From a virus, in the IMG/VR virus record IMGVR_UViG_3300030430_001863, positions 1-55,446 of that record: a stretch of 55,446 nt of DNA; one strand, 5' to 3'. Under the pieces are notes generated by a model. The model had not been told where the DNA came from and did no database searches. It saw only the letters and a program-made list of their open reading frames with translations. This document shows positions 1 to 55,446 of this stretch, piece after piece; positions within the stretch are counted from its first letter, which is position 1, and each line of letters opens with the position of its first letter. A program made the position numbers and the translations under genes.

Positions 1-99
1 CTCCAGCTTCTTCTTCCAATCATCTGGATACTTTTTACGCAAGAAGATGCCTGTGTGAAACATGGCATTGTTACGCATGCCCTGCGGTATGCCCATCAG
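1..99. repeat. Terminal direct repeat, left copy (circular overlap)
   Basis: Bases 1-98 are identical to 55348-55445; base 99 is g here and a at 55446. A gene reads across the join in frame, so this is best read as assembly overlap of a circular or circularly permuted genome. The mismatch falls in a wobble position (CTG or TTG, both Leu on the minus strand), as expected for natural variation. A true short terminal repeat cannot be excluded. Confidence 0.9.
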
Positions 100-765
100 C
101 ACTAGGTTCTTGATACATGGAATCAGACCATCAAACTCATCGTTCTTGGTTTCAAACTTCAGGTTGTTTAAGTCATCAAGCGTTGTGCGCTTCTTGTCTA
201 TCAGCTTCAAGAAGTCTTCTAATTCTAATTCTTCGCCCTTGTCATCAAAGGCATAGCGCACAGTGTTCTCGCTATCAAAGTATGGCAGGTTAATAAAGTT
301 ACCAACATCGCCACGATCTGCGAGGATCTGATCTTGTTTTGGAAAGACTTCGCAGCCAGAGAACCCAAGCACTGCGGAGAACTCGGTCAGACAATCGCGC
401 ATGTCTACAGCCCTAATCCACTCTTTTGTGAACAGGTACAAGTGTGCGCCACCAGATTTGGAACGGCAAACTACAAACGGTATTTTGAGTTTCTTGCACT
501 TCTTAGATATTTCGGCATGGTCAATCGGATACTTGTCTACGTCTAACACGCCAAACTTACACATGTTTTTGTCGTTGATAGGAATTGAACCAACACCTTT
601 TGTACCTTGTAAATGTTGTGCAATTAACTCCTTTGTAAGCGGTTGTTTAACGATAATACTCTTGGCTTCTGTCTTACCGTTACGGCGTTGCTGCCCGATT
701 GTAGTTTGACCGTGGGCGGCATTTGATCCCTCAAACGCCGCCGCGAAACGGTCAACAATGTTCAT
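1..765 (-). CDS. TOTE-type / AEP DNA primase, N-terminal half (continues at 55347)
   Basis: This segment is residues 1-255 of a roughly 510-residue protein whose second half lies at 54580-55347 across the circular junction. The archaeo-eukaryotic primase signature is visible. Motif I D-x-D is at about residues 75-77 (LDVDKYP). The Ser-x-His-type motif is at about 104-108 (SKSGGAHLY). A conserved EVFPKQ stretch near 139-144 is followed by NFINLPYF, as in TOTE primase domains. The start is ATG at 765, two bases after the stop of the SSB-like gene, so the two are co-transcribed. It should synthesise primers for the phage PolA. Motifs are seen directly; role is family knowledge. Confidence 0.85.
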   Translation of the reverse strand, partial: MNIVDRFAAAFEGSNAAHGQTTIGQQRRNGKTEAKSIIVKQPLTKELIAQHLQGTKGVGSIPINDKNMCKFGVLDVDKYPIDHAEISKKCKKLKIPFVVCRSKSGGAHLYLFTKEWIRAVDMRDCLTEFSAVLGFSGCEVFPKQDQILADRGDVGNFINLPYFDSENTVRYAFDDKGEELELEDFLKLIDKKRTTLDDLNNLKFETKNDEFDGLIPCIKNLVLMGIPQGMRNNAMFHTGIFLRKKYPDDWKKKLE

Positions 766-767
766 GT

Positions 768-1541
768 TTAGAACGGAATGTTATCGTCTTCAGCAGGTGT
801 TTCTTCTGCCACAGGCTTGGCATCACCCTTCACAATAGACTGACGGAAGTTTTTTGCTTCCTCAAACAGACTCTTGTCTTGCACAAAGCCCACTTTTTCA
901 ACAGACCAGTTATACCAAGTGCCCATAGTATTGGACTCTTCAGTAGTAGACAGCTTCCACATCATCGCGAACAAAGCGGGTGTCCGCATGTTGCCCTCGC
1001 CATCCTTTATCTTCTGCATGGCAATCTGGGTCTTCCAACGGCGGCTGACCTTCAGTTGCGTAGACTTCATGTCGATAATCGCTGGTTGATGCATGCCGTC
1101 TTCGCCAACAATCATACAATAATGCTGGTCAGACTTAACAAGTTCGTTACCATTGGGAAGAATTTCCTTGGCACCGTTACGCTCTGTCTTACCTAACTCT
1201 GGGTCATTGGAGGCTCTTTCGCCAACAAAACCTCCACCTTGGTCGAGTGGAATGAACTCCAGATATTTCGTTTCTTGAAAGCATGGTACGACAGTCAGGC
1301 CGTCTTCCCCAGACCAGTATTGTCCAGTCACGGTGTTGAAAGCATCGCCCTGTCCCGCACCTTCAATAAACGCAGGGTCAGACTTTTTAATCTGTGGCGA
1401 CAACGCTTGGATGACGCGCACAAAAGGTATCTGTAAATCAGACGTATCATAGTCTACTCCCTCACCAGCGGTAGAAATAATATCGTCCATGATTGCGGCT
1501 GGTAGGCCAGCCTCTTCTTTTTTAGCTACTGAGTTTGCCAT
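768..1541 (-). CDS. Putative single-stranded DNA-binding protein with SSB-like acidic tail
   Basis: The product is 257 residues. The body is mixed alpha/beta and I cannot place it in a named family with certainty. The C-terminus is Pro/Glu-rich and ends in EDDNIPF, close to the DDDIPF tail with which bacterial SSBs recruit partner proteins. It sits between a coiled-coil protein and the primase in a tight replication operon; its ATG overlaps the upstream stop by one base (TAATG). Likely role: coat single-stranded DNA during phage replication. The primase ends in a very similar peptide (NDIPF). Function is inferred from tail plus neighbourhood. Confidence 0.6.
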   Translation of the reverse strand: MANSVAKKEEAGLPAAIMDDIISTAGEGVDYDTSDLQIPFVRVIQALSPQIKKSDPAFIEGAGQGDAFNTVTGQYWSGEDGLTVVPCFQETKYLEFIPLDQGGGFVGERASNDPELGKTERNGAKEILPNGNELVKSDQHYCMIVGEDGMHQPAIIDMKSTQLKVSRRWKTQIAMQKIKDGEGNMRTPALFAMMWKLSTTEESNTMGTWYNWSVEKVGFVQDKSLFEEAKNFRQSIVKGDAKPVAEETPAEDDNIPF

Positions 1542-2113
1542 TATTTTTTCCTCTTCACATCGGCAGTTCTTGCAACGTAGGCTCCAAACATATCCAGATC
1601 TATAGGCAGACCTTTCTCAACACGTTCTTTAACAAACGCTTTTAAGGTCATCGAATGGATATGAGTTTTCTTTTCGGGGTGATACCCCTTTTGTTCAAGG
1701 TCGTACATGACATCGCCTGCCAAGTTATCTTCACCTCGTCCAAATGATACGGTGACATCATTCTTTATAATGTCATCCAGACCGTGTTCACGGAGCCACG
1801 CATAGGCTTCCTGCCTGCGGTCAGCAGGGATAGATGCAGAAACAAACGGCTTCAGTTGCACGGTTGCACCGTCAACATCTAACCTCTCGATGCCCATCTG
1901 ATCCATCAGCATGGGTATCTGTTCTGTAGCCATCCTCTGTTTTTCTGCCTTCAGACCTTTCAGGTATTCTTCGGACGCAGCAATCTGTTCCGTTTTCTCC
2001 TGTAAGTCCCTCACTAGGTCAGAGAGTGATTTGGTTGCATTAGCGTCCACACCGTCCAGTGCGGTTGCATCTGCAAACATGTCTTCATCGAATATTTGAT
2101 CTATCTGCTTCAT
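1541..2113 (-). CDS. Conserved hypothetical protein with N-terminal coiled coil, first gene of the replication operon
   Basis: The product is 190 residues. Residues about 25-60 are rich in Glu/Lys/Gln with heptad spacing, suggesting a coiled coil. The rest is a small globular region with no motif I recognise (VDGATVQLKPF, then a DIIKNDVTVSFGRGED stretch). The end is Lys/Arg-rich (VKRKK). It is first in the leftward replication operon, overlaps the SSB-like gene by one base and lies just after a structured leader. By position it may assist SSB loading or early takeover, but this is only inference. Confidence 0.7.
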   Translation of the reverse strand: MKQIDQIFDEDMFADATALDGVDANATKSLSDLVRDLQEKTEQIAASEEYLKGLKAEKQRMATEQIPMLMDQMGIERLDVDGATVQLKPFVSASIPADRRQEAYAWLREHGLDDIIKNDVTVSFGRGEDNLAGDVMYDLEQKGYHPEKKTHIHSMTLKAFVKERVEKGLPIDLDMFGAYVARTADVKRKK

Positions 2114-2144
2114 AGCAAGTATATCCTCTTCAGGTTTAAGGTTA

Positions 2145-2253
2145 CAGGCAGTGGGGGGTCGAACCCCCTCTTTCCCAGGGCGGGAAGAACACCCCCACAG
2201 ACGCGGCCTTCGCTACTGACGCAGTAGAACCTGGTTGTTCCGCACCTTGCCTG
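2145..2253 (-). promoter_or_regulatory. Structured 5' leader RNA of the replication operon
   Basis: Read on the minus strand, the leader of the 2113 gene is densely self-complementary. A 6-bp closing stem pairs 2253-2248 with 2150-2145 (CAGGCA/TGCCTG). Inside are a 6-bp hairpin with a 3-base loop at 2213-2227, a 5-bp hairpin at 2172-2186, and a GGGGG/CCCCC hairpin at 2154-2168 whose loop region reads GTTCGAC. Bases 2151-2157 can instead pair with 2192-2198 (GTGGGGG with CCCCCAC), so two folds compete. It matches no riboswitch class I know and is not a full tRNA. The pairing is seen; regulation is inferred. Confidence 0.5.
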
Positions 2254-2287
2254 AGAGGTTGACGTTTGTTTCTCCAACCTCTACATT
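2254..2287 (+). promoter_or_regulatory. Putative sigma70-like promoter for the SNF2 helicase operon, with inverted repeat
   Basis: TTGACG at 2259-2264 and TACATT at 2282-2287 are 17 bp apart. A perfect 8-bp inverted repeat (AGAGGTTG 2254-2261, CAACCTCT 2275-2282) flanks the spacer and could be an operator. Transcription would start near 2294, immediately before the Shine-Dalgarno AAGGAGG at 2295-2301. Confidence 0.4.
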
Positions 2288-2288
2288 G

Positions 2289-2318
2289 AACATAAAGGAG
2301 GACATGCATGAAAGTCAA
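2289..2318 (-). promoter_or_regulatory. Putative sigma70-like promoter for the leftward replication operon
   Basis: On the minus strand TTGACT (2318-2313) and TATGTT (2294-2289) are separated by 18 bp. The predicted start near 2282 coincides with the first base of the AGAGGTTG/CAACCTCT hairpin that opens the structured leader. The -10 element abuts that of the opposing promoter, so both could not be occupied at once. Confidence 0.35.
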
Positions 2319-3765
2319 CTACAAATTTAAAACGACACCATATGCACATCAAACAGAAGCTCTGAACAAGAGTATTCATAAGAAGTTCTTTGGCTTTTTT
2401 ATGGAGATGGGCACAGGTAAATCAAAGGTGTTGATTGATAGTATTGCTGTCCTTGCGCATACCAATCAGATAGATTTTGCTTTAATCGTTGCACCAAAAG
2501 GCGTTTATCGGAACTGGATAAACAAAGAGATACCTGACCATTTTTCTGAAGAAGTCCCCCATCAAGTTAGCTACTGGCAAGCCAAAGACACAAAGTCTTA
2601 TCGCAAAGAGCTAAAACAATTCTTCACGAATACCGAACCTGGTGTCAAGGTGTTTGTCATGAATGTCGAGGCGTTCAGTTCGGGCAAAGGCAAAAAGATG
2701 GGAGAGTGGATTGCAGATAGATGTGGCGCAAACGGCCTGATTGCCATTGATGAGTCCACCACCATCAAGAACCCAAAGGCCAACCGCACAAAAGTTCTGA
2801 TCAAAATGTCCAAGAAGTTTAAGTTTCGCAGGCTGCTGACAGGTTCACCTGTAACCAAGTCACCTATGGACTTGTATACTCAATGTGAGTTTCTTGAACC
2901 ACGAGTCTTGGGTTATGACAGCTACTATGCTTTTCGGGGTCGTTACGCGATACTTAGCAAGCAGAAGATGGGTATTAAAGAGTTTCAGACCATTGTCGGG
3001 TTTCGTAACCTGACTGAGCTGTCAACAAAGATTGAACCGTTTACCTATCGGGTTCTGAAAAAAGATTGTCTGGACCTGCCAGAAAAGAACTACACGATAC
3101 GCTATGTAGACATGACCTTGGAACAAGTTCGCATGTACAAGGACATACAGAAAGAAGCGATGGTGCTACTGGACAATGGCGACATCGTGACTGCCATGCA
3201 AGTTATGACACAGCTTCTTCGGCTTCAGCAAATACTTTCGGGACACCTCAAGACAGATGACGGTAACATGGTCGAGGTAGACACCAATCGGGTCAATGCC
3301 TTGCTTGAGTGTATTGAAGAAGTATCAGGTAAAATAATTATCTGGTCTAGGTTTCGGTACGATATTAAGAAAATTTTTATTGCCCTGCAGCGTCAATTCG
3401 GGATCAATTCTGTGGTATCATACTATGGAGACACAAGTGATGAAGATCGTGAAAAGGCAATACATCAGTTCCAGCATGGTGACGCTCGGTTCTTTGTTGC
3501 TAATCCTGCAACGGCTGGTTACGGCCTCACGCTTACTGAAGCCAATACCGTGATATATTATGCAAATGACTTTAACCTTGAAACACGGATCCAGTCAGAA
3601 GACAGGTGTCACAGGATAGGTCAAAGAAACACTGTTACATATATTGACCTGATTACAGAGAGGAGCATTGACGAAAAGATTGTGAAATCGCTGCGTGACA
3701 AAATTGATATTGGAGCAAAAGTGCTCGGAGAGGAGGCAAGAGAATGGCTACAAATTCAAAAGTAA
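2308..3765 (+). CDS. SNF2/DEAD-like superfamily 2 DNA helicase
   Basis: The product is 485 residues with two RecA-like lobes. Lobe 1 has HQ near residue 14, Walker A MGTGKS at 34-39, a DES Walker B (AIDES, 148-150) in place of DEAH, and LLTGSP at about 176-181. Lobe 2 has YYGDTSDEDREKAIHQF, then ATAGYGLTL and the arginine-finger motif EDRCHRIGQ. This is the SNF2-like architecture found in phages, probably a DNA translocase or helicase for replication or recombination. The start is ATG with a strong AAGGAGG seven bases upstream. It heads a rightward operon and overlaps the next gene by 22 bases. Confidence 0.9.
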   Translation: MKVNYKFKTTPYAHQTEALNKSIHKKFFGFFMEMGTGKSKVLIDSIAVLAHTNQIDFALIVAPKGVYRNWINKEIPDHFSEEVPHQVSYWQAKDTKSYRKELKQFFTNTEPGVKVFVMNVEAFSSGKGKKMGEWIADRCGANGLIAIDESTTIKNPKANRTKVLIKMSKKFKFRRLLTGSPVTKSPMDLYTQCEFLEPRVLGYDSYYAFRGRYAILSKQKMGIKEFQTIVGFRNLTELSTKIEPFTYRVLKKDCLDLPEKNYTIRYVDMTLEQVRMYKDIQKEAMVLLDNGDIVTAMQVMTQLLRLQQILSGHLKTDDGNMVEVDTNRVNALLECIEEVSGKIIIWSRFRYDIKKIFIALQRQFGINSVVSYYGDTSDEDREKAIHQFQHGDARFFVANPATAGYGLTLTEANTVIYYANDFNLETRIQSEDRCHRIGQRNTVTYIDLITERSIDEKIVKSLRDKIDIGAKVLGEEAREWLQIQK

Positions 3766-3968
3766 GTGGATGTATTGATATCTTGATTGAATACAAAAAG
3801 GGTGGATATACATTAGACCAAGCAGTGGACAGGTTTAAAAAACTTTCGGGCATGCGAGAGGATATTGCAAGAGAATACATCCGAAGCATGTCTCGTGACA
3901 ATGTTATCTCCCTTAACACAAAACGAGAAGCCTTGGAGAAGAATAATGAGCCAGATATCGCAGGGTGA
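3744..3968 (+). CDS. Small hypothetical protein
   Basis: The 74-residue product is largely helical and charged, with no recognised domain. The ATG follows AGGAGG (3730-3735) at suitable spacing and overlaps the helicase end by 22 bases; the end overlaps the zinc-ribbon gene by 23 bases, so translation is probably coupled. The first half (about YKKGGYTLDQAVDRFKKLSG) could be a small helical bundle. Function unknown. Confidence 0.7.
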   Translation: MATNSKVSGCIDILIEYKKGGYTLDQAVDRFKKLSGMREDIAREYIRSMSRDNVISLNTKREALEKNNEPDIAG

Positions 3969-4152
3969 TGGCACGATGGCGCAAGCTATAAGAGATGGCT
4001 TGTGTCCTCGATGTCAAACGCAGATGCGGCCTATTGAAGTGCATGGGCATACGCAATGTGCTGTCTGTCACTTGGTCATAGACGAGTGTTGTCAGGGAGA
4101 AACCGCATCCTGCAACTTTGATACAACAGATAAGGCTGGGTCGTTATCGTGA
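3946..4152 (+). CDS. Small zinc-ribbon protein
   Basis: The product is 68 residues from the ATG at 3946, which has a GGAG-type site in ttggagaagaat; longer readings from 3865 lack such a site. Two Cys pairs (CPRC near residue 20 and CAVC near 38) form a four-cysteine zinc ribbon, followed by further cysteines in DECCQG. The end overlaps the GTG start of the next gene (GTGA). Proteins of this kind bind zinc and often nucleic acid or a partner; a specific function is not visible. Confidence 0.7.
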   Translation: MSQISQGDGTMAQAIRDGLCPRCQTQMRPIEVHGHTQCAVCHLVIDECCQGETASCNFDTTDKAGSLS

Positions 4153-4601
4153 AACTAGAGATTGTCCCTGTAACTACACGCGAGGCAAATGAGTTTGTTG
4201 CTAACTTTCATAGACACAACAACCCAACCAATGGCGGAAAGTTTTCAATCGGGGCAAGCTATGGGGATGAACTTGTCGGGGTTGCCATAGTCGGGCGACC
4301 CTTGGCAAGGATGTTAGATGACGGGTTGACTGTTGAGGTCACTAGGGTTTGCGTTGTGGATCACGCACCCAAAAACACTTGCAGTTTTTTGTACGGGCGG
4401 TGTTGGCGTATCTGGCAGCAGATGGGTGGCAAGCGCATGATTACATATACCTTGCAGGAAGAGTCGGGGTCTTCACTTCGGGGAGCTGGTTGGAAGATAG
4501 TTGGTGAAGTAAAACCCACAAAACGGGGTTGGGACAGGAGCAATCGCAAACGAGACTGGCAACCAATTTACGGACAGTTAAAGTTTAGGTGGGAAGCGTG
4601 A
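4149..4601 (+). CDS. XF1762-family protein (GNAT-like fold)
   Basis: The product is 150 residues. Motifs match the phage/prophage XF1762 family: an N-terminal REANEFVANFHRHN, then KFSIGA, GVAIVGRPLARMLDDG, EVTRVCV, CSFLYGRCWR, and a C-terminal TYTLQEESGSSLRGAGW. The pattern resembles an acyl-CoA N-acyltransferase fold, but substrate and role are unestablished. The start is GTG at 4149, overlapping the previous stop. The family is common in phage accessory regions, so a host-takeover or protein-modification role is possible. Confidence 0.8.
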   Translation: MKLEIVPVTTREANEFVANFHRHNNPTNGGKFSIGASYGDELVGVAIVGRPLARMLDDGLTVEVTRVCVVDHAPKNTCSFLYGRCWRIWQQMGGKRMITYTLQEESGSSLRGAGWKIVGEVKPTKRGWDRSNRKRDWQPIYGQLKFRWEA

Positions 4602-4603
4602 TC

Positions 4604-4852
4604 ATGAAACCGTGGAACGCAAAACGCGGTGACTTTGTCAAAGACCGCATTAAAAACAAAAACCCCATCGTTCGGTTTTTGTTTGAAGAGATGCATCGGC
4701 AGCAAATTCATGAATGTGACATGAGTGAACGAGTTGGCTTCCATCGTGACACAATGCGAAAATGGCGGACACAACACCAGCCGCGAGTCAGTGATTTAGA
4801 AGATTGTTTGAATTTTTTGGGATATAGCCTTACAGTGGTAAGGAAGAAATAG
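4604..4852 (+). CDS. Helix-turn-helix DNA-binding protein
   Basis: The product is 82 residues from the ATG at 4604; an in-frame GTG lies two codons earlier. The central segment (SERVGFHRDTMRKWRTQHQP) reads as a Cro/C1-type helix-turn-helix: the first helix ends at the Gly turn and the Thr-Met-Arg-Lys-Trp helix is the recognition helix. A short C-terminal helix and strand follow. It is last in the rightward helicase operon, directly before a terminator. It could regulate the divergent early promoters or bind the GTGACA or GTCA repeats, but no binding evidence exists. Confidence 0.7.
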   Translation: MKPWNAKRGDFVKDRIKNKNPIVRFLFEEMHRQQIHECDMSERVGFHRDTMRKWRTQHQPRVSDLEDCLNFLGYSLTVVRKK

Positions 4853-4899
4853 GGCAGGGATATTGGGATCGGCTTGTTAAAACTTTCCCTGCCCTTTTT
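4851..4899 (+). terminator. Rho-independent terminator after the helicase operon
   Basis: A 10-bp perfect stem pairs AGGGCAGGGA (4851-4860) with TCCCTGCCCT (4886-4895), followed by TTTTT. The loop is long (25 bases). It ends the rightward operon and separates it from the convergent leftward operon. Confidence 0.8.
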
Positions 4900-4919
4900 G
4901 TTTACGAGTTTATCCTGTG

Positions 4920-5057
4920 TTAAGATTTTTTCTTCGGTGGCCTGCCACGCTTTTTCTTCTTAATCGGGGCTGCCTTCTTCACAGGTTCTGATTTAGGTTT
5001 TGTCTTTTCTTCCTGAACCAAGCAAGGGAAGAACAATTTTAAGAATTTAGTCCACAT
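4920..5057 (-). CDS. 45-residue basic peptide with AT-hook motif
   Basis: A short ORF reads from ATG 5057 to TAA 4922-4920. It has a good AGGAGG six bases upstream and overlaps the end of the RHH gene by 11 bases, so it is probably coupled. The N-terminus (WTKFLKLFFPCLV) is amphipathic or hydrophobic; the C-terminal half is Lys/Pro-rich and contains KKRGRPPKKK, a textbook AT-hook (core RGRP) that binds the minor groove of AT-rich DNA. It may condense or mark DNA, or act with the RHH protein upstream. It is last in the leftward accessory operon. Confidence 0.65.
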   Translation of the reverse strand: MWTKFLKLFFPCLVQEEKTKPKSEPVKKAAPIKKKKRGRPPKKKS

Positions 5058-5235
5058 TTGCGGCCTCCTGGCTATATTGATTACGAATTAAAAACGCTAA
5101 CTGTCTCGCTATTGTGCGCTCTTCTTTGTCTGCTACTGTCCGCAGCAGGTCATACGCATCAACAGGGATAGCCACATTTCTAAACTCCGCCTTTTGTTGT
5201 ACGGGAGGGCGACCCCGTTTTACTTGTACTGACAT
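5047..5235 (-). CDS. Ribbon-helix-helix-type regulator
   Basis: The product is 62 residues. After an N-terminal KRGRPP (AT-hook-like) comes a beta strand (FRNVAIPVDAYD), then two helices (LLRTVADKEERTIARQLAFLIRN), the order expected for an Arc/MetJ/CopG ribbon-helix-helix dimer. AGGAGG lies seven bases before the ATG. RHH proteins usually bind tandem short DNA repeats, making the two repeat clusters in this genome plausible targets. KRGRPP recurs in the next gene's product. Confidence 0.65.
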   Translation of the reverse strand: MSVQVKRGRPPVQQKAEFRNVAIPVDAYDLLRTVADKEERTIARQLAFLIRNQYSQEAANVD

Positions 5236-5431
5236 CCTTGTGCCTCCTTACTTCTACTTCGATATAATACCCATGATGACCATCACCCCTTCTGGGCACA
5301 CTGGCTTGTTTATCCAGTTCGTCAATCACGGACTCCAACTTGGTGGGCTTACAGACCACCTCCTTCACAATTGCTTTTTTATTTGAGTACAGCGTAATTG
5401 TGAAATCTAATATTTTATTTCCGTTCTTCAT
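5180..5431 (-). CDS. Small hypothetical protein overlapping the RHH gene
   Basis: The product is 83 residues. The ATG lies within the end of the upstream gene (17-bp overlap) without a clear site, as in coupled genes. The first 55 residues look like an ordinary small alpha/beta protein. The last 19 residues are encoded over the start of the RHH gene and are Ser/Thr/Gly-rich (TSKTGSPSRTTKGGV), so the tail may be tolerated overlap. No family recognised. Confidence 0.5.
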   Translation of the reverse strand: MKNGNKILDFTITLYSNKKAIVKEVVCKPTKLESVIDELDKQASVPRRGDGHHGYYIEVEVRRHKDVSTSKTGSPSRTTKGGV

Positions 5432-5624
5432 GCTTATAACTTGTTATAATACAGTCATCAAGAACAATTTTTTTGTTTCTTGGCAATTCATACATCCGCC
5501 ATTGAAACAGTTGAACGTTGCACTCCTGCATGGTTTCAAACGTTTTCGGATAAAATTCTGTTACGCACTTGCTATCGCCACTAACAAACACAGTGCAAAC
5601 AAGTGCCATCGCTTTTACAATCAT
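5415..5624 (-). CDS. Small Cys-containing protein with short hydrophobic N-terminus
   Basis: The product is 69 residues from the ATG at 5624, which overlaps the upstream stop as ATGA; an earlier in-frame ATG at 5687 would give a large overlap. The N-terminus (IVKAMALVCTVFVSG) resembles a short signal or membrane segment. It is followed by Cys-spaced sequence (SKCVTEFYPKTFETMQECN) similar in style to the products at 20641 and 21250. Possibly exported to the periplasm; no family assigned. Confidence 0.55.
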   Translation of the reverse strand: MIVKAMALVCTVFVSGDSKCVTEFYPKTFETMQECNVQLFQWRMYELPRNKKIVLDDCIITSYKHEERK

Positions 5625-5791
5625 GGGGTCTTCCGCCTTTGCATCGAGAGTTTTGCTGTCGGGTTGCCCCAATCGGTCTTCCGCCACTTTGCGCCAACGT
5701 CCTTGCGCAACGGTGACAAATACAATTCTTGGCGTTTTTTCTTCAAGTAATCTTCAAATTCTTGGACGGTCATTTCAATCACTGTCTTCAT
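5621..5791 (-). CDS. Small hypothetical protein (56 aa)
   Basis: The start is chosen at 5791, six bases after GGAGG. The gene overlaps its upstream neighbour's end by 17 bases and its stop overlaps the next ATG (ATGA). The product is short, helical and basic (EFEDYLKKKRQELYLSPLRK), with no recognised motif. Its reality rests on site quality and position in the chain of coupled genes. Confidence 0.5.
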   Translation of the reverse strand: MKTVIEMTVQEFEDYLKKKRQELYLSPLRKDVGAKWRKTDWGNPTAKLSMQRRKTP

Positions 5792-6014
5792 CTTCATCCT
5801 CCACAAATCCATCACCGCTGCAATTATGACAAACGTCCATGTAGCCTTCCAGATATCCACCGTTCATCCAGTCTACGACAGGTCGCTCGTACTCTAATTC
5901 GCCATCGCCACCACATTCAGGGCAAACTTTCATGCCAGCATCAAGCTGTGCCTTCCAGATTGTTTCGACAAACTGGTCGCGCCATTTTTTAGTTTCCTCT
6001 GGTGAATTTTCCAT
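5775..6014 (-). CDS. DnaJ-type CxxCxGxG zinc-finger small protein
   Basis: The product is 79 residues from the ATG at 6014 (GGAG seven bases upstream). After a helical N-terminus it has two CxxCxGxG units, CPECGGDG and CHNCSGDG, separated by about 25 residues, then a very acidic tail (EDEDEDSD). Two such units can form one zinc site as in the DnaJ cysteine-rich domain; no J domain is present. A second small protein of this kind lies at 8414-8611. It may bind unfolded or phage replication proteins, but this is inference. Confidence 0.65.
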   Translation of the reverse strand: MENSPEETKKWRDQFVETIWKAQLDAGMKVCPECGGDGELEYERPVVDWMNGGYLEGYMDVCHNCSGDGFVEDEDEDSD

Positions 6015-6165
6015 TTTGAATCTCCAACTGTTCCAGCTCTCTGCACGTTTGAACCTTTGTCCACACTTCGACATAGAACTTACCGTGCTTCTTGATGAAC
6101 TCCTCTCTGGTCATGTCCAGAGCATCGTCCTCCATCTCCATTAGCCATGCTTTAATTTTTCCCAT
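5989..6165 (-). CDS. Small hypothetical protein (58 aa)
   Basis: An ORF runs from ATG 6165 to TAA 5991-5989. It starts 14 bases inside the end of the methyltransferase gene and runs 26 bases into the next gene, matching the overlap style of the operon. The product is helical and charged (MTREEFIKKHGKFYVEVW). No family recognised. The upstream site (AAGGGA) is modest. Confidence 0.55.
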   Translation of the reverse strand: MGKIKAWLMEMEDDALDMTREEFIKKHGKFYVEVWTKVQTCRELEQLEIQNGKFTRGN

Positions 6166-7387
6166 TTTTCATTCCCTTCAACAAGTGACAGATAACATCA
6201 ATAGTCCAACCATTACCAAGCATACGATATCGTTGGGTGTTTGACACATGATTAGTGTAATTGTCTGGCACGGTCTGAAGACGCTCGCATTCCAGAGGCG
6301 TGAGTTTTCTCCACCGCAACTCGCTTTCGTTGACTACAACGTTGTCTTTTTCAACAGTCGTTAAACAGTTTGACTTGTCGTCTGTGCGAGTCTCAACCTT
6401 CTGCGTAAACTCAATAGACTTGTCATCGTCTCTGCGAATGCCTTTGTCATCCAGCCTACGATTTACAATGCGCCCTGCCATAACTTTTGGTTCAAGATTG
6501 CCGCCAGATGCCGCCGCTAGTGTTGGGGCTTTACCGTCAGGATGATACACCCTGCGATTGTAGTCATGCCCCTTTAAGTCTGCTTGCCCTGCCATAATCA
6601 GACCAGACTTTGTCTCAGGATCATCAAAACCAAATGACATCTGTCGTGTTTCTTTGAAATAGTTGTATGGCACGCCCTTATGCATATTGGCAGTCAGGGT
6701 AAAAGACTTCTCTGTCTCAAGCGTTTGCTCATAGCCGTCCGCTCGTCTTGACCCAGCTTGCCCCCACTTGTCGTTGCCACGCTCCATATATGCAACAGAC
6801 TTCATGCTGTGATAATGCTCTTCGCCAATATCCTCAACGCTCTGAAGAATGTCCTTCAAATATATGCGCTTGTTCTCTGGCAAAGATTTAACAGGAATAT
6901 TTGTCCAGTACAGGCGGTCACGGTTCTGTGCAGATACCAAATTGGAATTGATGCGCACAGGTTTTACGCCCAGCATTTTGGTTATGATGTCCTGAAACTC
7001 CTGTTTCATGGGCACGTTTTCAAGCAGAAAATATCTTGGCTTCAACTCTTCAAGCAAGCGGACATATTCAAAAAACAATTTGCTGCGGGGGTCGTCAAAC
7101 GCTAACTGACCGCCAGCAAACGAAAATCCCTGACAGGGTGAGCCGCCAATCAACAGGTCAATACCAACATATTCTGTGACATTGCCTGTGGTAACTTCCA
7201 GCTTGTTGTCGCCTGTTTGAACTTTGGTCACATCGCCCAGATGCACCGTGTCAGGATAGTTGGCTTTTGCAACTTTAATTGCGTGTTTATCAATCTCAGA
7301 CGCAAAGTAATTATCCACCTTGAAGCCGCACCGCTCAAGAGCGATGCGACCACAAGACATACCATCAAATAAGCTAAGAACGTTCAT
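6152..7387 (-). CDS. DNA (cytosine-5) methyltransferase
   Basis: The product is 411 residues. All main C5 motifs are visible: motif I LSLFDGMSCGRIAL at the N-terminus, motif IV GGSPCQGFSF with the catalytic Cys, motif VI LLENV, motif VIII SAQNRDRLYW, and C-terminal motifs IX-X (RYRMLGNGWTIDVICHLL). A long target-recognition region lies between VIII and IX. The ATG at 7387 shares a base with the upstream stop (TGATG). It likely methylates phage DNA against host restriction, or marks it for regulation. No cognate endonuclease lies nearby, so it is an orphan methylase. Sequence specificity cannot be read from here. Confidence 0.92.
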   Translation of the reverse strand: MNVLSLFDGMSCGRIALERCGFKVDNYFASEIDKHAIKVAKANYPDTVHLGDVTKVQTGDNKLEVTTGNVTEYVGIDLLIGGSPCQGFSFAGGQLAFDDPRSKLFFEYVRLLEELKPRYFLLENVPMKQEFQDIITKMLGVKPVRINSNLVSAQNRDRLYWTNIPVKSLPENKRIYLKDILQSVEDIGEEHYHSMKSVAYMERGNDKWGQAGSRRADGYEQTLETEKSFTLTANMHKGVPYNYFKETRQMSFGFDDPETKSGLIMAGQADLKGHDYNRRVYHPDGKAPTLAAASGGNLEPKVMAGRIVNRRLDDKGIRRDDDKSIEFTQKVETRTDDKSNCLTTVEKDNVVVNESELRWRKLTPLECERLQTVPDNYTNHVSNTQRYRMLGNGWTIDVICHLLKGMKNGKN

Positions 7388-7863
7388 CACCAACTCGCCT
7401 GATATTCAACTGAATGCCAATATTCATCGCCACCAGACTCCAACCATTCTGCGGCTTTTTCAAAAACCTTCGCATCCTCGTGGGCACGCTCACACAACTC
7501 GTCCCACCATTCTTCGTCACCAAAAAAGCAACCACGAACAACATCTCCATTAGACGGTAGTGAAGTAGGGGCATTGCCCTTCAGCACTTTAGCAACCCAC
7601 CGCAAATCTTCTGCACTCAATTCAATGGGGCGACAATTATCTTCACCATCAGCAAAAGCATTAACGAATAACTGATGCAAAGGGGCGTGCTTACGCCAAT
7701 AACCAAGGTCTAGTTTCTGGCTACTTCTGCGAAATCCATCAACAGTATCCTCATTAATCGGTATAATACCGCCATCATCATTGCGTAAAAATTCACCGTT
7801 CTCGTCCTTCGCGTACTGAGTACGCTTGAACTTATCTCCAGTTAAATACATATCTAATCCCAT
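7387..7863 (-). CDS. Conserved phage hypothetical protein (MGLDMYL family)
   Basis: The product is 158 residues and begins MGLDMYLTG, with GYWRKHAPLHQLFVNAF in the middle and a Trp/acid-rich end. Proteins with this opening and a YWRK-x-xxLH segment are widespread in phages without known function. GGAG precedes the ATG, and the end overlaps the methyltransferase start by one base. Its constant position beside the methylase may mean shared timing rather than shared function. Confidence 0.75.
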   Translation of the reverse strand: MGLDMYLTGDKFKRTQYAKDENGEFLRNDDGGIIPINEDTVDGFRRSSQKLDLGYWRKHAPLHQLFVNAFADGEDNCRPIELSAEDLRWVAKVLKGNAPTSLPSNGDVVRGCFFGDEEWWDELCERAHEDAKVFEKAAEWLESGGDEYWHSVEYQASW

Positions 7864-7864
7864 T

Positions 7865-8056
7865 TTACTTCTCCAATTCAGCTTGCATTAAAATTTTCAC
7901 GATTTCTGCCCTAGCGGCAAGTTCCTTCGCAACTTCTGCGTCTTCAACAGTATTCGCATATTTGGCATCGTTCTGGTCTTCAATAAACCTATCCAAAGCC
8001 ACTTCCAAAACATTCCACTGCCTGTCGGTCAGTGAGATTGATTTCACTTTAGTCAT
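7865..8056 (-). CDS. Small hypothetical protein (63 aa)
   Basis: The start at 8056 is chosen because GAGGAGG lies just upstream; longer readings have none. The product is a short helical, acidic protein (LTDRQWNVLEVALDRFIEDQND). It overlaps the upstream gene by eight bases. No family recognised. Confidence 0.6.
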   Translation of the reverse strand: MTKVKSISLTDRQWNVLEVALDRFIEDQNDAKYANTVEDAEVAKELAARAEIVKILMQAELEK

Positions 8057-8252
8057 TCTGAACCTCCTCAATAAATTGAACTGTTGGACAATCACGAAAC
8101 TGCTCGTCCTTGTCTGAAGGCGATGCATGATCCCATGCATCCTCAATATCAAGTTCGACCATCTCCTGTGCGTGTTCAGGACTTTCCGCCTCAACAAGCA
8201 CCGTCCGATATTCAAAAGTTGGCATACCCAACATCACTTCAAACTTAGGCAT
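8049..8252 (-). CDS. Small hypothetical protein (67 aa)
   Basis: The start at 8252 follows AAGGAG at good spacing. It opens MPKFEVMLGMPTFEYRTVLVEAES, a strand-turn-strand pattern, then HAQEMVELDIEDAW, resembling small beta-alpha phage proteins. It overlaps neighbours on both sides by eight bases. Function unknown. Confidence 0.6.
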   Translation of the reverse strand: MPKFEVMLGMPTFEYRTVLVEAESPEHAQEMVELDIEDAWDHASPSDKDEQFRDCPTVQFIEEVQND

Positions 8253-8421
8253 TTTGTTTCTCCTTGGCGCGTGACCACGCATCGTCCATCATAGATGCTA
8301 TGTGACTAGCAAGTGTCGGCCATCTAGTGACTAAAATATGTGCGAACTCTTGTTTGCTCTCATCATCTAAACGAGCAAGAGCCACAACGACTTCTTCAGG
8401 TTGGAGTTTCAATTTAGGCAT
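8245..8421 (-). CDS. Small hypothetical protein (58 aa)
   Basis: The start is taken at 8421 (third of the consecutive GTG/ATG/ATG codons), five bases after GGGAGG. The product is a short helical protein (LQPEEVVVALARLDDESKQEF) with no recognised motif. The end overlaps the next gene by eight bases and the start overlaps the zinc-finger gene upstream. Confidence 0.55.
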   Translation of the reverse strand: MPKLKLQPEEVVVALARLDDESKQEFAHILVTRWPTLASHIASMMDDAWSRAKEKQNA

Positions 8422-8611
8422 CATCACCTCCCACTACATAATGAAACTTGAAACCCGAACCACCGCACTTGTGGCAATCAACGATGTCACCATAAAAATC
8501 AACATCACAACCATAACCACCACACCAATCACAATACACGCCAAACTCGATGCGTGAACCCTGAACCACGAGCCTTGTATCTTGAACCTCGTGAACATAA
8601 TTTTCTGACAT
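8414..8611 (-). CDS. Second DnaJ-type CxxCxGxG zinc-finger small protein
   Basis: The product is 65 residues from the ATG at 8611, preceded by GGAGG. It contains CDWCGGYG and CHKCGGSG, two CxxCxGxG units about 15 residues apart, flanked by short strands. It is the first gene of the leftward accessory operon, directly downstream of a good promoter, so it is expected early. It resembles the product at 5775-6014 in its zinc units but not in the remaining sequence. Confidence 0.65.
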   Translation of the reverse strand: MSENYVHEVQDTRLVVQGSRIEFGVYCDWCGGYGCDVDFYGDIVDCHKCGGSGFKFHYVVGGDDA

Positions 8612-8641
8612 CTTGTGTCCTCCATGATTTAACTTGCTTTT

Positions 8642-8671
8642 ATTGTACTGTAAGACACTATGCAACGTCAA
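8642..8671 (-). promoter_or_regulatory. Sigma70-like promoter of the leftward accessory operon
   Basis: On the minus strand TTGACG (8671-8666) and TACAAT (8647-8642) lie 18 bp apart, each 5/6 to consensus. The start would be near 8635, 24 bases before the first ATG. Two TGTCAC repeats (8691, 8700) sit just upstream, well placed for a regulator. Confidence 0.6.
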
Positions 8672-8690
8672 GCGACAACATGCAAACATT

Positions 8691-8975
8691 TGTCACGTTT
8701 GTCACACTTATAGAAGAAATTCCTGAAAAAAAAAAAAAAAAAAATAATTTTCCAGGAGGTGTGACAAGTGTGACAAGTGTGACAAGGGGGGTTAACTACA
8801 TGAAAAACAACAAAACTGCTTGTCACGTTTGTGTCACGTTTGTCACGGTACTAGGGGTGTTTTTGCATTTTCACATATATATAGCTTGTGGAAATCGCTT
8901 TTAGGTCATGCTAAAAAAAGGGTAGAAGTGTGACAAGTGTGACAAATTTAGAGGACAACCGTGACAAGTGTGACA
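8691..8975. repeat. Iteron-like cluster of 12 GTGACA/TGTCAC repeats
   Basis: This 349-bp gap (8612-8960) has no convincing gene. It holds twelve copies of a 6-bp core in four groups: TGTCAC at 8691 and 8700; three perfect tandem 9-mers GTGTGACAA at 8759-8785; TGTCAC at 8821, 8832 and 8841; then GTGACA at 8930, 8939, 8961 and 8970. Copies are about 9-11 bp apart within groups, roughly one helical turn. A run of 19 A (8726-8744) lies between groups. The last copies overlap the start of the small terminase gene. Possible roles: replication origin, regulator array, or packaging recognition site. Confidence 0.8.
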
Positions 8976-9512
8976 ACATTAGAAGACGATCCAAAAGAAT
9001 TAAATAATCGTCAAAAAGAGTTTGCCAGATATTACGTTGAAGGGATTTACTCAAACGCAGAATGCGCTCGTAAAGCTGGTTATTCTCCTGCCTCATCTAT
9101 GACAATGGCATCCAAGCTGCTGAACGGTTCTTATGCTCCGCACGTTGTGGAGTATATACAAGAACTCAGGCAAGAACGTGAGAGACGTTATGGGGTAACC
9201 ATGATTGGACAGTTGAAAAGACTGGACGAACTTTCAAGAGGAGCTGAAGATGCTGGACAGTACTCCGCAGCAATTAACGCTGAAAAGATACGCTCTGCCT
9301 TGGGCGGTCTGACAGTTGATAGGCGTGAACAAATTCACCAGCTTGACGACATGACAAAAGAAGACATCGCTTTACGGCTAAGTGAATTGCGCAAGCAATA
9401 TCCGCAGGCGTTCATAGAAGGTACATATACAGAGAAATCAAATGTTGGAAAAAAACTTTTGGACAACCGTAAAGAAGAACCTGCCTCCGAAAACATTCTC
9501 GACACGAATTGA
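8961..9512 (+). CDS. terS: Terminase small subunit
   Basis: The product is 183 residues. Near the N-terminus LNNRQKEFARYYVEGIYSNA is followed by ECARKAGYS, the helix-turn-helix opening typical of small terminases. A helical middle (YIQELRQERERRYG) and acidic C-terminal part follow. It binds the packaging site and hands DNA to the large subunit, which lies 6 kb away. The start is GTG at 8961 (or GTG 8970), inside the repeat cluster, so the repeats also encode the first residues (VTSVTT). This placement raises the possibility that it binds the repeats. Confidence 0.8.
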   Translation: MTSVTTLEDDPKELNNRQKEFARYYVEGIYSNAECARKAGYSPASSMTMASKLLNGSYAPHVVEYIQELRQERERRYGVTMIGQLKRLDELSRGAEDAGQYSAAINAEKIRSALGGLTVDRREQIHQLDDMTKEDIALRLSELRKQYPQAFIEGTYTEKSNVGKKLLDNRKEEPASENILDTN

Positions 9513-9897
9513 AAACAGACATGGTGGCGGAGTGCCTGACGTACACATTGTCTGGGACTGTTTGCCCTTCTGGATAGAATTAAAGGTAACAAAAGGAAAG
9601 GGGGTAAACCTCTCTCCACAACAAATTGCATGGAATACCGCATATTCTCGGTGCGGAGGGCTTTCTTTCATCTTGGTTAAAGGGTCGGGGCAGGCCGACC
9701 TATTTTTGTTTGAGGGGGGTCGGGCATCGGAGGTCGGGGCAGTCGGGCTCGATGCTGAACCCCTGTATCGGGGTCGGGACTGGTCGGGTCTATGGGACAA
9801 GATTCGGGAGTCGGGGTTCGGGACTTCGGGGTCGGGGTTCGGGGGTCATCGGTTCTTGACCCAAGGGGCAGGGACTGGTGCACCAGTACAACAGTAA
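9442..9897 (+). CDS. PD-(D/E)XK nuclease (VRR-NUC / resolvase-like)
   Basis: The product is 151 residues. The core is E24 in RIENRHGG, then GGVPDVHI with D33, a strand, and E46-x-K48 in FWIELKV, then LSPQQIAWN: the catalytic pattern of small PD-(D/E)XK nucleases. It may cut branched DNA before packaging or degrade host DNA. It overlaps terS by 71 bases, but the catalytic residues lie after the overlap start. The C-terminal third is low-complexity Gly/Ser, encoded by TCGGG-rich DNA repeats, and may be an added tail. Confidence 0.8.
   Translation: MLEKNFWTTVKKNLPPKTFSTRIENRHGGGVPDVHIVWDCLPFWIELKVTKGKGVNLSPQQIAWNTAYSRCGGLSFILVKGSGQADLFLFEGGRASEVGAVGLDAEPLYRGRDWSGLWDKIRESGFGTSGSGFGGHRFLTQGAGTGAPVQQ
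9702..9851. repeat. TCGGG-rich repeat tract in the 3' end of the nuclease gene
   Basis: About a dozen TCGGG/TCGGGG units occur on the plus strand, densest at 9807-9845, with G runs spaced like possible quadruplexes. Similar tracts occur at 10649-10676 and 12429-12466, each at the 3' end of, or beyond, a gene. Confidence 0.6.
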
Positions 9898-9916
9898 GTG
9901 ACCGCAGCACCTAGCT

Positions 9917-9940
9917 GAAAAAAAGGGGCTTGCGCCCCTT
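9917..9940 (-). terminator. Rho-independent terminator of the GP88-family gene
   Basis: A 7-bp stem pairs AAGGGGC (9923-9929) with GCCCCTT (9934-9940) around a 4-base loop. On the minus strand it is followed by a run of Ts (9924-9918). It lies three bases beyond the GP88-type stop codon and may also stop rightward transcription from the nuclease gene. Confidence 0.85.
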
Positions 9941-9942
9941 CT

Positions 9943-10545
9943 TCATTTTACTGCCTCTACGATTTGAGTAACTCCGTTATTAGGAATGTAGCAAAGCAAA
10001 CAATCTTTGCATTTTTGACCTGTGCAATTTTGCACTGTCTCACTGTCAGGTGATACGTTGTTAAACGTGCGGTCAAAATGTTTTGGCGGATTATCAAGAA
10101 CCGCATCAATTTTTGGATTGCTGAAAATCAAAATCAGATTTTCTGGTTTGTCATTATTAGCGTAAAACCTATTGATTAAGTCTTTGCGCTTAGTCCACAA
10201 TGCAAATTTAGTATGCGCATTATGTAGTGCAATGTTATGAAGATTTTCTAGCATGGTAAGATTTATCAATTCACCATGTCCTGAAAATCTTACAAACGCT
10301 TCTAAGAATGTCGGCAATAAATGAGGCGGAATAATACCCTCAGATAATGCTTTACTGTTTCTTTCCCATGCAGGAATACATCCCTTGCGAAATGTTTCGA
10401 GCATTTCCCATGAATAGCATTTTGTGCAAATGATATCGTCTGAGCCGCACGCGCTCATTTTTTGGCAATAAGGGTTCGATAGCGTGTTAGTGTTAATCGC
10501 TTTAAACCCTTCTAGCTTGCCTGTCATATTTGAGATTGTAAGCAT
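9943..10545 (-). CDS. GP88-family phage protein
   Basis: The product is 200 residues. It has clustered cysteines (CGSDDIICTKCYSWEM, residues about 33-47), a conserved W-x-RN segment (PAWERNSKALSEG), and a C-terminal Cys group (CTGQKCKDCLLCYI). This matches the mycobacteriophage gene-product-88 domain found in many phages. The cysteine spacing suggests metal or Fe-S binding; function is unproven. It is monocistronic with its own promoter (10575-10604) and terminator (9917-9940), suggesting separate control. Confidence 0.75.
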   Translation of the reverse strand: MLTISNMTGKLEGFKAINTNTLSNPYCQKMSACGSDDIICTKCYSWEMLETFRKGCIPAWERNSKALSEGIIPPHLLPTFLEAFVRFSGHGELINLTMLENLHNIALHNAHTKFALWTKRKDLINRFYANNDKPENLILIFSNPKIDAVLDNPPKHFDRTFNNVSPDSETVQNCTGQKCKDCLLCYIPNNGVTQIVEAVK

Positions 10546-10574
10546 TTAATTCTCCATAGTTTTGCTTATGATTT

Positions 10575-10604
10575 ATTTTAACATGAAAACACAAGTAAAA
10601 ACAA
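10575..10604 (-). promoter_or_regulatory. Putative promoter of the GP88-family gene
   Basis: On the minus strand TTGTTT (10604-10599) and TAAAAT (10580-10575, 5/6) are 18 bp apart. The start near 10568 gives a leader of about 22 bases containing GGAG before the ATG at 10545. Confidence 0.45.
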
Positions 10605-10648
10605 GTTAAATGTTCGGGACTCTAACACTGTCCGCAGCAGCTAGGGTG

Positions 10649-10676
10649 TCGGGGTCGGGGTTCGGGATTCGGGGTA
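10649..10676. repeat. Intergenic TCGGG repeat tract
   Basis: Four to five tandem-like units (gtcggggtcggggttcggg and following) lie on the plus strand between the GP88 promoter and the next terminator. The sequence is nearly the same as in the nuclease tail (about 9828-9845). The gap 10605-10771 holds this tract, the terminator at 10685-10708 and two small inverted repeats (10713-10737 and 10752-10766), but no gene. Confidence 0.6.
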
Positions 10677-10684
10677 AAAGAATC

Positions 10685-10708
10685 GAGGCCAAGCGGGGGC
10701 TTGGCCTC
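10685..10708 (-). terminator. Terminator of the DUF3085-like / small membrane peptide operon
   Basis: A perfect 10-bp stem pairs GAGGCCAAGC (10685-10694) with GCTTGGCCTC (10699-10708) around GGGG. On the minus strand it is followed by GATTCTTTTA. Two further short inverted repeats precede it at 10713-10737 and 10752-10766. Confidence 0.7.
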
Positions 10709-10771
10709 TAGTCTTGTTATTATGGAGGACTAACAAGAATAATTATAAGTACACCTGGATCAGGTGCTACG

Positions 10772-10876
10772 TCAATCGTCAAACTTGATTGCGTAGATCA
10801 GGAGGGCGAAAATCGCTAGTACATAAAAAATAACCAGCCCGATGTTGATCAGGCTGGTTATATCAAGGTTGTTCAT
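10772..10876 (-). CDS. 34-residue single-span membrane peptide
   Basis: A short ORF reads from ATG 10876 to TGA 10774-10772. The ATG overlaps the stop of the DUF3085-like gene as ATGA. Residues about 9-28 are hydrophobic (LINIGLVIFYVLAIFALLIY), flanked by MNNLDITS and AIKFDD: one transmembrane helix with polar ends. Its size fits a small phage membrane effector, for example a holin-like, superinfection or host-modulating peptide. Exact function unknown. The DNA also contains a 10-bp inverted repeat (10830-10839 / 10852-10861). Confidence 0.65.
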   Translation of the reverse strand: MNNLDITSLINIGLVIFYVLAIFALLIYAIKFDD

Positions 10877-11244
10877 GCTACGATTTCTAATTTTGTTTCA
10901 GATAAGCCGATTTCTAACTCGCATGTTTCCATCATACGCCGAACCTGTTTCTTGGCTAATGGGATAAACTCCGCAAAGTCGTCACGACTAACAGCATAAG
11001 TCTTGTCCCAAATGTCAGGCTGGTTTTTGTCATAGCCTTTGGCATAAATAACATGAACACCATCGCCATCCATGTCCCTATCTTCCATGTGACATGGTGA
11101 CATGACATAGATGCCATCATCCTTAACCAGCCATAATCCATAATCGCCCGTGTTCTCTGAAGTATAAGGAAGTTTGCGTGGATGGTTCATCATATGTGTA
11201 AGCATACGCTGAAACTCTTTACTCTTAAATTTTAGTCTATGCAT
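10873..11244 (-). CDS. DUF3085-like phage protein
   Basis: The product is 123 residues from the ATG at 11244 (GGAGG just upstream). The pattern fits DUF3085: an N-terminal helix with LTHMMNHP, then GDYGLWLVKDDGIYVMSP, then a short alpha/beta end. Function unknown. It has its own promoter (11277-11306) and is followed by the overlapping membrane peptide gene, so the two are made together. Confidence 0.65.
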   Translation of the reverse strand: MHRLKFKSKEFQRMLTHMMNHPRKLPYTSENTGDYGLWLVKDDGIYVMSPCHMEDRDMDGDGVHVIYAKGYDKNQPDIWDKTYAVSRDDFAEFIPLAKKQVRRMMETCELEIGLSETKLEIVA

Positions 11245-11276
11245 TAATACCTCCATTAGACTATTGTACATGATTT

Positions 11277-11306
11277 AGTATAGCATACCCAGGATATTAA
11301 ATACAA
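11277..11306 (-). promoter_or_regulatory. Sigma70-like promoter of the DUF3085-like operon
   Basis: On the minus strand TTGTAT (11306-11301) and TATACT (11282-11277, 5/6) are 18 bp apart. It starts right after the terminator at 11311-11336; the predicted leader is about 25 bases. Confidence 0.55.
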
Positions 11307-11310
11307 ACAA

Positions 11311-11336
11311 AAAGAGGCGGAAAAACCCGCCTCTTT
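11311..11336 (-). terminator. Rho-independent terminator (bidirectional-looking)
   Basis: A 10-bp stem pairs AAAGAGGCGG (11311-11320) with CCGCCTCTTT (11327-11336) around AAAAAC, with T runs on either strand. It ends the leftward unit 12294-11355, 19 bases beyond the last stop. Confidence 0.85.
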
Positions 11337-11354
11337 TCGCACCCTATGGAGAAT

Positions 11355-11507
11355 TTATTTTGCTTGGAGCCTACGTTGCAAGATACGATTTTGAGATATG
11401 TTAGTCAGTCTCAAAAGTTTCTGCGTGATTTTTGGCAACGGCTTGAGCCGTTTAATCAAATGTTTTTCGCCATTCTTATCTGGCCTTGTTACATAAACGT
11501 AGTTCAT
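11355..11507 (-). CDS. Small basic protein (50 aa)
   Basis: An ORF runs from ATG 11507 to TAA 11357-11355. The ATG overlaps the upstream stop as ATGA. The product is strongly basic (about 14 Lys/Arg of 50, e.g. HLIKRLKPLPKITQKLLRL) and helical. Possible nucleic-acid binder; no family recognised. It is last before the terminator at 11311-11336. Confidence 0.6.
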   Translation of the reverse strand: MNYVYVTRPDKNGEKHLIKRLKPLPKITQKLLRLTNISQNRILQRRLQAK

Positions 11508-11875
11508 GATGAAGCTCTTTCATAATTTAGATATTCTTCTTTTGGATATTCTTGTTCATGCTTTAAATATTCTTCTTTTGGATATGCCAATGGGCGGCTC
11601 AAATATGGCACTTCCAATTCTGGCAATACCTCTTCAATAGTCTCAGCACAAAAAGTCCATCCCGTGCACCCGTATTCGTAGTCGATAATAACTGAAAACC
11701 TGAACGAGTCTTCAATCTCTCTCTTTTTAGGGTCAGGATGATTAACGAATATTTGATAGCCTTTATAATAAAAGCTAGGGCAAACATCATTTTTATAACT
11801 AATGTTCACCCAACCCTCAGGAACGTGAAAGTCCTTCAAGCAATCTTTAAAAAACTTATCCATAAAATGCATCAT
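11504..11875 (-). CDS. Hypothetical protein with duplicated C-terminal 12-residue unit
   Basis: The product is 123 residues. The N-terminal two thirds look like a small globular alpha/beta protein with aromatic clusters (SFYYKGYQIF, DYEYGCTGWTF). The end carries two copies of a YPKEEYL unit 12 residues apart, encoded by a perfect 19-bp repeat (11531-11549 and 11567-11585, period 36). The ATG overlaps the previous stop. No family recognised. Confidence 0.6.
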   Translation of the reverse strand: MMHFMDKFFKDCLKDFHVPEGWVNISYKNDVCPSFYYKGYQIFVNHPDPKKREIEDSFRFSVIIDYEYGCTGWTFCAETIEEVLPELEVPYLSRPLAYPKEEYLKHEQEYPKEEYLNYERASS

Positions 11876-12294
11876 GCCGCCCCTCTTCCATACTTTTCCA
11901 TCATGTCAACGTGGGTGCCTTCCCAAATGGTTTCCCATTTAATTGAGCCGTCCTTCTGATAAAATGACTCCTGAATTTCAACCCATAAAGTTTTAAGGCT
12001 CTTATCAAAATGAATGATGTAATGATAGTCGCACCAACTATGTGCATCCAGAATTTCATCTTCATTTTTAAAATGATGTGATATTAAACGAACCTCGCCA
12101 CCGTTCTTGTTCTTATTGGCGGCAACGAATGCGGCGGCAAATTCATCCGCCTCGTATCTCGGAAGAGGCCATGCCATAGACTTAGCCTCCTCAATAAAGT
12201 GAACCGCACCTTGCGGATAATTATCATAATGCTTGTATACAAAGCACTCGTCACTATCGTTATCTTGAAATTGATAAATCGCTCTAGTTCCCAT
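11872..12294 (-). CDS. Conserved phage hypothetical protein (MGTRAIYQF family)
   Basis: The product is 140 residues from the ATG at 12294, with GGAGG upstream. It opens MGTRAIYQFQDND, followed by VYKHYDNYPQGAVHF; this opening with a Y-x-NYP or Y-DGYP segment is shared by many phage hypotheticals. A DYHYIIHFDKSLKTLWVEI strand pair follows. Function unknown. The region just upstream is a strong hairpin with T tract, so expression may rely on read-through or on a promoter inside the hairpin. Confidence 0.65.
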   Translation of the reverse strand: MGTRAIYQFQDNDSDECFVYKHYDNYPQGAVHFIEEAKSMAWPLPRYEADEFAAAFVAANKNKNGGEVRLISHHFKNEDEILDAHSWCDYHYIIHFDKSLKTLWVEIQESFYQKDGSIKWETIWEGTHVDMMEKYGRGAA

Positions 12295-12316
12295 TTTGTC
12301 CTCCATATAGACGGTT

Positions 12317-12363
12317 AAAAAAGGGCACGGTTCATTTTTTTATTACTCCTTATGAACCGTGCC
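12317..12363 (-). terminator. Long-stem terminator / possible attenuator between 12425 and 12294
   Basis: A 12-bp perfect stem pairs 12324-12335 with 12352-12363 (GGCACGGTTCAT and its complement). On the minus strand it is followed by CTTTTTT. The 16-base loop contains AAGGAG, and an ATG in the second arm opens a six-codon frame (MNRALF). A weak promoter match (TTGGCA 12365-12360, TAAAAA 12342-12337) lies within the hairpin. It ends the 13317-12425 operon and may also time expression of the 12294 gene. The gap 12307-12424 holds nothing else but an AT-rich stretch. Confidence 0.75.
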
Positions 12364-12424
12364 AAGTTGTGAACGAAAGGATAATAATTTATCCTACCAT
12401 AAAAACAAATAAAAACAAACAAAA

Positions 12425-12613
12425 TTATTCGGGTTCGGGTCGGGATGGTTCGGGTCGGGATCGGGCTTCCAGTACTGTTATTAGGTACTGGGCTCGCTCT
12501 GCTAGGGTCATATCCGTAGCAGAATGATCCACTGCCTTTTGATGCTTAAAGGCATCAGGTAGAAGATCTACCTGATGCCTCAGATCATAGGCGATGCATA
12601 ACGCCTCATCCAT
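12425..12613 (-). CDS. Small hypothetical protein with SRPEP repeat tail
   Basis: The product is 62 residues, helical in the first 50 (LRHQVDLLPDAFKHQKAVDH, LAERAQYLITVLEAR), then SRPEPSRPEPE. The Pro-Glu tail is encoded by the TCGGG repeat tract at 12429-12466 read from the other strand. The ATG shares a base with the upstream stop (TAATG). Function unknown. Confidence 0.55.
   Translation of the reverse strand: MDEALCIAYDLRHQVDLLPDAFKHQKAVDHSATDMTLAERAQYLITVLEARSRPEPSRPEPE
12429..12466. repeat. TCGGG repeat tract at a gene 3' end
   Basis: Units of TTCGGG, TCGGGA and GTCGGG occur about six times on the plus strand, nearly the same unit as at 9807-9845 and 10649-10676. Confidence 0.55.
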
Positions 12614-12888
12614 TAGTCTAGTAGCACCATATAGGCTTTTGGTTCATGCTTCATAAACCAATCCAAGCCTTGCCGCAAAGTTTTAATAAGCCCTAAATCA
12701 TCAGGTCTCTTTTCAGATAAAACACTAGCCATCATAGTAATATCATAGATAGCGGCGGCATCAGCAGGAAGTTTTACGGTTTCACCCGTAAAAATATTAG
12801 ACCGTTCTTCAGGCAAGTTTTTTGCCTTTTCGATAATCTTTTCTACTTTAGCATTTACATTTTTAGCAAAGGGTAATTTTCTAGTCAT
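12613..12888 (-). CDS. Hypothetical protein (91 aa)
   Basis: The start is taken at 12888 (an in-frame ATG at 12897 is possible), overlapping the membrane-protein gene by eight bases. The product is helical with a Lys-rich N-terminus (TRKLPFAKNVNAKVEKIIEK) and a conserved-looking middle (DAAAIYDITMMASVLSE). No family recognised. It is in the five-gene leftward unit that starts at 13317. Confidence 0.6.
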   Translation of the reverse strand: MTRKLPFAKNVNAKVEKIIEKAKNLPEERSNIFTGETVKLPADAAAIYDITMMASVLSEKRPDDLGLIKTLRQGLDWFMKHEPKAYMVLLD

Positions 12889-13078
12889 TTTTTCCATCCC
12901 AAATGGTTAGTTGAATAACCGCTGCCGCATAGAATGCCGCAACAGCGTGAAGTACCATAGCCAGCCGCATAAGACTGTCTACACTTTCGCTCATTTCTGT
13001 AGTTAATCCATACAGTAAATGAGCAATCACTAGCAGGATTACTCCTGCTAGTGTTAAGGCTAAAGCCCAGCGGTTCAT
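12881..13078 (-). CDS. Small two-span membrane protein
   Basis: The product is 65 residues from the ATG at 13078, overlapping the upstream stop as ATGA. Two hydrophobic segments are visible, about residues 5-25 (ALALTLAGVILLVIAHLLYG) and 39-60 (RLAMVLHAVAAFYAAAVIQL), joined by a polar loop. A small inner-membrane phage protein made with early genes; could modify the host membrane or block superinfection. No family assigned. Confidence 0.6.
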   Translation of the reverse strand: MNRWALALTLAGVILLVIAHLLYGLTTEMSESVDSLMRLAMVLHAVAAFYAAAVIQLTIWDGKND

Positions 13079-13317
13079 TTCCAAGTAAACATTTTGCGTG
13101 TTTGCGTATATGCCTCTTTAGCGGCATATTGGAAATCTTGCTCTTGATAAAAAGCATAACCTGCCTTAATCGCCAAAGACCTAGTGTCTTTTAAACGTGC
13201 TTCAGTTTGCTTAATGATTTCTTTCAGATGATGAACCTCAGCTTGCATGGCCTCTTTATCACCTGAAGTAGCTAATTTCTTAGCGGCAGTTAAGTTTTTT
13301 TGAATTTGATGTAACAT
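13075..13317 (-). CDS. Small hypothetical helical protein (80 aa)
   Basis: First gene of the leftward unit; AGGAGG-like (GGAGGTG) precedes the ATG at 13317. The sequence is helical and charged throughout, with coiled-coil-like spacing (EAMQAEVHHLKEIIKQTEARL), then a Tyr/Gln-rich segment (YAFYQEQDFQYAAKEAY). No motif recognised. A 19-bp palindrome 25 bases upstream probably regulates it. Confidence 0.6.
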   Translation of the reverse strand: MLHQIQKNLTAAKKLATSGDKEAMQAEVHHLKEIIKQTEARLKDTRSLAIKAGYAFYQEQDFQYAAKEAYTQTRKMFTWK

Positions 13318-13341
13318 AATTCACACCTCCATAGTCGCGTT

Positions 13342-13360
13342 ATGTTTACCTAGTAAACAT
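13342..13360. promoter_or_regulatory. 19-bp palindrome, candidate operator
   Basis: ATGTTTACCTAGTAAACAT is an 8-bp inverted repeat around a 3-base centre. It overlaps a weak minus-strand promoter match (TTGTAT, 17 bp, TATGTT) ahead of the 13317 gene. No second copy was noticed in the window. Confidence 0.55.
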
Positions 13361-13429
13361 AATATTTAAACATGATAAATACAACCCACAAACAAACAAA
13401 AATAGTGATGGATATTTGACACCCAGGCC

Positions 13430-13537
13430 GTCAAATTACTGACGCGTTTGTCAAATTATTGACTTGACAAGGGGTTACTTGGGCAAAAAACGGGGGTTTG
13501 TCAGATTTTTGACACCCCACCCCGTCAAATTTTTGAC
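13430..13537. repeat. Four 14-bp GTCA-N6-TGAC elements
   Basis: GTCAAATTACTGAC (13430-13443), GTCAAATTATTGAC (13450-13463), GTCAGATTTTTGAC (13500-13513) and GTCAAATTTTTGAC (13524-13537). Each is a short imperfect palindrome with GTCA/TGAC ends. They fill the 387-bp gap 13318-13704 between early and late genes, where no gene is seen. They probably bind a dimeric regulator controlling late transcription. Confidence 0.8.
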
Positions 13538-13561
13538 GGGCGGGTGCCGCCCCACCCGCCC
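13538..13561. other. GC-rich hairpin before the late genes
   Basis: GGGCGGGTG (13538-13546) pairs with CACCCGCCC (13553-13561) around six bases, directly after the last GTCA element. There is no T tract, so it is not a classic terminator. A weak promoter match follows (TTGCAA 13616-13621, TATAAA 13637-13642, spacing 15). Confidence 0.6.
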
Positions 13562-13704
13562 GCCCTAGTTGGGTAGATTTATTCACAGGTTTTTCCGTTG
13601 GAGGCTGCCCCTTAGTTGCAAGTTCCACAAATTAAATATAAAAAGACCAAAGGAGTCCCAGAGGGAGAGAAAAAATTACGTTGTAATTTCGTTTGGAGGT
13701 TCAG

Positions 13705-14175
13705 GTGACAAGTTACAAGAAGATGGAGGAGTGGGACATTGACCCTATGATTGAACTGGGTGCCCAGATGCATGCAGAGAGTGCCTTTAAGAATTTGGAC
13801 TACAGTCGTGAGAAGTGTGCAGCGTTAGGTATAAAGTATATTTTAAATCCGAAGTGGTTTTTTGGTTACTGTGCTTATGAGGGTGATGAGTTGATAGGCA
13901 TGATTATGGGTCATTTAGTTCCGTACTATTTTGGAAACGACCTTCTCGCAAACGATATTCTCTGGTATGTTAGAAAAGACAGGCGCGGTTCGATGGTTGG
14001 TATTCGTTTATTGAATGCTTTTAGAGACTGGGCAAAGGAGCGAGGTGCAAGTGAGATTTGCATTGGCGTTTCGACTGCGTTAGACTTAGACAGGACGCAT
14101 AAACTGTTGTCACGGATGGGGTTTACACATGTTGGTGGCACATTCAAAGAGGCGGTGAAGAATGTTGAAGCGTGA
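13705..14175 (+). CDS. GNAT-family N-acetyltransferase
   Basis: The product is 156 residues from GTG 13705, five bases after GGAGG; the frame is open a little further up. GNAT features: central strands with GYCAYEGDELIGMIMGH, then DILWYVRKDRRGSMVGIRLLNAF (the acetyl-CoA loop R-R-G-x-x-x-G near the middle), and C-terminal LLSRMGFTHVGGTF. Phage late-region GNATs of this sort precede large terminase genes in marine phages. The substrate is unknown; it could modify a virion or host protein. First gene of the late block. Confidence 0.8.
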   Translation: MTSYKKMEEWDIDPMIELGAQMHAESAFKNLDYSREKCAALGIKYILNPKWFFGYCAYEGDELIGMIMGHLVPYYFGNDLLANDILWYVRKDRRGSMVGIRLLNAFRDWAKERGASEICIGVSTALDLDRTHKLLSRMGFTHVGGTFKEAVKNVEA

Positions 14176-15598
14176 TTGGTTGACTCTTGAACCTCGGTTC
14201 ATTGATCGGAGTGTTTGTTTTTGTGGCGGTGGCGGCGATACGAGCGGCGATGAGCCAGACGGCGTAACGTTTACTTCAGGCGATGATTATGTGCCAGGAC
14301 AGGGTGTTCAGATTAGTTCTAGCACTTTGGCTCCAGGTTCAGAAACCGACACATTTCAAGGTCGGAATACTTCAGACGCGGCTCTTGGTGCTTTTGCAGC
14401 GGCAGATCCTTTTGCGGCAGGGGCAGGAAGGGGTTCAAACATTGGGTATGTATCTGGTGTCACGGGCGATGAAGAGTTTACGGGTGTTCCGTCTGTTGCG
14501 GCTCCAGCAGCGGCTGGTGCGTTAGCGTCATTAGATGATTCTTTCAACTTGTCTCCTCCTGCTTCTCCGTTACAGAACCTGACCGCTGAACAAAAGGCGA
14601 TTGTTGAGACTGCTCGGATGATGGGAGACCCACTACCTGATTTCAGCAGGCCGATGACAGTTGCAGAAATAGCAGCAGCGGACAGGCCGCGTGCTGAACA
14701 AGCTAATCTTTTTGCACAGACAGAGGCAGAGATTGAGGCTGGTCAGCAAAGGGAGCGGGACCGTGCGGCGGCGATTGACGCTATCAACGCCATGACAGGC
14801 ATTACTCGTGCGCAGGGTGCAACAGCACAAAACGTTCTTGGTTCTGGAATCTCGACTCTTGATACTACTGACGATGCTCGTGCGCAGGCGACTAGGAGTT
14901 CTCCAGCTTTTGTTTCAGGTGTTGGGAACACGGCTGAGTTTGGTGTTTCAAGACCAGACACTGTGACAGATCAGCAACTAGCTGATCAAATTATGGCTTC
15001 TTCGCAAGGAGTGGATCGTGACGCTGAAGTTGTATCAGCATTAAGCGATAATTTTTTAGATGAGCGTGGTCGTCAGGACGTTAACGTTTTAGGGGAAAAG
15101 ATTGCGGACTACTTTAACAATCCGCTTGTTGAGGCGGGTCAACAGTTAGAACGGTTTAGTCCTATTGGTGCGCTTGTGCGAGGGATAACTGGACAGCCAA
15201 GTTTGTTTACTGATAAAGCAGGTTTACCAAGTTTTGGCAGTCTTGGAGATATGACAAAGGCTGTTCAGGCAGGTGGCAGGCTTACAACAGATGACAAAGG
15301 AAACCCCTTATATGTTACTATGCCAGACGGCAGTACCGTTGGTGCTCCATCACAGCCGTCTAGCTTAATGACTGGCGGCGGAGGCGGTTCTGCCACTGCG
15401 CCTAAGTCTCCAATGGATCCATGTCCACCTGGTTACAAGATGGTTGACGGTGTGTGCCAGCCAACGGGTCAAGAAGAGGGGGAAGGTTTTCAAACAGGTT
15501 CAGGTGTGGGCGATACCCGCTTCTCACCCTTCTATACACCACAACAGGTTGGCGATATAAATCCGTTTGTTCTTCAGCCATATAGAAATGAGTCTTGA
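14162..15598 (+). CDS. Hypothetical late protein, low-complexity (possible virion protein)
   Basis: The product is 478 residues, rich in Ala, Gly, Ser and Asp, mostly without obvious fold. The N-terminus has CFCGGGGDTSGDEPD; a middle segment is helical (LFAQTEAEIEAGQQRERDRA); the C-terminus has CPPGYKMVDGVCQP, a Cys-Pro-Gly-Tyr pattern that recurs in marine phage structural proteins. It overlaps the GNAT gene by 14 bases and the large terminase by 11. It is probably a virion-associated protein, by composition and place only. Confidence 0.55.
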   Translation: MLKRDWLTLEPRFIDRSVCFCGGGGDTSGDEPDGVTFTSGDDYVPGQGVQISSSTLAPGSETDTFQGRNTSDAALGAFAAADPFAAGAGRGSNIGYVSGVTGDEEFTGVPSVAAPAAAGALASLDDSFNLSPPASPLQNLTAEQKAIVETARMMGDPLPDFSRPMTVAEIAAADRPRAEQANLFAQTEAEIEAGQQRERDRAAAIDAINAMTGITRAQGATAQNVLGSGISTLDTTDDARAQATRSSPAFVSGVGNTAEFGVSRPDTVTDQQLADQIMASSQGVDRDAEVVSALSDNFLDERGRQDVNVLGEKIADYFNNPLVEAGQQLERFSPIGALVRGITGQPSLFTDKAGLPSFGSLGDMTKAVQAGGRLTTDDKGNPLYVTMPDGSTVGAPSQPSSLMTGGGGGSATAPKSPMDPCPPGYKMVDGVCQPTGQEEGEGFQTGSGVGDTRFSPFYTPQQVGDINPFVLQPYRNES

Positions 15599-17048
15599 AA
15601 CAATACCAGAGGAAGTAGCTCGTGAGATACTTGCTCTGCAACAACAGAATGTAAAGCTGCACATACGAGAACAAGCTCGTGAAGAGTTCATGCCGTTTGT
15701 GCATCATGTGTATGACGGCTTCATTGAGGGTCGTCACCACCGCATAATCGCTGAAAAACTAGAAGAAGTGGCGCAAGGCAAGCTGAAAAGGCTGATTGTG
15801 AACATGCCACCGCGTCATTCTAAGTCAGAATTTGCGTCATATTTGATGCCAGCGTGGTTTTTGGGGCGAAATCCGAAGCTAAAAATTATTCAGGCCACCC
15901 ATAACACCGAATTAGCGGTCAGATTTGGCAGAAAAGTGCGAGATTTGATTGATACGCCCGATTATTGCACTGTTTTTCCTGATACAAAGCTAAAATCAGA
16001 CGATAAAGCCGCTGGAAGGTGGGGAACATCCGTTGGTGGAGAGTATTTTGCCGCTGGTGTGGGTGCTGCAATGACTGGACGCGGTGCAGATTTGCTGATT
16101 ATTGACGATCCGCACTCGGAACAGGACGCTTTGTCGTCTACAGCCTTTGATAATGCGTTTGAGTGGTACACATCAGGTCCTCGACAGCGTTTACAGCCTG
16201 GTGGAGCGATAATTATCGTTATGACACGCTGGGGCATGAAGGATTTGACGGGTCAGGTCATAAAAATGCAGGGCACAGACACAATGGCGGACGAGTGGGA
16301 GGTCATAGAGTTTCCTGCCATACTACCTTCTGACAAGCCCCTGTGGCCTGAGTTCTGGAACAAAGACGATCTGGTGAAGGTCAAGGCATCTTTGCCTTTA
16401 GCAAAATGGAATGCGCAGTGGCAGCAAAACCCTACGGCTACAGAGGGCGCAATCGTCAAGAAAGAGTGGTGGATGATGTGGGAGAAGGAAGAAATCCCGC
16501 CTGTGAAGTACATCATTCAATCATATGACACGGCGTTCAGCAAAAAAGAAACTGCCGACTACTCTGCTATTACGACATGGGGCGTTTTCACAAACGAAGA
16601 GACAGGAACCGACAACGTCATCCTGATGGATGCGCACAGAGGCCGCTGGAACTTCCCAGAACTCAAGGTTGTGGCGGCAGAAGAGTACGAATATTGGGAA
16701 CCAGACATGGTGATTATCGAGGCAAAGGCCACGGGTCAGCCTTTGACGGACGAGTTGCGTGCAGCAGGTATACCTGTGATGAACTATACACCAAGCAAAG
16801 GTCGTGATAAGATAACGCGTATGCACACAGTTGCTCCTTTGTTTGAAGCAGGGATGGTGTGGGCACCTGAACAGAAGTTTTCTGAGGAGGTTATTGAAGA
16901 ATGTCTTGCATTTCCACATGGAGAGCATGACGATTTTGTTGATAGCATGACGATGGCTTTGATACGGTTTAGGCAGGGCGGCTTTCTTGAACTAGAGGGC
17001 GAGAACGACAACACCGACTGGTATCCTAGGAAGAAGGAGTATTACTGA
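15588..17048 (+). CDS. terL: Terminase large subunit
   Basis: The product is 486 residues from the ATG at 15588. The ATPase part has a Walker A-like NMPPRHSKSE (about 72-81), Walker B LLIIDDPH (169-176) and the coupling segment MTRWG. The nuclease part has SYDTAFSKK followed by DYSAITTWG, then late acidic residues near the end (HDDFVDSMTMAL), as in RNase H-fold terminase nucleases. It powers DNA packaging through the portal. It lies 6 kb from terS, an uncommon split. Confidence 0.95.
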   Translation: MSLETIPEEVAREILALQQQNVKLHIREQAREEFMPFVHHVYDGFIEGRHHRIIAEKLEEVAQGKLKRLIVNMPPRHSKSEFASYLMPAWFLGRNPKLKIIQATHNTELAVRFGRKVRDLIDTPDYCTVFPDTKLKSDDKAAGRWGTSVGGEYFAAGVGAAMTGRGADLLIIDDPHSEQDALSSTAFDNAFEWYTSGPRQRLQPGGAIIIVMTRWGMKDLTGQVIKMQGTDTMADEWEVIEFPAILPSDKPLWPEFWNKDDLVKVKASLPLAKWNAQWQQNPTATEGAIVKKEWWMMWEKEEIPPVKYIIQSYDTAFSKKETADYSAITTWGVFTNEETGTDNVILMDAHRGRWNFPELKVVAAEEYEYWEPDMVIIEAKATGQPLTDELRAAGIPVMNYTPSKGRDKITRMHTVAPLFEAGMVWAPEQKFSEEVIEECLAFPHGEHDDFVDSMTMALIRFRQGGFLELEGENDNTDWYPRKKEYY

Positions 17049-17347
17049 TGAATGAGAAAGATAAAAAAGCAGCACAGGAAGGTCTTTCGGCTGCTGCTAA
17101 AAAGTTTATGAAGCAACAAGAAGAAAGAGCAAAAACGGCTAAAGAAAGAGCTGAAGAACTTGCGTTTGAACAATTTAAAGCAGCGGCTGCAGCAGCACGA
17201 GGTGCTAGAGTACCGACTGGAGGACCGATTGAACGTCCTAAATCCAAAGACACTAGAATGCCTGCGTCTGGTAAAAAGAAAAAGACTACGGGTGAGTTTC
17301 GTAACGGCGGTGTAGTTGATTTAGGTGATTTTAAAGGGAGCTTCTGA
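17048..17347 (+). CDS. Small basic Ala-rich protein with GGVV / FKGSF tail
   Basis: The product is 99 residues: a charged coiled-coil-like half (KKFMKQQEERAKTAKERAEE), an Ala run, then Lys-rich sequence ending NGGVVDLGDFKGSF. A similar ending occurs in the 21846 product (FKGTF). It sits between terminase and portal, overlapping terL by one base. Possibly a small virion-assembly factor; no family recognised. Confidence 0.6.
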   Translation: MNEKDKKAAQEGLSAAAKKFMKQQEERAKTAKERAEELAFEQFKAAAAAARGARVPTGGPIERPKSKDTRMPASGKKKKTTGEFRNGGVVDLGDFKGSF

Positions 17348-17496
17348 TGTCCAGCGATCCTTTCAAATATGACCTTGGTGCGCACATCCTGAATGAGTAC
17401 ACCAAAGGTATTTATATGAAACCAAAGCCTGAAGTTAAGATTAGAACAATAAAGTCTACCAAAAAGACAGGCAAGGGTAGCAAGGAGACTAAGTAA
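17347..17496 (+). CDS. Small basic protein (49 aa)
   Basis: An ORF of 49 codons runs from ATG 17347 (TGATG with the preceding stop) to TAA 17494-17496, which overlaps the portal ATG (TAATG). It opens SSDPFKYDLGAHILNEYTKG and ends Lys-rich (KKTGKGSKETK). Perfect fit between two genes argues that it is real. Function unknown. Confidence 0.65.
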   Translation: MSSDPFKYDLGAHILNEYTKGIYMKPKPEVKIRTIKSTKKTGKGSKETK

Positions 17497-19979
17497 TGGC
17501 GATACCTCCACAGCCTATGGGCAGCTTGACGGACTCTGGTATTGAAGCTCCAGAGGGAATGAGCGTAGAAGTTCCGCAACCACAGGACTTTGCTGGTGGC
17601 GCGGAGGTTATGCAACAGCCTGATGGCAGTGCCATGATACAGGCTCTTATGGGCGGACTTGAAGACGGAGATGGCATGGCTGTCGAGGCCGAACCGTACA
17701 ACCATGATGCCAACTTGGCAGAAGTCATAGATGACGGTGTTCTTGGTGAGATTTCCAGCGATTTGCGTGCCGCTTATGAAGATGACAAGGAATCAAGAGA
17801 AGAGTGGAAAGAGGCATACACAAAAGGTTTAGATCTTCTTGGTATCAAGTATCAGGAGCGCACACAGCCGTTTGAGGGTGCATCTGGTGTAACCCATCCG
17901 CTTATTGCTGAGTCTGTCACACAGTTTCAAGCGCAGTCTTACAAGGAACTGTTGCCTGCTGGCGGTCCTGTAAAAACACAGGTTATAGGTTCAAAGACGG
18001 CTGAAAAAGAAGCGCAGGCAAGCCGCGTTAAAAACTTCATGAACTATCAGATTACTGAGGTCATGGAGGAGTTTGACCCTGACACAGACCAGATGTTGTT
18101 CTATCTGCCCTTGTCTGGTTCTACATTCAAGAAAGTATACTTTGACCAGTCCAAGAACCGTGCTGTATCCGCCTTTGTACCAGCCGAAGACTTGGTTGTG
18201 CCATACTCTGCTACTGATTTAGCCACTTCGCCCCGTGTTACGCATGTACTGCGAATGGATGACAATCAGGTTCGCAAACTACAGGTTGCAGGTGTTTATA
18301 GAGATGTAGAGATATCCGCAGACGATGAAATGGATGATATCGTTAAGGATAAGGTAGACGAAATAGAGGGCGTAAGCCGTGGATACAAGGATGACACGCA
18401 CACCATTCTTGAGTTTCACGTTGACCTAGACCTTGAGGGTTTTGAGGACGCAGGTCCAGACGGCGTGCCAACAGGCATCAAACTGCCTTACATTGTAACG
18501 CTAGACCACGGTTCTGGTGAGATTCTGTCAATCATCAGGAACTACGACCAAGGCGACCCAGCCAAAATCAAGCGTCAGTATTTTGTGCACTACAAGTTCC
18601 TACCTGGTCTAGGTTTTTATGGCTTTGGCCTGATACATATGATTGGCGGACTAGGCCGTGCAGCGACTAGCATTCTTCGTCAGTTGATAGATGCAGGCAC
18701 ACTTGCCAATCTACCGTCTGGTTTCAAGGCACGCGGTATCAGGATTCGCAACGATGACGAGCCGTTAGCCCCTGGAGAGTTTCGTGACATTGATGCACCA
18801 GGTGGCGACATCCGTAACTCTATCATCCCTCTGCCATTCAAGGAACCTTCAGGCACATTAGCGTCCTTGCTGGGTAGTTTGATTGAAGGCGGACGCAGGT
18901 TTGTTTCTATTGCAGACCAGCAAATAGGTGAAGGTGGACAACGCGGCGACATGCCTGTGGGCACAACTGTTGCTCTGCTTGAGCGTGGCATGAAGGTTAT
19001 GTCTGCCATACACAAACGTCTTCACTATGCACAAAGAAACGAGTTTCGGTTACTTGCAAGAATACTGTCCATAAACCTGCCGCCTGTATATCCGTATGAG
19101 GTAGCTGGTGCACCATCTGAGATAAAGGCACAGGACTTTGATGGGCGTGTAGACGTTCTGCCAGTATCCGACCCGAACATCTTTTCGATGTCACAGCGTG
19201 TTACACTAGCGCAGACACAACTACAGTTGGCACAGTCTAATCCGCAGATTCACAACCTGCATGCCGCGTATAAGAGAATGTATCAGGCATTGGAAGTGCA
19301 GAACATTGATGAGATACTGCCTCCAAAACCAGAGCCAAAACCAACAAGCCCAAGCATAGAGAACGCCAAGGCTTTGCAGGGCGAAACTGTGAATGCTTTC
19401 CAAGAGCAAGACCATGACGCTCATATTCAGGCGCATATCCTGTTTATGAAACTGCCGATTGTCTCTGCAAGCCCGAATATTTATGCTATATTCATAGCTC
19501 ATCTACAAGATCATGTGTCTATGAAAGCACGTTTGACTGTGATGCAGGAAGTACAGCAACAACAGGCTCAAGCACAGCAAGCCATGTTGGCGGCACAGAT
19601 GGGAGCGGTTGACCCAATGGTGGCACAGCAAGCAATGCAAGAGTCTCAGATGATGGATGAAGCAACTATTGAGTCCAGAGTAGCGCAATACGAAGCGCAG
19701 TTTACTCAGGAAATAATTCAACTGCTTGCTCCTGCACAAGGACAGCAAGACCCGCTTGTAGCTATTAGAGAACAAGAACTTGCTATCAAGGCTGCAGAAT
19801 CCCAGCGCAGAGCGCAACAGGATGCTGCTGAGTTGGACTTAGAACGTCAGAAACTCCAACAAAGAGCCATGACTGACGCAGCGCGTATCGAACTCCAAGA
19901 GGAGATCGCAGAAGACAGGGCGGATGTAAACAGAGAGCGCATTCAAACCCAGCGAGAAATGGCGATGAGGCGTGGCTAG
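17496..19979 (+). CDS. Portal protein (P22-like)
   Basis: The product is 827 residues, long as in P22-type portals. After an acidic N-terminus comes a core with TQPFEGASGVTHPLIAESV, DPDTDQMLFYLPLSGSTFKK, and the segment GLIHMIGGLGRAATSILRQL (about 375-395), which I recognise from marine podovirus portals. The last 200 residues are Gln/Ala-rich helical coiled coil (QEVQQQQAQAQQAML). It forms the dodecameric DNA channel at one capsid vertex and docks terL. Its identity fixes the block as head-tail morphogenesis. Confidence 0.88.
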   Translation: MAIPPQPMGSLTDSGIEAPEGMSVEVPQPQDFAGGAEVMQQPDGSAMIQALMGGLEDGDGMAVEAEPYNHDANLAEVIDDGVLGEISSDLRAAYEDDKESREEWKEAYTKGLDLLGIKYQERTQPFEGASGVTHPLIAESVTQFQAQSYKELLPAGGPVKTQVIGSKTAEKEAQASRVKNFMNYQITEVMEEFDPDTDQMLFYLPLSGSTFKKVYFDQSKNRAVSAFVPAEDLVVPYSATDLATSPRVTHVLRMDDNQVRKLQVAGVYRDVEISADDEMDDIVKDKVDEIEGVSRGYKDDTHTILEFHVDLDLEGFEDAGPDGVPTGIKLPYIVTLDHGSGEILSIIRNYDQGDPAKIKRQYFVHYKFLPGLGFYGFGLIHMIGGLGRAATSILRQLIDAGTLANLPSGFKARGIRIRNDDEPLAPGEFRDIDAPGGDIRNSIIPLPFKEPSGTLASLLGSLIEGGRRFVSIADQQIGEGGQRGDMPVGTTVALLERGMKVMSAIHKRLHYAQRNEFRLLARILSINLPPVYPYEVAGAPSEIKAQDFDGRVDVLPVSDPNIFSMSQRVTLAQTQLQLAQSNPQIHNLHAAYKRMYQALEVQNIDEILPPKPEPKPTSPSIENAKALQGETVNAFQEQDHDAHIQAHILFMKLPIVSASPNIYAIFIAHLQDHVSMKARLTVMQEVQQQQAQAQQAMLAAQMGAVDPMVAQQAMQESQMMDEATIESRVAQYEAQFTQEIIQLLAPAQGQQDPLVAIREQELAIKAAESQRRAQQDAAELDLERQKLQQRAMTDAARIELQEEIAEDRADVNRERIQTQREMAMRRG

Positions 19980-19991
19980 GGAGATTTTAAA

Positions 19992-20438
19992 ATTCTGGCG
20001 GAACTCGCGGCTGCAAATGCGGCCTTTACAATTATTAAGAAGGCTGTCCAGAATACTGGAGACATAGCCAAAGCAGGAAAAGCTATATCAGATTTTGTTA
20101 TAGCAAAGGAGGAACTGCAACGGAAAGGTAATAAGAAAAAGAAGTCTGGAGTTCGTTCATCTGATTTAGAGGAGTTTATGGCTCTGGAAAGCATTCGGCA
20201 AAAAGAGCAACAGTTAAAACAGATAATGATTTATACAGGCAGGCCTGGACTTTGGCATGACTGGCAGAAGTTTCAAGCAGACGCTAGGAAAGAACGTAGG
20301 GTAAGAGAAGAACTGGCTAGACGCAGAAGAGCAGAACTTGCAGAAGCAATAGGATTAGGTGCAGCGGGTCTATTAGTCGCTTCAATGGTGGCAGGCTTGG
20401 TTGCTTGGGTGGCTTGGTTAAAAGGGATGTTTGACTAA
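19992..20438 (+). CDS. Portal-adjacent membrane-associated protein, non-ATG start
   Basis: The frame is open from 19980 and begins with typical N-terminal sequence (ILAELAAANAAFTIIKKAVQ). No ATG/GTG/TTG lies near; AGGGAG at 19978-19983 points to an ATT at 19992 or CTG at 19995. The first ATG (20178) would delete about 60 conserved-looking residues. The product has ELKQ-x-MIYTGRPGLWHDW, a motif familiar from marine phage proteins beside the portal, a very basic stretch (RKERRVREELARRRR) and a C-terminal hydrophobic helix (GLGAAGLLVASMVAGLVAWV). Role unknown; perhaps membrane or lysis related. Confidence 0.65.
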   Translation: MLAELAAANAAFTIIKKAVQNTGDIAKAGKAISDFVIAKEELQRKGNKKKKSGVRSSDLEEFMALESIRQKEQQLKQIMIYTGRPGLWHDWQKFQADARKERRVREELARRRRAELAEAIGLGAAGLLVASMVAGLVAWVAWLKGMFD

Positions 20439-20644
20439 TGAGTGCAGAAGACGTAGCAAGAAAGCTGTTAGAACTTAAAATACTGCCAAGGTTCATGATG
20501 CTTTGTATGACAGGCGTGTATATCAGATGCATTGAGTGGGCACTTTCACAGCCAGATTTGACAACTCAGCAGGCTTCACTAATTTCAGTTGTCACGGGTG
20601 CCATGACAGGCAGTCTGGCAGTTTGGTTAAACTCCGAGAAATGA
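20438..20644 (+). CDS. Small membrane protein (holin-like candidate)
   Basis: The product is 68 residues overlapping its neighbours by TAATG and ATGA. Two hydrophobic stretches are present (about 17-34, FMMLCMTGVYIRCIEWAL, and 47-63, ISVVTGAMTGSLAVWL). Small two-span proteins next to other lysis-like genes often are holins or holin partners. The better holin candidate is at 21453. Confidence 0.55.
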   Translation: MSAEDVARKLLELKILPRFMMLCMTGVYIRCIEWALSQPDLTTQQASLISVVTGAMTGSLAVWLNSEK

Positions 20645-20859
20645 AAGAGTTTGTGCTGGTCATCTCTATGTGGGGGTATACGGGCATTGAGTGGGTGTAC
20701 ACTGGCAACCAGATAGTTTTGCAACAATCTTTTACGCAAGAACAATGTTACAGTTTGTTACAAAAAGATATGTGGAAGGCGAACTATAATAATGAGTATT
20801 TTAGGATGAACATTCAATGCTTTCCTAAAGATTGTGCTGGGAAAGAAGTGTGTGATTAA
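20641..20859 (+). CDS. Small exported Cys-rich protein
   Basis: The product is 72 residues from the ATG at 20641 (ATGA with the upstream stop). A short hydrophobic N-terminus (FVLVISMWGYTGIEWVY) is followed by QEQCYSLLQK and IQCFPKDCAGKEVC, four cysteines suited to disulfides in the periplasm. Similar style to the products at 21250 and 5415. Possibly spanin-like or lysis related, by position only. Confidence 0.55.
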   Translation: MKEFVLVISMWGYTGIEWVYTGNQIVLQQSFTQEQCYSLLQKDMWKANYNNEYFRMNIQCFPKDCAGKEVCD

Positions 20860-21257
20860 TGCCAGCAAGGTTGAACGAGAACACAGAGGTAGCACTCCCC
20901 TTACGCAACATCGTGTCTATGGTTGCAGCGGCATCATTAGCTACTTGGGCGTATTTTGGAATTATAGAGCGACTTAATCAGATTGAAACTAACATCACAA
21001 TGATGGAATCTGATGTTGAGCATAACACAGAGTTTCGTATAAAATGGCCTCGTGGCGAAATGGGCAGTCTACCAGCCGACTCAGAACAGTTCATGTTGAT
21101 TGAACATTTAGCCTTAGAGTTTGAAAAACTACAGAGCCAAATCGAAGATGGCAAAGCACCTTATGATCAACAACAGAAACTTACCTTAGAGTTCTACGAG
21201 AAACGTATTACGACCATAGAGGAAAACATAGAGAAGTTGCGCAACGGCAATGGTTGA
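20859..21257 (+). CDS. Membrane-anchored coiled-coil protein of marine phages
   Basis: The product is 132 residues: LPLRNIVSMVAAASLATWAYF is a transmembrane segment (about 14-35), followed by ERLNQIETNI, RIKWPRGEMGSLPADSEQFM and a long helical part (KRITTIEENIEKLRN). The KWPRGEMG motif is one I associate with widespread marine phage proteins of unknown role. Its anchor plus extramembrane coiled coil is compatible with an inner-membrane spanin, but no proof exists. Confidence 0.65.
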   Translation: MPARLNENTEVALPLRNIVSMVAAASLATWAYFGIIERLNQIETNITMMESDVEHNTEFRIKWPRGEMGSLPADSEQFMLIEHLALEFEKLQSQIEDGKAPYDQQQKLTLEFYEKRITTIEENIEKLRNGNG

Positions 21258-21456
21258 AGTTACATTTGTATTATTGTTAATGATGGGTGGTGAGAAAACT
21301 GAATACACGCCATATAAGTCTTTGTCAGAGTGCTTGGCTGTGAGACGTAAAATAAAACGCAACGTAGGCCACACCAATAACTTTGACCAGAAGTGGTCTT
21401 GTAAACAGTTTAAAGTAATGGTGTTAAACGGTGAAATTTTGGAGTTTATTGAATGA
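21250..21456 (+). CDS. Small exported hypothetical protein
   Basis: The product is 68 residues. A short hydrophobic N-terminus (VEVTFVLLLMMGG) is followed by TPYKSLSECLAVRRKIKR and WSCKQFKVMVLNGEILEF: two Cys that could pair. It overlaps the previous gene by eight bases and the holin gene by four. Resembles the 20641 product in layout. Function unknown. Confidence 0.5.
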   Translation: MVEVTFVLLLMMGGEKTEYTPYKSLSECLAVRRKIKRNVGHTNNFDQKWSCKQFKVMVLNGEILEFIE

Positions 21457-21836
21457 TACAAGCTCTTATCGGACCTGTAGCTAACTTAGCTGGAACATGG
21501 CTACAAGGCAAAGCGGAAGAAAAGAAAGCTATAACAGGCGCAAAGGTAGCTAAAGCTAAGGCTGAAGCTACGATAATGGAAAAAAAGGCTACAGGGGAGA
21601 TCGACTGGGATCTTAAAATGGCTGACGCTTCAGCCTCATCTTGGAAAGACGAGTGGCTTACAATTTTGTTTTCGGTGCCACTTGTGTTAGCCTTTTGTGG
21701 TGAGTGGGGCAGAGAAATCGTTTCGGCTGGTTTCACAGCGTTGGATACTATGCCAGAATACTATAGGTATACATTAGGAATTATTGTGTCGGCTTCGTTT
21801 GGAACCCGTGCAGCAACTAAGTTCTTTAAAAAATAG
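21453..21836 (+). CDS. Holin of the 3-TM (GTA-holin-like) type
   Basis: The product is 127 residues. It begins MIQALIGPVANLAGTWL, has a Lys/Ala-rich amphipathic helix, then SSWKDEWLTILFSVPLVLAF and YYRYTLGIIVSASFG. The segment W-K-DEW with two following hydrophobic helices matches phage holins of the three-helix family that includes gene transfer agent holins. It would form the membrane lesion that lets the endolysin (49954) reach the wall, though the two genes are 28 kb apart. Confidence 0.7.
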   Translation: MIQALIGPVANLAGTWLQGKAEEKKAITGAKVAKAKAEATIMEKKATGEIDWDLKMADASASSWKDEWLTILFSVPLVLAFCGEWGREIVSAGFTALDTMPEYYRYTLGIIVSASFGTRAATKFFKK

Positions 21837-21845
21837 GAGTGCGTT

Positions 21846-22184
21846 ATGGCGTTGACAGAAAAACAAATGAAGATTGCTCGTGCGGCTGAACCCAGAGACA
21901 AGATTACTGGAGAAGATTTCAAGGCACTGCGCAAGGCATCTGGCGGCATCGTTAAATTTGATGCAGGTGGAGAGGTTGAAAGCAAGGAGCCAAGAATTAT
22001 CGAGTTAGAAGAACTGGCAGAGTTTGGCGATGAAGACGCAGCCGAGATTGCAAAGGCTGATCTGTTTAAAGAAAGACCAGAAAACGTTAAAAAATTTCGC
22101 GCTGGCGGTGGTGTAGAAGCCTCCGACATGAGCCGAGGCTGTGGTGCAGTTGTGAAAGGCAAGAGTTTCAAGGGGACATTTTAA
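21846..22184 (+). CDS. Hypothetical protein with RGCG and FKGTF tail
   Basis: The product is 112 residues. It begins ALTEKQMKIARAAEPRDKITGEDF, followed by LRKASGGIVKFDAGGEV, an acidic helix, and a tail with MSRGCGAVVKGKSFKGTF. The RGCG-x-V tail also appears in the 27937 product, and FKG-x-F in the 17048 product. A shared tail may be a virion-incorporation or binding tag. No family name known to me. Confidence 0.6.
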   Translation: MALTEKQMKIARAAEPRDKITGEDFKALRKASGGIVKFDAGGEVESKEPRIIELEELAEFGDEDAAEIAKADLFKERPENVKKFRAGGGVEASDMSRGCGAVVKGKSFKGTF

Positions 22185-22227
22185 ATGTTATTACTAACTA
22201 TTTGGCACCCTTGGAGGACATTTTATA

Positions 22228-22440
22228 ATGGACGTTGCAGATTTTGCAAAGTATGTATATAACTTATTAGGTAAGCGAGAGGAACAAATCGCGGACATGC
22301 TTACATCTGGTGGTGTTCAAAACTTTGAACAATACCAGCGGCTAGTAGGTGAGGTACAGGGCCTTGTCTATGCTAAAGAAGAACTTAAATCCCTGCTGGA
22401 GAAGAACATAGACGATGCCGAAGACTTTATACGTTCCTGA
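22228..22440 (+). CDS. Small helical conserved phage protein
   Basis: The product is 70 residues with GGAGG 10 bases upstream. It is helical (FAKYVYNLLGKREEQIADML, then YQRLVGEVQGLVYAKEELKSLL). This type of short protein lies between portal and scaffold genes in many marine phages; function unknown. The end overlaps the GroES gene by 26 bases. Confidence 0.65.
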   Translation: MDVADFAKYVYNLLGKREEQIADMLTSGGVQNFEQYQRLVGEVQGLVYAKEELKSLLEKNIDDAEDFIRS

Positions 22441-22876
22441 CCACATCGCGCAGGCAAAAGACAGACCCTCTGCTAAAGAGGCTTATGTTGAACAAACAGA
22501 TAGGGTTTTAGACCCGAACCTGATAGATAAATCCTTAACAGAGCGACTACCGCAGCCAACAGGTTGGCGAGTTCTTGTTATGCCTTACGCTGGTAAGGCT
22601 AAAACAGACGGTGGTATTTACATTCCAGATCAAGCGCGTGAACGTGAGGCGTTAGCCACCGTTGTTGCGTATGTCTTAAAATTAGGACCTTTGGCTTATC
22701 AAGACCCGAGCAAGTTTGGTGAAAATCCAGTGCCTTGGTGTGAAGAAGGCAAATGGGTGTGTATCGGCAGATACGCTGGTTCTAGATTTAAGATTGATGG
22801 TGGTGAAGTGCGTATAATCAACGATGATGAGGTTATCGCGACAATACTTGAACCAGATGATGTAAAGCATGTCTAA
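22415..22876 (+). CDS. groES: GroES-like co-chaperonin
   Basis: The product is 153 residues, longer than bacterial GroES because of an about 45-residue N-terminal extension. The Cpn10 core is visible: TGWRVLVMPYAGKAKTDGGIYIP (opening strand and mobile loop with GGIYIP), ATVVAYVLKLGPLAY, and GRYAGSRFKIDGGEVRIINDDEVIATI. It should cap host GroEL and help fold the capsid protein, as T4 gp31 does; its place just before scaffold and capsid genes supports this. Confidence 0.88.
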   Translation: MPKTLYVPDHIAQAKDRPSAKEAYVEQTDRVLDPNLIDKSLTERLPQPTGWRVLVMPYAGKAKTDGGIYIPDQAREREALATVVAYVLKLGPLAYQDPSKFGENPVPWCEEGKWVCIGRYAGSRFKIDGGEVRIINDDEVIATILEPDDVKHV

Positions 22877-22886
22877 GGAGAATGAG

Positions 22887-23777
22887 ATGGCGGAAGCTGA
22901 AACACAAGTCGTTGAAGAAGAGAATGTTGAAGTTACTCTTGATGACGAGCCTAAGAAAGTTGTTTCGGAAACTGATGTTTCGGATGATGTTGAGGTTAGC
23001 GATACTACAGCTTCATCTGATGATGAGCTGGATAACTATAGCAAGGGTGTTCAAAAACGTATTAAAAAGCTAACCGAAAAGTACAGGTTTGCAGAGCGAG
23101 ACAAAGACGAGGCAACTCGTCTTGCTGAAAAGCTCAAAGAAGAGAACGAACAACTACAGTCTCGTCTTAAAAATCTTGATAGTGGGTTTATTACTGAGTA
23201 TGGCACACGAATTGAAAGTCAACTGTCACAGGCTAAAGCGGCTTATAAAGACGCTCATGACCGTGGCGATGTTGAAAAAATGTTTGATGCGCAACAGGCG
23301 TTATCAAAGATTGCCATAGAACAAGAGAGGCACAGACTTGCAAAACAACGACAAGAAGAAGACGCAACAGTCACAGCCCCCGCCCCTGATAATCAGGTTC
23401 AACCCAGTGCTGCACCGCAGACGCCAGCTCCAGATCCGAAGGCGCAAAAGTGGGCGGAAAAAAATGAATGGTTTGGTGATGACGAGATTATGACCCAAGC
23501 CGCATATGTCATAGATAGGCAGTTAATAACTGAAGGGTTTGACGGGACAGAAGATGAGTACTATACTCAATTAGACTCTCGTCTTAGGGAACGGTTCCCG
23601 AAAGAGTTGGGATCGAAAGAAAACGAGGGAGGTCAAAGGGTCGCCGCTGCTTCTACCTCCGCATCTCGCAGTACAAAACAGGGGCGCAGGACCGTCAAGT
23701 TGTCACCTTCACAGGTAGCTATAGCTAAAAAACTTGGTGTTCCACTTGAAGAATACGCTAAGTATGTAAAGGACTAA
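22887..23777 (+). CDS. Capsid scaffolding protein
   Basis: The product is 296 residues. The start is ATG 22887, six bases after AAGGAG; an earlier ATG at 22869 is possible. The N-terminus is highly acidic, followed by coiled coil (RDKDEATRLAEKLKEENEQL), a Pro/Ala/Gln linker, and a C-terminal helix ending KLSPSQVAIAKKLGVPLEEY. Acidic coiled-coil proteins with such an end lie directly before capsid genes and act as scaffolds. It is expected to leave the procapsid at maturation. Confidence 0.8.
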   Translation: MAEAETQVVEEENVEVTLDDEPKKVVSETDVSDDVEVSDTTASSDDELDNYSKGVQKRIKKLTEKYRFAERDKDEATRLAEKLKEENEQLQSRLKNLDSGFITEYGTRIESQLSQAKAAYKDAHDRGDVEKMFDAQQALSKIAIEQERHRLAKQRQEEDATVTAPAPDNQVQPSAAPQTPAPDPKAQKWAEKNEWFGDDEIMTQAAYVIDRQLITEGFDGTEDEYYTQLDSRLRERFPKELGSKENEGGQRVAAASTSASRSTKQGRRTVKLSPSQVAIAKKLGVPLEEYAKYVKD

Positions 23778-23780
23778 GCT

Positions 23781-24245
23781 ATGAGTGAGACAAGAAAACC
23801 ACGGTCTAATGAAACCCGCGAAAAAACATCGCGCAGAAAGCCTTGGGCACCGCCAAGTCGGTTAGAGGCACCAGATGCTCCAGATGGATACAGGCATCGT
23901 TGGATTAGAACATCTCTCAGAGGTGAAGACGATAACATTAACGTCCATGCGAAAATTCGCGAAGGATGGGAACCCGTCAGAGCCGATGAGTATTCTGAAT
24001 CTGATTATGCTGTAATTGATGAAGGAACACATACTGGTGTTATTGGACACGGTGGGTTAATGCTGGCAAGAATCCCTGAAGAGACAGCGCAGGAAAGAAC
24101 CGAATATTACCGAGGACGGACTCGCGAACAAATGACTGCTGTGGATCAGGACTTAATGAAGGAGCAGCATCCTTCGATGCCTATTACTAACGATAGGCAA
24201 AGTCGTGTAACTTTCGGAGGTCGTAAAAACGACTCTGATTCATAG
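23781..24245 (+). CDS. Conserved head-region protein
   Basis: The product is 154 residues, hydrophilic. It carries KPWAPPSRLEAPDAPDGYRH, then RWIRTSLRGEDDNINVHAKI and REGWEPVRADEY. This protein follows the scaffold gene in many marine phages and is probably a minor head component, but no activity is known. It starts three bases after the scaffold stop, with GGACTAAG-type weak site. Confidence 0.7.
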   Translation: MSETRKPRSNETREKTSRRKPWAPPSRLEAPDAPDGYRHRWIRTSLRGEDDNINVHAKIREGWEPVRADEYSESDYAVIDEGTHTGVIGHGGLMLARIPEETAQERTEYYRGRTREQMTAVDQDLMKEQHPSMPITNDRQSRVTFGGRKNDSDS

Positions 24246-24263
24246 TGAGAAGGAGTTATTCTC

Positions 24264-24908
24264 ATGGCAAATGCAAATGGAGCCTTTGGTCTAAGACCAT
24301 ATGGCATGCTAGGGTCATCCCCAGCCTCCATTGGTACAACTGAGTATCGCATTGCATCTGACAACTCCAACCCAATCTTCCAAGGCATGCCTGTAATACC
24401 GCTTGCCGCTGGAGTGATTGATGACCTACAAGCCGCCGCTGGTGGCACGGTTTCAATCGTGGGTGTGTTCAACGGATGCGAATATGTCAGTTCTACCACT
24501 GGAGAAACAATTTTCTCTAACTTCTGGCCTGGTTCTGGTGCGGATTCTAATTTCCCCGTCAGGGCTTTTCTGTATGATGATCCTGCAATGTTGTTTACTA
24601 TTGCAACATCTAACGTACAAAGTTCTAATGATACTGAAGCAGAACTTCGTACAGCGGTGTTCGCAAACATTCAGCTTGCAACAGGTAACAGCGGTTCTAC
24701 CACAACAGGTATTTCTTCTGCGACTGCGGATCTGAACACTGTCGCTACCACCAATACACATGCTCTGCGTATTATGGGTATTCTCGATGACCCAGAAAAC
24801 TCAGACTTTAGTGCTGCTGGTATCCCATTAATCGTTCGTATAAACAACCACTTCAATGCTCCTAACGGTAGCATTGCACAGGGCACTGTTTCTACGACTG
24901 GCGTATAA
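24264..24908 (+). CDS. Putative head decoration / minor head protein
   Basis: The product is 214 residues. It opens ANANGAFGLRPYGMLGSSP, has PVIPLAAGVIDDLQAAAGG in the middle, and is beta- and Ala/Ser/Thr-rich. A gene opening with MANANAPFGLRP lies just before the major capsid protein in many marine phages. Likely stabilises or decorates the capsid. AAGGAG precedes the ATG. Confidence 0.65.
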   Translation: MANANGAFGLRPYGMLGSSPASIGTTEYRIASDNSNPIFQGMPVIPLAAGVIDDLQAAAGGTVSIVGVFNGCEYVSSTTGETIFSNFWPGSGADSNFPVRAFLYDDPAMLFTIATSNVQSSNDTEAELRTAVFANIQLATGNSGSTTTGISSATADLNTVATTNTHALRIMGILDDPENSDFSAAGIPLIVRINNHFNAPNGSIAQGTVSTTGV

Positions 24909-24920
24909 GGAGGCTCAGTT

Positions 24921-25832
24921 ATGGCTATTTCTCGCGCACAACTGGCGAAAGAGCTGGAGCCTGGCCTAAATGCTCTGTTTGGAATGGAGTATGACAGGTA
25001 TGAAAACCAGCACGCCGAAATTTTCACCACCGAGTCTTCAGATCGTGCATTTGAAGAGGAGGTAATGCTATCAGGCTTTGGAGCCGCTCCGACTAAAGCG
25101 GAAGGTTCTGCCGTCAGTTTTGATGATGCCAACGAAGCATTTACCGCTCGGTACAACCATGAAACCATTGCATTGGCTTTCAGCATTACTGAAGAGGCTG
25201 TTGAGGACAATCTTTATGATCGTCTGTCAAGTCGCTACACTCGTGCTCTTGCCCGTTCAATGGCGCACTCAAAGCAGGTTAAAGCTGCATCAATTCTAAA
25301 CAACGCTTTCACGGCTGGTGCTTTTGCTGGTGGTGACGGGGTTGCTTTGTGTGATGCATCTCACCCTCTGACAAACGGCGGCACATTCGCCAACGAACCA
25401 TCAACCGCTGCTGATTTGAACGAAACTTCTCTGGAAGACGCTCTTATCAACATCGCTGGTTTCGTTGACGAGCGTGGTTTAAAAGTAGCTCTTCGTGGAA
25501 CAAAACTTATTATTCCTCGTCAGTTACAGTTTGTAGCAGAGCGTCTGATGGTTTCTAATCTTCGTGTTGGCACCGCTGACAATGATGTGAATGCAATTCG
25601 TTCTATGGGAATGTTGCCTGATGGCTATGCTGTCAACGACTTCCTGACAGATACGGACGCTTTCTTCATCTTGACAGATACTCCTCGTGGTTTCCTCCAC
25701 TTTGAGCGTGTGCCATTGTCAACACAGATGGAAGCAGACTTTGATACTGGAAACATGCGGTTTAAGGCTCGTGAGCGTTACAGCTTCGGATTCTCAGACC
25801 CACGTTGTGTGTTTGGTTCACCAGGCGCATAA
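24921..25832 (+). CDS. Major capsid protein (HK97 fold, Mu gpT-like)
   Basis: The product is 303 residues. Sequence features include ALFGMEYDRYENQHAEIFTT, AFEEEVMLSGFGAAPTKAEG, RYNHETIALAFSITEEAVED, CDASHPLTNGGTF and a C-terminal RYSFGFSDPRCVFGSPGA. These match the Mu-type major head subunit group of HK97-fold proteins. A strong ribosome site (AAGGAGG) and a terminator just after the gene fit very high expression. Confidence 0.88.
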   Translation: MAISRAQLAKELEPGLNALFGMEYDRYENQHAEIFTTESSDRAFEEEVMLSGFGAAPTKAEGSAVSFDDANEAFTARYNHETIALAFSITEEAVEDNLYDRLSSRYTRALARSMAHSKQVKAASILNNAFTAGAFAGGDGVALCDASHPLTNGGTFANEPSTAADLNETSLEDALINIAGFVDERGLKVALRGTKLIIPRQLQFVAERLMVSNLRVGTADNDVNAIRSMGMLPDGYAVNDFLTDTDAFFILTDTPRGFLHFERVPLSTQMEADFDTGNMRFKARERYSFGFSDPRCVFGSPGA

Positions 25833-25854
25833 GATATTTCCCTCCCAAGGAACT

Positions 25855-25884
25855 AAAGGGCGGCTTTGCAGTCGCCCTTTTTTT
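25855..25884 (+). terminator. Rho-independent terminator after the major capsid gene
   Basis: An 8-bp stem pairs AAAGGGCG (25855-25862) with CGCCCTTT (25873-25880), ending in a run of seven Ts. Read-through past it would lower expression of the tail genes relative to capsid. Confidence 0.88.
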
Positions 25885-25949
25885 GTGTATAGTTAATTAT
25901 CCTGACAACTCCATTGGGGGGTTGACACTAGCCGAGACAGGAGATGTAC

Positions 25950-26435
25950 ATGGCTAATACTACTTTTAACGGTCCTGTTCGTTCAGAGAACGGGTTTAAA
26001 ACTATTATTAAGAACACCACCACAGGTGCTCTTACCAATGAAATGACTTTGTCTACCTACAGCACTTCAATTACAGTCGCTGCGAGTGGCACAGATCATA
26101 AAGAATCATCAATCGGAATCCCGTCTAACTTTATTCCTATGGGTGTTGCCATCACAGTAACAAGTGCTTCGGCTAACAACGTAAATTTGGTTGATATTGG
26201 TACAGACGCTGATACAGACGGTTTCGTAGATGGCATTGCTATCGCTATTAATTCAACAGGCTTCAAAGGTTTCTTCCCTTGTAATGGTGTGCTTGGTATG
26301 TCTGGTGGCACAACCACCGCTGCTACAGAGACTGCTGACGAAGTTGAACTTGTAATCTCTGGTGCAGCAGGCACAGGTGGCGCGGTTATTGCTCTGAAGT
26401 TCTTTGGTATTGCTTCTGATTCACCAACTGCTTAA
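25950..26435 (+). CDS. Structural protein (beta-rich, tail or head)
   Basis: The product is 161 residues. The start is ATG 25950, six bases after AGGAG; a second ATG at 25944 lies inside the spacing. The sequence is rich in Thr, Gly, Ala and Val with NGPVRSENGFKTI near the start and TGGAVIALKFFGIAS at the end. The composition is that of virion surface or tube proteins. First gene after the capsid terminator. Confidence 0.6.
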   Translation: MANTTFNGPVRSENGFKTIIKNTTTGALTNEMTLSTYSTSITVAASGTDHKESSIGIPSNFIPMGVAITVTSASANNVNLVDIGTDADTDGFVDGIAIAINSTGFKGFFPCNGVLGMSGGTTTAATETADEVELVISGAAGTGGAVIALKFFGIASDSPTA

Positions 26436-26447
26436 TAGGAGGCTGAT

Positions 26448-26723
26448 ATGGCTGCTTCTATTTTTGCAAAAACTGCTACGTCAACAGGAAGTTTAATTGG
26501 CGGTAGAACCCGATTAAAATCGTTTGTTGTGCGTTCAGCAGGTAGTGGTTCTCCAGCGGCTGTTTTTAGAAGCGGTGGTGGTTCTGGCACAACACTTTTG
26601 ACTATGACCTTTGTTGCTGGTGATGACACTCAAATCACTATTCCTGATCACGGGATTATATTTGAAGATGGCTGTCATGTCACGTTGACAGCCGTGGACT
26701 CAATAACCGCTTTCTTTGGGTAG
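26448..26723 (+). CDS. Small structural protein (91 aa)
   Basis: Starts 10 bases after AGGAGG. The product is Ser/Gly/Thr-rich, with SLIGGRTRLKSFVVRSAGSG and ITIPDHGIIFEDGCHVTLTA: a small beta-sandwich-like protein. Similar small proteins in marine phages follow the capsid gene. Function unknown; probably in the virion. Confidence 0.6.
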   Translation: MAASIFAKTATSTGSLIGGRTRLKSFVVRSAGSGSPAAVFRSGGGSGTTLLTMTFVAGDDTQITIPDHGIIFEDGCHVTLTAVDSITAFFG

Positions 26724-26727
26724 TAAT

Positions 26728-27012
26728 ATGGCTCGTAAAAGAGACAAGCAACCACCCAAAACCAAAAAGTATTTCCGCTCTACTAAAAGTGGAGCGGGAA
26801 TGACTAAGGCTGGTGTTGCTCGTTATAGGCGAGAAAACCCTGGTTCTAAACTTAAAACCGCAGTGACTGGCAAAGTTAAAAAAGGTTCTGCCGCTGCTAA
26901 AAGGCGTAAATCGTTTTGTGCGCGTAGCGCAGGTCAAATGAAGAAGTTTCCTAAAGCGGCTAAGAATCCTAACAGCCGTTTACGTCAGGCAAGGCGGAGG
27001 TGGAAGTGTTAA
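26728..27012 (+). CDS. Lysine/arginine-rich protein (DUF6321-like)
   Basis: The product is 94 residues from the ATG at 26728. The segments RENPGSKLKTAVTGKVKKGS, AAAKRRKSFCARSAGQM and PNSRLRQARRRWKC match a family I recall as DUF6321, found in T4-like and marine phages. It is about 35 percent Lys/Arg, so it probably binds packaged DNA or a virion surface. First of a cluster of basic genes (26728-28548). Confidence 0.65.
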   Translation: MARKRDKQPPKTKKYFRSTKSGAGMTKAGVARYRRENPGSKLKTAVTGKVKKGSAAAKRRKSFCARSAGQMKKFPKAAKNPNSRLRQARRRWKC

Positions 27013-27269
27013 ACATAAGCACCTTAATTAGTGGCGCAAGCCTTGCGTTTATCGGTTGGATAGCTTTTTCTGTTGTTGAGTTAAAAACAGAAACTGCCGT
27101 CATTTCCGTTAAGGTAGACCAAAACCATAAATTATTAGCAGAACTTTGGGATTATTACCTACAGGAGAGGGTTAATGACAATATCGCGTGGACAACTCGC
27201 AAGCCAGATCTCCAAGCCCCCACAGAAGAAAAAGTGGAGCAAGAAGCGAAAAGCCAAAATAAACTGTAA
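27006..27269 (+). CDS. Small membrane-anchored protein
   Basis: The product is 87 residues. The start is GTG 27006, five bases after GGAGG (GTG 27000 also possible). Residues about 3-25 form a hydrophobic helix (NISTLISGASLAFIGWIAFS) followed by a helical soluble part with DQNHKLLAELWDYYLQE. Its last 95 bases overlap the next gene in a different frame. No family assigned. Confidence 0.55.
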   Translation: MLNISTLISGASLAFIGWIAFSVVELKTETAVISVKVDQNHKLLAELWDYYLQERVNDNIAWTTRKPDLQAPTEEKVEQEAKSQNKL

Positions 27270-27330
27270 ACGCCCCCGTGGTTTTAGCGAAAGAGCACAT
27301 TGTGCCTCTAAAAAGAAGAGAAAAAAATGA
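27175..27330 (+). CDS. 51-residue basic protein overlapping the upstream gene
   Basis: An ORF runs from ATG 27175 to TGA 27328-27330, with AGGAG before the ATG. The product has SQISKPPQKKKWSKKRKAK and CKRPRGFSERAHCASKKKR: a paired-Cys, extremely basic protein of a type I associate with T4-like and marine phage late regions. It shares 95 bases with the membrane-protein gene in another frame, an unusually large overlap. Its ATGA end starts the next gene. Confidence 0.7.
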   Translation: MTISRGQLASQISKPPQKKKWSKKRKAKINCKRPRGFSERAHCASKKKRKK

Positions 27331-27452
27331 ATAGAACAAAAAAAGCAAAGGTTAAAAAGGTTATGAGGGGCTTACAAAAGGCTTCAAGAACTCACGCAAA
27401 ACAAGCAAGAACTTTGAAAAGTGTGCTAAATGGCAAAAAGAAAAGATCCTAA
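27327..27452 (+). CDS. 41-residue basic protein
   Basis: An ORF runs from ATG 27327 (ATGA with the upstream stop) to TAA 27450-27452. Product: KKVMRGLQKASRTHAKQART in the middle, then LKSVLNGKKKRS. A very basic helix, probably DNA- or RNA-binding. It overlaps the next gene by 23 bases. Confidence 0.65.
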   Translation: MNRTKKAKVKKVMRGLQKASRTHAKQARTLKSVLNGKKKRS

Positions 27453-27726
27453 AGTAGGCACAGGTAAAAAACCAAAGGGAAGTGGCAGAAGACTCTATAC
27501 TGACGAAAACCCAAAAGACACTGTATCTATAAAGTTTGCAACTCCGACAGATGCAAGAAAGACGGTAGCAAAAGTTAAAAAGTTAAACAAACCGTTTGCT
27601 AGAAAAATACAGATACTTACGGTTGGTGAGCAAAGAGCAAAAGTTATGGGCAAGAATCAAGTTGTAAGCATTTTTAAAAAAGGCAAAGAAAGTTTGAGAA
27701 AGGCTAGAGAAAATGCAAAAGCGTAG
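27430..27726 (+). CDS. Basic protein (DUF5872-like)
   Basis: The product is 98 residues. Segments KRKDPKVGTGKKPKGSGRR, LYTDENPKDTVSIKFATP and KPFARKIQILTVGEQRAKV match a family I recall as DUF5872, present in marine phages and some large DNA viruses. Lys-rich with a small conserved core. Role unknown; perhaps genome packing. Presence in unrelated viruses hints at a general DNA-related function. Confidence 0.6.
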   Translation: MAKRKDPKVGTGKKPKGSGRRLYTDENPKDTVSIKFATPTDARKTVAKVKKLNKPFARKIQILTVGEQRAKVMGKNQVVSIFKKGKESLRKARENAKA

Positions 27727-27937
27727 CGGCACACCAAAAGGACTCACCTATTATAAAAAAGGTGGTAAGGTTTCTAAAAAGTCAAAAGGCAGCAAAATAT
27801 GTCCAGAAGGCAAGGCTTGGGCAAAGCGCACATTTGATACATACCCAAGTGCATATGCAAACCTTGCTGCATCAAAATATTGTAAAGACCCGAACTATGC
27901 CAAGAAGTCTAAGGGCGGTAAAAGAAAGGGCAAGTAA
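27713..27937 (+). CDS. Basic protein with ASKYCKDPNYAK motif
   Basis: The product is 74 residues: Lys/Gly-rich ends around a conserved-looking core (ICPEGKAWAKRTFDTYPSAY, then ANLAASKYCKDPNYAK). Two Cys may pair. Such cores recur in T4-like and marine phages. It overlaps the previous gene by 14 and the next by one base. Confidence 0.65.
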   Translation: MQKRSGTPKGLTYYKKGGKVSKKSKGSKICPEGKAWAKRTFDTYPSAYANLAASKYCKDPNYAKKSKGGKRKGK

Positions 27938-28317
27938 TGGGTGAGCTTAAAGAATGGCTAAAACAGGACTGGGTTCGCATTGGCTCTGATGGAAGCATCA
28001 AGGGTAAATGTGGTACATCTAAAGATAAGAAGAACCCTGACAGGTGTTTGCCGCGCAAAAAAGCTCAAAGCCTTTCAAAACAAGAGCGTGCAAAAACTGC
28101 TCGTAAAAAGAAGAAAGCAGGTAGCAAGGGCCAAACAGTGGTTGCTAACACTAAGAAGGCCAAGGTTCGCAACCTTAACTCAGGCGGCGTGGTTGAAACA
28201 ACTTCTAAACGCAAGTTTAGAGGCAAAAAGATTCCAGGCACCGCTGTTGCAAGAGGTTGCGGTGTGATAATGTCTAACCGTAGAAAGCGCACGAAGGGCG
28301 CAGTAACGCAGTCATAG
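27937..28317 (+). CDS. Basic protein with GxDG and RGCG-VIMSNRRK motifs
   Basis: The product is 126 residues. The N-terminus (LKEWLKQDWVRIGSDGSIKG, then KCGTSKDKKNPDRCLPRKKA) is a recurring phage module with two Cys. The C-terminus has NSGGVVETTSKRKF, then GTAVARGCGVIMSNRRKRTK. The RGCG tail echoes the 21846 product. Both modules are Lys-rich. Likely a virion-associated DNA-binding protein; function unproven. Confidence 0.65.
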   Translation: MGELKEWLKQDWVRIGSDGSIKGKCGTSKDKKNPDRCLPRKKAQSLSKQERAKTARKKKKAGSKGQTVVANTKKAKVRNLNSGGVVETTSKRKFRGKKIPGTAVARGCGVIMSNRRKRTKGAVTQS

Positions 28318-28326
28318 GAGGTAATT

Positions 28327-28548
28327 ATGGCTATGAAGAAGAAAGGCTACCGTGCTGGTGGTAAAGTGATGAAGAAGAAAGGCTACCGTGCTGGTGGTAA
28401 AGTCAGAAGAATGGCTAAAGGCGGCGCAATGGGCGGTAAAAAGATGAGAATGATGTCCAAAGGCGGTTCTACTGGTGGCAAAAAAATGACTGTTGCACAA
28501 CTTCGTGCTGCTGCTAAAAAGCTAGGATACAAAGTATCTAAAGCCTAA
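28327..28548 (+). CDS. Lys/Gly-rich repeat protein
   Basis: The product is 73 residues. It begins with two copies of MKKKGYRAGGKV in tandem, followed by MAKGGAMGGKKMRMMSKGG, then a helical end (VAQLRAAAKKLGYKVSKA). The DNA repeat is 35 bp with period 36 (28333-28367, 28369-28403). Protamine-like composition suggests nucleic-acid binding. AGGAGG precedes the ATG; the stop overlaps the next ATG (TAATG). Confidence 0.7.
   Translation: MAMKKKGYRAGGKVMKKKGYRAGGKVRRMAKGGAMGGKKMRMMSKGGSTGGKKMTVAQLRAAAKKLGYKVSKA
28333..28403. repeat. Tandem 36-bp duplication inside the Lys/Gly-rich gene
   Basis: Two copies identical over 35 bp (28333-28367 and 28369-28403), encoding the same 12 residues. Exact DNA identity implies a recent duplication, or selection on the DNA. 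Confidence 0.85.
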
Positions 28549-29225
28549 TGCCATATTTATATAGCAACGTTCCCTACTTTAAGGCATGGGTGCGGCGCGA
28601 GTATACTCATAACCATGAGGACTATCATGGTGAGTTTTTGCACGCGATGGTCGTTGGCGTAACGTCCATGCCTAACAGATGTCTGAGTTTCCAAGTTATA
28701 TTTACTGGAAGTGAAGCAGAAGGTGAAGAGGAAGATACGGTACATGGAGGTGCAATGTGGGCTAGGATGCCCATAACCGCTCTAGTTGCTGACATACCTT
28801 TAGAGGAATGGCCTGAACCCATGAACACATATGATGCTCAACCTTGGGATTGTTCATCGCATAATCACGCTGTTTATGTGATAGACCGAGCTACGCCCTG
28901 CCCTTGGTTGGCTAAGATAAACAGTGAGTTTTTTCCTGCAAAATACTTGTTTACAGTAGATTACTCCGAGTCCGAAATAGCAGATGACCCAGCGCAGCAT
29001 AAACAAAGTCATGTTTTGCAACTGCTTGATGCTGGTGAATGGACAGGAAACATCGTTGCACTGCCCAATAATCGTGTAAGAGTTACACACCCTGCTTGGT
29101 TTGAAACAGGTGAAGGTGCGCCACACTTCAAGCCTTCTCAGCATATACACTATTCAAAAAGTGATTTAGACTATACACTAGATGTGAATAGGATATTTGA
29201 TAACCTTTACAATGAGGAAGAGTGA
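28548..29225 (+). CDS. Conserved late hypothetical protein (225 aa)
   Basis: Features include FKAWVRREYTHNHEDYHGEF, ARMPITALVADIP, YDAQPWDCSSHNHAVYVIDR and WFETGEGAPHFKPSQHIHYS. The distribution I recall is marine and cyanobacterial phages, without known function. It is compact, His/Trp/acid-rich and probably folded. It lies between basic proteins and the adaptor genes. Its start overlaps the previous stop and its end overlaps the next ATG. Confidence 0.65.
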   Translation: MPYLYSNVPYFKAWVRREYTHNHEDYHGEFLHAMVVGVTSMPNRCLSFQVIFTGSEAEGEEEDTVHGGAMWARMPITALVADIPLEEWPEPMNTYDAQPWDCSSHNHAVYVIDRATPCPWLAKINSEFFPAKYLFTVDYSESEIADDPAQHKQSHVLQLLDAGEWTGNIVALPNNRVRVTHPAWFETGEGAPHFKPSQHIHYSKSDLDYTLDVNRIFDNLYNEEE

Positions 29226-29890
29226 TGGCTACTTCAAACTCAAGGGACTTCGCTCTCGATGTTTCAGACATTATAGAAGAAGCATATGAAAGGTGTGGAT
29301 TAGAACTTCGCACTGGTTACGATGCTCGCACTGCACGCCGCTCTATGAACTTGATGTTTGCGGATTGGGCAAACAGAGGCGTTAATCTTTGGACTGTTCA
29401 ACAAAACACCATAACATTAACACAAGGACAAGCCACCGAAACGTTGACAAGCGATGTCGTTGATTTACTTGAAGTGGTTGTTAGAAGAAGCAATACTGAT
29501 ATCAATATTATGAAAGTTAGTCGTGGGGATTATTTGTCTGTTCCAGACAAGACAACACAAGGCCGTCCTAGTCAGTATTACTTCAATAGGCAAACAATTC
29601 CTCAGATAACTTTATGGCCTACTCCAGAAAACAGCACCGATCAGTTAGTGTATTATTATGTTCAAAGAATACAGGATGCTGACACGCTTACTAATGATGT
29701 AGACCTTCCTTTCCGTTTCTTACCCTGTGCTGTTGCTGGCTTATCATATTACATTGCATTAAAGAAGAATCCTCAACTGGTTCAGTTGTTAAAAACTGTT
29801 TATGAAGAAGAGTTTCAAAGAGCCGCTGACGAGGATGAAGATAGAGTATCTCTTAAACTACAACCTGATATTCAATATTTGAGGGTGTGA
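29225..29890 (+). CDS. Head-tail adaptor (P22 gp4-like candidate)
   Basis: The product is 221 residues from the ATG at 29225 (TGATG). It opens with helical sequence (DFALDVSDIIEEAYERCGLE, then RTARRSMNLMFADWANRGVN), contains SQYYFNRQTIPQITLWPTPE and ends in FLPCAVAGLSYYIALKK and a helical tail. This helix-bundle pattern matches tail accessory or gp4-type adaptors that bind beneath the portal. Role assigned by pattern and position. Confidence 0.65.
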   Translation: MATSNSRDFALDVSDIIEEAYERCGLELRTGYDARTARRSMNLMFADWANRGVNLWTVQQNTITLTQGQATETLTSDVVDLLEVVVRRSNTDINIMKVSRGDYLSVPDKTTQGRPSQYYFNRQTIPQITLWPTPENSTDQLVYYYVQRIQDADTLTNDVDLPFRFLPCAVAGLSYYIALKKNPQLVQLLKTVYEEEFQRAADEDEDRVSLKLQPDIQYLRV

Positions 29891-30687
29891 TGGCCTTTGC
29901 CTCTGGTAAAAATGCATATGGTATATCAGACCGTTCTGGCTTTCGTTATCGTTTACGAGATATGAAAACCGAATGGAATGGTTTAAAGGTAGGTCCAGAC
30001 GAGTATGAAGAGAAGCACCCACAACTGGAGCCTAGAAGAACTGTTATAGACCCGCAGGCACTAAGAGATCCTCGACCTGATACTAACAATATCATACCAG
30101 CAAAGGTTACTTTTCCATCTTTTAATACAGAAACTCTTCGGTTTACAGAACCTGTATTTATGCGTGGCAGAGTTGGCACAGTTACTTTTAGTGATGATGT
30201 TGTTACCCCAACAGGTGTCAGTGTTACCTTAACTGGTATCAGTGCAACAATATCTCTTAATTCTATAGTTACCCCTAATGCAACTGTTAATCTTACAGGC
30301 GTTAGCGCAACAACCTCCGTTGGTTCTGTAGGTGTATCTATTGACGGAGGTGTAGCTCAAATATTTACAGTAACAGTTGTCAGTACTGGTTATGGTAATA
30401 AGTACTACATAGATGGCGTGCAACAGGCTACAGTAACCTTATCTGAAGGCAGCACATATCGTTTTGATCAATCAGATTCCAGTAATTCAGGGCATCCTTT
30501 AAGATTTTCCACTACATCTAATGGCACACATGCTGGTGGCTTAGAATATACCACAGGAGTTTCTACAAGCGGTACTCCAGGTTCTTCAGGAGCCTACACA
30601 CAAATAACTGTAGATTCTGGCGCACCAACCCTTTATTATTACTGCACGAATCATTCTGGTATGGGCGGACAGGCAAATACACCATGA
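29890..30687 (+). CDS. Virion protein with Ig-like repeats and C-terminal cupredoxin-like domain
   Basis: The product is 265 residues. Residues 1-100 are a conserved module with DEYEEKHPQLEPRRTVIDPQ. Residues about 105-150 hold two copies of a TGVSVTLTGISATISL-type strand repeat. Residues 155-265 form a cupredoxin-like domain: YYIDGVQQATVTLSEGSTYR, H202 in GHPLRF, and C252, H255, M258 in YYCTNHSGMGG. That His-Cys-His-Met set is the type 1 copper ligand pattern. Whether it binds copper is unknown; it may act as a receptor-binding domain. Marine phage fibres carry similar domains. Confidence 0.7.
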   Translation: MAFASGKNAYGISDRSGFRYRLRDMKTEWNGLKVGPDEYEEKHPQLEPRRTVIDPQALRDPRPDTNNIIPAKVTFPSFNTETLRFTEPVFMRGRVGTVTFSDDVVTPTGVSVTLTGISATISLNSIVTPNATVNLTGVSATTSVGSVGVSIDGGVAQIFTVTVVSTGYGNKYYIDGVQQATVTLSEGSTYRFDQSDSSNSGHPLRFSTTSNGTHAGGLEYTTGVSTSGTPGSSGAYTQITVDSGAPTLYYYCTNHSGMGGQANTP

Positions 30688-31328
30688 CATATACGTTAAC
30701 AACATTAAAACAAGCAATACAAGACTACGTGGAGAATGATGAAACCACGTTTGTTAACAACCTCAACAACTTTATTGAAAACACAGAAGAGCGTATTCTT
30801 AAACTTGTTGATTTAGATTATTTTAGGAAAAATGTTACCGCATCAGTAACTTCTGGTAATAAGTTTTTAGCTTTACCTAGTGATTATTTAGCCACATTTT
30901 CACTTTCAATTATAAACAGCGGGTCAAATGAATTTTTGCTTCAGAAAGATGTAAATTTTTTGCAAGAATATTCTCCAGATCCAACGGTGACTGGGCTTCC
31001 AAAATACTATGCTTTGTTTGATGTAGACAATCTTATCCTAGCTCCAACTCCTAATCAATCTTACACGGCGGAACTACATTATTACTATAGGCCACAATCT
31101 ATAACTTCTTCAAGTTCAGGCACATCTTGGTTTGGGGAAAATGCTCCAGATGTATTGTTATACGGGTGTTTAGTTGAGGCATATACTTTTATGAAGGGAG
31201 AACCAACAATAATTCAGTTATACGAAAAAAGATTTACAGAGTCTTTAACTAGACTAAAAATTTACGCTGAAGCTGTTGAAAACACAGATGCATACAGGGT
31301 TGGTTTGACGAGGGTGCAAAAGCAATAA
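30684..31328 (+). CDS. Phage adaptor / tail tubular-type protein (SU10 adaptor-like)
   Basis: The product is 214 residues. The N-terminus TLTTLKQAIQDYVENDETTF, then FIENTEERILKLVDLDYFRK, and a C-terminal helical domain with DVLLYGCLVEAYTFMKGEP fit the adaptor-protein family of SU10-like and marine podoviruses. It would link portal ring to tail. ATGA overlap with the previous gene. Confidence 0.75.
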   Translation: MTYTLTTLKQAIQDYVENDETTFVNNLNNFIENTEERILKLVDLDYFRKNVTASVTSGNKFLALPSDYLATFSLSIINSGSNEFLLQKDVNFLQEYSPDPTVTGLPKYYALFDVDNLILAPTPNQSYTAELHYYYRPQSITSSSSGTSWFGENAPDVLLYGCLVEAYTFMKGEPTIIQLYEKRFTESLTRLKIYAEAVENTDAYRVGLTRVQKQ

Positions 31329-32092
31329 TGCAAAAGTTAAAAGGCAAAAACATAGCCATTGTCGCTCTCGGCGGCAGCTTTAGCGACTATGTAAAATCCA
31401 GAATAGTATCAAATAAATATGATGAAGTTTGGGGTATAAACTGCATTGGCGGTATATTTCATGTTGACCGTACTTTTATGATGGATCCTGCTTCGCGTTT
31501 TTTAGATGACATTAAGGCTGGAAAACAAACAGGTATAGCAAAAGAATTTTTATTACAAACCCCAAACAAAGGTCCAATTTATTCCTGTTGTTTGGATGAA
31601 CGAGTGCCTGAAATAGTAGAGTATCCACTTTATGACGTAATTACTAAAACAGAAATAGCCTATTTTAACAACACTGTATCTTATGCTTTGGCTTATGCTG
31701 TTGCTGCACAAGTGAGTAAAATAAACATTTTTGGTGTTGATTTTAGTTACAAACAAAATATTCATTTTGCAGAAGCAGGTAGAGCTTGTGTAGAGTTTTG
31801 GTGTGCTTTTGCAATCTCTAAGGGCATTCAAATAGAAATTGCACCAAATTCTGGCCTTCTTGATACTAATGTTCCTGAAGAAGAAAAATTATACGGGTAT
31901 CATCGTTTAACTGATCCTTTGGTTCAACGAGTTCAAAACGGTCAATTAATAATATCAAGAAAAAGTAAGATTGAAGAGGCTGTTGAAGATACCAGTTTAG
32001 ATCCACCAGAACCGTTAGATATAAAAGAACCTGTTCTTATTGGAAGACATGATGTACCTAACGTAAGCTACAAGGAGGAAAAAAGTGCTTAA
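31328..32092 (+). CDS. Rossmann-like protein, possibly MptE/DUF115-like
   Basis: The product is 254 residues. It starts with KNIAIVALGGSFSDYV (strand plus Gly-rich turn), contains YDEVWGINCIGGIFHVDRTF, a central FNNTVSYALAYAVAAQ and KINIFGVDFSYKQNIHF, followed by EAGRACVEFWCAF. The pattern resembles the Rossmann-type domain of MptE-like/DUF115 proteins, some linked to sugar modification. In the virion region it might modify glycans or be structural. The assignment is tentative. Confidence 0.5.
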   Translation: MQKLKGKNIAIVALGGSFSDYVKSRIVSNKYDEVWGINCIGGIFHVDRTFMMDPASRFLDDIKAGKQTGIAKEFLLQTPNKGPIYSCCLDERVPEIVEYPLYDVITKTEIAYFNNTVSYALAYAVAAQVSKINIFGVDFSYKQNIHFAEAGRACVEFWCAFAISKGIQIEIAPNSGLLDTNVPEEEKLYGYHRLTDPLVQRVQNGQLIISRKSKIEEAVEDTSLDPPEPLDIKEPVLIGRHDVPNVSYKEEKSA

Positions 32093-32375
32093 CATATCAG
32101 GTAGTATAAATGTAAATCCTGTTAATGTAATGACTTCAGACGAGGGTGGACATAGTTCAGAACAAATTGTTGAACTGGCTATGGATAAGATAATGAGCGT
32201 ATCTAATCAAGCTCCTCCTGCTATACGAGATCAAGCTGAGGCTTTTCAAAATCATTTGCGTGTAGTATTGTATCATTACATTGAATTGGCAAGGCGCGAA
32301 GAACGTGGTACTATTGCCAATAAAATGATGAAAGCTGGAAACAGCGAAATGGCTGACCTCATTAGGAGAATATAG
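32085..32375 (+). CDS. Small conserved phage protein (96 aa)
   Basis: Start is GTG 32085, five bases after AAGGAGG. It is helical after an extended N-terminus: EQIVELAMDKIMSVSNQAPP, QAEAFQNHLRVVLYHYIELA. Similar short proteins accompany adaptor genes in cyanophages and marine phages. Unknown role. Confidence 0.65.
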   Translation: MLNISGSINVNPVNVMTSDEGGHSSEQIVELAMDKIMSVSNQAPPAIRDQAEAFQNHLRVVLYHYIELARREERGTIANKMMKAGNSEMADLIRRI

Positions 32376-32377
32376 AA

Positions 32378-32833
32378 ATGGCTATTACACAAGCAATGTG
32401 TACCTCTTTTAAGCAAGAGCTTCTTGTGGGGACACATAACTTTACAAACTCATCTGGGGACACGTTTAAGTTAGCCCTTTATGCTGTTGGTGGTGGCGGT
32501 AAGTCTAGCACGACTGCTACACTGGGAGCGGCTACAACAGCGTTCACAACCACAGGTGAAGTTGCAAACAGTGGTTCTTACGCATCAGGCGGCGGGTCTT
32601 TGACAAATGTTACCCCGACCACCTCTGGTACAACCGCATTTACTGATTTTGCAGATTTGAGCTTTACCACAGCAACTATTACTGCTCGTGGCGCGTTGAT
32701 TTACAATTCATCAGACTCAAACAAGGCTGTTGCGGCTCTTGATTTTAGTTCTGATAAGACATCAACATCAGGCACTTTTACAATTCAATTCCCAACTGCA
32801 AACGCATCTAACGCGATTATTCGTATTGCATAA
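32378..32833 (+). CDS. Beta-rich structural protein (151 aa)
   Basis: Sequence is Thr/Ser/Ala/Gly-rich: FKQELLVGTHNFTNSSGDTF, FKLALYAVGGGG, LTNVTPTTSGTTAFTDFADL, RGALIYNSSDSNKAVAAL. Recurring marine phage virion protein, likely a fibre or tail-surface component. Followed by a hairpin that covers the start of the next gene. Confidence 0.65.
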   Translation: MAITQAMCTSFKQELLVGTHNFTNSSGDTFKLALYAVGGGGKSSTTATLGAATTAFTTTGEVANSGSYASGGGSLTNVTPTTSGTTAFTDFADLSFTTATITARGALIYNSSDSNKAVAALDFSSDKTSTSGTFTIQFPTANASNAIIRIA

Positions 32834-32858
32834 GACATAGGGATTTTTTCCTATGTCT
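32833..32858 (+). promoter_or_regulatory. RNA hairpin covering the start codon of the 32853 gene
   Basis: AGACATAGG (32833-32841) pairs with CCTATGTCT (32850-32858) around GATTTTTT. The ATG at 32853-32855 is in the second arm and the only purine-rich site (AGGGA) is in the first arm or loop. It could lower translation of the repeat protein; the short T tail might also terminate some transcripts. Confidence 0.6.
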
Positions 32859-34253
32859 TTACAGCTTACAAGTCGCTTAATAAGCATACCCGCGCAGAAT
32901 GACGCGACTTGGACGCAGCGAACAGCGGATATATCTGCTTACATTGGTAAGCAGGCAAGAATTGTTGTACTTTATCAGTCTGGAAGCTCTTTTACAGGTG
33001 ACATCCAGCTTGATGATTTTAATATCGGCGGGAATAGTTTTACTGACTTCTCTTCAAGTCAGGGTTTTGAAACCAACGCCTCCGTTGATAATTCTCAAGT
33101 ATCTTCTGGAAATTTAGACTCCATAGCTTCTGAATATCCTGCTTCATGGGAAGCAGTGGGAACTTCTACTAGTGCTTCAGGCAAGTTTGTAAGGGATAGC
33201 GGCGGTACTCCTTCTAGCAATACGGGTAATACTTCTGGTAATACTGGTAGTTTTTACCTTTATGCGGAAACCAGTAGTGGTGGTAGCAACAATGATATTT
33301 GGCTTCGCTCTCCCGAAGTCACTATTAACAATGGCACTTTAGAGTTTTACTCCGCGCAAAACGGCGCGACTTCTGGTGCTATCTATGCTTACCTTGAAAT
33401 ATTAGGTGTTCTTGGCGTAAGCGCAACGGCGACAGCCCAAGGCACTAATGATGAGATACAGAGTTTTGGTGTATTTGTTCAGATACCCAATACGGCTAAT
33501 TCTGGATGGGGTCGAGGCACCTGGGGCGAAGGTGCGTGGAACAGCAGCACTGCTACTAATGTAAATGTTTCTGTAACTGCGGTAACCGCTACCAGTGCTT
33601 TAGGTTCAGAGTCCGTCACAGGTTCAGCAGGTATTGCCGTTACAGGACCGTCAGCTACCTCTGCCCTTGGCTCTATTGTCGTTCAAGCTGGTGGTGCCAT
33701 TTCCGTTGGTGGGCAGGCTGTTTCTGGTTCTGTTGGTTCTGTAACCTTAGAATCAAAGTACGCTGTTACGGGAGTAAGTGGTACAAGCACTGTTGGCGCG
33801 GAAGCCGTCACCGCAGGTGCTCTTGTAGTAGCTACAGGTCTTAGTTCTACAACAGCCATAGGAACAGTTTTAGCGGCTGGCGGTGCTGTTGTTGAAGAAA
33901 CAGGTCTCACTGGGTCTATAGGGTTTGGTGAAGAACAAGTTTCAGCCTCTGCTAACGTGTTTCCAACAGGGGTTTCTTCTACGGTATCTTTAGGTACAAT
34001 TAGCGTTTCTTGTGCCGCATCTACTTTAACAAGTGGACTACAAGCCACAACTTCTATTGGGGTCGTAGAAGTAGATGATATGGCTGTGGGTGTATCAGGA
34101 TTGCAAGCCACTACAAATACTGGTATTGTAACCGTGTGGGGCAGGATTGTCCCTGACCAAGATGCAAATGTACAGGAAATTGTGCCGTCTACGACTAACA
34201 CTTGGAGCGACATAACGGTTACAAGCACTCCAAATTGGAAAGAGGTAGCATAA
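32853..34253 (+). CDS. Fibre-like protein with C-terminal Ig-like strand repeats
   Basis: The product is 466 residues. The first 170 resemble a jelly-roll carbohydrate-binding region: AQNDATWTQRTADISAYIGK, SFTGDIQLDDFNIGG, NDIWLRSPEVTINNGTLEFY. A linker has SGWGRGTWGEGAWNSST. Residues about 230-445 are tandem repeats of about 20-25 residues with a TGVSSTVSLGTISV-type consensus, at least eight copies. The same repeats occur in the products at 29890, 40244 and 40725. Likely a receptor-facing fibre. Confidence 0.65.
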   Translation: MSLQLTSRLISIPAQNDATWTQRTADISAYIGKQARIVVLYQSGSSFTGDIQLDDFNIGGNSFTDFSSSQGFETNASVDNSQVSSGNLDSIASEYPASWEAVGTSTSASGKFVRDSGGTPSSNTGNTSGNTGSFYLYAETSSGGSNNDIWLRSPEVTINNGTLEFYSAQNGATSGAIYAYLEILGVLGVSATATAQGTNDEIQSFGVFVQIPNTANSGWGRGTWGEGAWNSSTATNVNVSVTAVTATSALGSESVTGSAGIAVTGPSATSALGSIVVQAGGAISVGGQAVSGSVGSVTLESKYAVTGVSGTSTVGAEAVTAGALVVATGLSSTTAIGTVLAAGGAVVEETGLTGSIGFGEEQVSASANVFPTGVSSTVSLGTISVSCAASTLTSGLQATTSIGVVEVDDMAVGVSGLQATTNTGIVTVWGRIVPDQDANVQEIVPSTTNTWSDITVTSTPNWKEVA

Positions 34254-34742
34254 ATGGCAAGTAGCTATACCACAAACACTGGTATCGAAAAACCAGCCAC
34301 TGGTGAACAATCAGGCACTTGGGGCGATACCACAAACACCAACTTTGACATCATTGACACTGCTTTAAATGGTAATGTGACTCTTACATTGTCTGGCACC
34401 AGTTCTACTCTAACCACCTCAGATGGTACAGTTAGTGACGGTATGAACAAAGTTTTAATTTGTTCTGGTTCACCTTCTGGTACTCACACCATAACAGTCG
34501 CACCCAACAATGCAGAAAAAATTTATTTTGTTACCAACAGTTCTGGTCAGTCTGTTATATTCAGCCAAGGATCTGGAGCAAATGTTACTTTAGCAAATGG
34601 CGAATCCAGGATCATTCATTGCGATGGTAATGGATCAAGTGCTGCGGTCACTGATTTTACTTCAACAATGGCGGCAAGCACCACGTTTATTACGGACATT
34701 TCTTCAGGGGATGCTACAGCTTTGGCAATTGCGTTAGGATAA
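34254..34742 (+). CDS. Tail fibre-type protein (162 aa)
   Basis: It opens ASSYTTNTGIEKPATGEQSG, TWGDTTNTNFDIIDTALNGN, a motif common at the start of marine phage fibre proteins, then beta-rich sequence (KIYFVTNSSGQSVIFSQGSG). Short for a fibre, so perhaps one domain of a multi-protein fibre complex. Starts directly after the previous stop. Confidence 0.65.
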   Translation: MASSYTTNTGIEKPATGEQSGTWGDTTNTNFDIIDTALNGNVTLTLSGTSSTLTTSDGTVSDGMNKVLICSGSPSGTHTITVAPNNAEKIYFVTNSSGQSVIFSQGSGANVTLANGESRIIHCDGNGSSAAVTDFTSTMAASTTFITDISSGDATALAIALG

Positions 34743-34746
34743 AAAA

Positions 34747-35097
34747 ATGGCAAATACTTTTAAAGTAAAGACAAACAGTGCTATGCCAACTTCTGCTGGC
34801 ACACCTTTGACTTTATATACTGTACCAAGTTCAACAACTTCAGTTGTTCTTGGCTTGATGCTTTGTAACATTAACACCAGTCAGGTAACTGCGGATGTAC
34901 AACTTGTATCAGATACCTCAGACACTGAAACAAACGAAACTGTTTTTCTAGCAAAGGACATACCTATTCCAGCAGGTTCTTCTATAGAGCTGCTTGCGGG
35001 TAACAAAGTGGTTATGCAGACTACCGATGTGTTAAAGATAGACTGCGACACATCAGCTAAGATTGATGCGACTTTGAGTATTATGGAGATAACCTAA
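34747..35097 (+). CDS. Small beta-rich fibre-associated protein (116 aa)
   Basis: Sequence: TFKVKTNSAMPTSAGTPLTL, YTVPSSTTSVVLGLMLCNIN, IPIPAGSSIELLAGNKVVMQ. A compact beta sandwich seen in many marine phages next to fibre genes; function unknown. Stop overlaps the next ATG (TAATG). Confidence 0.65.
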   Translation: MANTFKVKTNSAMPTSAGTPLTLYTVPSSTTSVVLGLMLCNINTSQVTADVQLVSDTSDTETNETVFLAKDIPIPAGSSIELLAGNKVVMQTTDVLKIDCDTSAKIDATLSIMEIT

Positions 35098-35546
35098 TGC
35101 CTTATATTGGCGGCGTACCTGCGGTTAACTTTCAAAGCACTCCTTCAGTGCAACGGTTTAACGGTGACGGATCTGACACGACCTTTACCTTAAACACGAC
35201 TGTTAATTCTGTTCAGGACATACTCGTTTCAGTTGATGGTGTTGTTCAGGATAGCAACGCCTACACTGTTCCTGACGGCACAACACTTACCTTCACCGCC
35301 GCGCCGTCTAGCGGCACAGGAAACATCTTTGTAAACTACCTTGCGCCACAGGAAGGCACTATTGTCCCTGCCGCAGAAAACAAAGGTAATTTTAAGGTTG
35401 GGGGTCTGTTTAGAACAAATGCTCAAACTCTTGCTACAAACACAACTATTCTGTCCACAGAAAACGCTAACGTAACAGGACCACTTACCATCAACTCAGG
35501 TGTTACCCTGACTGTTGAAAGCGGTGGTACATTGGTGACGCTATGA
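35097..35546 (+). CDS. Tail fibre-type protein with T7-fibre-like opening (149 aa)
   Basis: It opens PYIGGVPAVNFQSTPSVQRF and FNGDGSDTTFTLNTTVNSVQ, then LVSVDGVVQDSNAYTVPDGT: the attachment-type domain found at the start of many podovirus fibres. Ends in a beta-helix-like segment (LTINSGVTLTVESGG). As a stand-alone short gene it may attach separate fibre cassettes to the tail. Confidence 0.65.
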   Translation: MPYIGGVPAVNFQSTPSVQRFNGDGSDTTFTLNTTVNSVQDILVSVDGVVQDSNAYTVPDGTTLTFTAAPSSGTGNIFVNYLAPQEGTIVPAAENKGNFKVGGLFRTNAQTLATNTTILSTENANVTGPLTINSGVTLTVESGGTLVTL

Positions 35547-35911
35547 GTACCTTAAAAGCAGATACAATCGTAGCAAGTGATGGTAGCAGCCCTGTAACGC
35601 TGACTAAGCAACATGCGGCAAAAGTCTGGATTCAGTTTGCTATGGGTACGCCTACAATCCAGAGCAGTTTTAATATCTCTAGCATGACGGATACGGGAAC
35701 TGGTGATGCGGCAGCTAACATAACAAACGCCTTTGGTTCAGCAACTGGATACTCTTTAACTGGTGGCGGCAATCATTACACTTTAGGCAATGATGTTGTT
35801 GATAACGATTCAGCCTCGGTTATTTCTTACAGACAGTTCGACAATTCTGCAGCAGCAGCTGATGGGGGTGGCACTAACTGCTCAATGACAGCGCACGGAG
35901 ACCTAGCATGA
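35543..35911 (+). CDS. GDLA-family tail cassette 1
   Basis: 122 residues. Opens STLKADTIVASDGSSPVTLT, has TKQHAAKVWIQFAMGTPTIQ, then SSFNISSMTDTGTGDAAANI and ends GDLA. Shares its middle pattern (SFN-x-SS-x-TD-x-GTGD) and end with six other genes in this region. Likely a beta-rich tail tip or fibre subunit. The last codons (GGAGACCTAGCATGAG, from 35897) also supply the ribosome site and overlapping ATG of the next gene. Confidence 0.7.
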   Translation: MSTLKADTIVASDGSSPVTLTKQHAAKVWIQFAMGTPTIQSSFNISSMTDTGTGDAAANITNAFGSATGYSLTGGGNHYTLGNDVVDNDSASVISYRQFDNSAAAADGGGTNCSMTAHGDLA

Positions 35912-36291
35912 GTACCCTTCTTGTAAACACGCTCACTGGTACAAGCACTGCTGGCTCTATCTCTGTTACAGGCGAAGGTAACAGCACAACAACTAATCTT
36001 CAGCAGGGGTTGGCGAAGGCTTGGTCATGTATTGACGGTATAGGCACGATAAACTTGCGTGATAGCTTTAACACGGCGAGTCTGACAGATAACGGCACAG
36101 GAGATTACACAGCTACATATTCATCTGCAATGAACAACGATGATTACGCCCACCCACTTGGCGCGTCTGTTGGAAGTGATTTTGTATTTAGTAGTGCTAC
36201 TACTAACATAAGAATTAAACCATTTAGCGTAGGTGGTAATCAAGCTGATTGTGACCCAGAAACATTTGCAATATTTGGAGACTTAGCGTAA
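35908..36291 (+). CDS. GDLA-family tail cassette 2
   Basis: 127 residues. STLLVNTLTGTSTAGSISVT, then GEGNSTTTNLQQGLAKAWSC, RDSFNTASLTDNGTGDYTAT, YSSAMNNDDYAHPLG and terminal FGDLA. Closest relative in the window is cassette 5 (39013), which shares GEGNSTTTNLQQGLAK and the MNNDDYA segment. Ends with an embedded ribosome site from 36277. Confidence 0.7.
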   Translation: MSTLLVNTLTGTSTAGSISVTGEGNSTTTNLQQGLAKAWSCIDGIGTINLRDSFNTASLTDNGTGDYTATYSSAMNNDDYAHPLGASVGSDFVFSSATTNIRIKPFSVGGNQADCDPETFAIFGDLA

Positions 36292-36668
36292 TGGCTGGAA
36301 AAATTGTAGCAGACCAGTTAGAACACAGCACCGCAGGGTCGGTTGATACGCAGTATGTTGTCAAGGGTAGTGCGAAACATATGGTGTGGGCAGATACTAA
36401 TACTTCTAATACCATAAGAAAATCTCTTAATAACAGCTCTATTACAGACAATGGAACTGGAGACTACACTTTCGTAGCGACCTCTGCTTTTTCTGATATT
36501 TATAGTTATGTAGGCTGTTGTACTGGTTCGGCTAGTGACCCAAATGCGTCTGGTGAAAATGGTTCAATTTATACAACAACATCATCTTGTACGTTTATAA
36601 CACAAGATTACAACGGGTCTACTGGCGATGCAGATTTAACTTTTTTAAGTGTTGGGGACTTAGCATAA
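36291..36668 (+). CDS. GDLA-family tail cassette 3
   Basis: 125 residues. AGKIVADQLEHSTAGSVDTQ, KHMVWADTNTSNTIRKSLNN, SSITDNGTGDYTFVATSAFS, and end VGDLA. The N-terminus differs from the other cassettes, while the middle and end match. The final codons start GGGGAC rather than GGAGAC. Precedes a non-family gene. Confidence 0.7.
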   Translation: MAGKIVADQLEHSTAGSVDTQYVVKGSAKHMVWADTNTSNTIRKSLNNSSITDNGTGDYTFVATSAFSDIYSYVGCCTGSASDPNASGENGSIYTTTSSCTFITQDYNGSTGDADLTFLSVGDLA

Positions 36669-37144
36669 TGGAAACACCTGAATTTCAAGGCACACACTTA
36701 TGGGACAGACTGTGCTGGGCAAAAGAAAACCTTGAGCCGCATCAGTCTGAGTATCGTGTCGTGTATGAAGACAGTATAGACGAGTGCGCCAAGATACTCG
36801 TGCCAGACCCTAATTGGATGGCCTGTGCATTGCAGGGTGGCATCCTACCACCAGTATGGGTGTATTGGGAGCTTGCCAAAGACGAAGCACAGCCAGACTT
36901 CAAGAAGCATACTCGTGGCTATCTCTTGCATAACACAGAGCCTGTTGAGGCTATGACAGAGGAGCAAGCCTTAGAATATCTCATAATGAAAGACTGCCCA
37001 CAACATGTTTGGCGTGAGTGGGATAGCGGTAACAAGCCAAAACTGGTAATATGCAAAAAAGAACAGCTTCCAGCAACAAGAGAGTGGCGTAATGCTTGGA
37101 AGATTAGTGAAGACCTAGCCACTGATAAAACTGTAGCCGCATAA
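36668..37144 (+). CDS. Conserved phage protein (158 aa), acidic
   Basis: Start chosen at 36668, overlapping the previous stop (TAATG). It opens ETPEFQGTHLWDRLCWAKEN, continues YRVVYEDSIDECAKILVPDP, NWMACALQGGILPPVWVYWE, and ends PQHVWREWDSGNKPKLVICK, KEQLPATREWRNAW. I recall this as conserved in T4-like and marine phages without known role. Its non-fibre composition inside the fibre block suggests a chaperone or assembly factor. Confidence 0.65.
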   Translation: METPEFQGTHLWDRLCWAKENLEPHQSEYRVVYEDSIDECAKILVPDPNWMACALQGGILPPVWVYWELAKDEAQPDFKKHTRGYLLHNTEPVEAMTEEQALEYLIMKDCPQHVWREWDSGNKPKLVICKKEQLPATREWRNAWKISEDLATDKTVAA

Positions 37145-37155
37145 GGAGTAACCCA

Positions 37156-37527
37156 ATGGCAACAACTTATATTGTAGATAAGGACGGCAATCAGGTTGAT
37201 GCCTCAACTGTTACCGTTCCATCAGACCGTCATTTTCGTGGAGCATGGACTTTGAATGGCAAAGTCATCTCTGAAGATATGACAAAAGCAAAAGAAATCT
37301 TCAAGGACAAGATCCGTGAAGTTCGTGCGCCTCTGCTTGATGCAGAAGACGTAGTGTACATGAAGGCACTAGAGGCTGACAATGCAACCGCAAAGACTGC
37401 TTCTGTAAACAAGAAGAAAGCACTTCGTGATGCGCCTGCTGCAAAAGCAATTACTGATGCAGACACAATCGCAAAGCTGAAGGCAGCTTGGGATACAGAC
37501 GTACTTGGTGCTAGCCCTTACGCATAA
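37156..37527 (+). CDS. Putative tail fibre assembly-type protein (123 aa)
   Basis: TTYIVDKDGNQVDASTVTVP, DRHFRGAWTLNGKVISEDM, KAKEIFKDKIREVRAPLLDA, then a helical Ala/Lys-rich end. The DRHFRGAW opening and R-x-x-R-x-PLL-D helix resemble phage proteins near fibre genes, some acting in fibre assembly. AAGGAG precedes the ATG. Confidence 0.6.
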   Translation: MATTYIVDKDGNQVDASTVTVPSDRHFRGAWTLNGKVISEDMTKAKEIFKDKIREVRAPLLDAEDVVYMKALEADNATAKTASVNKKKALRDAPAAKAITDADTIAKLKAAWDTDVLGASPYA

Positions 37528-37560
37528 GCGTAGGGGTTATCCCTTTCGGAGTATAGGTAG

Positions 37561-38130
37561 ATGGCGTTAACTAAAGTAGACCCTGTTCATGGAATTGATT
37601 TAGCGGACAAAGAATACTTTCACGTTGATTTAACAACCCTGCAAGGTAGCTTAACTGACAACACAACCGTCACTGTAGATTTTGGGGGTAGTGGTACAGT
37701 TAAGTATGATACTAAATCAAAATTTGATTCTTCAAACGATGCTTATCTATTAGGTAGCAGTGACGGTGTTTATTTAATTAGTTACAGTGTGGGCATATCT
37801 TCTACTACTACAAATACTGAGCAAATAGTTGACCACGGTGTCCAAGTACAAGTTGCTACAGATGGTTCAACCTTTGCTTCAATACAGGGCAATAGCGGTC
37901 ATCTTCAAGATAATGCTGGTGGTGAATACGGTTCTTTAACAGAATCTGGTGCTTTTATTTACAAAGCAACAACTGCTACAACAAAAGTTAGATTACAAGC
38001 CTATGCCAACATGGTAAGTTCTGGAACTTGGAAAATAGGTGAAGATATAAATGCCATACTAGCTTCCTCTTTAGTGACAGGTGGAGATGATGCTCGTGTT
38101 ACGTTTTTATCGATAGTGAGGGTTGCATAA
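37561..38130 (+). CDS. Jelly-roll (C1q/TNF-like) tail fibre-type protein
   Basis: 189 residues, beta-rich: EYFHVDLTTLQGSLTDNTTV, SDGVYLISYSVGISSTTTNT, YKATTATTKVRLQAYANMVS, DARVTFLSIVRVA. The alternation and final ARVTFLSIVRV strand fit a C1q/TNF-like jelly roll used by phage fibres for trimerisation and receptor binding. Last residues overlap the next ATG. Confidence 0.6.
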   Translation: MALTKVDPVHGIDLADKEYFHVDLTTLQGSLTDNTTVTVDFGGSGTVKYDTKSKFDSSNDAYLLGSSDGVYLISYSVGISSTTTNTEQIVDHGVQVQVATDGSTFASIQGNSGHLQDNAGGEYGSLTESGAFIYKATTATTKVRLQAYANMVSSGTWKIGEDINAILASSLVTGGDDARVTFLSIVRVA

Positions 38131-38588
38131 TGCCATACATAGGTAAATCCCCAGAGTTCGGTGTTCGCAACCGCTTCGTTTATCAAGCAACTGCTAGTCA
38201 GACTACCTTTAGTGGCAGCGACGGTGACAGTAAGACACTGACCTACACAGATAGTCTGTACATGGATGTGTATCAAAACGGTGTTCTTCTCAAGCCTGGG
38301 ACTGATTATGCCGCTACAACAGGCACCAGCGTTGTTTTGGTAACAGCCGCTACTTTGAACGACATTGTTGAGATGGTTGTGTATGACACGTTTGCCGTGG
38401 CTAGTTCGTATACTAAGACTGAAAGTGATACCCGCTACCCATTTAAGGGCAACAACAGCATCATCCGTCTAAATGGTCAGACCATCAGCGCGGACATCAC
38501 TATTGATAGCGATGAGAACGGCATATCGGCAGGACCAATCACACAGTCCGCTACCGTGACTGTTAACGGGTATTGGAGCATTGTATGA
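38130..38588 (+). CDS. Tail fibre attachment-type protein (152 aa)
   Basis: PYIGKSPEFGVRNRFVYQAT, TFSGSDGDSKTLTYTDSLYM, DVYQNGVLLKPGTDYAATTG, VEMVVYDTFAVASSYTK, then VNGYWSIV. This opening and the Y-x-NGVLL-x-PGTDY segment are typical of marine podovirus fibre starts. It precedes the second GDLA array as 35097 precedes the first. Confidence 0.65.
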   Translation: MPYIGKSPEFGVRNRFVYQATASQTTFSGSDGDSKTLTYTDSLYMDVYQNGVLLKPGTDYAATTGTSVVLVTAATLNDIVEMVVYDTFAVASSYTKTESDTRYPFKGNNSIIRLNGQTISADITIDSDENGISAGPITQSATVTVNGYWSIV

Positions 38589-39013
38589 CCAGTGTATTGA
38601 ATGTAGATACTATTGCAGATAAGGCTGGCACTGGCCCTGTTGCATTGACTAAGCAACAGGCCGCTAAACATTGGGTTAACTATGATGCTGTCAACCAAAC
38701 AACAGATGGGTCATTCAATCAGAGCAGTTTGACTGATAATGCGGAAGGTGATTTTACTAGCACTTATACTAACGGATTATCTAGTGCTACTGATAAGTGT
38801 ATCATGACTAACACTTTTAACACCGTAAATGACGGTGCTAGTGGCAATTCAGGAGATACTAGGGGCGGTAGTAATTCAGACCAAGCGGGGGATAGTTCTC
38901 AGTCTGCATCTTTAATTAACTTTCACACTTATTACGGATCTAATGGTAGTTCAAATGGGGCTAAGGAAGATCACAATGGCTCGTATTGCATGACTGTAGG
39001 AGACCTAGCATAA
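38585..39013 (+). CDS. GDLA-family tail cassette 4
   Basis: 142 residues from ATG 38585 (ATGA). TSVLNVDTIADKAGTGPVAL, TKQQAAKHWVNYDAVNQTTD, GSFNQSSLTDNAEGDFTSTY, and end VGDLA. Closest to cassette 1 in the P-VTLTKQ-x-AAK opening. The C-terminal half is Asn/Ser/Gly-rich. Ribosome-site end from 38999. Confidence 0.7.
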   Translation: MTSVLNVDTIADKAGTGPVALTKQQAAKHWVNYDAVNQTTDGSFNQSSLTDNAEGDFTSTYTNGLSSATDKCIMTNTFNTVNDGASGNSGDTRGGSNSDQAGDSSQSASLINFHTYYGSNGSSNGAKEDHNGSYCMTVGDLA

Positions 39014-39429
39014 TGGCAAGCATACTTAAAGTAGACACAATTACAGGTGTAGCTACCGCTGGGTCTATTGCGATTACTGGCGAGGGTAACTCGACCACGA
39101 CTAACTTGCAGCAGGGGTTGGCAAAGTCTTGGATTAATGTAAAGGGTACTGGCACGGCTAGCAGCGACATGATACGCGATTCTTTCAACATTAGTTCGGA
39201 CACCGACAACGGCACAGGAAACTATACTTTTGCGTTCTCTTCAAATATGAACAATGATGATTATGCTGCAGGTTCTGGGGTAAGTGGGTCTACAGATGCT
39301 GGTAATTTTAATCCCGCAGGAATTTGTAACAGAACAACTAGTAATTATGTAATGGATATAGAAAATGCTAGTAGCGTTGGAACTGACCCTGGCATAGGAG
39401 ATGCAACAATTTTTGGAGACCTCGCGTAA
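39013..39429 (+). CDS. GDLA-family tail cassette 5
   Basis: 138 residues. ASILKVDTITGVATAGSIAI, TGEGNSTTTNLQQGLAKSWI, RDSFNISSDTDNGTGNYTFA, FSSNMNNDDYAAGSG, and end FGDLA. Near-identical segments to cassette 2 (GEGNSTTTNLQQGLAK, MNNDDYA). Embedded ribosome site from 39415. Confidence 0.7.
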   Translation: MASILKVDTITGVATAGSIAITGEGNSTTTNLQQGLAKSWINVKGTGTASSDMIRDSFNISSDTDNGTGNYTFAFSSNMNNDDYAAGSGVSGSTDAGNFNPAGICNRTTSNYVMDIENASSVGTDPGIGDATIFGDLA

Positions 39430-39812
39430 TGGCAAGCGAACTGAGAGTAAACACCTTAAAAGATAGTGCAGGTAACAACTCCATTGGCATGAGCTTTGTT
39501 GCAGGGGGAACTGCAAAAGTAACAGGAAACTTGCAAGAAGATGCTAGTAGCAATTCTACAGTTTCAATGAACATATCGAGTGTTACTGATGGCTCTGCTG
39601 GATTAAATACTGTTGCAGTTAGCACTGCCTTTACTGGGGCTTTGGCTGTAGCAGCTTTAATTAGCAATCACGATAGTAGCTATAATCGGACTCATACAGT
39701 TGATGATACAAGTGCATCTTCATTTATTACCCGTGCTGTTACCGCATCAGGTGGCACACTTACTGATACAAATGCCGCACATTCAATAGCGTTTTTTGGA
39801 GATCTAGCATGA
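39429..39812 (+). CDS. GDLA-family tail cassette 6
   Basis: 127 residues. ASELRVNTLKDSAGNNSIGM, SFVAGGTAKVTGNLQEDASS, SMNISSVTDGSAGLNTVAVS, ending FFGDLA. More diverged in the middle but keeps the N-terminal V-x-TLK-D pattern and the end. Embedded ribosome site from 39798 (GGAGATCTAGCATGAG). Confidence 0.65.
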   Translation: MASELRVNTLKDSAGNNSIGMSFVAGGTAKVTGNLQEDASSNSTVSMNISSVTDGSAGLNTVAVSTAFTGALAVAALISNHDSSYNRTHTVDDTSASSFITRAVTASGGTLTDTNAAHSIAFFGDLA

Positions 39813-40243
39813 GTAGAGCCGCAGACTTAGCCGCCCTGATTGTTGACGTCAACACTACAGAGGCGAAAACAGACGAGCTTACTGGCAAGACCACTGCTAG
39901 TTCTATTGCTGTAACTGCTGAAGGCGGTAGCACAACCACAACCTTGCAACAGGGATTGGCGAAGGCTTTTTCAAATTTTAATGGTCTTGCTGGTACAGTT
40001 GCTTTTGCTGATAGTTTTAATTACTCATCTGTAACAGACAACACAACTGGTGATTTTAATTTAAGTTTTACTAATAATATGGGAAGTGCACTTTATGCTG
40101 TAGGAATTTCCTGTACGTTTTTTAATGGGATATATAGTGGGGGTGTGGCGGCTGCTAGCATTAGAATTTTTACTTCTAACGCTTCTGGCACGTTGCAAGA
40201 TAGAGACGATACGACAACTTCAATTCATGGAGACCTCGCATAA
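39809..40243 (+). CDS. GDLA-family tail cassette 7
   Basis: 144 residues with a longer N-terminus (SRAADLAALIVDVNTTEAKT), then TTASSIAVTAEGGSTTTTLQ, QGLAKAFSNFNGLAG, ADSFNYSSVTDNTTGDFNLS and end HGDLA. Related to cassettes 2 and 5 in STTT-x-LQQGLAK. The final codons (from 40229) place a ribosome site before the hub gene at 40244. Confidence 0.7.
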   Translation: MSRAADLAALIVDVNTTEAKTDELTGKTTASSIAVTAEGGSTTTTLQQGLAKAFSNFNGLAGTVAFADSFNYSSVTDNTTGDFNLSFTNNMGSALYAVGISCTFFNGIYSGGVAAASIRIFTSNASGTLQDRDDTTTSIHGDLA

Positions 40244-40717
40244 ATGCCTTTAACCAAGCTACAGTTCAAACCTGGAGTGGTTAAAGACACAACAGCTTAC
40301 TCAAACGAAGGTGGGTGGGTTGACAGTGACCTCATACGTTTTAGGTTTGGTTATCCTGAAAAAATAGGTGGGTGGGAGTCTCGTACAAACGATACAATAG
40401 TTGGTACGCCAAGAGCTTTGCATTCATGGCAGTCTCTAAATAACACGCCGTTTATTGGTATTGGTACGCATCAAAAGTATTACATTGAGAGTAGCGGTAA
40501 TATTTTTAATATTACTCCCATTAGAACAACTTTTATGATTCCTGCTAAACCCACAGGTAATCAGGCGACAACTTCGTTAGGAACTGTTACAGTAGAAACA
40601 GAAAACTTCCAGAGTGCGCTGCTTTCTAATGTTACAGGGCTTGTTGGAAACCTACAAATTAACTTCTACGTTACAGCTACGGCCTCTGTTGGAAATGTTA
40701 CTGTAACAACTTCATAG
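40244..40717 (+). CDS. Tail hub / DNA-stabilisation-type protein, N-terminal part of a split gene
   Basis: 157 residues. PLTKLQFKPGVVKDTTAYSN, EGGWVDSDLIRFRFGYPEKI, GGWESRTNDTIVGTPRALHS, IGIGTHQKYYIESSGN and NITPIRT match the first about 100 residues of a large marine podovirus tail protein. The sequence then enters Ig-like repeats (TTSLGTVTVETENF) and stops at TAG 40715-40717. The rest of the protein is the next gene, in a different frame with its own start. Probably both chains associate; a decayed gene is the alternative. Confidence 0.7.
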   Translation: MPLTKLQFKPGVVKDTTAYSNEGGWVDSDLIRFRFGYPEKIGGWESRTNDTIVGTPRALHSWQSLNNTPFIGIGTHQKYYIESSGNIFNITPIRTTFMIPAKPTGNQATTSLGTVTVETENFQSALLSNVTGLVGNLQINFYVTATASVGNVTVTTS

Positions 40718-40724
40718 GTGAGTC

Positions 40725-42608
40725 ATGGCTGATATTACTGTTTCCGCGTCAGGCTTATCTTCTACCAGTTCTATAGGAACAGTTACGCTTCCTGGTGCAA
40801 TAAATGTCATTGCTGTTACAGGGGTGTCTTCTGCTGGCTCCATCGGGACGGCTAGAGCACCTGGTGCAATAAATGTTTTTCCTGTAACTAGCCCTGCTTT
40901 AACCTCTTCTTTGAACAGTGTTTCGGCTTCAGGCAACATTAGCATTCCTGTAACAGGCTTTTCTCTTACATCTACAGCGGGTAATCCGCGTATTGTTACC
41001 GTAATACTGACAGGTGTTTCAGCTAGCACAACACTTGGCTCGGCAGTGGCTCAAGTCGGTGTTGTTTTAGGCAGCAACCTTACTTTTTCAACTACTCAAG
41101 ACAGCACAACCGTTACTGTAAGCCACTCCAGTCATGGCGCGACTACAGGAGACTATATAACTATTTCTGACGCTAATTTTGGTGGGCTGTACACAACCTT
41201 AGTTGGCTTGTTAAACGGTGAGCATACTATAACTGTTATAGATGATGGATCTTATACCTTTACCATCGCTCAAGGCGCAGAAGTGTCTTTGTTAAATTCT
41301 GGCGAAGCTAATGTAGCTTATGAAATAACCCCTGGCTTAGACAATGTTGTTGGTGGGTATGGCTGGGGTGCAGGAACATGGGGCAGGAATGGCTGGAACG
41401 AACCAGCCGACACACTTGCTACAAATCAGCTACGGTTTTGGAAGCACGACAATTTTGGTGAAGACCTTATCTTTAACATTCGTGGCGGTAGAATATATTA
41501 TTGGGATGCCACAACAGGGTTTACTGAACGTGCTAGAGATATAAGTTTCTATTCTACCAGTGCGCCTATTGCTGCAAATCAAGTTCTTGTTTCAGACAGA
41601 GATCGTCATGTTATTGCTGTTGGTACAAACGCTATTGGCTCAAATGATTTAGACCCATTGCTTGTGCGCTTTAGTTCACAAGAGAATCCTTTTGATTGGA
41701 CGCCCACGGCAACAAATACCGCAGGTGATTTAAGGATAGGAAATGGTTCAGAAATAGTACAAGCAGTAGAAACTCGCCGTGAGGTTCTTTTAATTACGGA
41801 TAGTTCTGTGCATTCAATGCAATTTATTGGTCCTCCTTTTACTTTTGGAATTACACAGTTGTCAAATCAAACGACCATTCGCGGGGTTAACGCTGCGGTA
41901 GCTGTTGGCGATGCTGTTTTTTGGATGGGTGTGGATCGTTTCTATCTTTATGATGGTCGTGTTCAACCATTGCCTTGTACGTTAAGAGACTACATCTTTG
42001 ATGATTTTGATGAGCAACAAGCTAATAAAGTTTTTGCTGGATCTAATGCAGCCTTTGGTGAAGTCTTTTGGTTTTACCCTTCCGAAACAGGGTCTGGTGA
42101 GAACAACCGATATGTTGTTTACAACTACGAGCAAAAAATTTGGTATCATGGAAACCTTGAAAGAACAGCTTGGCTTGATCGTGGTATAAACGACTTCCCG
42201 TTAGCTACCACCTCTGCCTCAAACACATCTTACCCAAGTAAGCTATATGATCACGAGATTGGCTCTGATGCTGACGGTGTGGCTATATCATCATTTATAG
42301 AGTCTGCGCCGATTGATATTGGTGATGGTGACAGCTTCTTGTTTATTCGCCGCATGATACCTGATGTAAACTTTGACAGATCTACATCTACTGCAACAAA
42401 AGAAGCAACTATAACGCTCAAGTCACAACGCTCTCCTGCAGGTGGATTTACAACTTCTAAGGCTTTAACAGTTACTGACACAACAGAACAGAACCATACA
42501 AGACTAAGAGGAAGGTCTTTTGGTTTGAGGATAGAATCCGATAACTTGGGTGTGGCTTGGAGACTTGGTTCTCCTCGTTTGGAAATACAACAGGACGGTA
42601 AACGATGA
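40725..42608 (+). CDS. Tail hub / DNA-stabilisation-type protein, C-terminal part of a split gene
   Basis: 627 residues. Residues 1-115 are Ig-like repeats (ITVSASGLSSTSSIGTVTLP and relatives). The body then continues the canonical protein: TVTVSHSSHGATTGDYITIS, GAGTWGRNGWNEPADTLATN, DRHVIAVGTNAIGSNDLDPL, SSQENPFDWTPTATNTAGDL, then AVFWMGVDRFYLYDGRVQPL and a C-terminal beta domain. AGGTGAG lies ahead of its ATG. Function is inferred from place among adaptor and internal virion genes: closing the tail channel or retaining packaged DNA. Confidence 0.7.
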   Translation: MADITVSASGLSSTSSIGTVTLPGAINVIAVTGVSSAGSIGTARAPGAINVFPVTSPALTSSLNSVSASGNISIPVTGFSLTSTAGNPRIVTVILTGVSASTTLGSAVAQVGVVLGSNLTFSTTQDSTTVTVSHSSHGATTGDYITISDANFGGLYTTLVGLLNGEHTITVIDDGSYTFTIAQGAEVSLLNSGEANVAYEITPGLDNVVGGYGWGAGTWGRNGWNEPADTLATNQLRFWKHDNFGEDLIFNIRGGRIYYWDATTGFTERARDISFYSTSAPIAANQVLVSDRDRHVIAVGTNAIGSNDLDPLLVRFSSQENPFDWTPTATNTAGDLRIGNGSEIVQAVETRREVLLITDSSVHSMQFIGPPFTFGITQLSNQTTIRGVNAAVAVGDAVFWMGVDRFYLYDGRVQPLPCTLRDYIFDDFDEQQANKVFAGSNAAFGEVFWFYPSETGSGENNRYVVYNYEQKIWYHGNLERTAWLDRGINDFPLATTSASNTSYPSKLYDHEIGSDADGVAISSFIESAPIDIGDGDSFLFIRRMIPDVNFDRSTSTATKEATITLKSQRSPAGGFTTSKALTVTDTTEQNHTRLRGRSFGLRIESDNLGVAWRLGSPRLEIQQDGKR

Positions 42609-42832
42609 GCAGAGACCTTGTACCGCCACAGTTTCCGTTAGCTCCTGAAGAGTACGATAGGCAGTATTTTGATGAGATGGTTCGCTCTTTGACTCAACTT
42701 GTGGTACAGTTACAAAACCCAGGTGAGTTGCGAGGCACAAAAATAACACTCACAGACTTACCGACATCTGCTACTGGACTTGAAACAGGGGCTTTGTATA
42801 ATGATGGTGGGACGGTGAAGGTGGTGCTATGA
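42605..42832 (+). CDS. Small conserved phage protein (75 aa)
   Basis: SRDLVPPQFPLAPEEYDRQY, FDEMVRSLTQLVVQLQNPGE, then a short beta end (TGLETGALYNDGGTVKVV). Coupled by ATGA at both ends. Common in marine phages after the hub gene; probably a minor tail component. Confidence 0.65.
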   Translation: MSRDLVPPQFPLAPEEYDRQYFDEMVRSLTQLVVQLQNPGELRGTKITLTDLPTSATGLETGALYNDGGTVKVVL

Positions 42833-43623
42833 GCATTCTAAAGAAACTAGCTCCGATAGCAGGTGGCGCGATAGGATATCTCATTGGTGGTCCTGCGGGT
42901 AGTGCTGCGTTAAACGCGGCTCTTGGATCTGGGATTGGCACTCTTCTCGCTGGTGGCGACACAGACGATGTTATAAAGAATGCTATACTTGCTGGCGGCG
43001 CGGGGGCTGGGCTTGGTGCTCTTGGCATAGGCACAGGAGCAACAGGTGTTGCAGCGCAATCGGCAGGAGCAAAAGCCGCTACTCAAGCCGCCGCCGCAAA
43101 AGCCGCAGAGGCCACTGCCGCAAAAGCCGCCGCCGCAAAAGCCGCTAAAGGTGGTCTTTTTGGCACGGGTCTTAGTGCTGGTGACATTGCCCTAGGGTCT
43201 AGTGTTTTAGGATTACTTGGCAAGGGTGAAGAAGAAGATATAACAGGACAGCCTGAAGGCGGTGAGTCTAGTCCTGATTATGAAGGAAAGCCCTATAAAG
43301 GCTTGTTTATAGACCCCGACACAGGAATAGCGTATGATACAATAGAAGAACTAGAGGACGCTGTAAAAGCGCGGATGACTTTAGCCTCTGGTGGTATTGT
43401 AACTCTTCAAGCAGGTGGTCTAATTGAGGGTCCAGGCACTGGAACCTCGGACGATATCAAAGCAGGTATCTATCAAAATGGTAAAAAAGTACAAGAAGCA
43501 AGACTTTCAGACGAAGAGTTTGTTATGACTAAGAAGGCTGTTACAGGCGCAGGAAACGGTGACCCTAAGAAAGGTGCTGATGTCATGTATTCTTTGATGG
43601 ATAAATTTGAAAGGATGGCGTGA
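42829..43623 (+). CDS. Internal virion-type protein with Ala/Lys repeat
   Basis: 264 residues. The N-terminus is Gly/Ala-rich and membrane-like (LAPIAGGAIGYLIGGPAGSA), followed by an Ala-Lys helical repeat (AAKAAEATAAKAAAAKAAKG). The C-terminal 70 residues hold GPGTGTSDDIKAGIYQNGKK, RLSDEEFVMTKKAVTGAGNG, KGADVMYSLMDKFERMA, a module I recognise from marine phage internal proteins. Likely ejected with DNA to help cross the envelope. Confidence 0.65.
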   Translation: MSILKKLAPIAGGAIGYLIGGPAGSAALNAALGSGIGTLLAGGDTDDVIKNAILAGGAGAGLGALGIGTGATGVAAQSAGAKAATQAAAAKAAEATAAKAAAAKAAKGGLFGTGLSAGDIALGSSVLGLLGKGEEEDITGQPEGGESSPDYEGKPYKGLFIDPDTGIAYDTIEELEDAVKARMTLASGGIVTLQAGGLIEGPGTGTSDDIKAGIYQNGKKVQEARLSDEEFVMTKKAVTGAGNGDPKKGADVMYSLMDKFERMA

Positions 43624-44486
43624 TGACAGTTACTTCAACCTCACAGTCGCTTCCAAAGTATCAGGAAGAGTATTTAAAAAACATATTGTCCAGTGCAGAG
43701 ACACTAGCAAACCAACCCACCACGATTCCTGATTATCAGGTTGCTTCAATGTCGCCTGCCCAGCAACAGGCTATCCAACTTGGCCTTGCAGGGATTGGTG
43801 CTTATCAACCTATGATGCAGGCAGGGGCTTATACTCTAGGTCAAGGTGTAGCGTCTTTGTCTCCAGAAGGCTATCAACAGTTTATGAATCCTTACATAGA
43901 CCAAGTTGTTGACCAAAGTATGCAGGATTTACAACGTCAGGCAGACATCGAGCGTCAGCGAATTGGTTCTGGTGCCATACAAGGTGGTGCTTTTGGTGGT
44001 TCTCGTCAGGCAGTAGCCGAACAAGAACTACAGCGCAATACAGCGGATGCGTTGGCAAGACAATCATCACAACTGCGTTCACAGGCGTTTGAAAGCGCAC
44101 AGAACAGGGCACAGCAAGCTGGAGAATTGTTCGGCAAGCTCGGACTCCAACAAGCCGCTCTGGGCGAATCTGCGCAAGCTGCGCAACAGCGAGACATTAG
44201 CCTGCTATCACAGCTTGGTGGACAAGAGCAACAACAGCAACAAGCCGAGATTGATGCACAACGTGCCACGAGCCTTGAACGCCAGTTTGAGCCGTACCAA
44301 CGTATTGGCTTTATGTCTGACATATTCCGTGGCGTGCCGACACAAACACAGACACTGACCTCTACAACTGCGCCAAAGCCTAGCCTGATGTCACAGCTTG
44401 GCGGCATTGGCATGGGCATCGCAGGACTGCAACAAGCAGGAGCGTTTGGTGAAGGTGGATTGTTTAGCGGTCTGTTTGGGAGATAG
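43623..44486 (+). CDS. Internal virion protein (Gln-rich, 287 aa)
   Basis: Start is ATG 43623 (TGATG). SLPKYQEEYLKNILSSAETL, ASMSPAQQQAIQLGLAGIGA, then IGSGAIQGGAFGGSRQAVAE and a long Gln/Ala helical part. The family is common before large ejection proteins in marine podoviruses. Probably an inner-core or ejection protein. Confidence 0.7.
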   Translation: MTVTSTSQSLPKYQEEYLKNILSSAETLANQPTTIPDYQVASMSPAQQQAIQLGLAGIGAYQPMMQAGAYTLGQGVASLSPEGYQQFMNPYIDQVVDQSMQDLQRQADIERQRIGSGAIQGGAFGGSRQAVAEQELQRNTADALARQSSQLRSQAFESAQNRAQQAGELFGKLGLQQAALGESAQAAQQRDISLLSQLGGQEQQQQQAEIDAQRATSLERQFEPYQRIGFMSDIFRGVPTQTQTLTSTTAPKPSLMSQLGGIGMGIAGLQQAGAFGEGGLFSGLFGR

Positions 44487-44488
44487 CG

Positions 44489-46714
44489 ATGAGCATATAC
44501 AACCGTAAAATGTTTAAACGGAATGCTCGTAACGCTTTGAACAGTTCGGCTGGCGTGCAAAACTTTTTCACTGGTGGAACTGTTGGAAACTATCAAACAT
44601 TTACATCTCCTTTAACAGGTAGAACATTTGGCACAGTTGGTCGCCCAGTTGGAGGTGTTCGTTCTCTTCAACCTTTTGACATTGCTAAAAGGTTCATTAA
44701 AAGTGGTCGAAACATTGGTTATGGACAAAGCGCAGGAATTAGTCCAGGCGAGTTTGCTGTGCTTCAAGCCGCTCAAAGCGCGAATATGGCAGGGCGTAGA
44801 GTAAAAGACCCAACAGGCACTAGAATAGGTGGAGTGCTTGAAAGTGTTTTAAATCCAGCAGCCAGAGTTGCCGCAGGAGGTGGGGCATTTGCTCGTAGTT
44901 TAGCTGGTTCAGCCACTCAAGGTGTGCTTGGTTCTGGCAAACGAGGTGACGCTACAATGGGTGATCGAGTATCATCAATGTTACCTGGTGGTTTAGATAG
45001 AGACTTTCTTGCTAGTCAAGGAATTGCAGAACTAGTAGATGCTAAGAACATGCAAACGGCATCTTCTCGTGGTCGTGGTTTTCCTGTCACTCGCATACCT
45101 GAAGGCGGCATGGCAGCAGAACGAATCATGCAAGAGCAACTTAATCGCAATACTATGGATAACAGTCCAGAAGCGATTGCGCGTAGGCAAGCAGAAGCAG
45201 AAGCACGCAAGCAAATGGAAGAACAAGGCATCGTTTTCTCAGATCAAGAGACTGGTAAAGTTGGTGACAAAAGCGAAACCGAATTTATGGCTGGTTTGAT
45301 TATGGACGATATTGAGGCAGCCAAGCAAGATCAGCGTAAAGAAGACGATTTCCAGAAAGCAGTAGATGCAGCAGATCGTGACGAAGCTGATGTGGATCTA
45401 GCGAAGTACAAAAAAGGAGATGATGAGTCTGGTGACGGTGCATCTGGTGACGGCGGTCAAGAGGGTGGTGATGCCGCCCCATCCGCCAAAGAGGAAATCG
45501 AAAGAGTCATTAATAGCGGAACAAAAGAAGAGCAAGAAAAAACTCTAGACGGGTTTATCAAAGAGTTTATGGACAAAGCACCAGGCTACGAGGGTACTGA
45601 TAGCGGTCTTATTCTTGCCAAGATTGGTTTTGCTATGGCGGCGGGTAAGAGTCCTAACGCTATCGAGAACATCGCTTCTGCCATGAGCGATGGTGCGGAC
45701 ATGCTTATTAAAGACAAGGCAAAGAAAGACGAGTTTAACCGTCAGCTTAAATTGTCTGCCTTGCAGTATGGTTTACAAGAGACAGGTAAAATTAGCGCAG
45801 AAGAAAGACTAATAAAAAGAGACAATGCAAACGTTGTAGAGATGGTTGTTGGCAAAGGTGGTACAACATACAATGGTAGAGAGTACGGAGAGGGAGAATC
45901 TGTATTCATCACCAAGGGAGATTTAAAAGAAGGAACGTTTCCTGACAACATACTTGGAACAGCCGCCCTTACTGCATTAAAAAATCAAGCGTCAGCAAAT
46001 GCCACTGCATTAAAAGATGCTTTAGACCGTAAAAAAATAACACCAGAACAGTACAATAAAAGACTTACAGATTATAGAGATGCTGTAACAAATGCTATTA
46101 ATGCTGAGTCTGGTATAGCCCTGCTTGAAGGTGCTATGGTTACAACGGCCGAAGGCAAAGTGACTGGTTTCTCTAGCGTAGTTGATGATGCTATATTTAA
46201 AGGTGGTTCATTCTTTGGCATGGATTTGTCTAAAAATTATGGCGATAAAGAAGAGGTTCGGAACGCTATGAGAGCAGCGCTGCAGGATGTTATTCCTGTA
46301 ACGCTTGGAGCCACGCAATCAGCTAACTCAATTTCAAACAGAGATGTTGATTTCTTGATTGAGGCATACTTTGGTGCAGGAGCCTTGAACGGCGGCATTT
46401 TAACATTTGCTACTCAAAACAGATCACAGATGATTAAACGTTTACAAAGAGCCGCAGATAAGATGCGTAAGTCGCAGAAAGAAGCGTTCTCGCAAATGTC
46501 TCAAACTGAAAAGTTTTTAGCCCCATTGTTGCAACCAGGCACAATGCAATCAGCCGCAGGCTTACTTTCAGATGACCAAAGACGGCTACAAGAGGCAGGT
46601 CTTAGGGCTGGTGGTGGAAAGGGTGCTGGTGTATATGTAGGTGGTAACTTAGTCACAACTTCAATAGGTGCTAACAGAGGTGATGACGGCATTATTCGTT
46701 ACAACTTGGGGTAA
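44489..46714 (+). CDS. Internal virion / ejection protein (741 aa)
   Basis: N-terminal 150 residues are basic and Gly-rich (YNRKMFKRNARNALNSSAGV); the middle is highly charged and helical (DDIEAAKQDQRKEDDFQKAV), with an acid/Gly linker (GDDESGDGASGDGGQEGGD) and a conserved-looking segment LILAKIGFAMAAGKSPNAIE. The C-terminal part is helical. Size and place fit the second-largest inner-core protein. No enzymatic motif seen. Confidence 0.65.
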   Translation: MSIYNRKMFKRNARNALNSSAGVQNFFTGGTVGNYQTFTSPLTGRTFGTVGRPVGGVRSLQPFDIAKRFIKSGRNIGYGQSAGISPGEFAVLQAAQSANMAGRRVKDPTGTRIGGVLESVLNPAARVAAGGGAFARSLAGSATQGVLGSGKRGDATMGDRVSSMLPGGLDRDFLASQGIAELVDAKNMQTASSRGRGFPVTRIPEGGMAAERIMQEQLNRNTMDNSPEAIARRQAEAEARKQMEEQGIVFSDQETGKVGDKSETEFMAGLIMDDIEAAKQDQRKEDDFQKAVDAADRDEADVDLAKYKKGDDESGDGASGDGGQEGGDAAPSAKEEIERVINSGTKEEQEKTLDGFIKEFMDKAPGYEGTDSGLILAKIGFAMAAGKSPNAIENIASAMSDGADMLIKDKAKKDEFNRQLKLSALQYGLQETGKISAEERLIKRDNANVVEMVVGKGGTTYNGREYGEGESVFITKGDLKEGTFPDNILGTAALTALKNQASANATALKDALDRKKITPEQYNKRLTDYRDAVTNAINAESGIALLEGAMVTTAEGKVTGFSSVVDDAIFKGGSFFGMDLSKNYGDKEEVRNAMRAALQDVIPVTLGATQSANSISNRDVDFLIEAYFGAGALNGGILTFATQNRSQMIKRLQRAADKMRKSQKEAFSQMSQTEKFLAPLLQPGTMQSAAGLLSDDQRRLQEAGLRAGGGKGAGVYVGGNLVTTSIGANRGDDGIIRYNLG

Positions 46715-46717
46715 ATT

Positions 46718-49700
46718 ATGCCAATAGTTAAAATTGAAAACCCTTTCACAAAAGAGATTGAACAAGTTGAAATTGCTGGTGATGATCCAACACAGCAAGA
46801 GCTTGATACTCTTTTCCAGTTGTTTCAATCAGAGCAACCCACAGTTGGAGATGTGGATCTTGCCACTGCAAGTGTAGAAGAAATACAAGACTATGCTCGT
46901 CAGTCAAGACTTGCAGGTATAGATCCTGTTACAAAGAAACAACTTACCGAAGAAGAGTATGTCAGCAAGTACAAAGAACCTGGTGTAGATTATACCTCTG
47001 GGGTTGACAGTATTGGTGGTTTCTCACGCTTTCAGTTTGGTCGTATGGACACGGCTGATGAAAAGTCCAACTATCTGCGCACTGTTGTGGGTAACGATGG
47101 TTATCGTGTAGATCCGCTAGGCAGGCATATCCTGACACAGGAAGGTCGCACCAAACTTGGTCTTGGTGAAGGTCGCGAACTTGCCATCGATGAAGAAGGT
47201 TTCTCGTTTAACGATGTCAAAGAGTTTGCTGGTGCAACTGCACTGCCGATTCTCGCCGCTACAGGCACGGCGATTGCTGCGTCTGGTGTAGGGTTTATTC
47301 CAGGTACGTTGCTTGTAGGAGCCGCCGCCGCTGGAGGTAAATTACTTGATGAAGGCATTGAAGCTGCCGAAGGATTGCAGATGCAATCTCCAACAGATAT
47401 TGCTCGTGATGCCGCTATAGAGGGTGCCTTTGGCGTATTTGGTGAAGGTGTTGGGCGAGGCATATCAAAGTTGTTTGGTCGCATCATCAAAGGTCCAGGG
47501 GGTGCAGAAAACGAGGCTTTGCGTGCGCAGGCTCGTGAACTAATTGATAAAGGTCTTCGTCCTACGATTGCTGGTGCTACGGATGAAGCCTTTCGTCCAG
47601 TCTTAAATCGTCTTCAAGCTGTTTATGAAGGTGTGTTTCCAAATCAAAAAGCGGCGATGCAGAACCTTGAACAATCTCTAGCACAGATGCGTGCGTTTGG
47701 AATTGCAGATGATACAGCTATTAACAATCTTGATGAGATTGTAAAACGTGACATTGATAACTTTTACTCTAGTGCGGATCAAAAGCTGGCTAACGCACAG
47801 ATGCGTATGGACGATGCGGTTAAAGGTGAAATCGATCAAATCATGAGAAACTTAAAGGATGGCAAAACTATTCCTAAGAATCTTGATGACATGATTCGTA
47901 AACGTAAAGCCGTGTTTGATGAGGATATTGATCGTCTGTATACGGTGGTTAATGATAAATTACGCGGTCAAGCAATTATCCCAACTGCTGGAATAAAAGA
48001 AGAATTAAAACGTCTTACAAAAGACAGCATTGCAGATATTGGTGCAACACGTTTTGCAGCGCAGGTTCGTGGTCTTGGTGATTATGCTACAGCGCAAGAA
48101 TTATCTCGTATTCGCACAGGCTTAACTGATGCTTCTCGCAACCCAGCCCTTCTTAATGATGTCAACGTGGGTGCTCTTGGCTCTCTCAAAGCCTCTGTAA
48201 ATTCTGCTTTTAGAGAAGCTGAGATTACGTTGGGCGAGATGTCTACTAAAGGATTAGATAAAGCGGTTGCTAGTCCAGGTGATAGATTAATTAAACCAGA
48301 CGGTTTTAAATTAGACCTCACCACAGGTGAAGCAAGTGATGCGTTAAATTTATTAAATCGAACAAATGACTTTTATAGAGACAGTATTAGCAGATTCGAT
48401 AACATCGTTGTCCAAGACATTATAAAGCAGACTAGATCTGGTCAGATGAATATGAAGTTTATCTTTGACAAGATTATACAGGAGGACAACCCAGAGGCAC
48501 TAGATCAGTTACTCAAGGCTATTCGTGGTGCTCCAACTGGCAAAGCCTTGGGAGCGGAAACTGGAATCGTGGATCTTGCAGAAGGCACACGAATACTAAA
48601 GTCTCGTAGAATTGGAAATCGCACTGTAGAAGAGGCTTTAGAGGCAGTAAAAGATCTACCCGCAAACAACCGAACTCGCAGAAGTGTAGAAATGGAGGCT
48701 CGTGCTATAGAGGCTGAAGCTGCCGAGCGTGCTACGATTCGCGGCACAGGAGCTGAACAAGCCGAAGCTGTACGTCAGGGTTTATCTAAAATGTATATAC
48801 AGGAGCAAGTTAAACGCTCTTTGACCATCGACCCTGCCACAGGGGTTGAAGTTATTGACCCTATCAAACTGGTGGCAAACATCAGGCAGAAAGGCACGGC
48901 TGTAGACAAACTTCTTGGCGATGACTTGAAAGCTGTCAATGATATCCTAACGGTTCTGGAACGAGGCAAGGCCAATCTTTCTCCAGGAGTTGTTCAACAA
49001 TTACGAAGCAAGCCACTTGGTCAGGCTTTAAAAGATTTACAAGCGGCAGAAGCAAAGCGTGCGGCGGTAGACAGTAACGTTGTTCTTCGCACGTTACAAT
49101 CAACTACAGACCCTGAAGTAATTGCTCAAACTGTATTTAGAAACCCTGCTTCAATCCGAGAGGCTCAAAAGTTTCTTGGTAACAGGGTAACTAACGTCAA
49201 TGGTCGTGAAGTTCCAACTATGGAACTGGTGCGAGATGCTGCTATGGGCAGAGTTTTGAAGCAAATCGGTGCCACGGTGGACGAAGCTGGACAGATTCGT
49301 ATGACGGATGACTTTGTTGAGTCCTTCAAGTCTGGCAGGTTGGGCAGCAAGTTACAGTCTGTTCTTCGATCCTATGGTGACGAAACACTTAACGCTATGT
49401 TTGGTAAGGGTGCTGCTGAAGGGTTAAACGCTATGGCAGAAACTATGGTTCGTGGGTCTAACGCCGCGATTGCTGGCAAGGGTGGTCTTGCTGCGCCGAA
49501 CATTGCACTTGGTCTTGGTGTTGCTAGTTTGATTATGAATCCTCTTGCTACACTGCCCACAGCGGCGGCGTTTAAAGTAATGTCGGTTGCACTTCGTAAC
49601 CCGAAGGTTTTGCGTATGATGATGGCCTCTCGACAGCCTAATACTCTTAAAGAGTTTTTCTCTGGTAAATACAAATCTAACCATCCTATTGCACAAGGTT

Positions 49701-49957
49701 TTCAAACCATGTGGCAATTAACATCAGCGGCGGCAGTACAGGGCACACGCATGAACGTACAACAGGCTCAAGAAGAAGCAAGACCCGCAACACAGTTAGC
49801 AATGCAAGAATTACAGCCACAGATACAACAAGCAATGAGTCAGATACCGCAGGTGCAACCAGCACAGGCAGGCACAACGGCACAGGTATCTCCAATCTTA
49901 AATCCAGACCCTGCTACGCAAGCACTTGCGCAAGCACTTGGGAGATCTAGTCCATGA
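46718..49957 (+). CDS. Large internal virion / ejection protein (1079 aa)
   Basis: Longest gene of the window. N-terminus: IVKIENPFTKEIEQVEIAGD, VDLATASVEEIQDYARQSRL. Residues about 170-205 form a Gly/Ala hydrophobic pair of helices (ALPILAATGTAIAASGVGFI) that may insert in the host membrane. Long helical regions follow and a Gln/Ala/Pro-rich tail. No lytic transglycosylase motif seen. Probably the main DNA-ejection protein. Followed directly by the lysozyme gene (ATGA overlap). Confidence 0.65.
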   Translation: MPIVKIENPFTKEIEQVEIAGDDPTQQELDTLFQLFQSEQPTVGDVDLATASVEEIQDYARQSRLAGIDPVTKKQLTEEEYVSKYKEPGVDYTSGVDSIGGFSRFQFGRMDTADEKSNYLRTVVGNDGYRVDPLGRHILTQEGRTKLGLGEGRELAIDEEGFSFNDVKEFAGATALPILAATGTAIAASGVGFIPGTLLVGAAAAGGKLLDEGIEAAEGLQMQSPTDIARDAAIEGAFGVFGEGVGRGISKLFGRIIKGPGGAENEALRAQARELIDKGLRPTIAGATDEAFRPVLNRLQAVYEGVFPNQKAAMQNLEQSLAQMRAFGIADDTAINNLDEIVKRDIDNFYSSADQKLANAQMRMDDAVKGEIDQIMRNLKDGKTIPKNLDDMIRKRKAVFDEDIDRLYTVVNDKLRGQAIIPTAGIKEELKRLTKDSIADIGATRFAAQVRGLGDYATAQELSRIRTGLTDASRNPALLNDVNVGALGSLKASVNSAFREAEITLGEMSTKGLDKAVASPGDRLIKPDGFKLDLTTGEASDALNLLNRTNDFYRDSISRFDNIVVQDIIKQTRSGQMNMKFIFDKIIQEDNPEALDQLLKAIRGAPTGKALGAETGIVDLAEGTRILKSRRIGNRTVEEALEAVKDLPANNRTRRSVEMEARAIEAEAAERATIRGTGAEQAEAVRQGLSKMYIQEQVKRSLTIDPATGVEVIDPIKLVANIRQKGTAVDKLLGDDLKAVNDILTVLERGKANLSPGVVQQLRSKPLGQALKDLQAAEAKRAAVDSNVVLRTLQSTTDPEVIAQTVFRNPASIREAQKFLGNRVTNVNGREVPTMELVRDAAMGRVLKQIGATVDEAGQIRMTDDFVESFKSGRLGSKLQSVLRSYGDETLNAMFGKGAAEGLNAMAETMVRGSNAAIAGKGGLAAPNIALGLGVASLIMNPLATLPTAAAFKVMSVALRNPKVLRMMMASRQPNTLKEFFSGKYKSNHPIAQGFQTMWQLTSAAAVQGTRMNVQQAQEEARPATQLAMQELQPQIQQAMSQIPQVQPAQAGTTAQVSPILNPDPATQALAQALGRSSP

Positions 49958-50400
49958 ACAAAGATAAACTACGCGAAGAAATCGCTGAAGATGAGGGGTG
50001 CAAATACGAGATATATTTGGACCATTTAGCTCTGCCAACGTGTGGCGTGGGTCATCTAATCACTGAAACAGATAAAGAGCACGGCAAACCTGTAGGCACA
50101 GTTGTTGAACAAGAACGTGTGCGTCAGTTGTTTGCTCTTGATATAGCCGTGACTCTTGATGAGTGTAAGGTTTTGTATCCAGACTTCGATGACCTACCAG
50201 AGGAATGCCAACACATTATTGCAAACATGATGTTCAACATGGGTCGGCCTCGGTTGAGTAAATTTAAGGGCATGAAGGCTGGCGTTGATGCCAGAGATTG
50301 GAACAAGGCCGCAGACGAAATGGTTGACTCAAAGTGGTATACGCAAGTGCCGAACCGCGCACGGCGTTTAGTAGACCGCATGAGAGCGTTGGCGGACTAG
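49954..50400 (+). CDS. T4-type lysozyme (GH24 endolysin)
   Basis: 148 residues. The catalytic triad spacing equals T4 lysozyme: E14 in EDEG, D23 in YLD, T29 in PTCGVGH (Glu-8-Asp-5-Thr). The C-terminal half is helical with NMMFNMGRPRLSKFKG. It cleaves peptidoglycan; there is no signal peptide, so it needs the holin. The stop TAG (50398-50400) overlaps the convergent polymerase stop. Being next to internal virion genes, it could alternatively be virion-carried. Confidence 0.9.
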   Translation: MNKDKLREEIAEDEGCKYEIYLDHLALPTCGVGHLITETDKEHGKPVGTVVEQERVRQLFALDIAVTLDECKVLYPDFDDLPEECQHIIANMMFNMGRPRLSKFKGMKAGVDARDWNKAADEMVDSKWYTQVPNRARRLVDRMRALAD

Positions 50401-52301
50401 CCAACCTCCCCCCAGTTCTCTCCTAGTTCTTGGTCTACCTTGCTCGGAATCTTGAGGGGCAGACTTGTTTCCATAATCTCTGTAATTTTGGATGCTTGCT
50501 TCTCGGACTCGACATTGAAACAAAGTTCGTCATGCACCGTGAGCAACGGCACCAGACCTTCTTCGTAGCATGCCACCATAGCCTGTTTGGTCTGGTCGGC
50601 AGCTGATCCCTGGATCAATCTGTTAAGTGCCTTGTATGTAAACGCACGCCGTAACGGTTGTGGTGCATACTCTTCCTGCGCTTGCTTCAAAGGCATAGGC
50701 TTGTTATAGCCAAACTTGCGCGGCTCCCACATATTAAACCTGCACAGTCTTCCTAGTATCGTTCTAATCTGTCCGTTCTTCTCGGCTCTCTCTGACACCT
50801 TATCGGCAAGCCCTTTAACAAACGGCACTTTCTCGTGATACTTCTTCAACAGGCTTGTAGCTTGGTCTGGTGTAATGTCCATCGTGTTTGCCAGCTTGCC
50901 CTTGCCCATACCGTACATGATGCCAAGATTTACTGTCTTGGCCTGCTTTCGCGTAATGTCTGCCATATCTGCCACCATCTGGTGAAAGTCAGCATCGCCC
51001 TTCTTGTATTCTTCAACCACCTCATCAATAGCGTAGTGCCTCTGATCATCTGGCAAGGACGCACAGTAATGCACCAAGAGCCTTGGTTCTTGGCTTGAGT
51101 AGTCAAAGCTGCCCCACCTGCATCCGTCATCTGGTACAAACAGACCACGAATCATGGACTTGATCTCTGGGTCACGCGCAGGGATTTGCTGTAGGTTTGG
51201 GTTACTGGACGAAAATCTACCTGTCACAGTTCCGCCATCATCTGACCGCAGTGGGTGAAACTCGCAGTGTATCCGCCCTTTGTACGAGAACTTTAAAATG
51301 TTGTCGATGAATGTATTACTTGCCTTATCTAGTTCGCGCAGCCTAAGTATGCGTCCTGCAATCTCATGTGGGTGGTTCTGTAGAAACTCTTTTCTGAAAG
51401 ACGGCTGTTTGGTGTCTTCTGTTTTGCCGTAATACAGGTTGTAGTGGTCGAAAACCTTGGCTACGCTTGATGCCACCCACGGTTCTACCCTTATGCCTGT
51501 ATCGTGCTCTATGCCTCTAATAAGGTCTTTCTTTGCTTTAATTAGACCCGTTTTGGCTTGCTCTGCCCTATCCAGGTCAACCCCTACACCCTTCTCTCTC
51601 ATGTCAAGCAGGACAGGTATCAACGCTGTCTCAATGTCAAAGATGGTCATCAGGCTTTGCTTTTGCAGGTCTATGCGCATCTGGTTCCAGAGTTTCAACG
51701 TTAACTCAGCATCCTTCTCGGCGTATGCACCAACAAACCTAGAGTTTAGTTTCCACATCTCAGCCTTGGGGTCGATGCCAAAGTCTGCCGCTGCGGCTCG
51801 GAGGGTGCGCTCGTCCTTGCGCTCGTTCAGATAATCCTTTGCCAGATTGTTCAAGCTGTAGCTAAAGCGGTTCTCGTCCAATAGTGGCGCGGCTATCATA
51901 GTGTCGATTATTGTGCCTTGAACCTCGACCCCTGCCCACCGTAGCCAGCCAGCATCGTATGTAGCGTTGTGCATAATCTTTGGAATATGTGGGGTAGCCA
52001 GTTGATCCTTAAGCCATGACATCACCCGCCTATGAGATATATTGCCACCGCCTTCATGCGCGATAGGGTAGTATCCAACAAAATCACCAGCCGCAACAGC
52101 CACACCTACGATAAACCCATCACTACGCGCCCAGCCTGGACCTAGTTCTGTGATGTTTGGGTCACTTGTCTCAAGGTCTATGGCGATATAGTCGGTGTTA
52201 CGCAGGTCAGGGAAGTGGTCAGGTGGAAACCAATCTTTCTCGATTGTGTCTAAATCCAGCCTGTTCAGGTAACTAATCTGACTGTTTTCTTTTGAGGTCA
52301 T
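50397..52301 (-). CDS. polA: DNA polymerase, family A, with 3'-5' exonuclease
   Basis: 634 residues. Exonuclease motifs: Exo I D42-x-E44, Exo II NATYD (112-116), Exo III YAEKD (193-197). Polymerase motifs: T-x-GRFSSS at 360-366, motif A with D400 in FDYSSQEPR, motif B RKQAKTVNLGIMYG (451-464), motif C HDE (590-592). The motif B residue matching E. coli Phe762 is Leu459. No 5'-3' exonuclease and no J-domain insert seen. It replicates the phage genome with the primase and helicases of the same operon. Last gene of the leftward operon. Confidence 0.95.
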   Translation of the reverse strand: MTSKENSQISYLNRLDLDTIEKDWFPPDHFPDLRNTDYIAIDLETSDPNITELGPGWARSDGFIVGVAVAAGDFVGYYPIAHEGGGNISHRRVMSWLKDQLATPHIPKIMHNATYDAGWLRWAGVEVQGTIIDTMIAAPLLDENRFSYSLNNLAKDYLNERKDERTLRAAAADFGIDPKAEMWKLNSRFVGAYAEKDAELTLKLWNQMRIDLQKQSLMTIFDIETALIPVLLDMREKGVGVDLDRAEQAKTGLIKAKKDLIRGIEHDTGIRVEPWVASSVAKVFDHYNLYYGKTEDTKQPSFRKEFLQNHPHEIAGRILRLRELDKASNTFIDNILKFSYKGRIHCEFHPLRSDDGGTVTGRFSSSNPNLQQIPARDPEIKSMIRGLFVPDDGCRWGSFDYSSQEPRLLVHYCASLPDDQRHYAIDEVVEEYKKGDADFHQMVADMADITRKQAKTVNLGIMYGMGKGKLANTMDITPDQATSLLKKYHEKVPFVKGLADKVSERAEKNGQIRTILGRLCRFNMWEPRKFGYNKPMPLKQAQEEYAPQPLRRAFTYKALNRLIQGSAADQTKQAMVACYEEGLVPLLTVHDELCFNVESEKQASKITEIMETSLPLKIPSKVDQELGENWGEVG

Positions 52302-52554
52302 ACGCCTCCCCTCCTAGTGCAGCATAGCCAGCAATATCGACCCATGAATCAAGATGCTCTGGTGAAAAGGTCAGGCGACTAAGTTTCAAGGCTATTATGC
52401 ACTGGTAAACCTGCGCAACGGTAACGTCCTGACCAAGTATAGCAGACCACATAGAGGCGGCTCGTTCATGGGTTTCCCACGCATCACCGTACTCTTCTGC
52501 TCTGTCACGGCTAATTTTGCCATCAGCGTCTTTGAGTATCTGCTTTCTGTTCAT
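52273..52554 (-). CDS. DUF6378-like phage protein
   Basis: 93 residues: RDRAEEYGDAWETHERAASM, WSAILGQDVTVAQVYQCIIA, LKLSRLTFSPEHLDSWVDIA, GYAALGGEAY. This R-x-x-YG / W-x-x-LG / LK-x-xR / DS-x-x-D-x-x-GYAA pattern is typical of the family, found widely in phages with unknown role. Overlaps the polymerase start by 29 bases. Confidence 0.75.
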   Translation of the reverse strand: MNRKQILKDADGKISRDRAEEYGDAWETHERAASMWSAILGQDVTVAQVYQCIIALKLSRLTFSPEHLDSWVDIAGYAALGGEAYDLKRKQSD

Positions 52555-52868
52555 CTAATATATCCTTTCAACAAAGCATTCAAATATTCGTCTGATTTTG
52601 TTTTGCCTTTGTTTCTCTCAAGACTTTCAAGTCTGTGCTTTTCTTGGGCTATTAATGAACCGTCATAACCAGACGGTAGCTTGTTTCCTGTGGTTCCTGG
52701 GTCGTGGCCTCTGTAAGGCTCATTGACATCCATCCAGTAGTTAAACAAAAAGTCGTCATCAAAGTCAGGGTCTACGATATCGTATTTTGATTTACAAGCC
52801 TCTAACCCTTCTGGGCTTTTACGATTAAGGACGTTAAGCCTGCGCCATGTGTTATATAGCTTTCTCAT
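52551..52868 (-). CDS. Hypothetical protein (105 aa)
   Basis: Charged protein with KYDIVDPDFDDDFLFNYWMD, NEPYRGHDPGTTGNKLPSGY and a basic helical end (KHRLESLERNKGKTKSDEYL). ATGA overlaps on both sides show tight coupling between helicase and DUF6378 genes. No family recognised. Confidence 0.7.
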   Translation of the reverse strand: MRKLYNTWRRLNVLNRKSPEGLEACKSKYDIVDPDFDDDFLFNYWMDVNEPYRGHDPGTTGNKLPSGYDGSLIAQEKHRLESLERNKGKTKSDEYLNALLKGYIR

Positions 52869-54385
52869 ATCTCGTACCTATACTTACATTCATGATCCAC
52901 GATATGAAGGTTCTCCTTTGCTCGTGTTATACCTGTGTAAAAGACACGATGCTCGTCATCCTGTTCAGGATTGTTGACGGCAGGAAAGCAGGACTCACTA
53001 AACAAGATTATGTTTTCGTCCTCACCGCCCTTCATGCGGTGTATTGTAGATAGTTTTATGCGTGGGGCTGTAAGAGATTCGCCTCGTAGCTTCAAGGCTG
53101 CAACATATCTTCTGTCTTCTTGAGACATGTTTACGATATCCTCCGCTGGTGTTTCTCTTCCAGCTATAAGTCCATGATTTTCAACAAGTATATTGTAATC
53201 GTAAAGCCCCTCTGGGTCTAGGGTAGACAAGGTTTTGCTTGACCCACGTTTGACCACGGCTTTGTCCCCTGTCTTGGGGACGTTGTCGTAAAGTTTCTCC
53301 AACGCCTTGTGGTTTACAACTTTGCCGTCTGCCAAGGCCATCCATATGTTCATAACCTCTAACATCTCTTCGTTGATGCTAAGTCTTTCATTCAGCCTGT
53401 ATAGATATCCATCGTCCCGAAGCTGGTCTGCAACCTTCTTTATGATGTTGTTTGTTCGCCCCATGATAGTCCATGACCCTTGGTCAATGTCTATGTCGTA
53501 CCAACTGTTGTGAAACTGGACATCGCCCACACGCTCCATAGGATTCCATGACTTTGGAAAGCGTGTATGTATCCTATCTACAATGCTGTTAGCCAGTGAG
53601 AACACAGCTTGAGGGACTCGATAACTTTGGCTAAGAACCGTCTTGTTGTCACAAGCGTTCATGAAGTCCTCAACCTCAACGCCGTTCCAGCGATGAACGC
53701 ATTGGTCATCGTCCCCTGCATACCAGATACGGTCTGAGTTTTGTTTGATGATCTTAACCTGCTTCCACTGCAGCGGTGTCAAGTCCTGCGCTTCATCTAC
53801 AATCAATACATCCAGCGTGGGTGCCGTGCCTTGCTCCACGAATAACTCAACCATGTCCGTAAAATCATATTTGTTCTTGTTGGCTTTGTATTGGCTGTAC
53901 ACCTCGTTGATAAAAACAAGTTCTTCCCAGTGCAGGTCATAGTCTCCACGGTCGCTATACTCTTGCTCCATAGAGATGCACCGCATTTTTGCCCTGGCGA
54001 TAATTGACAGGTAGCGGTTGCCCTTCTGGTAGGATGTTGGGATTAAACCTTCGCCTAGCATCTCTGCCGTAGTGTTATCAAATCGAACTCCAAGATCCCA
54101 TTCTAATGCTCGGAGGTCGGCTGGATCCACCACGTTCTTGGACTCCATGCCTAACCATGCAAAGCCTAATGCATGTAACGTTTTAAACCACGGCAGGTCA
54201 TCCTCTAACAGATGGAACTTGCTCATGGCTCTTGTCTTCGCCTCTTTGATGGCCTTCTTGGAGAAGGATACAAAACCAATACGGTCAGGAGGAGTGCCGT
54301 TGTCCAGCTCTCTCTGCATAATTTTCATAAGCGTATGTGTCTTGCCGCACCCAGGGGGTCCGAAGATAAGTGTCTCAGTCGGCAT
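52865..54385 (-). CDS. UvrD/Rep-type superfamily 1 DNA helicase
   Basis: 506 residues. Walker A GPPGCGKT (9-16); motif Ia VSFSKKAIKEAKTR; motif II VDEAQD (196-201); motif III WYAGDDDQCVHRWNG; motif IV SQSYRVPQ; motif V STIHRMKGGEDENIIL; motif VI VFYTGITRAKENLHIV. A compact SF1A helicase, 3'-5' by family. It likely unwinds ahead of PolA or acts in recombination. Overlaps the AlpA-like gene by 11 bases. Confidence 0.9.
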   Translation of the reverse strand: MPTETLIFGPPGCGKTHTLMKIMQRELDNGTPPDRIGFVSFSKKAIKEAKTRAMSKFHLLEDDLPWFKTLHALGFAWLGMESKNVVDPADLRALEWDLGVRFDNTTAEMLGEGLIPTSYQKGNRYLSIIARAKMRCISMEQEYSDRGDYDLHWEELVFINEVYSQYKANKNKYDFTDMVELFVEQGTAPTLDVLIVDEAQDLTPLQWKQVKIIKQNSDRIWYAGDDDQCVHRWNGVEVEDFMNACDNKTVLSQSYRVPQAVFSLANSIVDRIHTRFPKSWNPMERVGDVQFHNSWYDIDIDQGSWTIMGRTNNIIKKVADQLRDDGYLYRLNERLSINEEMLEVMNIWMALADGKVVNHKALEKLYDNVPKTGDKAVVKRGSSKTLSTLDPEGLYDYNILVENHGLIAGRETPAEDIVNMSQEDRRYVAALKLRGESLTAPRIKLSTIHRMKGGEDENIILFSESCFPAVNNPEQDDEHRVFYTGITRAKENLHIVDHECKYRYEI

Positions 54386-54596
54386 CTGCCTTGTCCCGTG
54401 GTCTATTGGCTAACCACTCTTCAACCTCGGAACGCAGCCACCGCGTGGTGCTGTTCTGGTCTGCCTCTGGTCCTAGCACAATAGGCTGTGGAAAGTGTTT
54501 CTTATCGACCCAGCGATATATAGTTGACCTATCTACGTTCAACCAACTAGATAAGTCCCCCACCTTCAAATAGATTTCATCAGAATGGGATGTCAT
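54375..54596 (-). CDS. AlpA-like helix-turn-helix DNA-binding protein
   Basis: 73 residues from ATG 54596, overlapping the primase end by 17 bases. IYLKVGDLSSWLNVDRSTIY, RWVDKKHFPQPIVLGP, then TRWLRSEVEEWLANRP: the winged helix of AlpA/excisionase-type proteins. No integrase exists here, so it is more likely a transcription regulator or replication accessory protein. Confidence 0.75.
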   Translation of the reverse strand: MTSHSDEIYLKVGDLSSWLNVDRSTIYRWVDKKHFPQPIVLGPEADQNSTTRWLRSEVEEWLANRPRDKADAD

Positions 54597-55446
54597 TTTC
54601 TGTCTCCTTCTTTGGAATATGAACTTCGTTTTCGTCAAACTCTGGGACAAACCAGACACGAAGGTTTTGCCACCTGCCTGTCTTATCGTCTTTGAGTTTG
54701 TAGTAAGTGTTACAATCGCTGCCGTTGTTGAGTATCTTCAGCCGCTCCTGTATCTGTGGTCTGTTAAGTTGCACAAAGTTTCTTGAACGCAGAAACTCCT
54801 GCAACCCCTTCATTGTAAAGAACGTTAAGTCGTTCTCTGTCCACGGCTTACCAAGCCGTAGTTCTTCTGGTGCTCTCGCACGAATCCTGCTTGTGCAGTA
54901 TATCTCTAGCAGTTCTTCAAACTGCCCTGTTGTGGTCAACTCTTTCGGCACCTCGATGCTGGTAGCCGTTGACATCATATTATTAACAAGTTGTTGCCAG
55001 TCCCCTGGTTTCATGGTGGGTGGCATAAAATCAATCTGTTCCATGCATGCACGTTGGAACTGCAAAGGCATTTGAAGCTGTTCGGTAGACAACTCCAATC
55101 TCTGTCCGTTTACATCAATGAAGTATAAGCGCGGGTCTGATTTTAAGATTGTCAGTCCACCCATAGACGGAGCCGCAGCGGCACCACCAATACCGTGCTC
55201 CATTGTCCGACACTGATCACGGTTGCAATAACTGGACATTGGTTCTTCTTTGCACTTGTAGCCGTACTTGTCTTTCTCTATCGACCTCTGCAAAGTGACT
55301 ACTTCATCGGCTGGCATGGGCGGCTTGCATATCTTCTGGTTCCATGTCTCCAGCTTCTTCTTCCAATCATCTGGATACTTTTTACGCAAGAAGATGCCTG
55401 TGTGAAACATGGCATTGTTACGCATGCCCTGCGGTATGCCCATCAA
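54580..55446 (-). CDS. TOTE-type / AEP DNA primase, C-terminal half (begins at 765)
   Basis: Continuation of the gene that starts at 765; 55348-55446 duplicates 1-99. In the joined protein this part is residues 256-510. It has a PriCT-like region with a spaced Cys set (YKCKEEPMSSYCNRDQCR) that may bind zinc, a helical/winged middle (FTMKGLQEFLRSRNFVQLNR), and the C-terminal tail ETENDIPF, resembling the SSB tail. No helicase domain is fused, so unwinding must come from the separate helicases. The apparent TTG start at 55446 is an artefact of the contig end. Confidence 0.85.
   Translation of the reverse strand: MMGIPQGMRNNAMFHTGIFLRKKYPDDWKKKLETWNQKICKPPMPADEVVTLQRSIEKDKYGYKCKEEPMSSYCNRDQCRTMEHGIGGAAAAPSMGGLTILKSDPRLYFIDVNGQRLELSTEQLQMPLQFQRACMEQIDFMPPTMKPGDWQQLVNNMMSTATSIEVPKELTTTGQFEELLEIYCTSRIRARAPEELRLGKPWTENDLTFFTMKGLQEFLRSRNFVQLNRPQIQERLKILNNGSDCNTYYKLKDDKTGRWQNLRVWFVPEFDENEVHIPKKETENDIPF
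55348..55446. repeat. Terminal direct repeat, right copy (circular overlap)
   Basis: Identical to bases 1-98 with one mismatch in the last base (a versus g at 99). See the left copy. Confidence 0.9.

Follow-up and report, generated by a model that had tools for sequence, protein, structure and literature searches.

We conclude that the tail locus analyzed here probably encodes an array of tail adhesins built from docking peptides and swappable heads, a reading to which we give a probability of about 0.7. The window, meaning the whole stretch of 55,446 nucleotides (IMG/VR record IMGVR_UViG_3300030430_001863), comes from a relative of the marine virus Puniceispirillum phage HMO-2011. It encodes a DNA polymerase (phrog_17 match) and carries a tail locus of the HMO-2011 type, with stem 1, PEFQ, YIV and stem 2 in order together with cassettes ending in GDLA. 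Scanning genome contigs with stem 2 found no prophage relatives or host. The comparison set comprised 720 distinct cassettes from approximately 220 IMG/VR loci and HMO-2011; the cassette counts given below are no unbiased census, because the loci were chosen by similarity to window proteins.

The original prediction, made from the window alone, listed seven genes ending in GDLA, and all seven open reading frames were found at the listed starts. These overlapping genes have 122-144 codons each. Every cassette protein consists of a position-specific N-terminal header (~26-52 residues, the last being a conserved Lys) and a body (~90-115 residues) that contains the beta-sandwich, GDLA and the ribosome site. 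The features of the locus are as follows.

35097..35546, + strand: stem 1, truncated T7-type tail-fiber anchor protein, 149 aa, upstream of slot A (PF03906, E 5.2e-7; phrog_18673 tail fiber, E 9.7e-38)
35543..35623, + strand: slot A header (MSTLKADTI...QHAAK), header class A, dN/dS 0.11
35624..35911, + strand: slot A body, GDLA end; GGAG ribosome site at 35897, ATGA overlap with next gene
35908..36018, + strand: slot C header, left array (MSTLLVNTLTG...STTTNLQQGLAK)
36019..36291, + strand: slot C body, left array, GDLA end; ribosome site at 36277, TAATG
36291..36377, + strand: slot E header (MAGKIVADQLEHSTAGS...GSAK)
36378..36668, + strand: slot E body, GDLA end; GGGGAC variant at 36654, TAATG
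36668..37144, + strand: PEFQ protein, 158 aa, no family found; lies immediately downstream of slot E, F, D or I
38130..38588, + strand: stem 2 (MPYIGKSP), 152 aa, upstream of slot B (phrog_18345 tail fiber, E 3.3e-5)
38585..38668, + strand: slot B header (MTSVLNVDTIADKAGTGPVALTKQQAAK)
38669..39013, + strand: slot B body, GDLA end; ribosome site at 38999, TAATG
39013..39126, + strand: slot C header, right array (MASILKVDTITG...STTTNLQQGLAK); modeled with one short helical turn, otherwise without regular secondary structure
39127..39429, + strand: slot C body, right array; modeled as an eight-strand beta-sandwich, GDLA past the last strand
39429..39518, + strand: slot D header (MASELRVNTLKDSAG...GGTAK)
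39519..39812, + strand: slot D body, GDLA end
39809..39964, + strand: stacked header, an I-type tag (MSRAADLAALI) and then a C-type header (...STTTTLQQGLAK)
39965..40243, + strand: last body, GDLA end; ribosome site at 40229, TAA abutting the ATG of the next tail gene

Two motifs had been proposed for the seven proteins, one as frequent and one as shared, and the sequences call for small corrections to both. The header motif STTTNLQQGLAK is exact in two genes (35908 and 39013), with the variant STTTTLQQGLAK in the gene at 39809. Variants of SFN-x-SS-x-TD-x-GTGD occur in most of the genes, the gene at 39429 being very divergent.

A role of the cassette proteins as tail adhesins is likely from sequence comparisons. 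Six of the seven match the PHROG_11355 'tail fiber protein' profile (E 9.1e-10 to 2.9e-18), and the 39429 gene matches it weakly (E 0.076). No Pfam family matched the cassettes, and a PDB sequence search with the family profile gave no match. One body was modeled as a monomer, with a pLDDT of 78.7 for the alignment-based prediction and 31 for the single-sequence prediction. The model is a beta-sandwich with GDLA beyond its last strand. Against predicted viral proteins it returned 59 structural matches at E<=0.001, several of them named tail fibers; matches to solved structures were weak, the best being the phiAB6 tailspike (E 0.028), followed by the R1 pyocin fiber (E 0.37) and the H-type lectin Helix pomatia agglutinin (E 0.41). 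The heads are probably lectin-like. These weak matches would also fit decoration or stabilizing proteins of the virion that diversified for some other reason, such as to evade surface decoys. We consider this unlikely, as the genes follow a T7-type fiber anchor and carry a PHROG tail-fiber annotation, relatives lie inside long tail fibers, and extreme turnover is limited to the bodies.

Comparison of the family sequences shows that the codons for the final GDLA contain the next gene's ribosome site. The pattern GG[AG]GA[CT][CT]TNGC[AG]T matches exactly seven times in the 55 kb window (35897, 36277, 36654, 38999, 39415, 39798 and 40229), every one at the end of a cassette gene, and none on the opposite strand. 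GGAGA, originally reported for these terminal codons, is present in six genes, whereas the site at 36654 reads GGGGA. The accompanying claim that each stop overlaps or abuts the next ATG is correct at all seven junctions: an ATGA overlap (-4) follows 35911 and 39812, a TAATG overlap (-1) follows 36291, 36668, 39013 and 39429, and TAA directly abuts ATG, with no overlap, after 40243. Stem 2 has its own GGAG ribosome site within the codons of its terminal YWSIV. The proposed double use of the terminal codons as a Shine-Dalgarno sequence extends to the relatives, where a GGAG-type site is present in 97% of overlaps after family genes, compared to 53% after other overlapping genes and 6% of random windows. 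GDLA ends 654 of 704 unique family members, and all 920 open reading frames that end in GDLA belong to the cassette family. Its Gly codon is GGA in 629 of 645 cases (97.5%), compared to 17-18% in long open reading frames of the same phages. Exceptions to GDLA that keep the site include GELA (GGAGAA), GGLA (GGAGGC) and most GSLA (GGGAGT) ends; SDLA ends have TAGGAGATATG instead. Most exceptions retain GGAG or carry it farther downstream.

These data bear on whether GDLA is instead a conserved protein element, serving docking, assembly or as a trimer lock, with an incidental ribosome site. Confinement of GDLA to the cassette family agrees with that explanation, and some protein-level constraint is likely because Leu is retained despite variation in its codon (CTC, TTA, CTA, CTT). 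Against it, internal Gly-Asp pairs of the same bodies read GGAGAY in only 36% of cases, changes of the Asp mostly retain GGAG or shift the site downstream, and GDLA follows the last strand of the model. Because the next gene overlaps 671 of 695 array cassettes (-1 or -4), GDLA was tested in four distant homologues outside such arrays, and it is absent from them. PotUPM1 has the C-terminus FFGGR, encoded with GGAGG ahead of TAATG. We therefore regard a primarily protein-level role as unlikely and read GDLA as largely the translation of a ribosome site. Synonymous constraint continues past GGAG (CTC 47% vs 8%; GAC 88% vs 44%), a feature for which ribosome binding alone is insufficient as an explanation.

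Comparison across loci shows that headers and bodies behave as separate evolutionary modules in their sequences. Headers follow the nearly fixed order stem1-A-C-E-PEFQ...stem2-B-C-D-(I), with header A directly after stem 1 in 73 of 75 cases and B or B2 directly after stem 2 in 107 of 110. They are under strong purifying selection (dN/dS 0.09-0.20); the bodies too are under purifying selection. The I tag of ~14 residues is retained on several sequence-distinct bodies and is also fused to the PEFQ protein. Header conservation could partly reflect hitch-hiking on the backbone instead of docking. Bodies are diverse: 697 cassettes fall into 510 body clusters (60% identity), and the compared loci give a Chao1 lower bound of ~1,370 for the pool of head types. 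Comparing cassettes among relatives, as originally suggested, showed that the bodies are not fixed as the header order is; between genomes 85-98% identical in the neighboring PEFQ gene, 1,329 of 1,339 bodies differ and headers are still 83-90% identical.

Related bodies recur behind different headers. Using coarser header classes than those of the junction comparison, 65 of 127 multi-member body clusters were found behind at least two classes. Of 140 related-body pairs left after dereplication, 103 join different header classes (random expectation 118±4). The right-array slot C body (39127..39429) recurs in L090/L008, where it follows an I header (90%), and in L009, where it follows an E header (87%). 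The slot D body (39519..39812) likewise follows an A header in L090/L008 (89%) and in L087 an E header (86%). In 73 cross-header pairs with body identity of at least 85%, DNA identity is 0.45 earlier in the gene, 0.70 over the last 15 nt through the Lys codon and 0.90 just past it; at the stop it drops from 0.89 to 0.39. Median breakpoints lie -7 nt from the end of the Lys codon and -2 nt from the end of the stop. The alignments show that bodies have moved from one header type to another; the breaks fall close to the conserved AK codons and to the terminal GGAGACCTnGCAT word.

The original prediction had the complete gene as the unit duplicated, lost or swapped. Some exchanges do have this form: C-D-I and C-E runs changed arrays in L008, and contig L006 differs from the window by complete left-hand cassettes, being 99.5% identical from exactly 36654 onward with different cassettes upstream. 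As the main mode, whole-gene exchange is improbable and largely refuted by the identity step at the Lys codon inside genes; the near-fixed header order also speaks against it. Bodies at least 60% identical make up only 2 of 1,360 within-contig cassette pairs, so recent tandem duplication was rejected as the source of the cassettes. What moves is mainly the C-terminal body, bounded by the AK-x-W junction and the terminal word, or else an entire cassette run behind a stem.

Assembly chimeras have a negligible probability of explaining the shuffled combinations. Both header C and the terminal word are repeats, at which short-read assemblers would be expected to break; against this, identical DNA at cross-header 5' junctions typically spans 3-8 nt (90th percentile 12), well under usual assembly word sizes. 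Chimerism was rejected on the cultured isolate HMO-2011, which shows the same reassortment: for three of its five bodies, the closest relative follows a header of a different class (92, 81 and 61%).

The conserved short word at every body end resembles a recombination site, as might be expected if an on-board diversity system (diversity-generating retroelement, DNA inversion or integrase) shuffled the heads. Of the GGAGACCTnGCAT copies, 608 stand at family gene ends and 20 elsewhere on that strand, with none on the other strand; on this distribution a chi-like or inverted site was rejected. The heads of one genome are also mutually unrelated, and the window, which may be an incomplete record, has no match to a reverse transcriptase (RVT_1, PF00078), Resolvase/serine recombinase (PF00239) or Phage_integrase (PF00589). 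Such a system is very improbable. No RecT or ERF family match was found in the window either. Since no dedicated recombinase was found, exchange probably results from ordinary phage recombination, acting at very short homologies when relatives co-infect, with selection filtering the outcome.

In the adhesin array that we favor, two stem (anchor) proteins are each followed by three or four small subunits, whose headers would act as position-specific docking peptides that dock in order on the stem. The heads would bind cell-surface receptors, probably glycans, and host-driven selection may lie behind their turnover. Termination-reinitiation may hold subunit amounts in balance. The ribosome site sits in the body end, which upholds the expectation that parts could be exchanged without loss of the next gene's translation start; because each body brings its site along, it can be placed ahead of any header, with the next start 7-10 nt downstream of GGAG. 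The idea of a modular store of receptor-binding or tail-tip variants stands as regards the likely adhesin role; a silent store is not borne out, because all the genes are in frame, overlapping and under purifying selection in headers and bodies. More tentatively, at somewhat less than even odds, each virion may carry six to eight different small heads, with N-terminal address tags defining the position of each, and such an array would constitute a distinct class of phage host-recognition apparatus. Heads would then come from a large shared pool, interchangeable across positions and viruses through a standard translation connector.

HMO-2011 (NC_021864) has the same locus at gp28-gp41, annotated mostly as 'tail fiber protein', with the same stems, header order and ribosome-site arrangement and five GDLA cassettes, but its bodies differ almost completely from those of the window. 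A term search of HMO-2011-type literature (PMC6918029, PMC9038755, PMC8528129) found no description of header/body shuffling. In anchor-branched receptor-binding protein systems (K1-5, G7C, KP32, CBA120), a T7-like anchor carries binding proteins on short conserved N-terminal peptides, and C-terminal modules are swapped (PMC6872550). The window resembles these in the N-terminal virion-anchor match of stem 1 (PF03906) and in its conserved headers and swapped bodies, both resemblances being at the sequence level; a T4 gp10-like docking domain had no Pfam match in stem 1 or stem 2. Those systems carry 1-4 large spikes, whereas the window encodes six or seven tiny proteins in two arrays, and its one-family heads, unlike theirs, move between positions. 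Variable receptor-binding parts flanked by conserved motifs have been described as segments within one protein (PMC12892980); here whole heads are exchanged across many genes, and the 3' boundary doubles as a ribosome site. Domain shuffling of phage receptor-binding proteins is a general principle in which protein fragments are exchanged (PMC10684548), whereas exchange here is between defined array positions, with fixed junctions and a built-in translation signal. Gene pairs with -1/-4 overlaps (termination-reinitiation) are enriched for subunits of heteromeric complexes (PMC10666635); the overlap type is the same in the window, but its coupling signal travels with an exchangeable domain.

The locus is a clear natural example of a conserved C-terminal peptide that is, as we read it, mostly a translated ribosome site, and it advises caution when assigning function to such motifs. 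HMO-2011-type phages are described as belonging to the most abundant and widespread groups of marine viruses (PMC9038755). If the reading is true, their host recognition would be assembled from standard parts: fixed addresses, a large head pool and a DNA connector that both bounds the exchanged unit on its 3' side and serves the next gene as its ribosome site. This would provide a testable account of how several adhesins change while the operon stays intact, and head repertoires in metagenomes could be read as a record of host-range evolution.

The original prediction of seven tail genes ending in GDLA (starting at 35543, 35908, 36291, 38585, 39013, 39429 and 39809) was confirmed for all seven at these coordinates. 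The GGAGA end motif also claimed for them is present in six; the remaining gene has GGGGA instead, at 36654. Exactly seven copies of the terminal DNA word exist in the window, one at each of these gene ends, with none on the opposite strand. Junctions to the next gene consist of two ATGA overlaps, four TAATG overlaps and one abutting TAA-ATG. Six of the seven proteins match PHROG_11355 "tail fiber protein", and gene 35097 (stem1), just before the array, contains a T7 tail-fibre N-terminal domain. The related Puniceispirillum phage HMO-2011 carries the same locus as this IMG/VR record, but with five GDLA cassettes. The predicted structure of the 39013 protein (108 homologues, pLDDT 78.7) comprises an extended N-terminal part and an eight-strand beta-sandwich, with GDLA placed after the last strand. 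Among predicted structures, it closely matches small proteins of marine phages and portions of long tail fibres; matches to solved structures are weak, though of a consistent kind (phiAB6 tailspike, R-pyocin fibres and H-type lectins).

Several neighboring features were also observed. The conserved genes at 36668-37144 (PEFQ) and 37156-37527 (YIV) lie between both arrays in most relatives and match no Pfam family; PEFQ, which is 82-97% identical among the 80 best contigs, could be a chaperone or a structural fibre component. Two window ORFs in different frames (40244-40717 and 40725-42608) form a single 622-residue tail-protein ORF in three related loci (L088, L095 and L100). The split also occurs in L008 and is conserved in this lineage, possibly reflecting frameshifting or insertion of repeat domains. 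Several tail-region proteins (29887-30687, 32853-34253 and 40725-42608) contain VTGVSATTSVGSV-type repeats that resemble one another; these are probably Ig-like or fibre repeats that have passed from one gene to another. Two genes at 768-2113 match the otherwise uncharacterised Pam3 phage gp34-like and gp33-like families (PF23977, PF23984).

Viral contigs were scanned three times, with the 39013, PEFQ and stem2 proteins as queries; with HMO-2011 and the window added, this yielded 227 loci, including some overlapping views of a single contig. The window genes were used to build a profile, which identified 1,007 family ORFs, of which 704 are unique and complete, and start assignment gave 720 distinct cassette DNAs; loci were picked for their similarity, header classes and gene starts were assigned heuristically, and the sequences are phylogenetically non-independent.

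The claim that the DNA of the last codons doubles as a Shine-Dalgarno sequence was borne out across this set. GDLA ends 654 of the 704 family ORFs, and all GDLA-ending ORFs belong to the family. At these ends Gly is encoded by GGA in 629/645, versus 17.6% across the long ORFs of these loci; within bodies GGA makes up 29% of Gly codons, and internal Gly-Asp is GGAGAY in 36%. The following ATG lies at -1 or -4 in 671/695, and GGAG/GAGG/AGGA precedes the start in 97% of family overlaps, versus 53% of other overlapping genes in the same phages and 6% of random windows. The exceptions are instructive: GELA is encoded with GGAGAA (or GGGGAG), GGLA with GGAGGC and GSLA mostly with GGGAGT, and where Ser-Asp replaces Gly-Asp the site is found again downstream of the stop as TAGGAGATATG. 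Four distant homologues outside such arrays lack the GDLA end; one of them, PotUPM1, ends in FFGGR, encoded with GGAGG ahead of TAATG. Because of this codon bias, the overlap sites, the exceptions and the distant homologues, we conclude that the terminal Gly-Asp is for the most part a ribosome site read as codons. Leu and Ala may be under protein-level constraint as well. Codon bias extends past GGAG (CTC 47% vs 8%), which ribosome binding leaves unexplained; exchange at the terminal word, shared ancestry of 3' ends, or both could account for it. It is established from other systems that -1/-4 overlaps allow termination-reinitiation and that genes overlapping in this way encode subunits of complexes more often than expected (PMC10666635).

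One Lys is near-invariant in the profile alignment (684/719), and the proteins were divided there into an N-terminal header and a body. Headers fall into about 10 common classes (dN/dS 0.09-0.20), and bodies into 510 clusters among 697 cassettes at 60% identity. Header order follows a near-fixed grammar across loci: stem1 is followed by A (73/75) and stem2 by B or B2 (107/110); C usually comes after A and B, D or E usually comes after C, and the PEFQ gene usually comes after E. Slot C can also be occupied by a body annotated as C1q, or by another kind, preceded by a C-like header, and at 39809-39964 an I-type tag and a C-type header are stacked within one protein. The best sequence argument that headers serve as address or docking tags comes from the tag of slot I (MSKAAELAALIG), which has about 14 residues. 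It is retained on family bodies, on several body types of distinct sequence (about 170-190 and 330-370 residues) and, shortened to MSKAAELAA, on the PEFQ protein, to which it is joined directly, immediately after a GDLA cassette, in three related loci:

L071, 2346-2843: I tag-PEFQ fusion
L057, 2786-3286: I tag-PEFQ fusion
L141, 2395-2895: I tag-PEFQ fusion

Bodies are exchanged between headers. Body DNA of random pairs is no more alike within classes (identity 0.596) than across them (0.593), and 103/140 related-body pairs among dereplicated cassettes join different header classes, versus 118±4 under random labels. Among 73 pairs that cross classes and whose bodies are 85% identical or more, DNA identity climbs over the Lys codon (0.45, 0.70, 0.90) and drops at the stop from 0.89 to 0.39. 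The median breakpoint lies at -7 nt relative to the end of the Lys codon on one side and at -2 nt relative to the end of the stop on the other. Of these pairs, 33/73 have unlike stop codons, versus 2/96 same-class pairs. At the 5' junction the exact match usually spans 3-8 nt. The 39013 body (slot C) occurs elsewhere behind I (90%) and E (87%) headers, and the 39429 body (slot D) behind A (89%) and E (86%) headers. For three of the five HMO-2011 bodies the nearest relative lies behind another header class, and assembly artefact is therefore ruled out as the general cause of the shuffling.

In pairs whose neighboring PEFQ gene is 85-98% identical, 1,329/1,339 slot bodies differ (headers there are 83-90% identical), and at PEFQ identity of at least 98%, 99/104 are the same; at stem2 identity of at least 98%, 20/50 are already replaced. 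The pairs in all these counts are non-independent, and several loci come from one contig or from contigs that are almost identical. Exchange also involves whole cassette runs. Starting exactly at the terminal word at 36654, the window is 99.5% identical to L006, with different cassettes upstream; identity between L088 and L091 is 99.8% until near the end of header B, with different bodies beyond; and in L008, C-D-I and C-E runs are swapped to other arrays.

Swapping of receptor-binding modules is already known (PMC10684548, PMC12892980). Relative to it, the position-tagged array, the free exchange of heads and the ribosome site carried by the head appear new: no description of this combination was found, including by a term search of HMO-2011-type papers, in a search that lay mostly outside the subscription literature and does not prove absence. 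No dedicated recombinase was found among the families tested. In other podoviruses, short conserved N-terminal peptides hold, or are modelled to hold, secondary binding proteins (PMC6872550). In these modular arrays, with their exchanged bodies, ordered headers and built-in ribosome sites, headers would dock on the stems and heads would bind receptors; exchange would proceed via general recombination during co-infection, and host selection may drive the turnover of heads.
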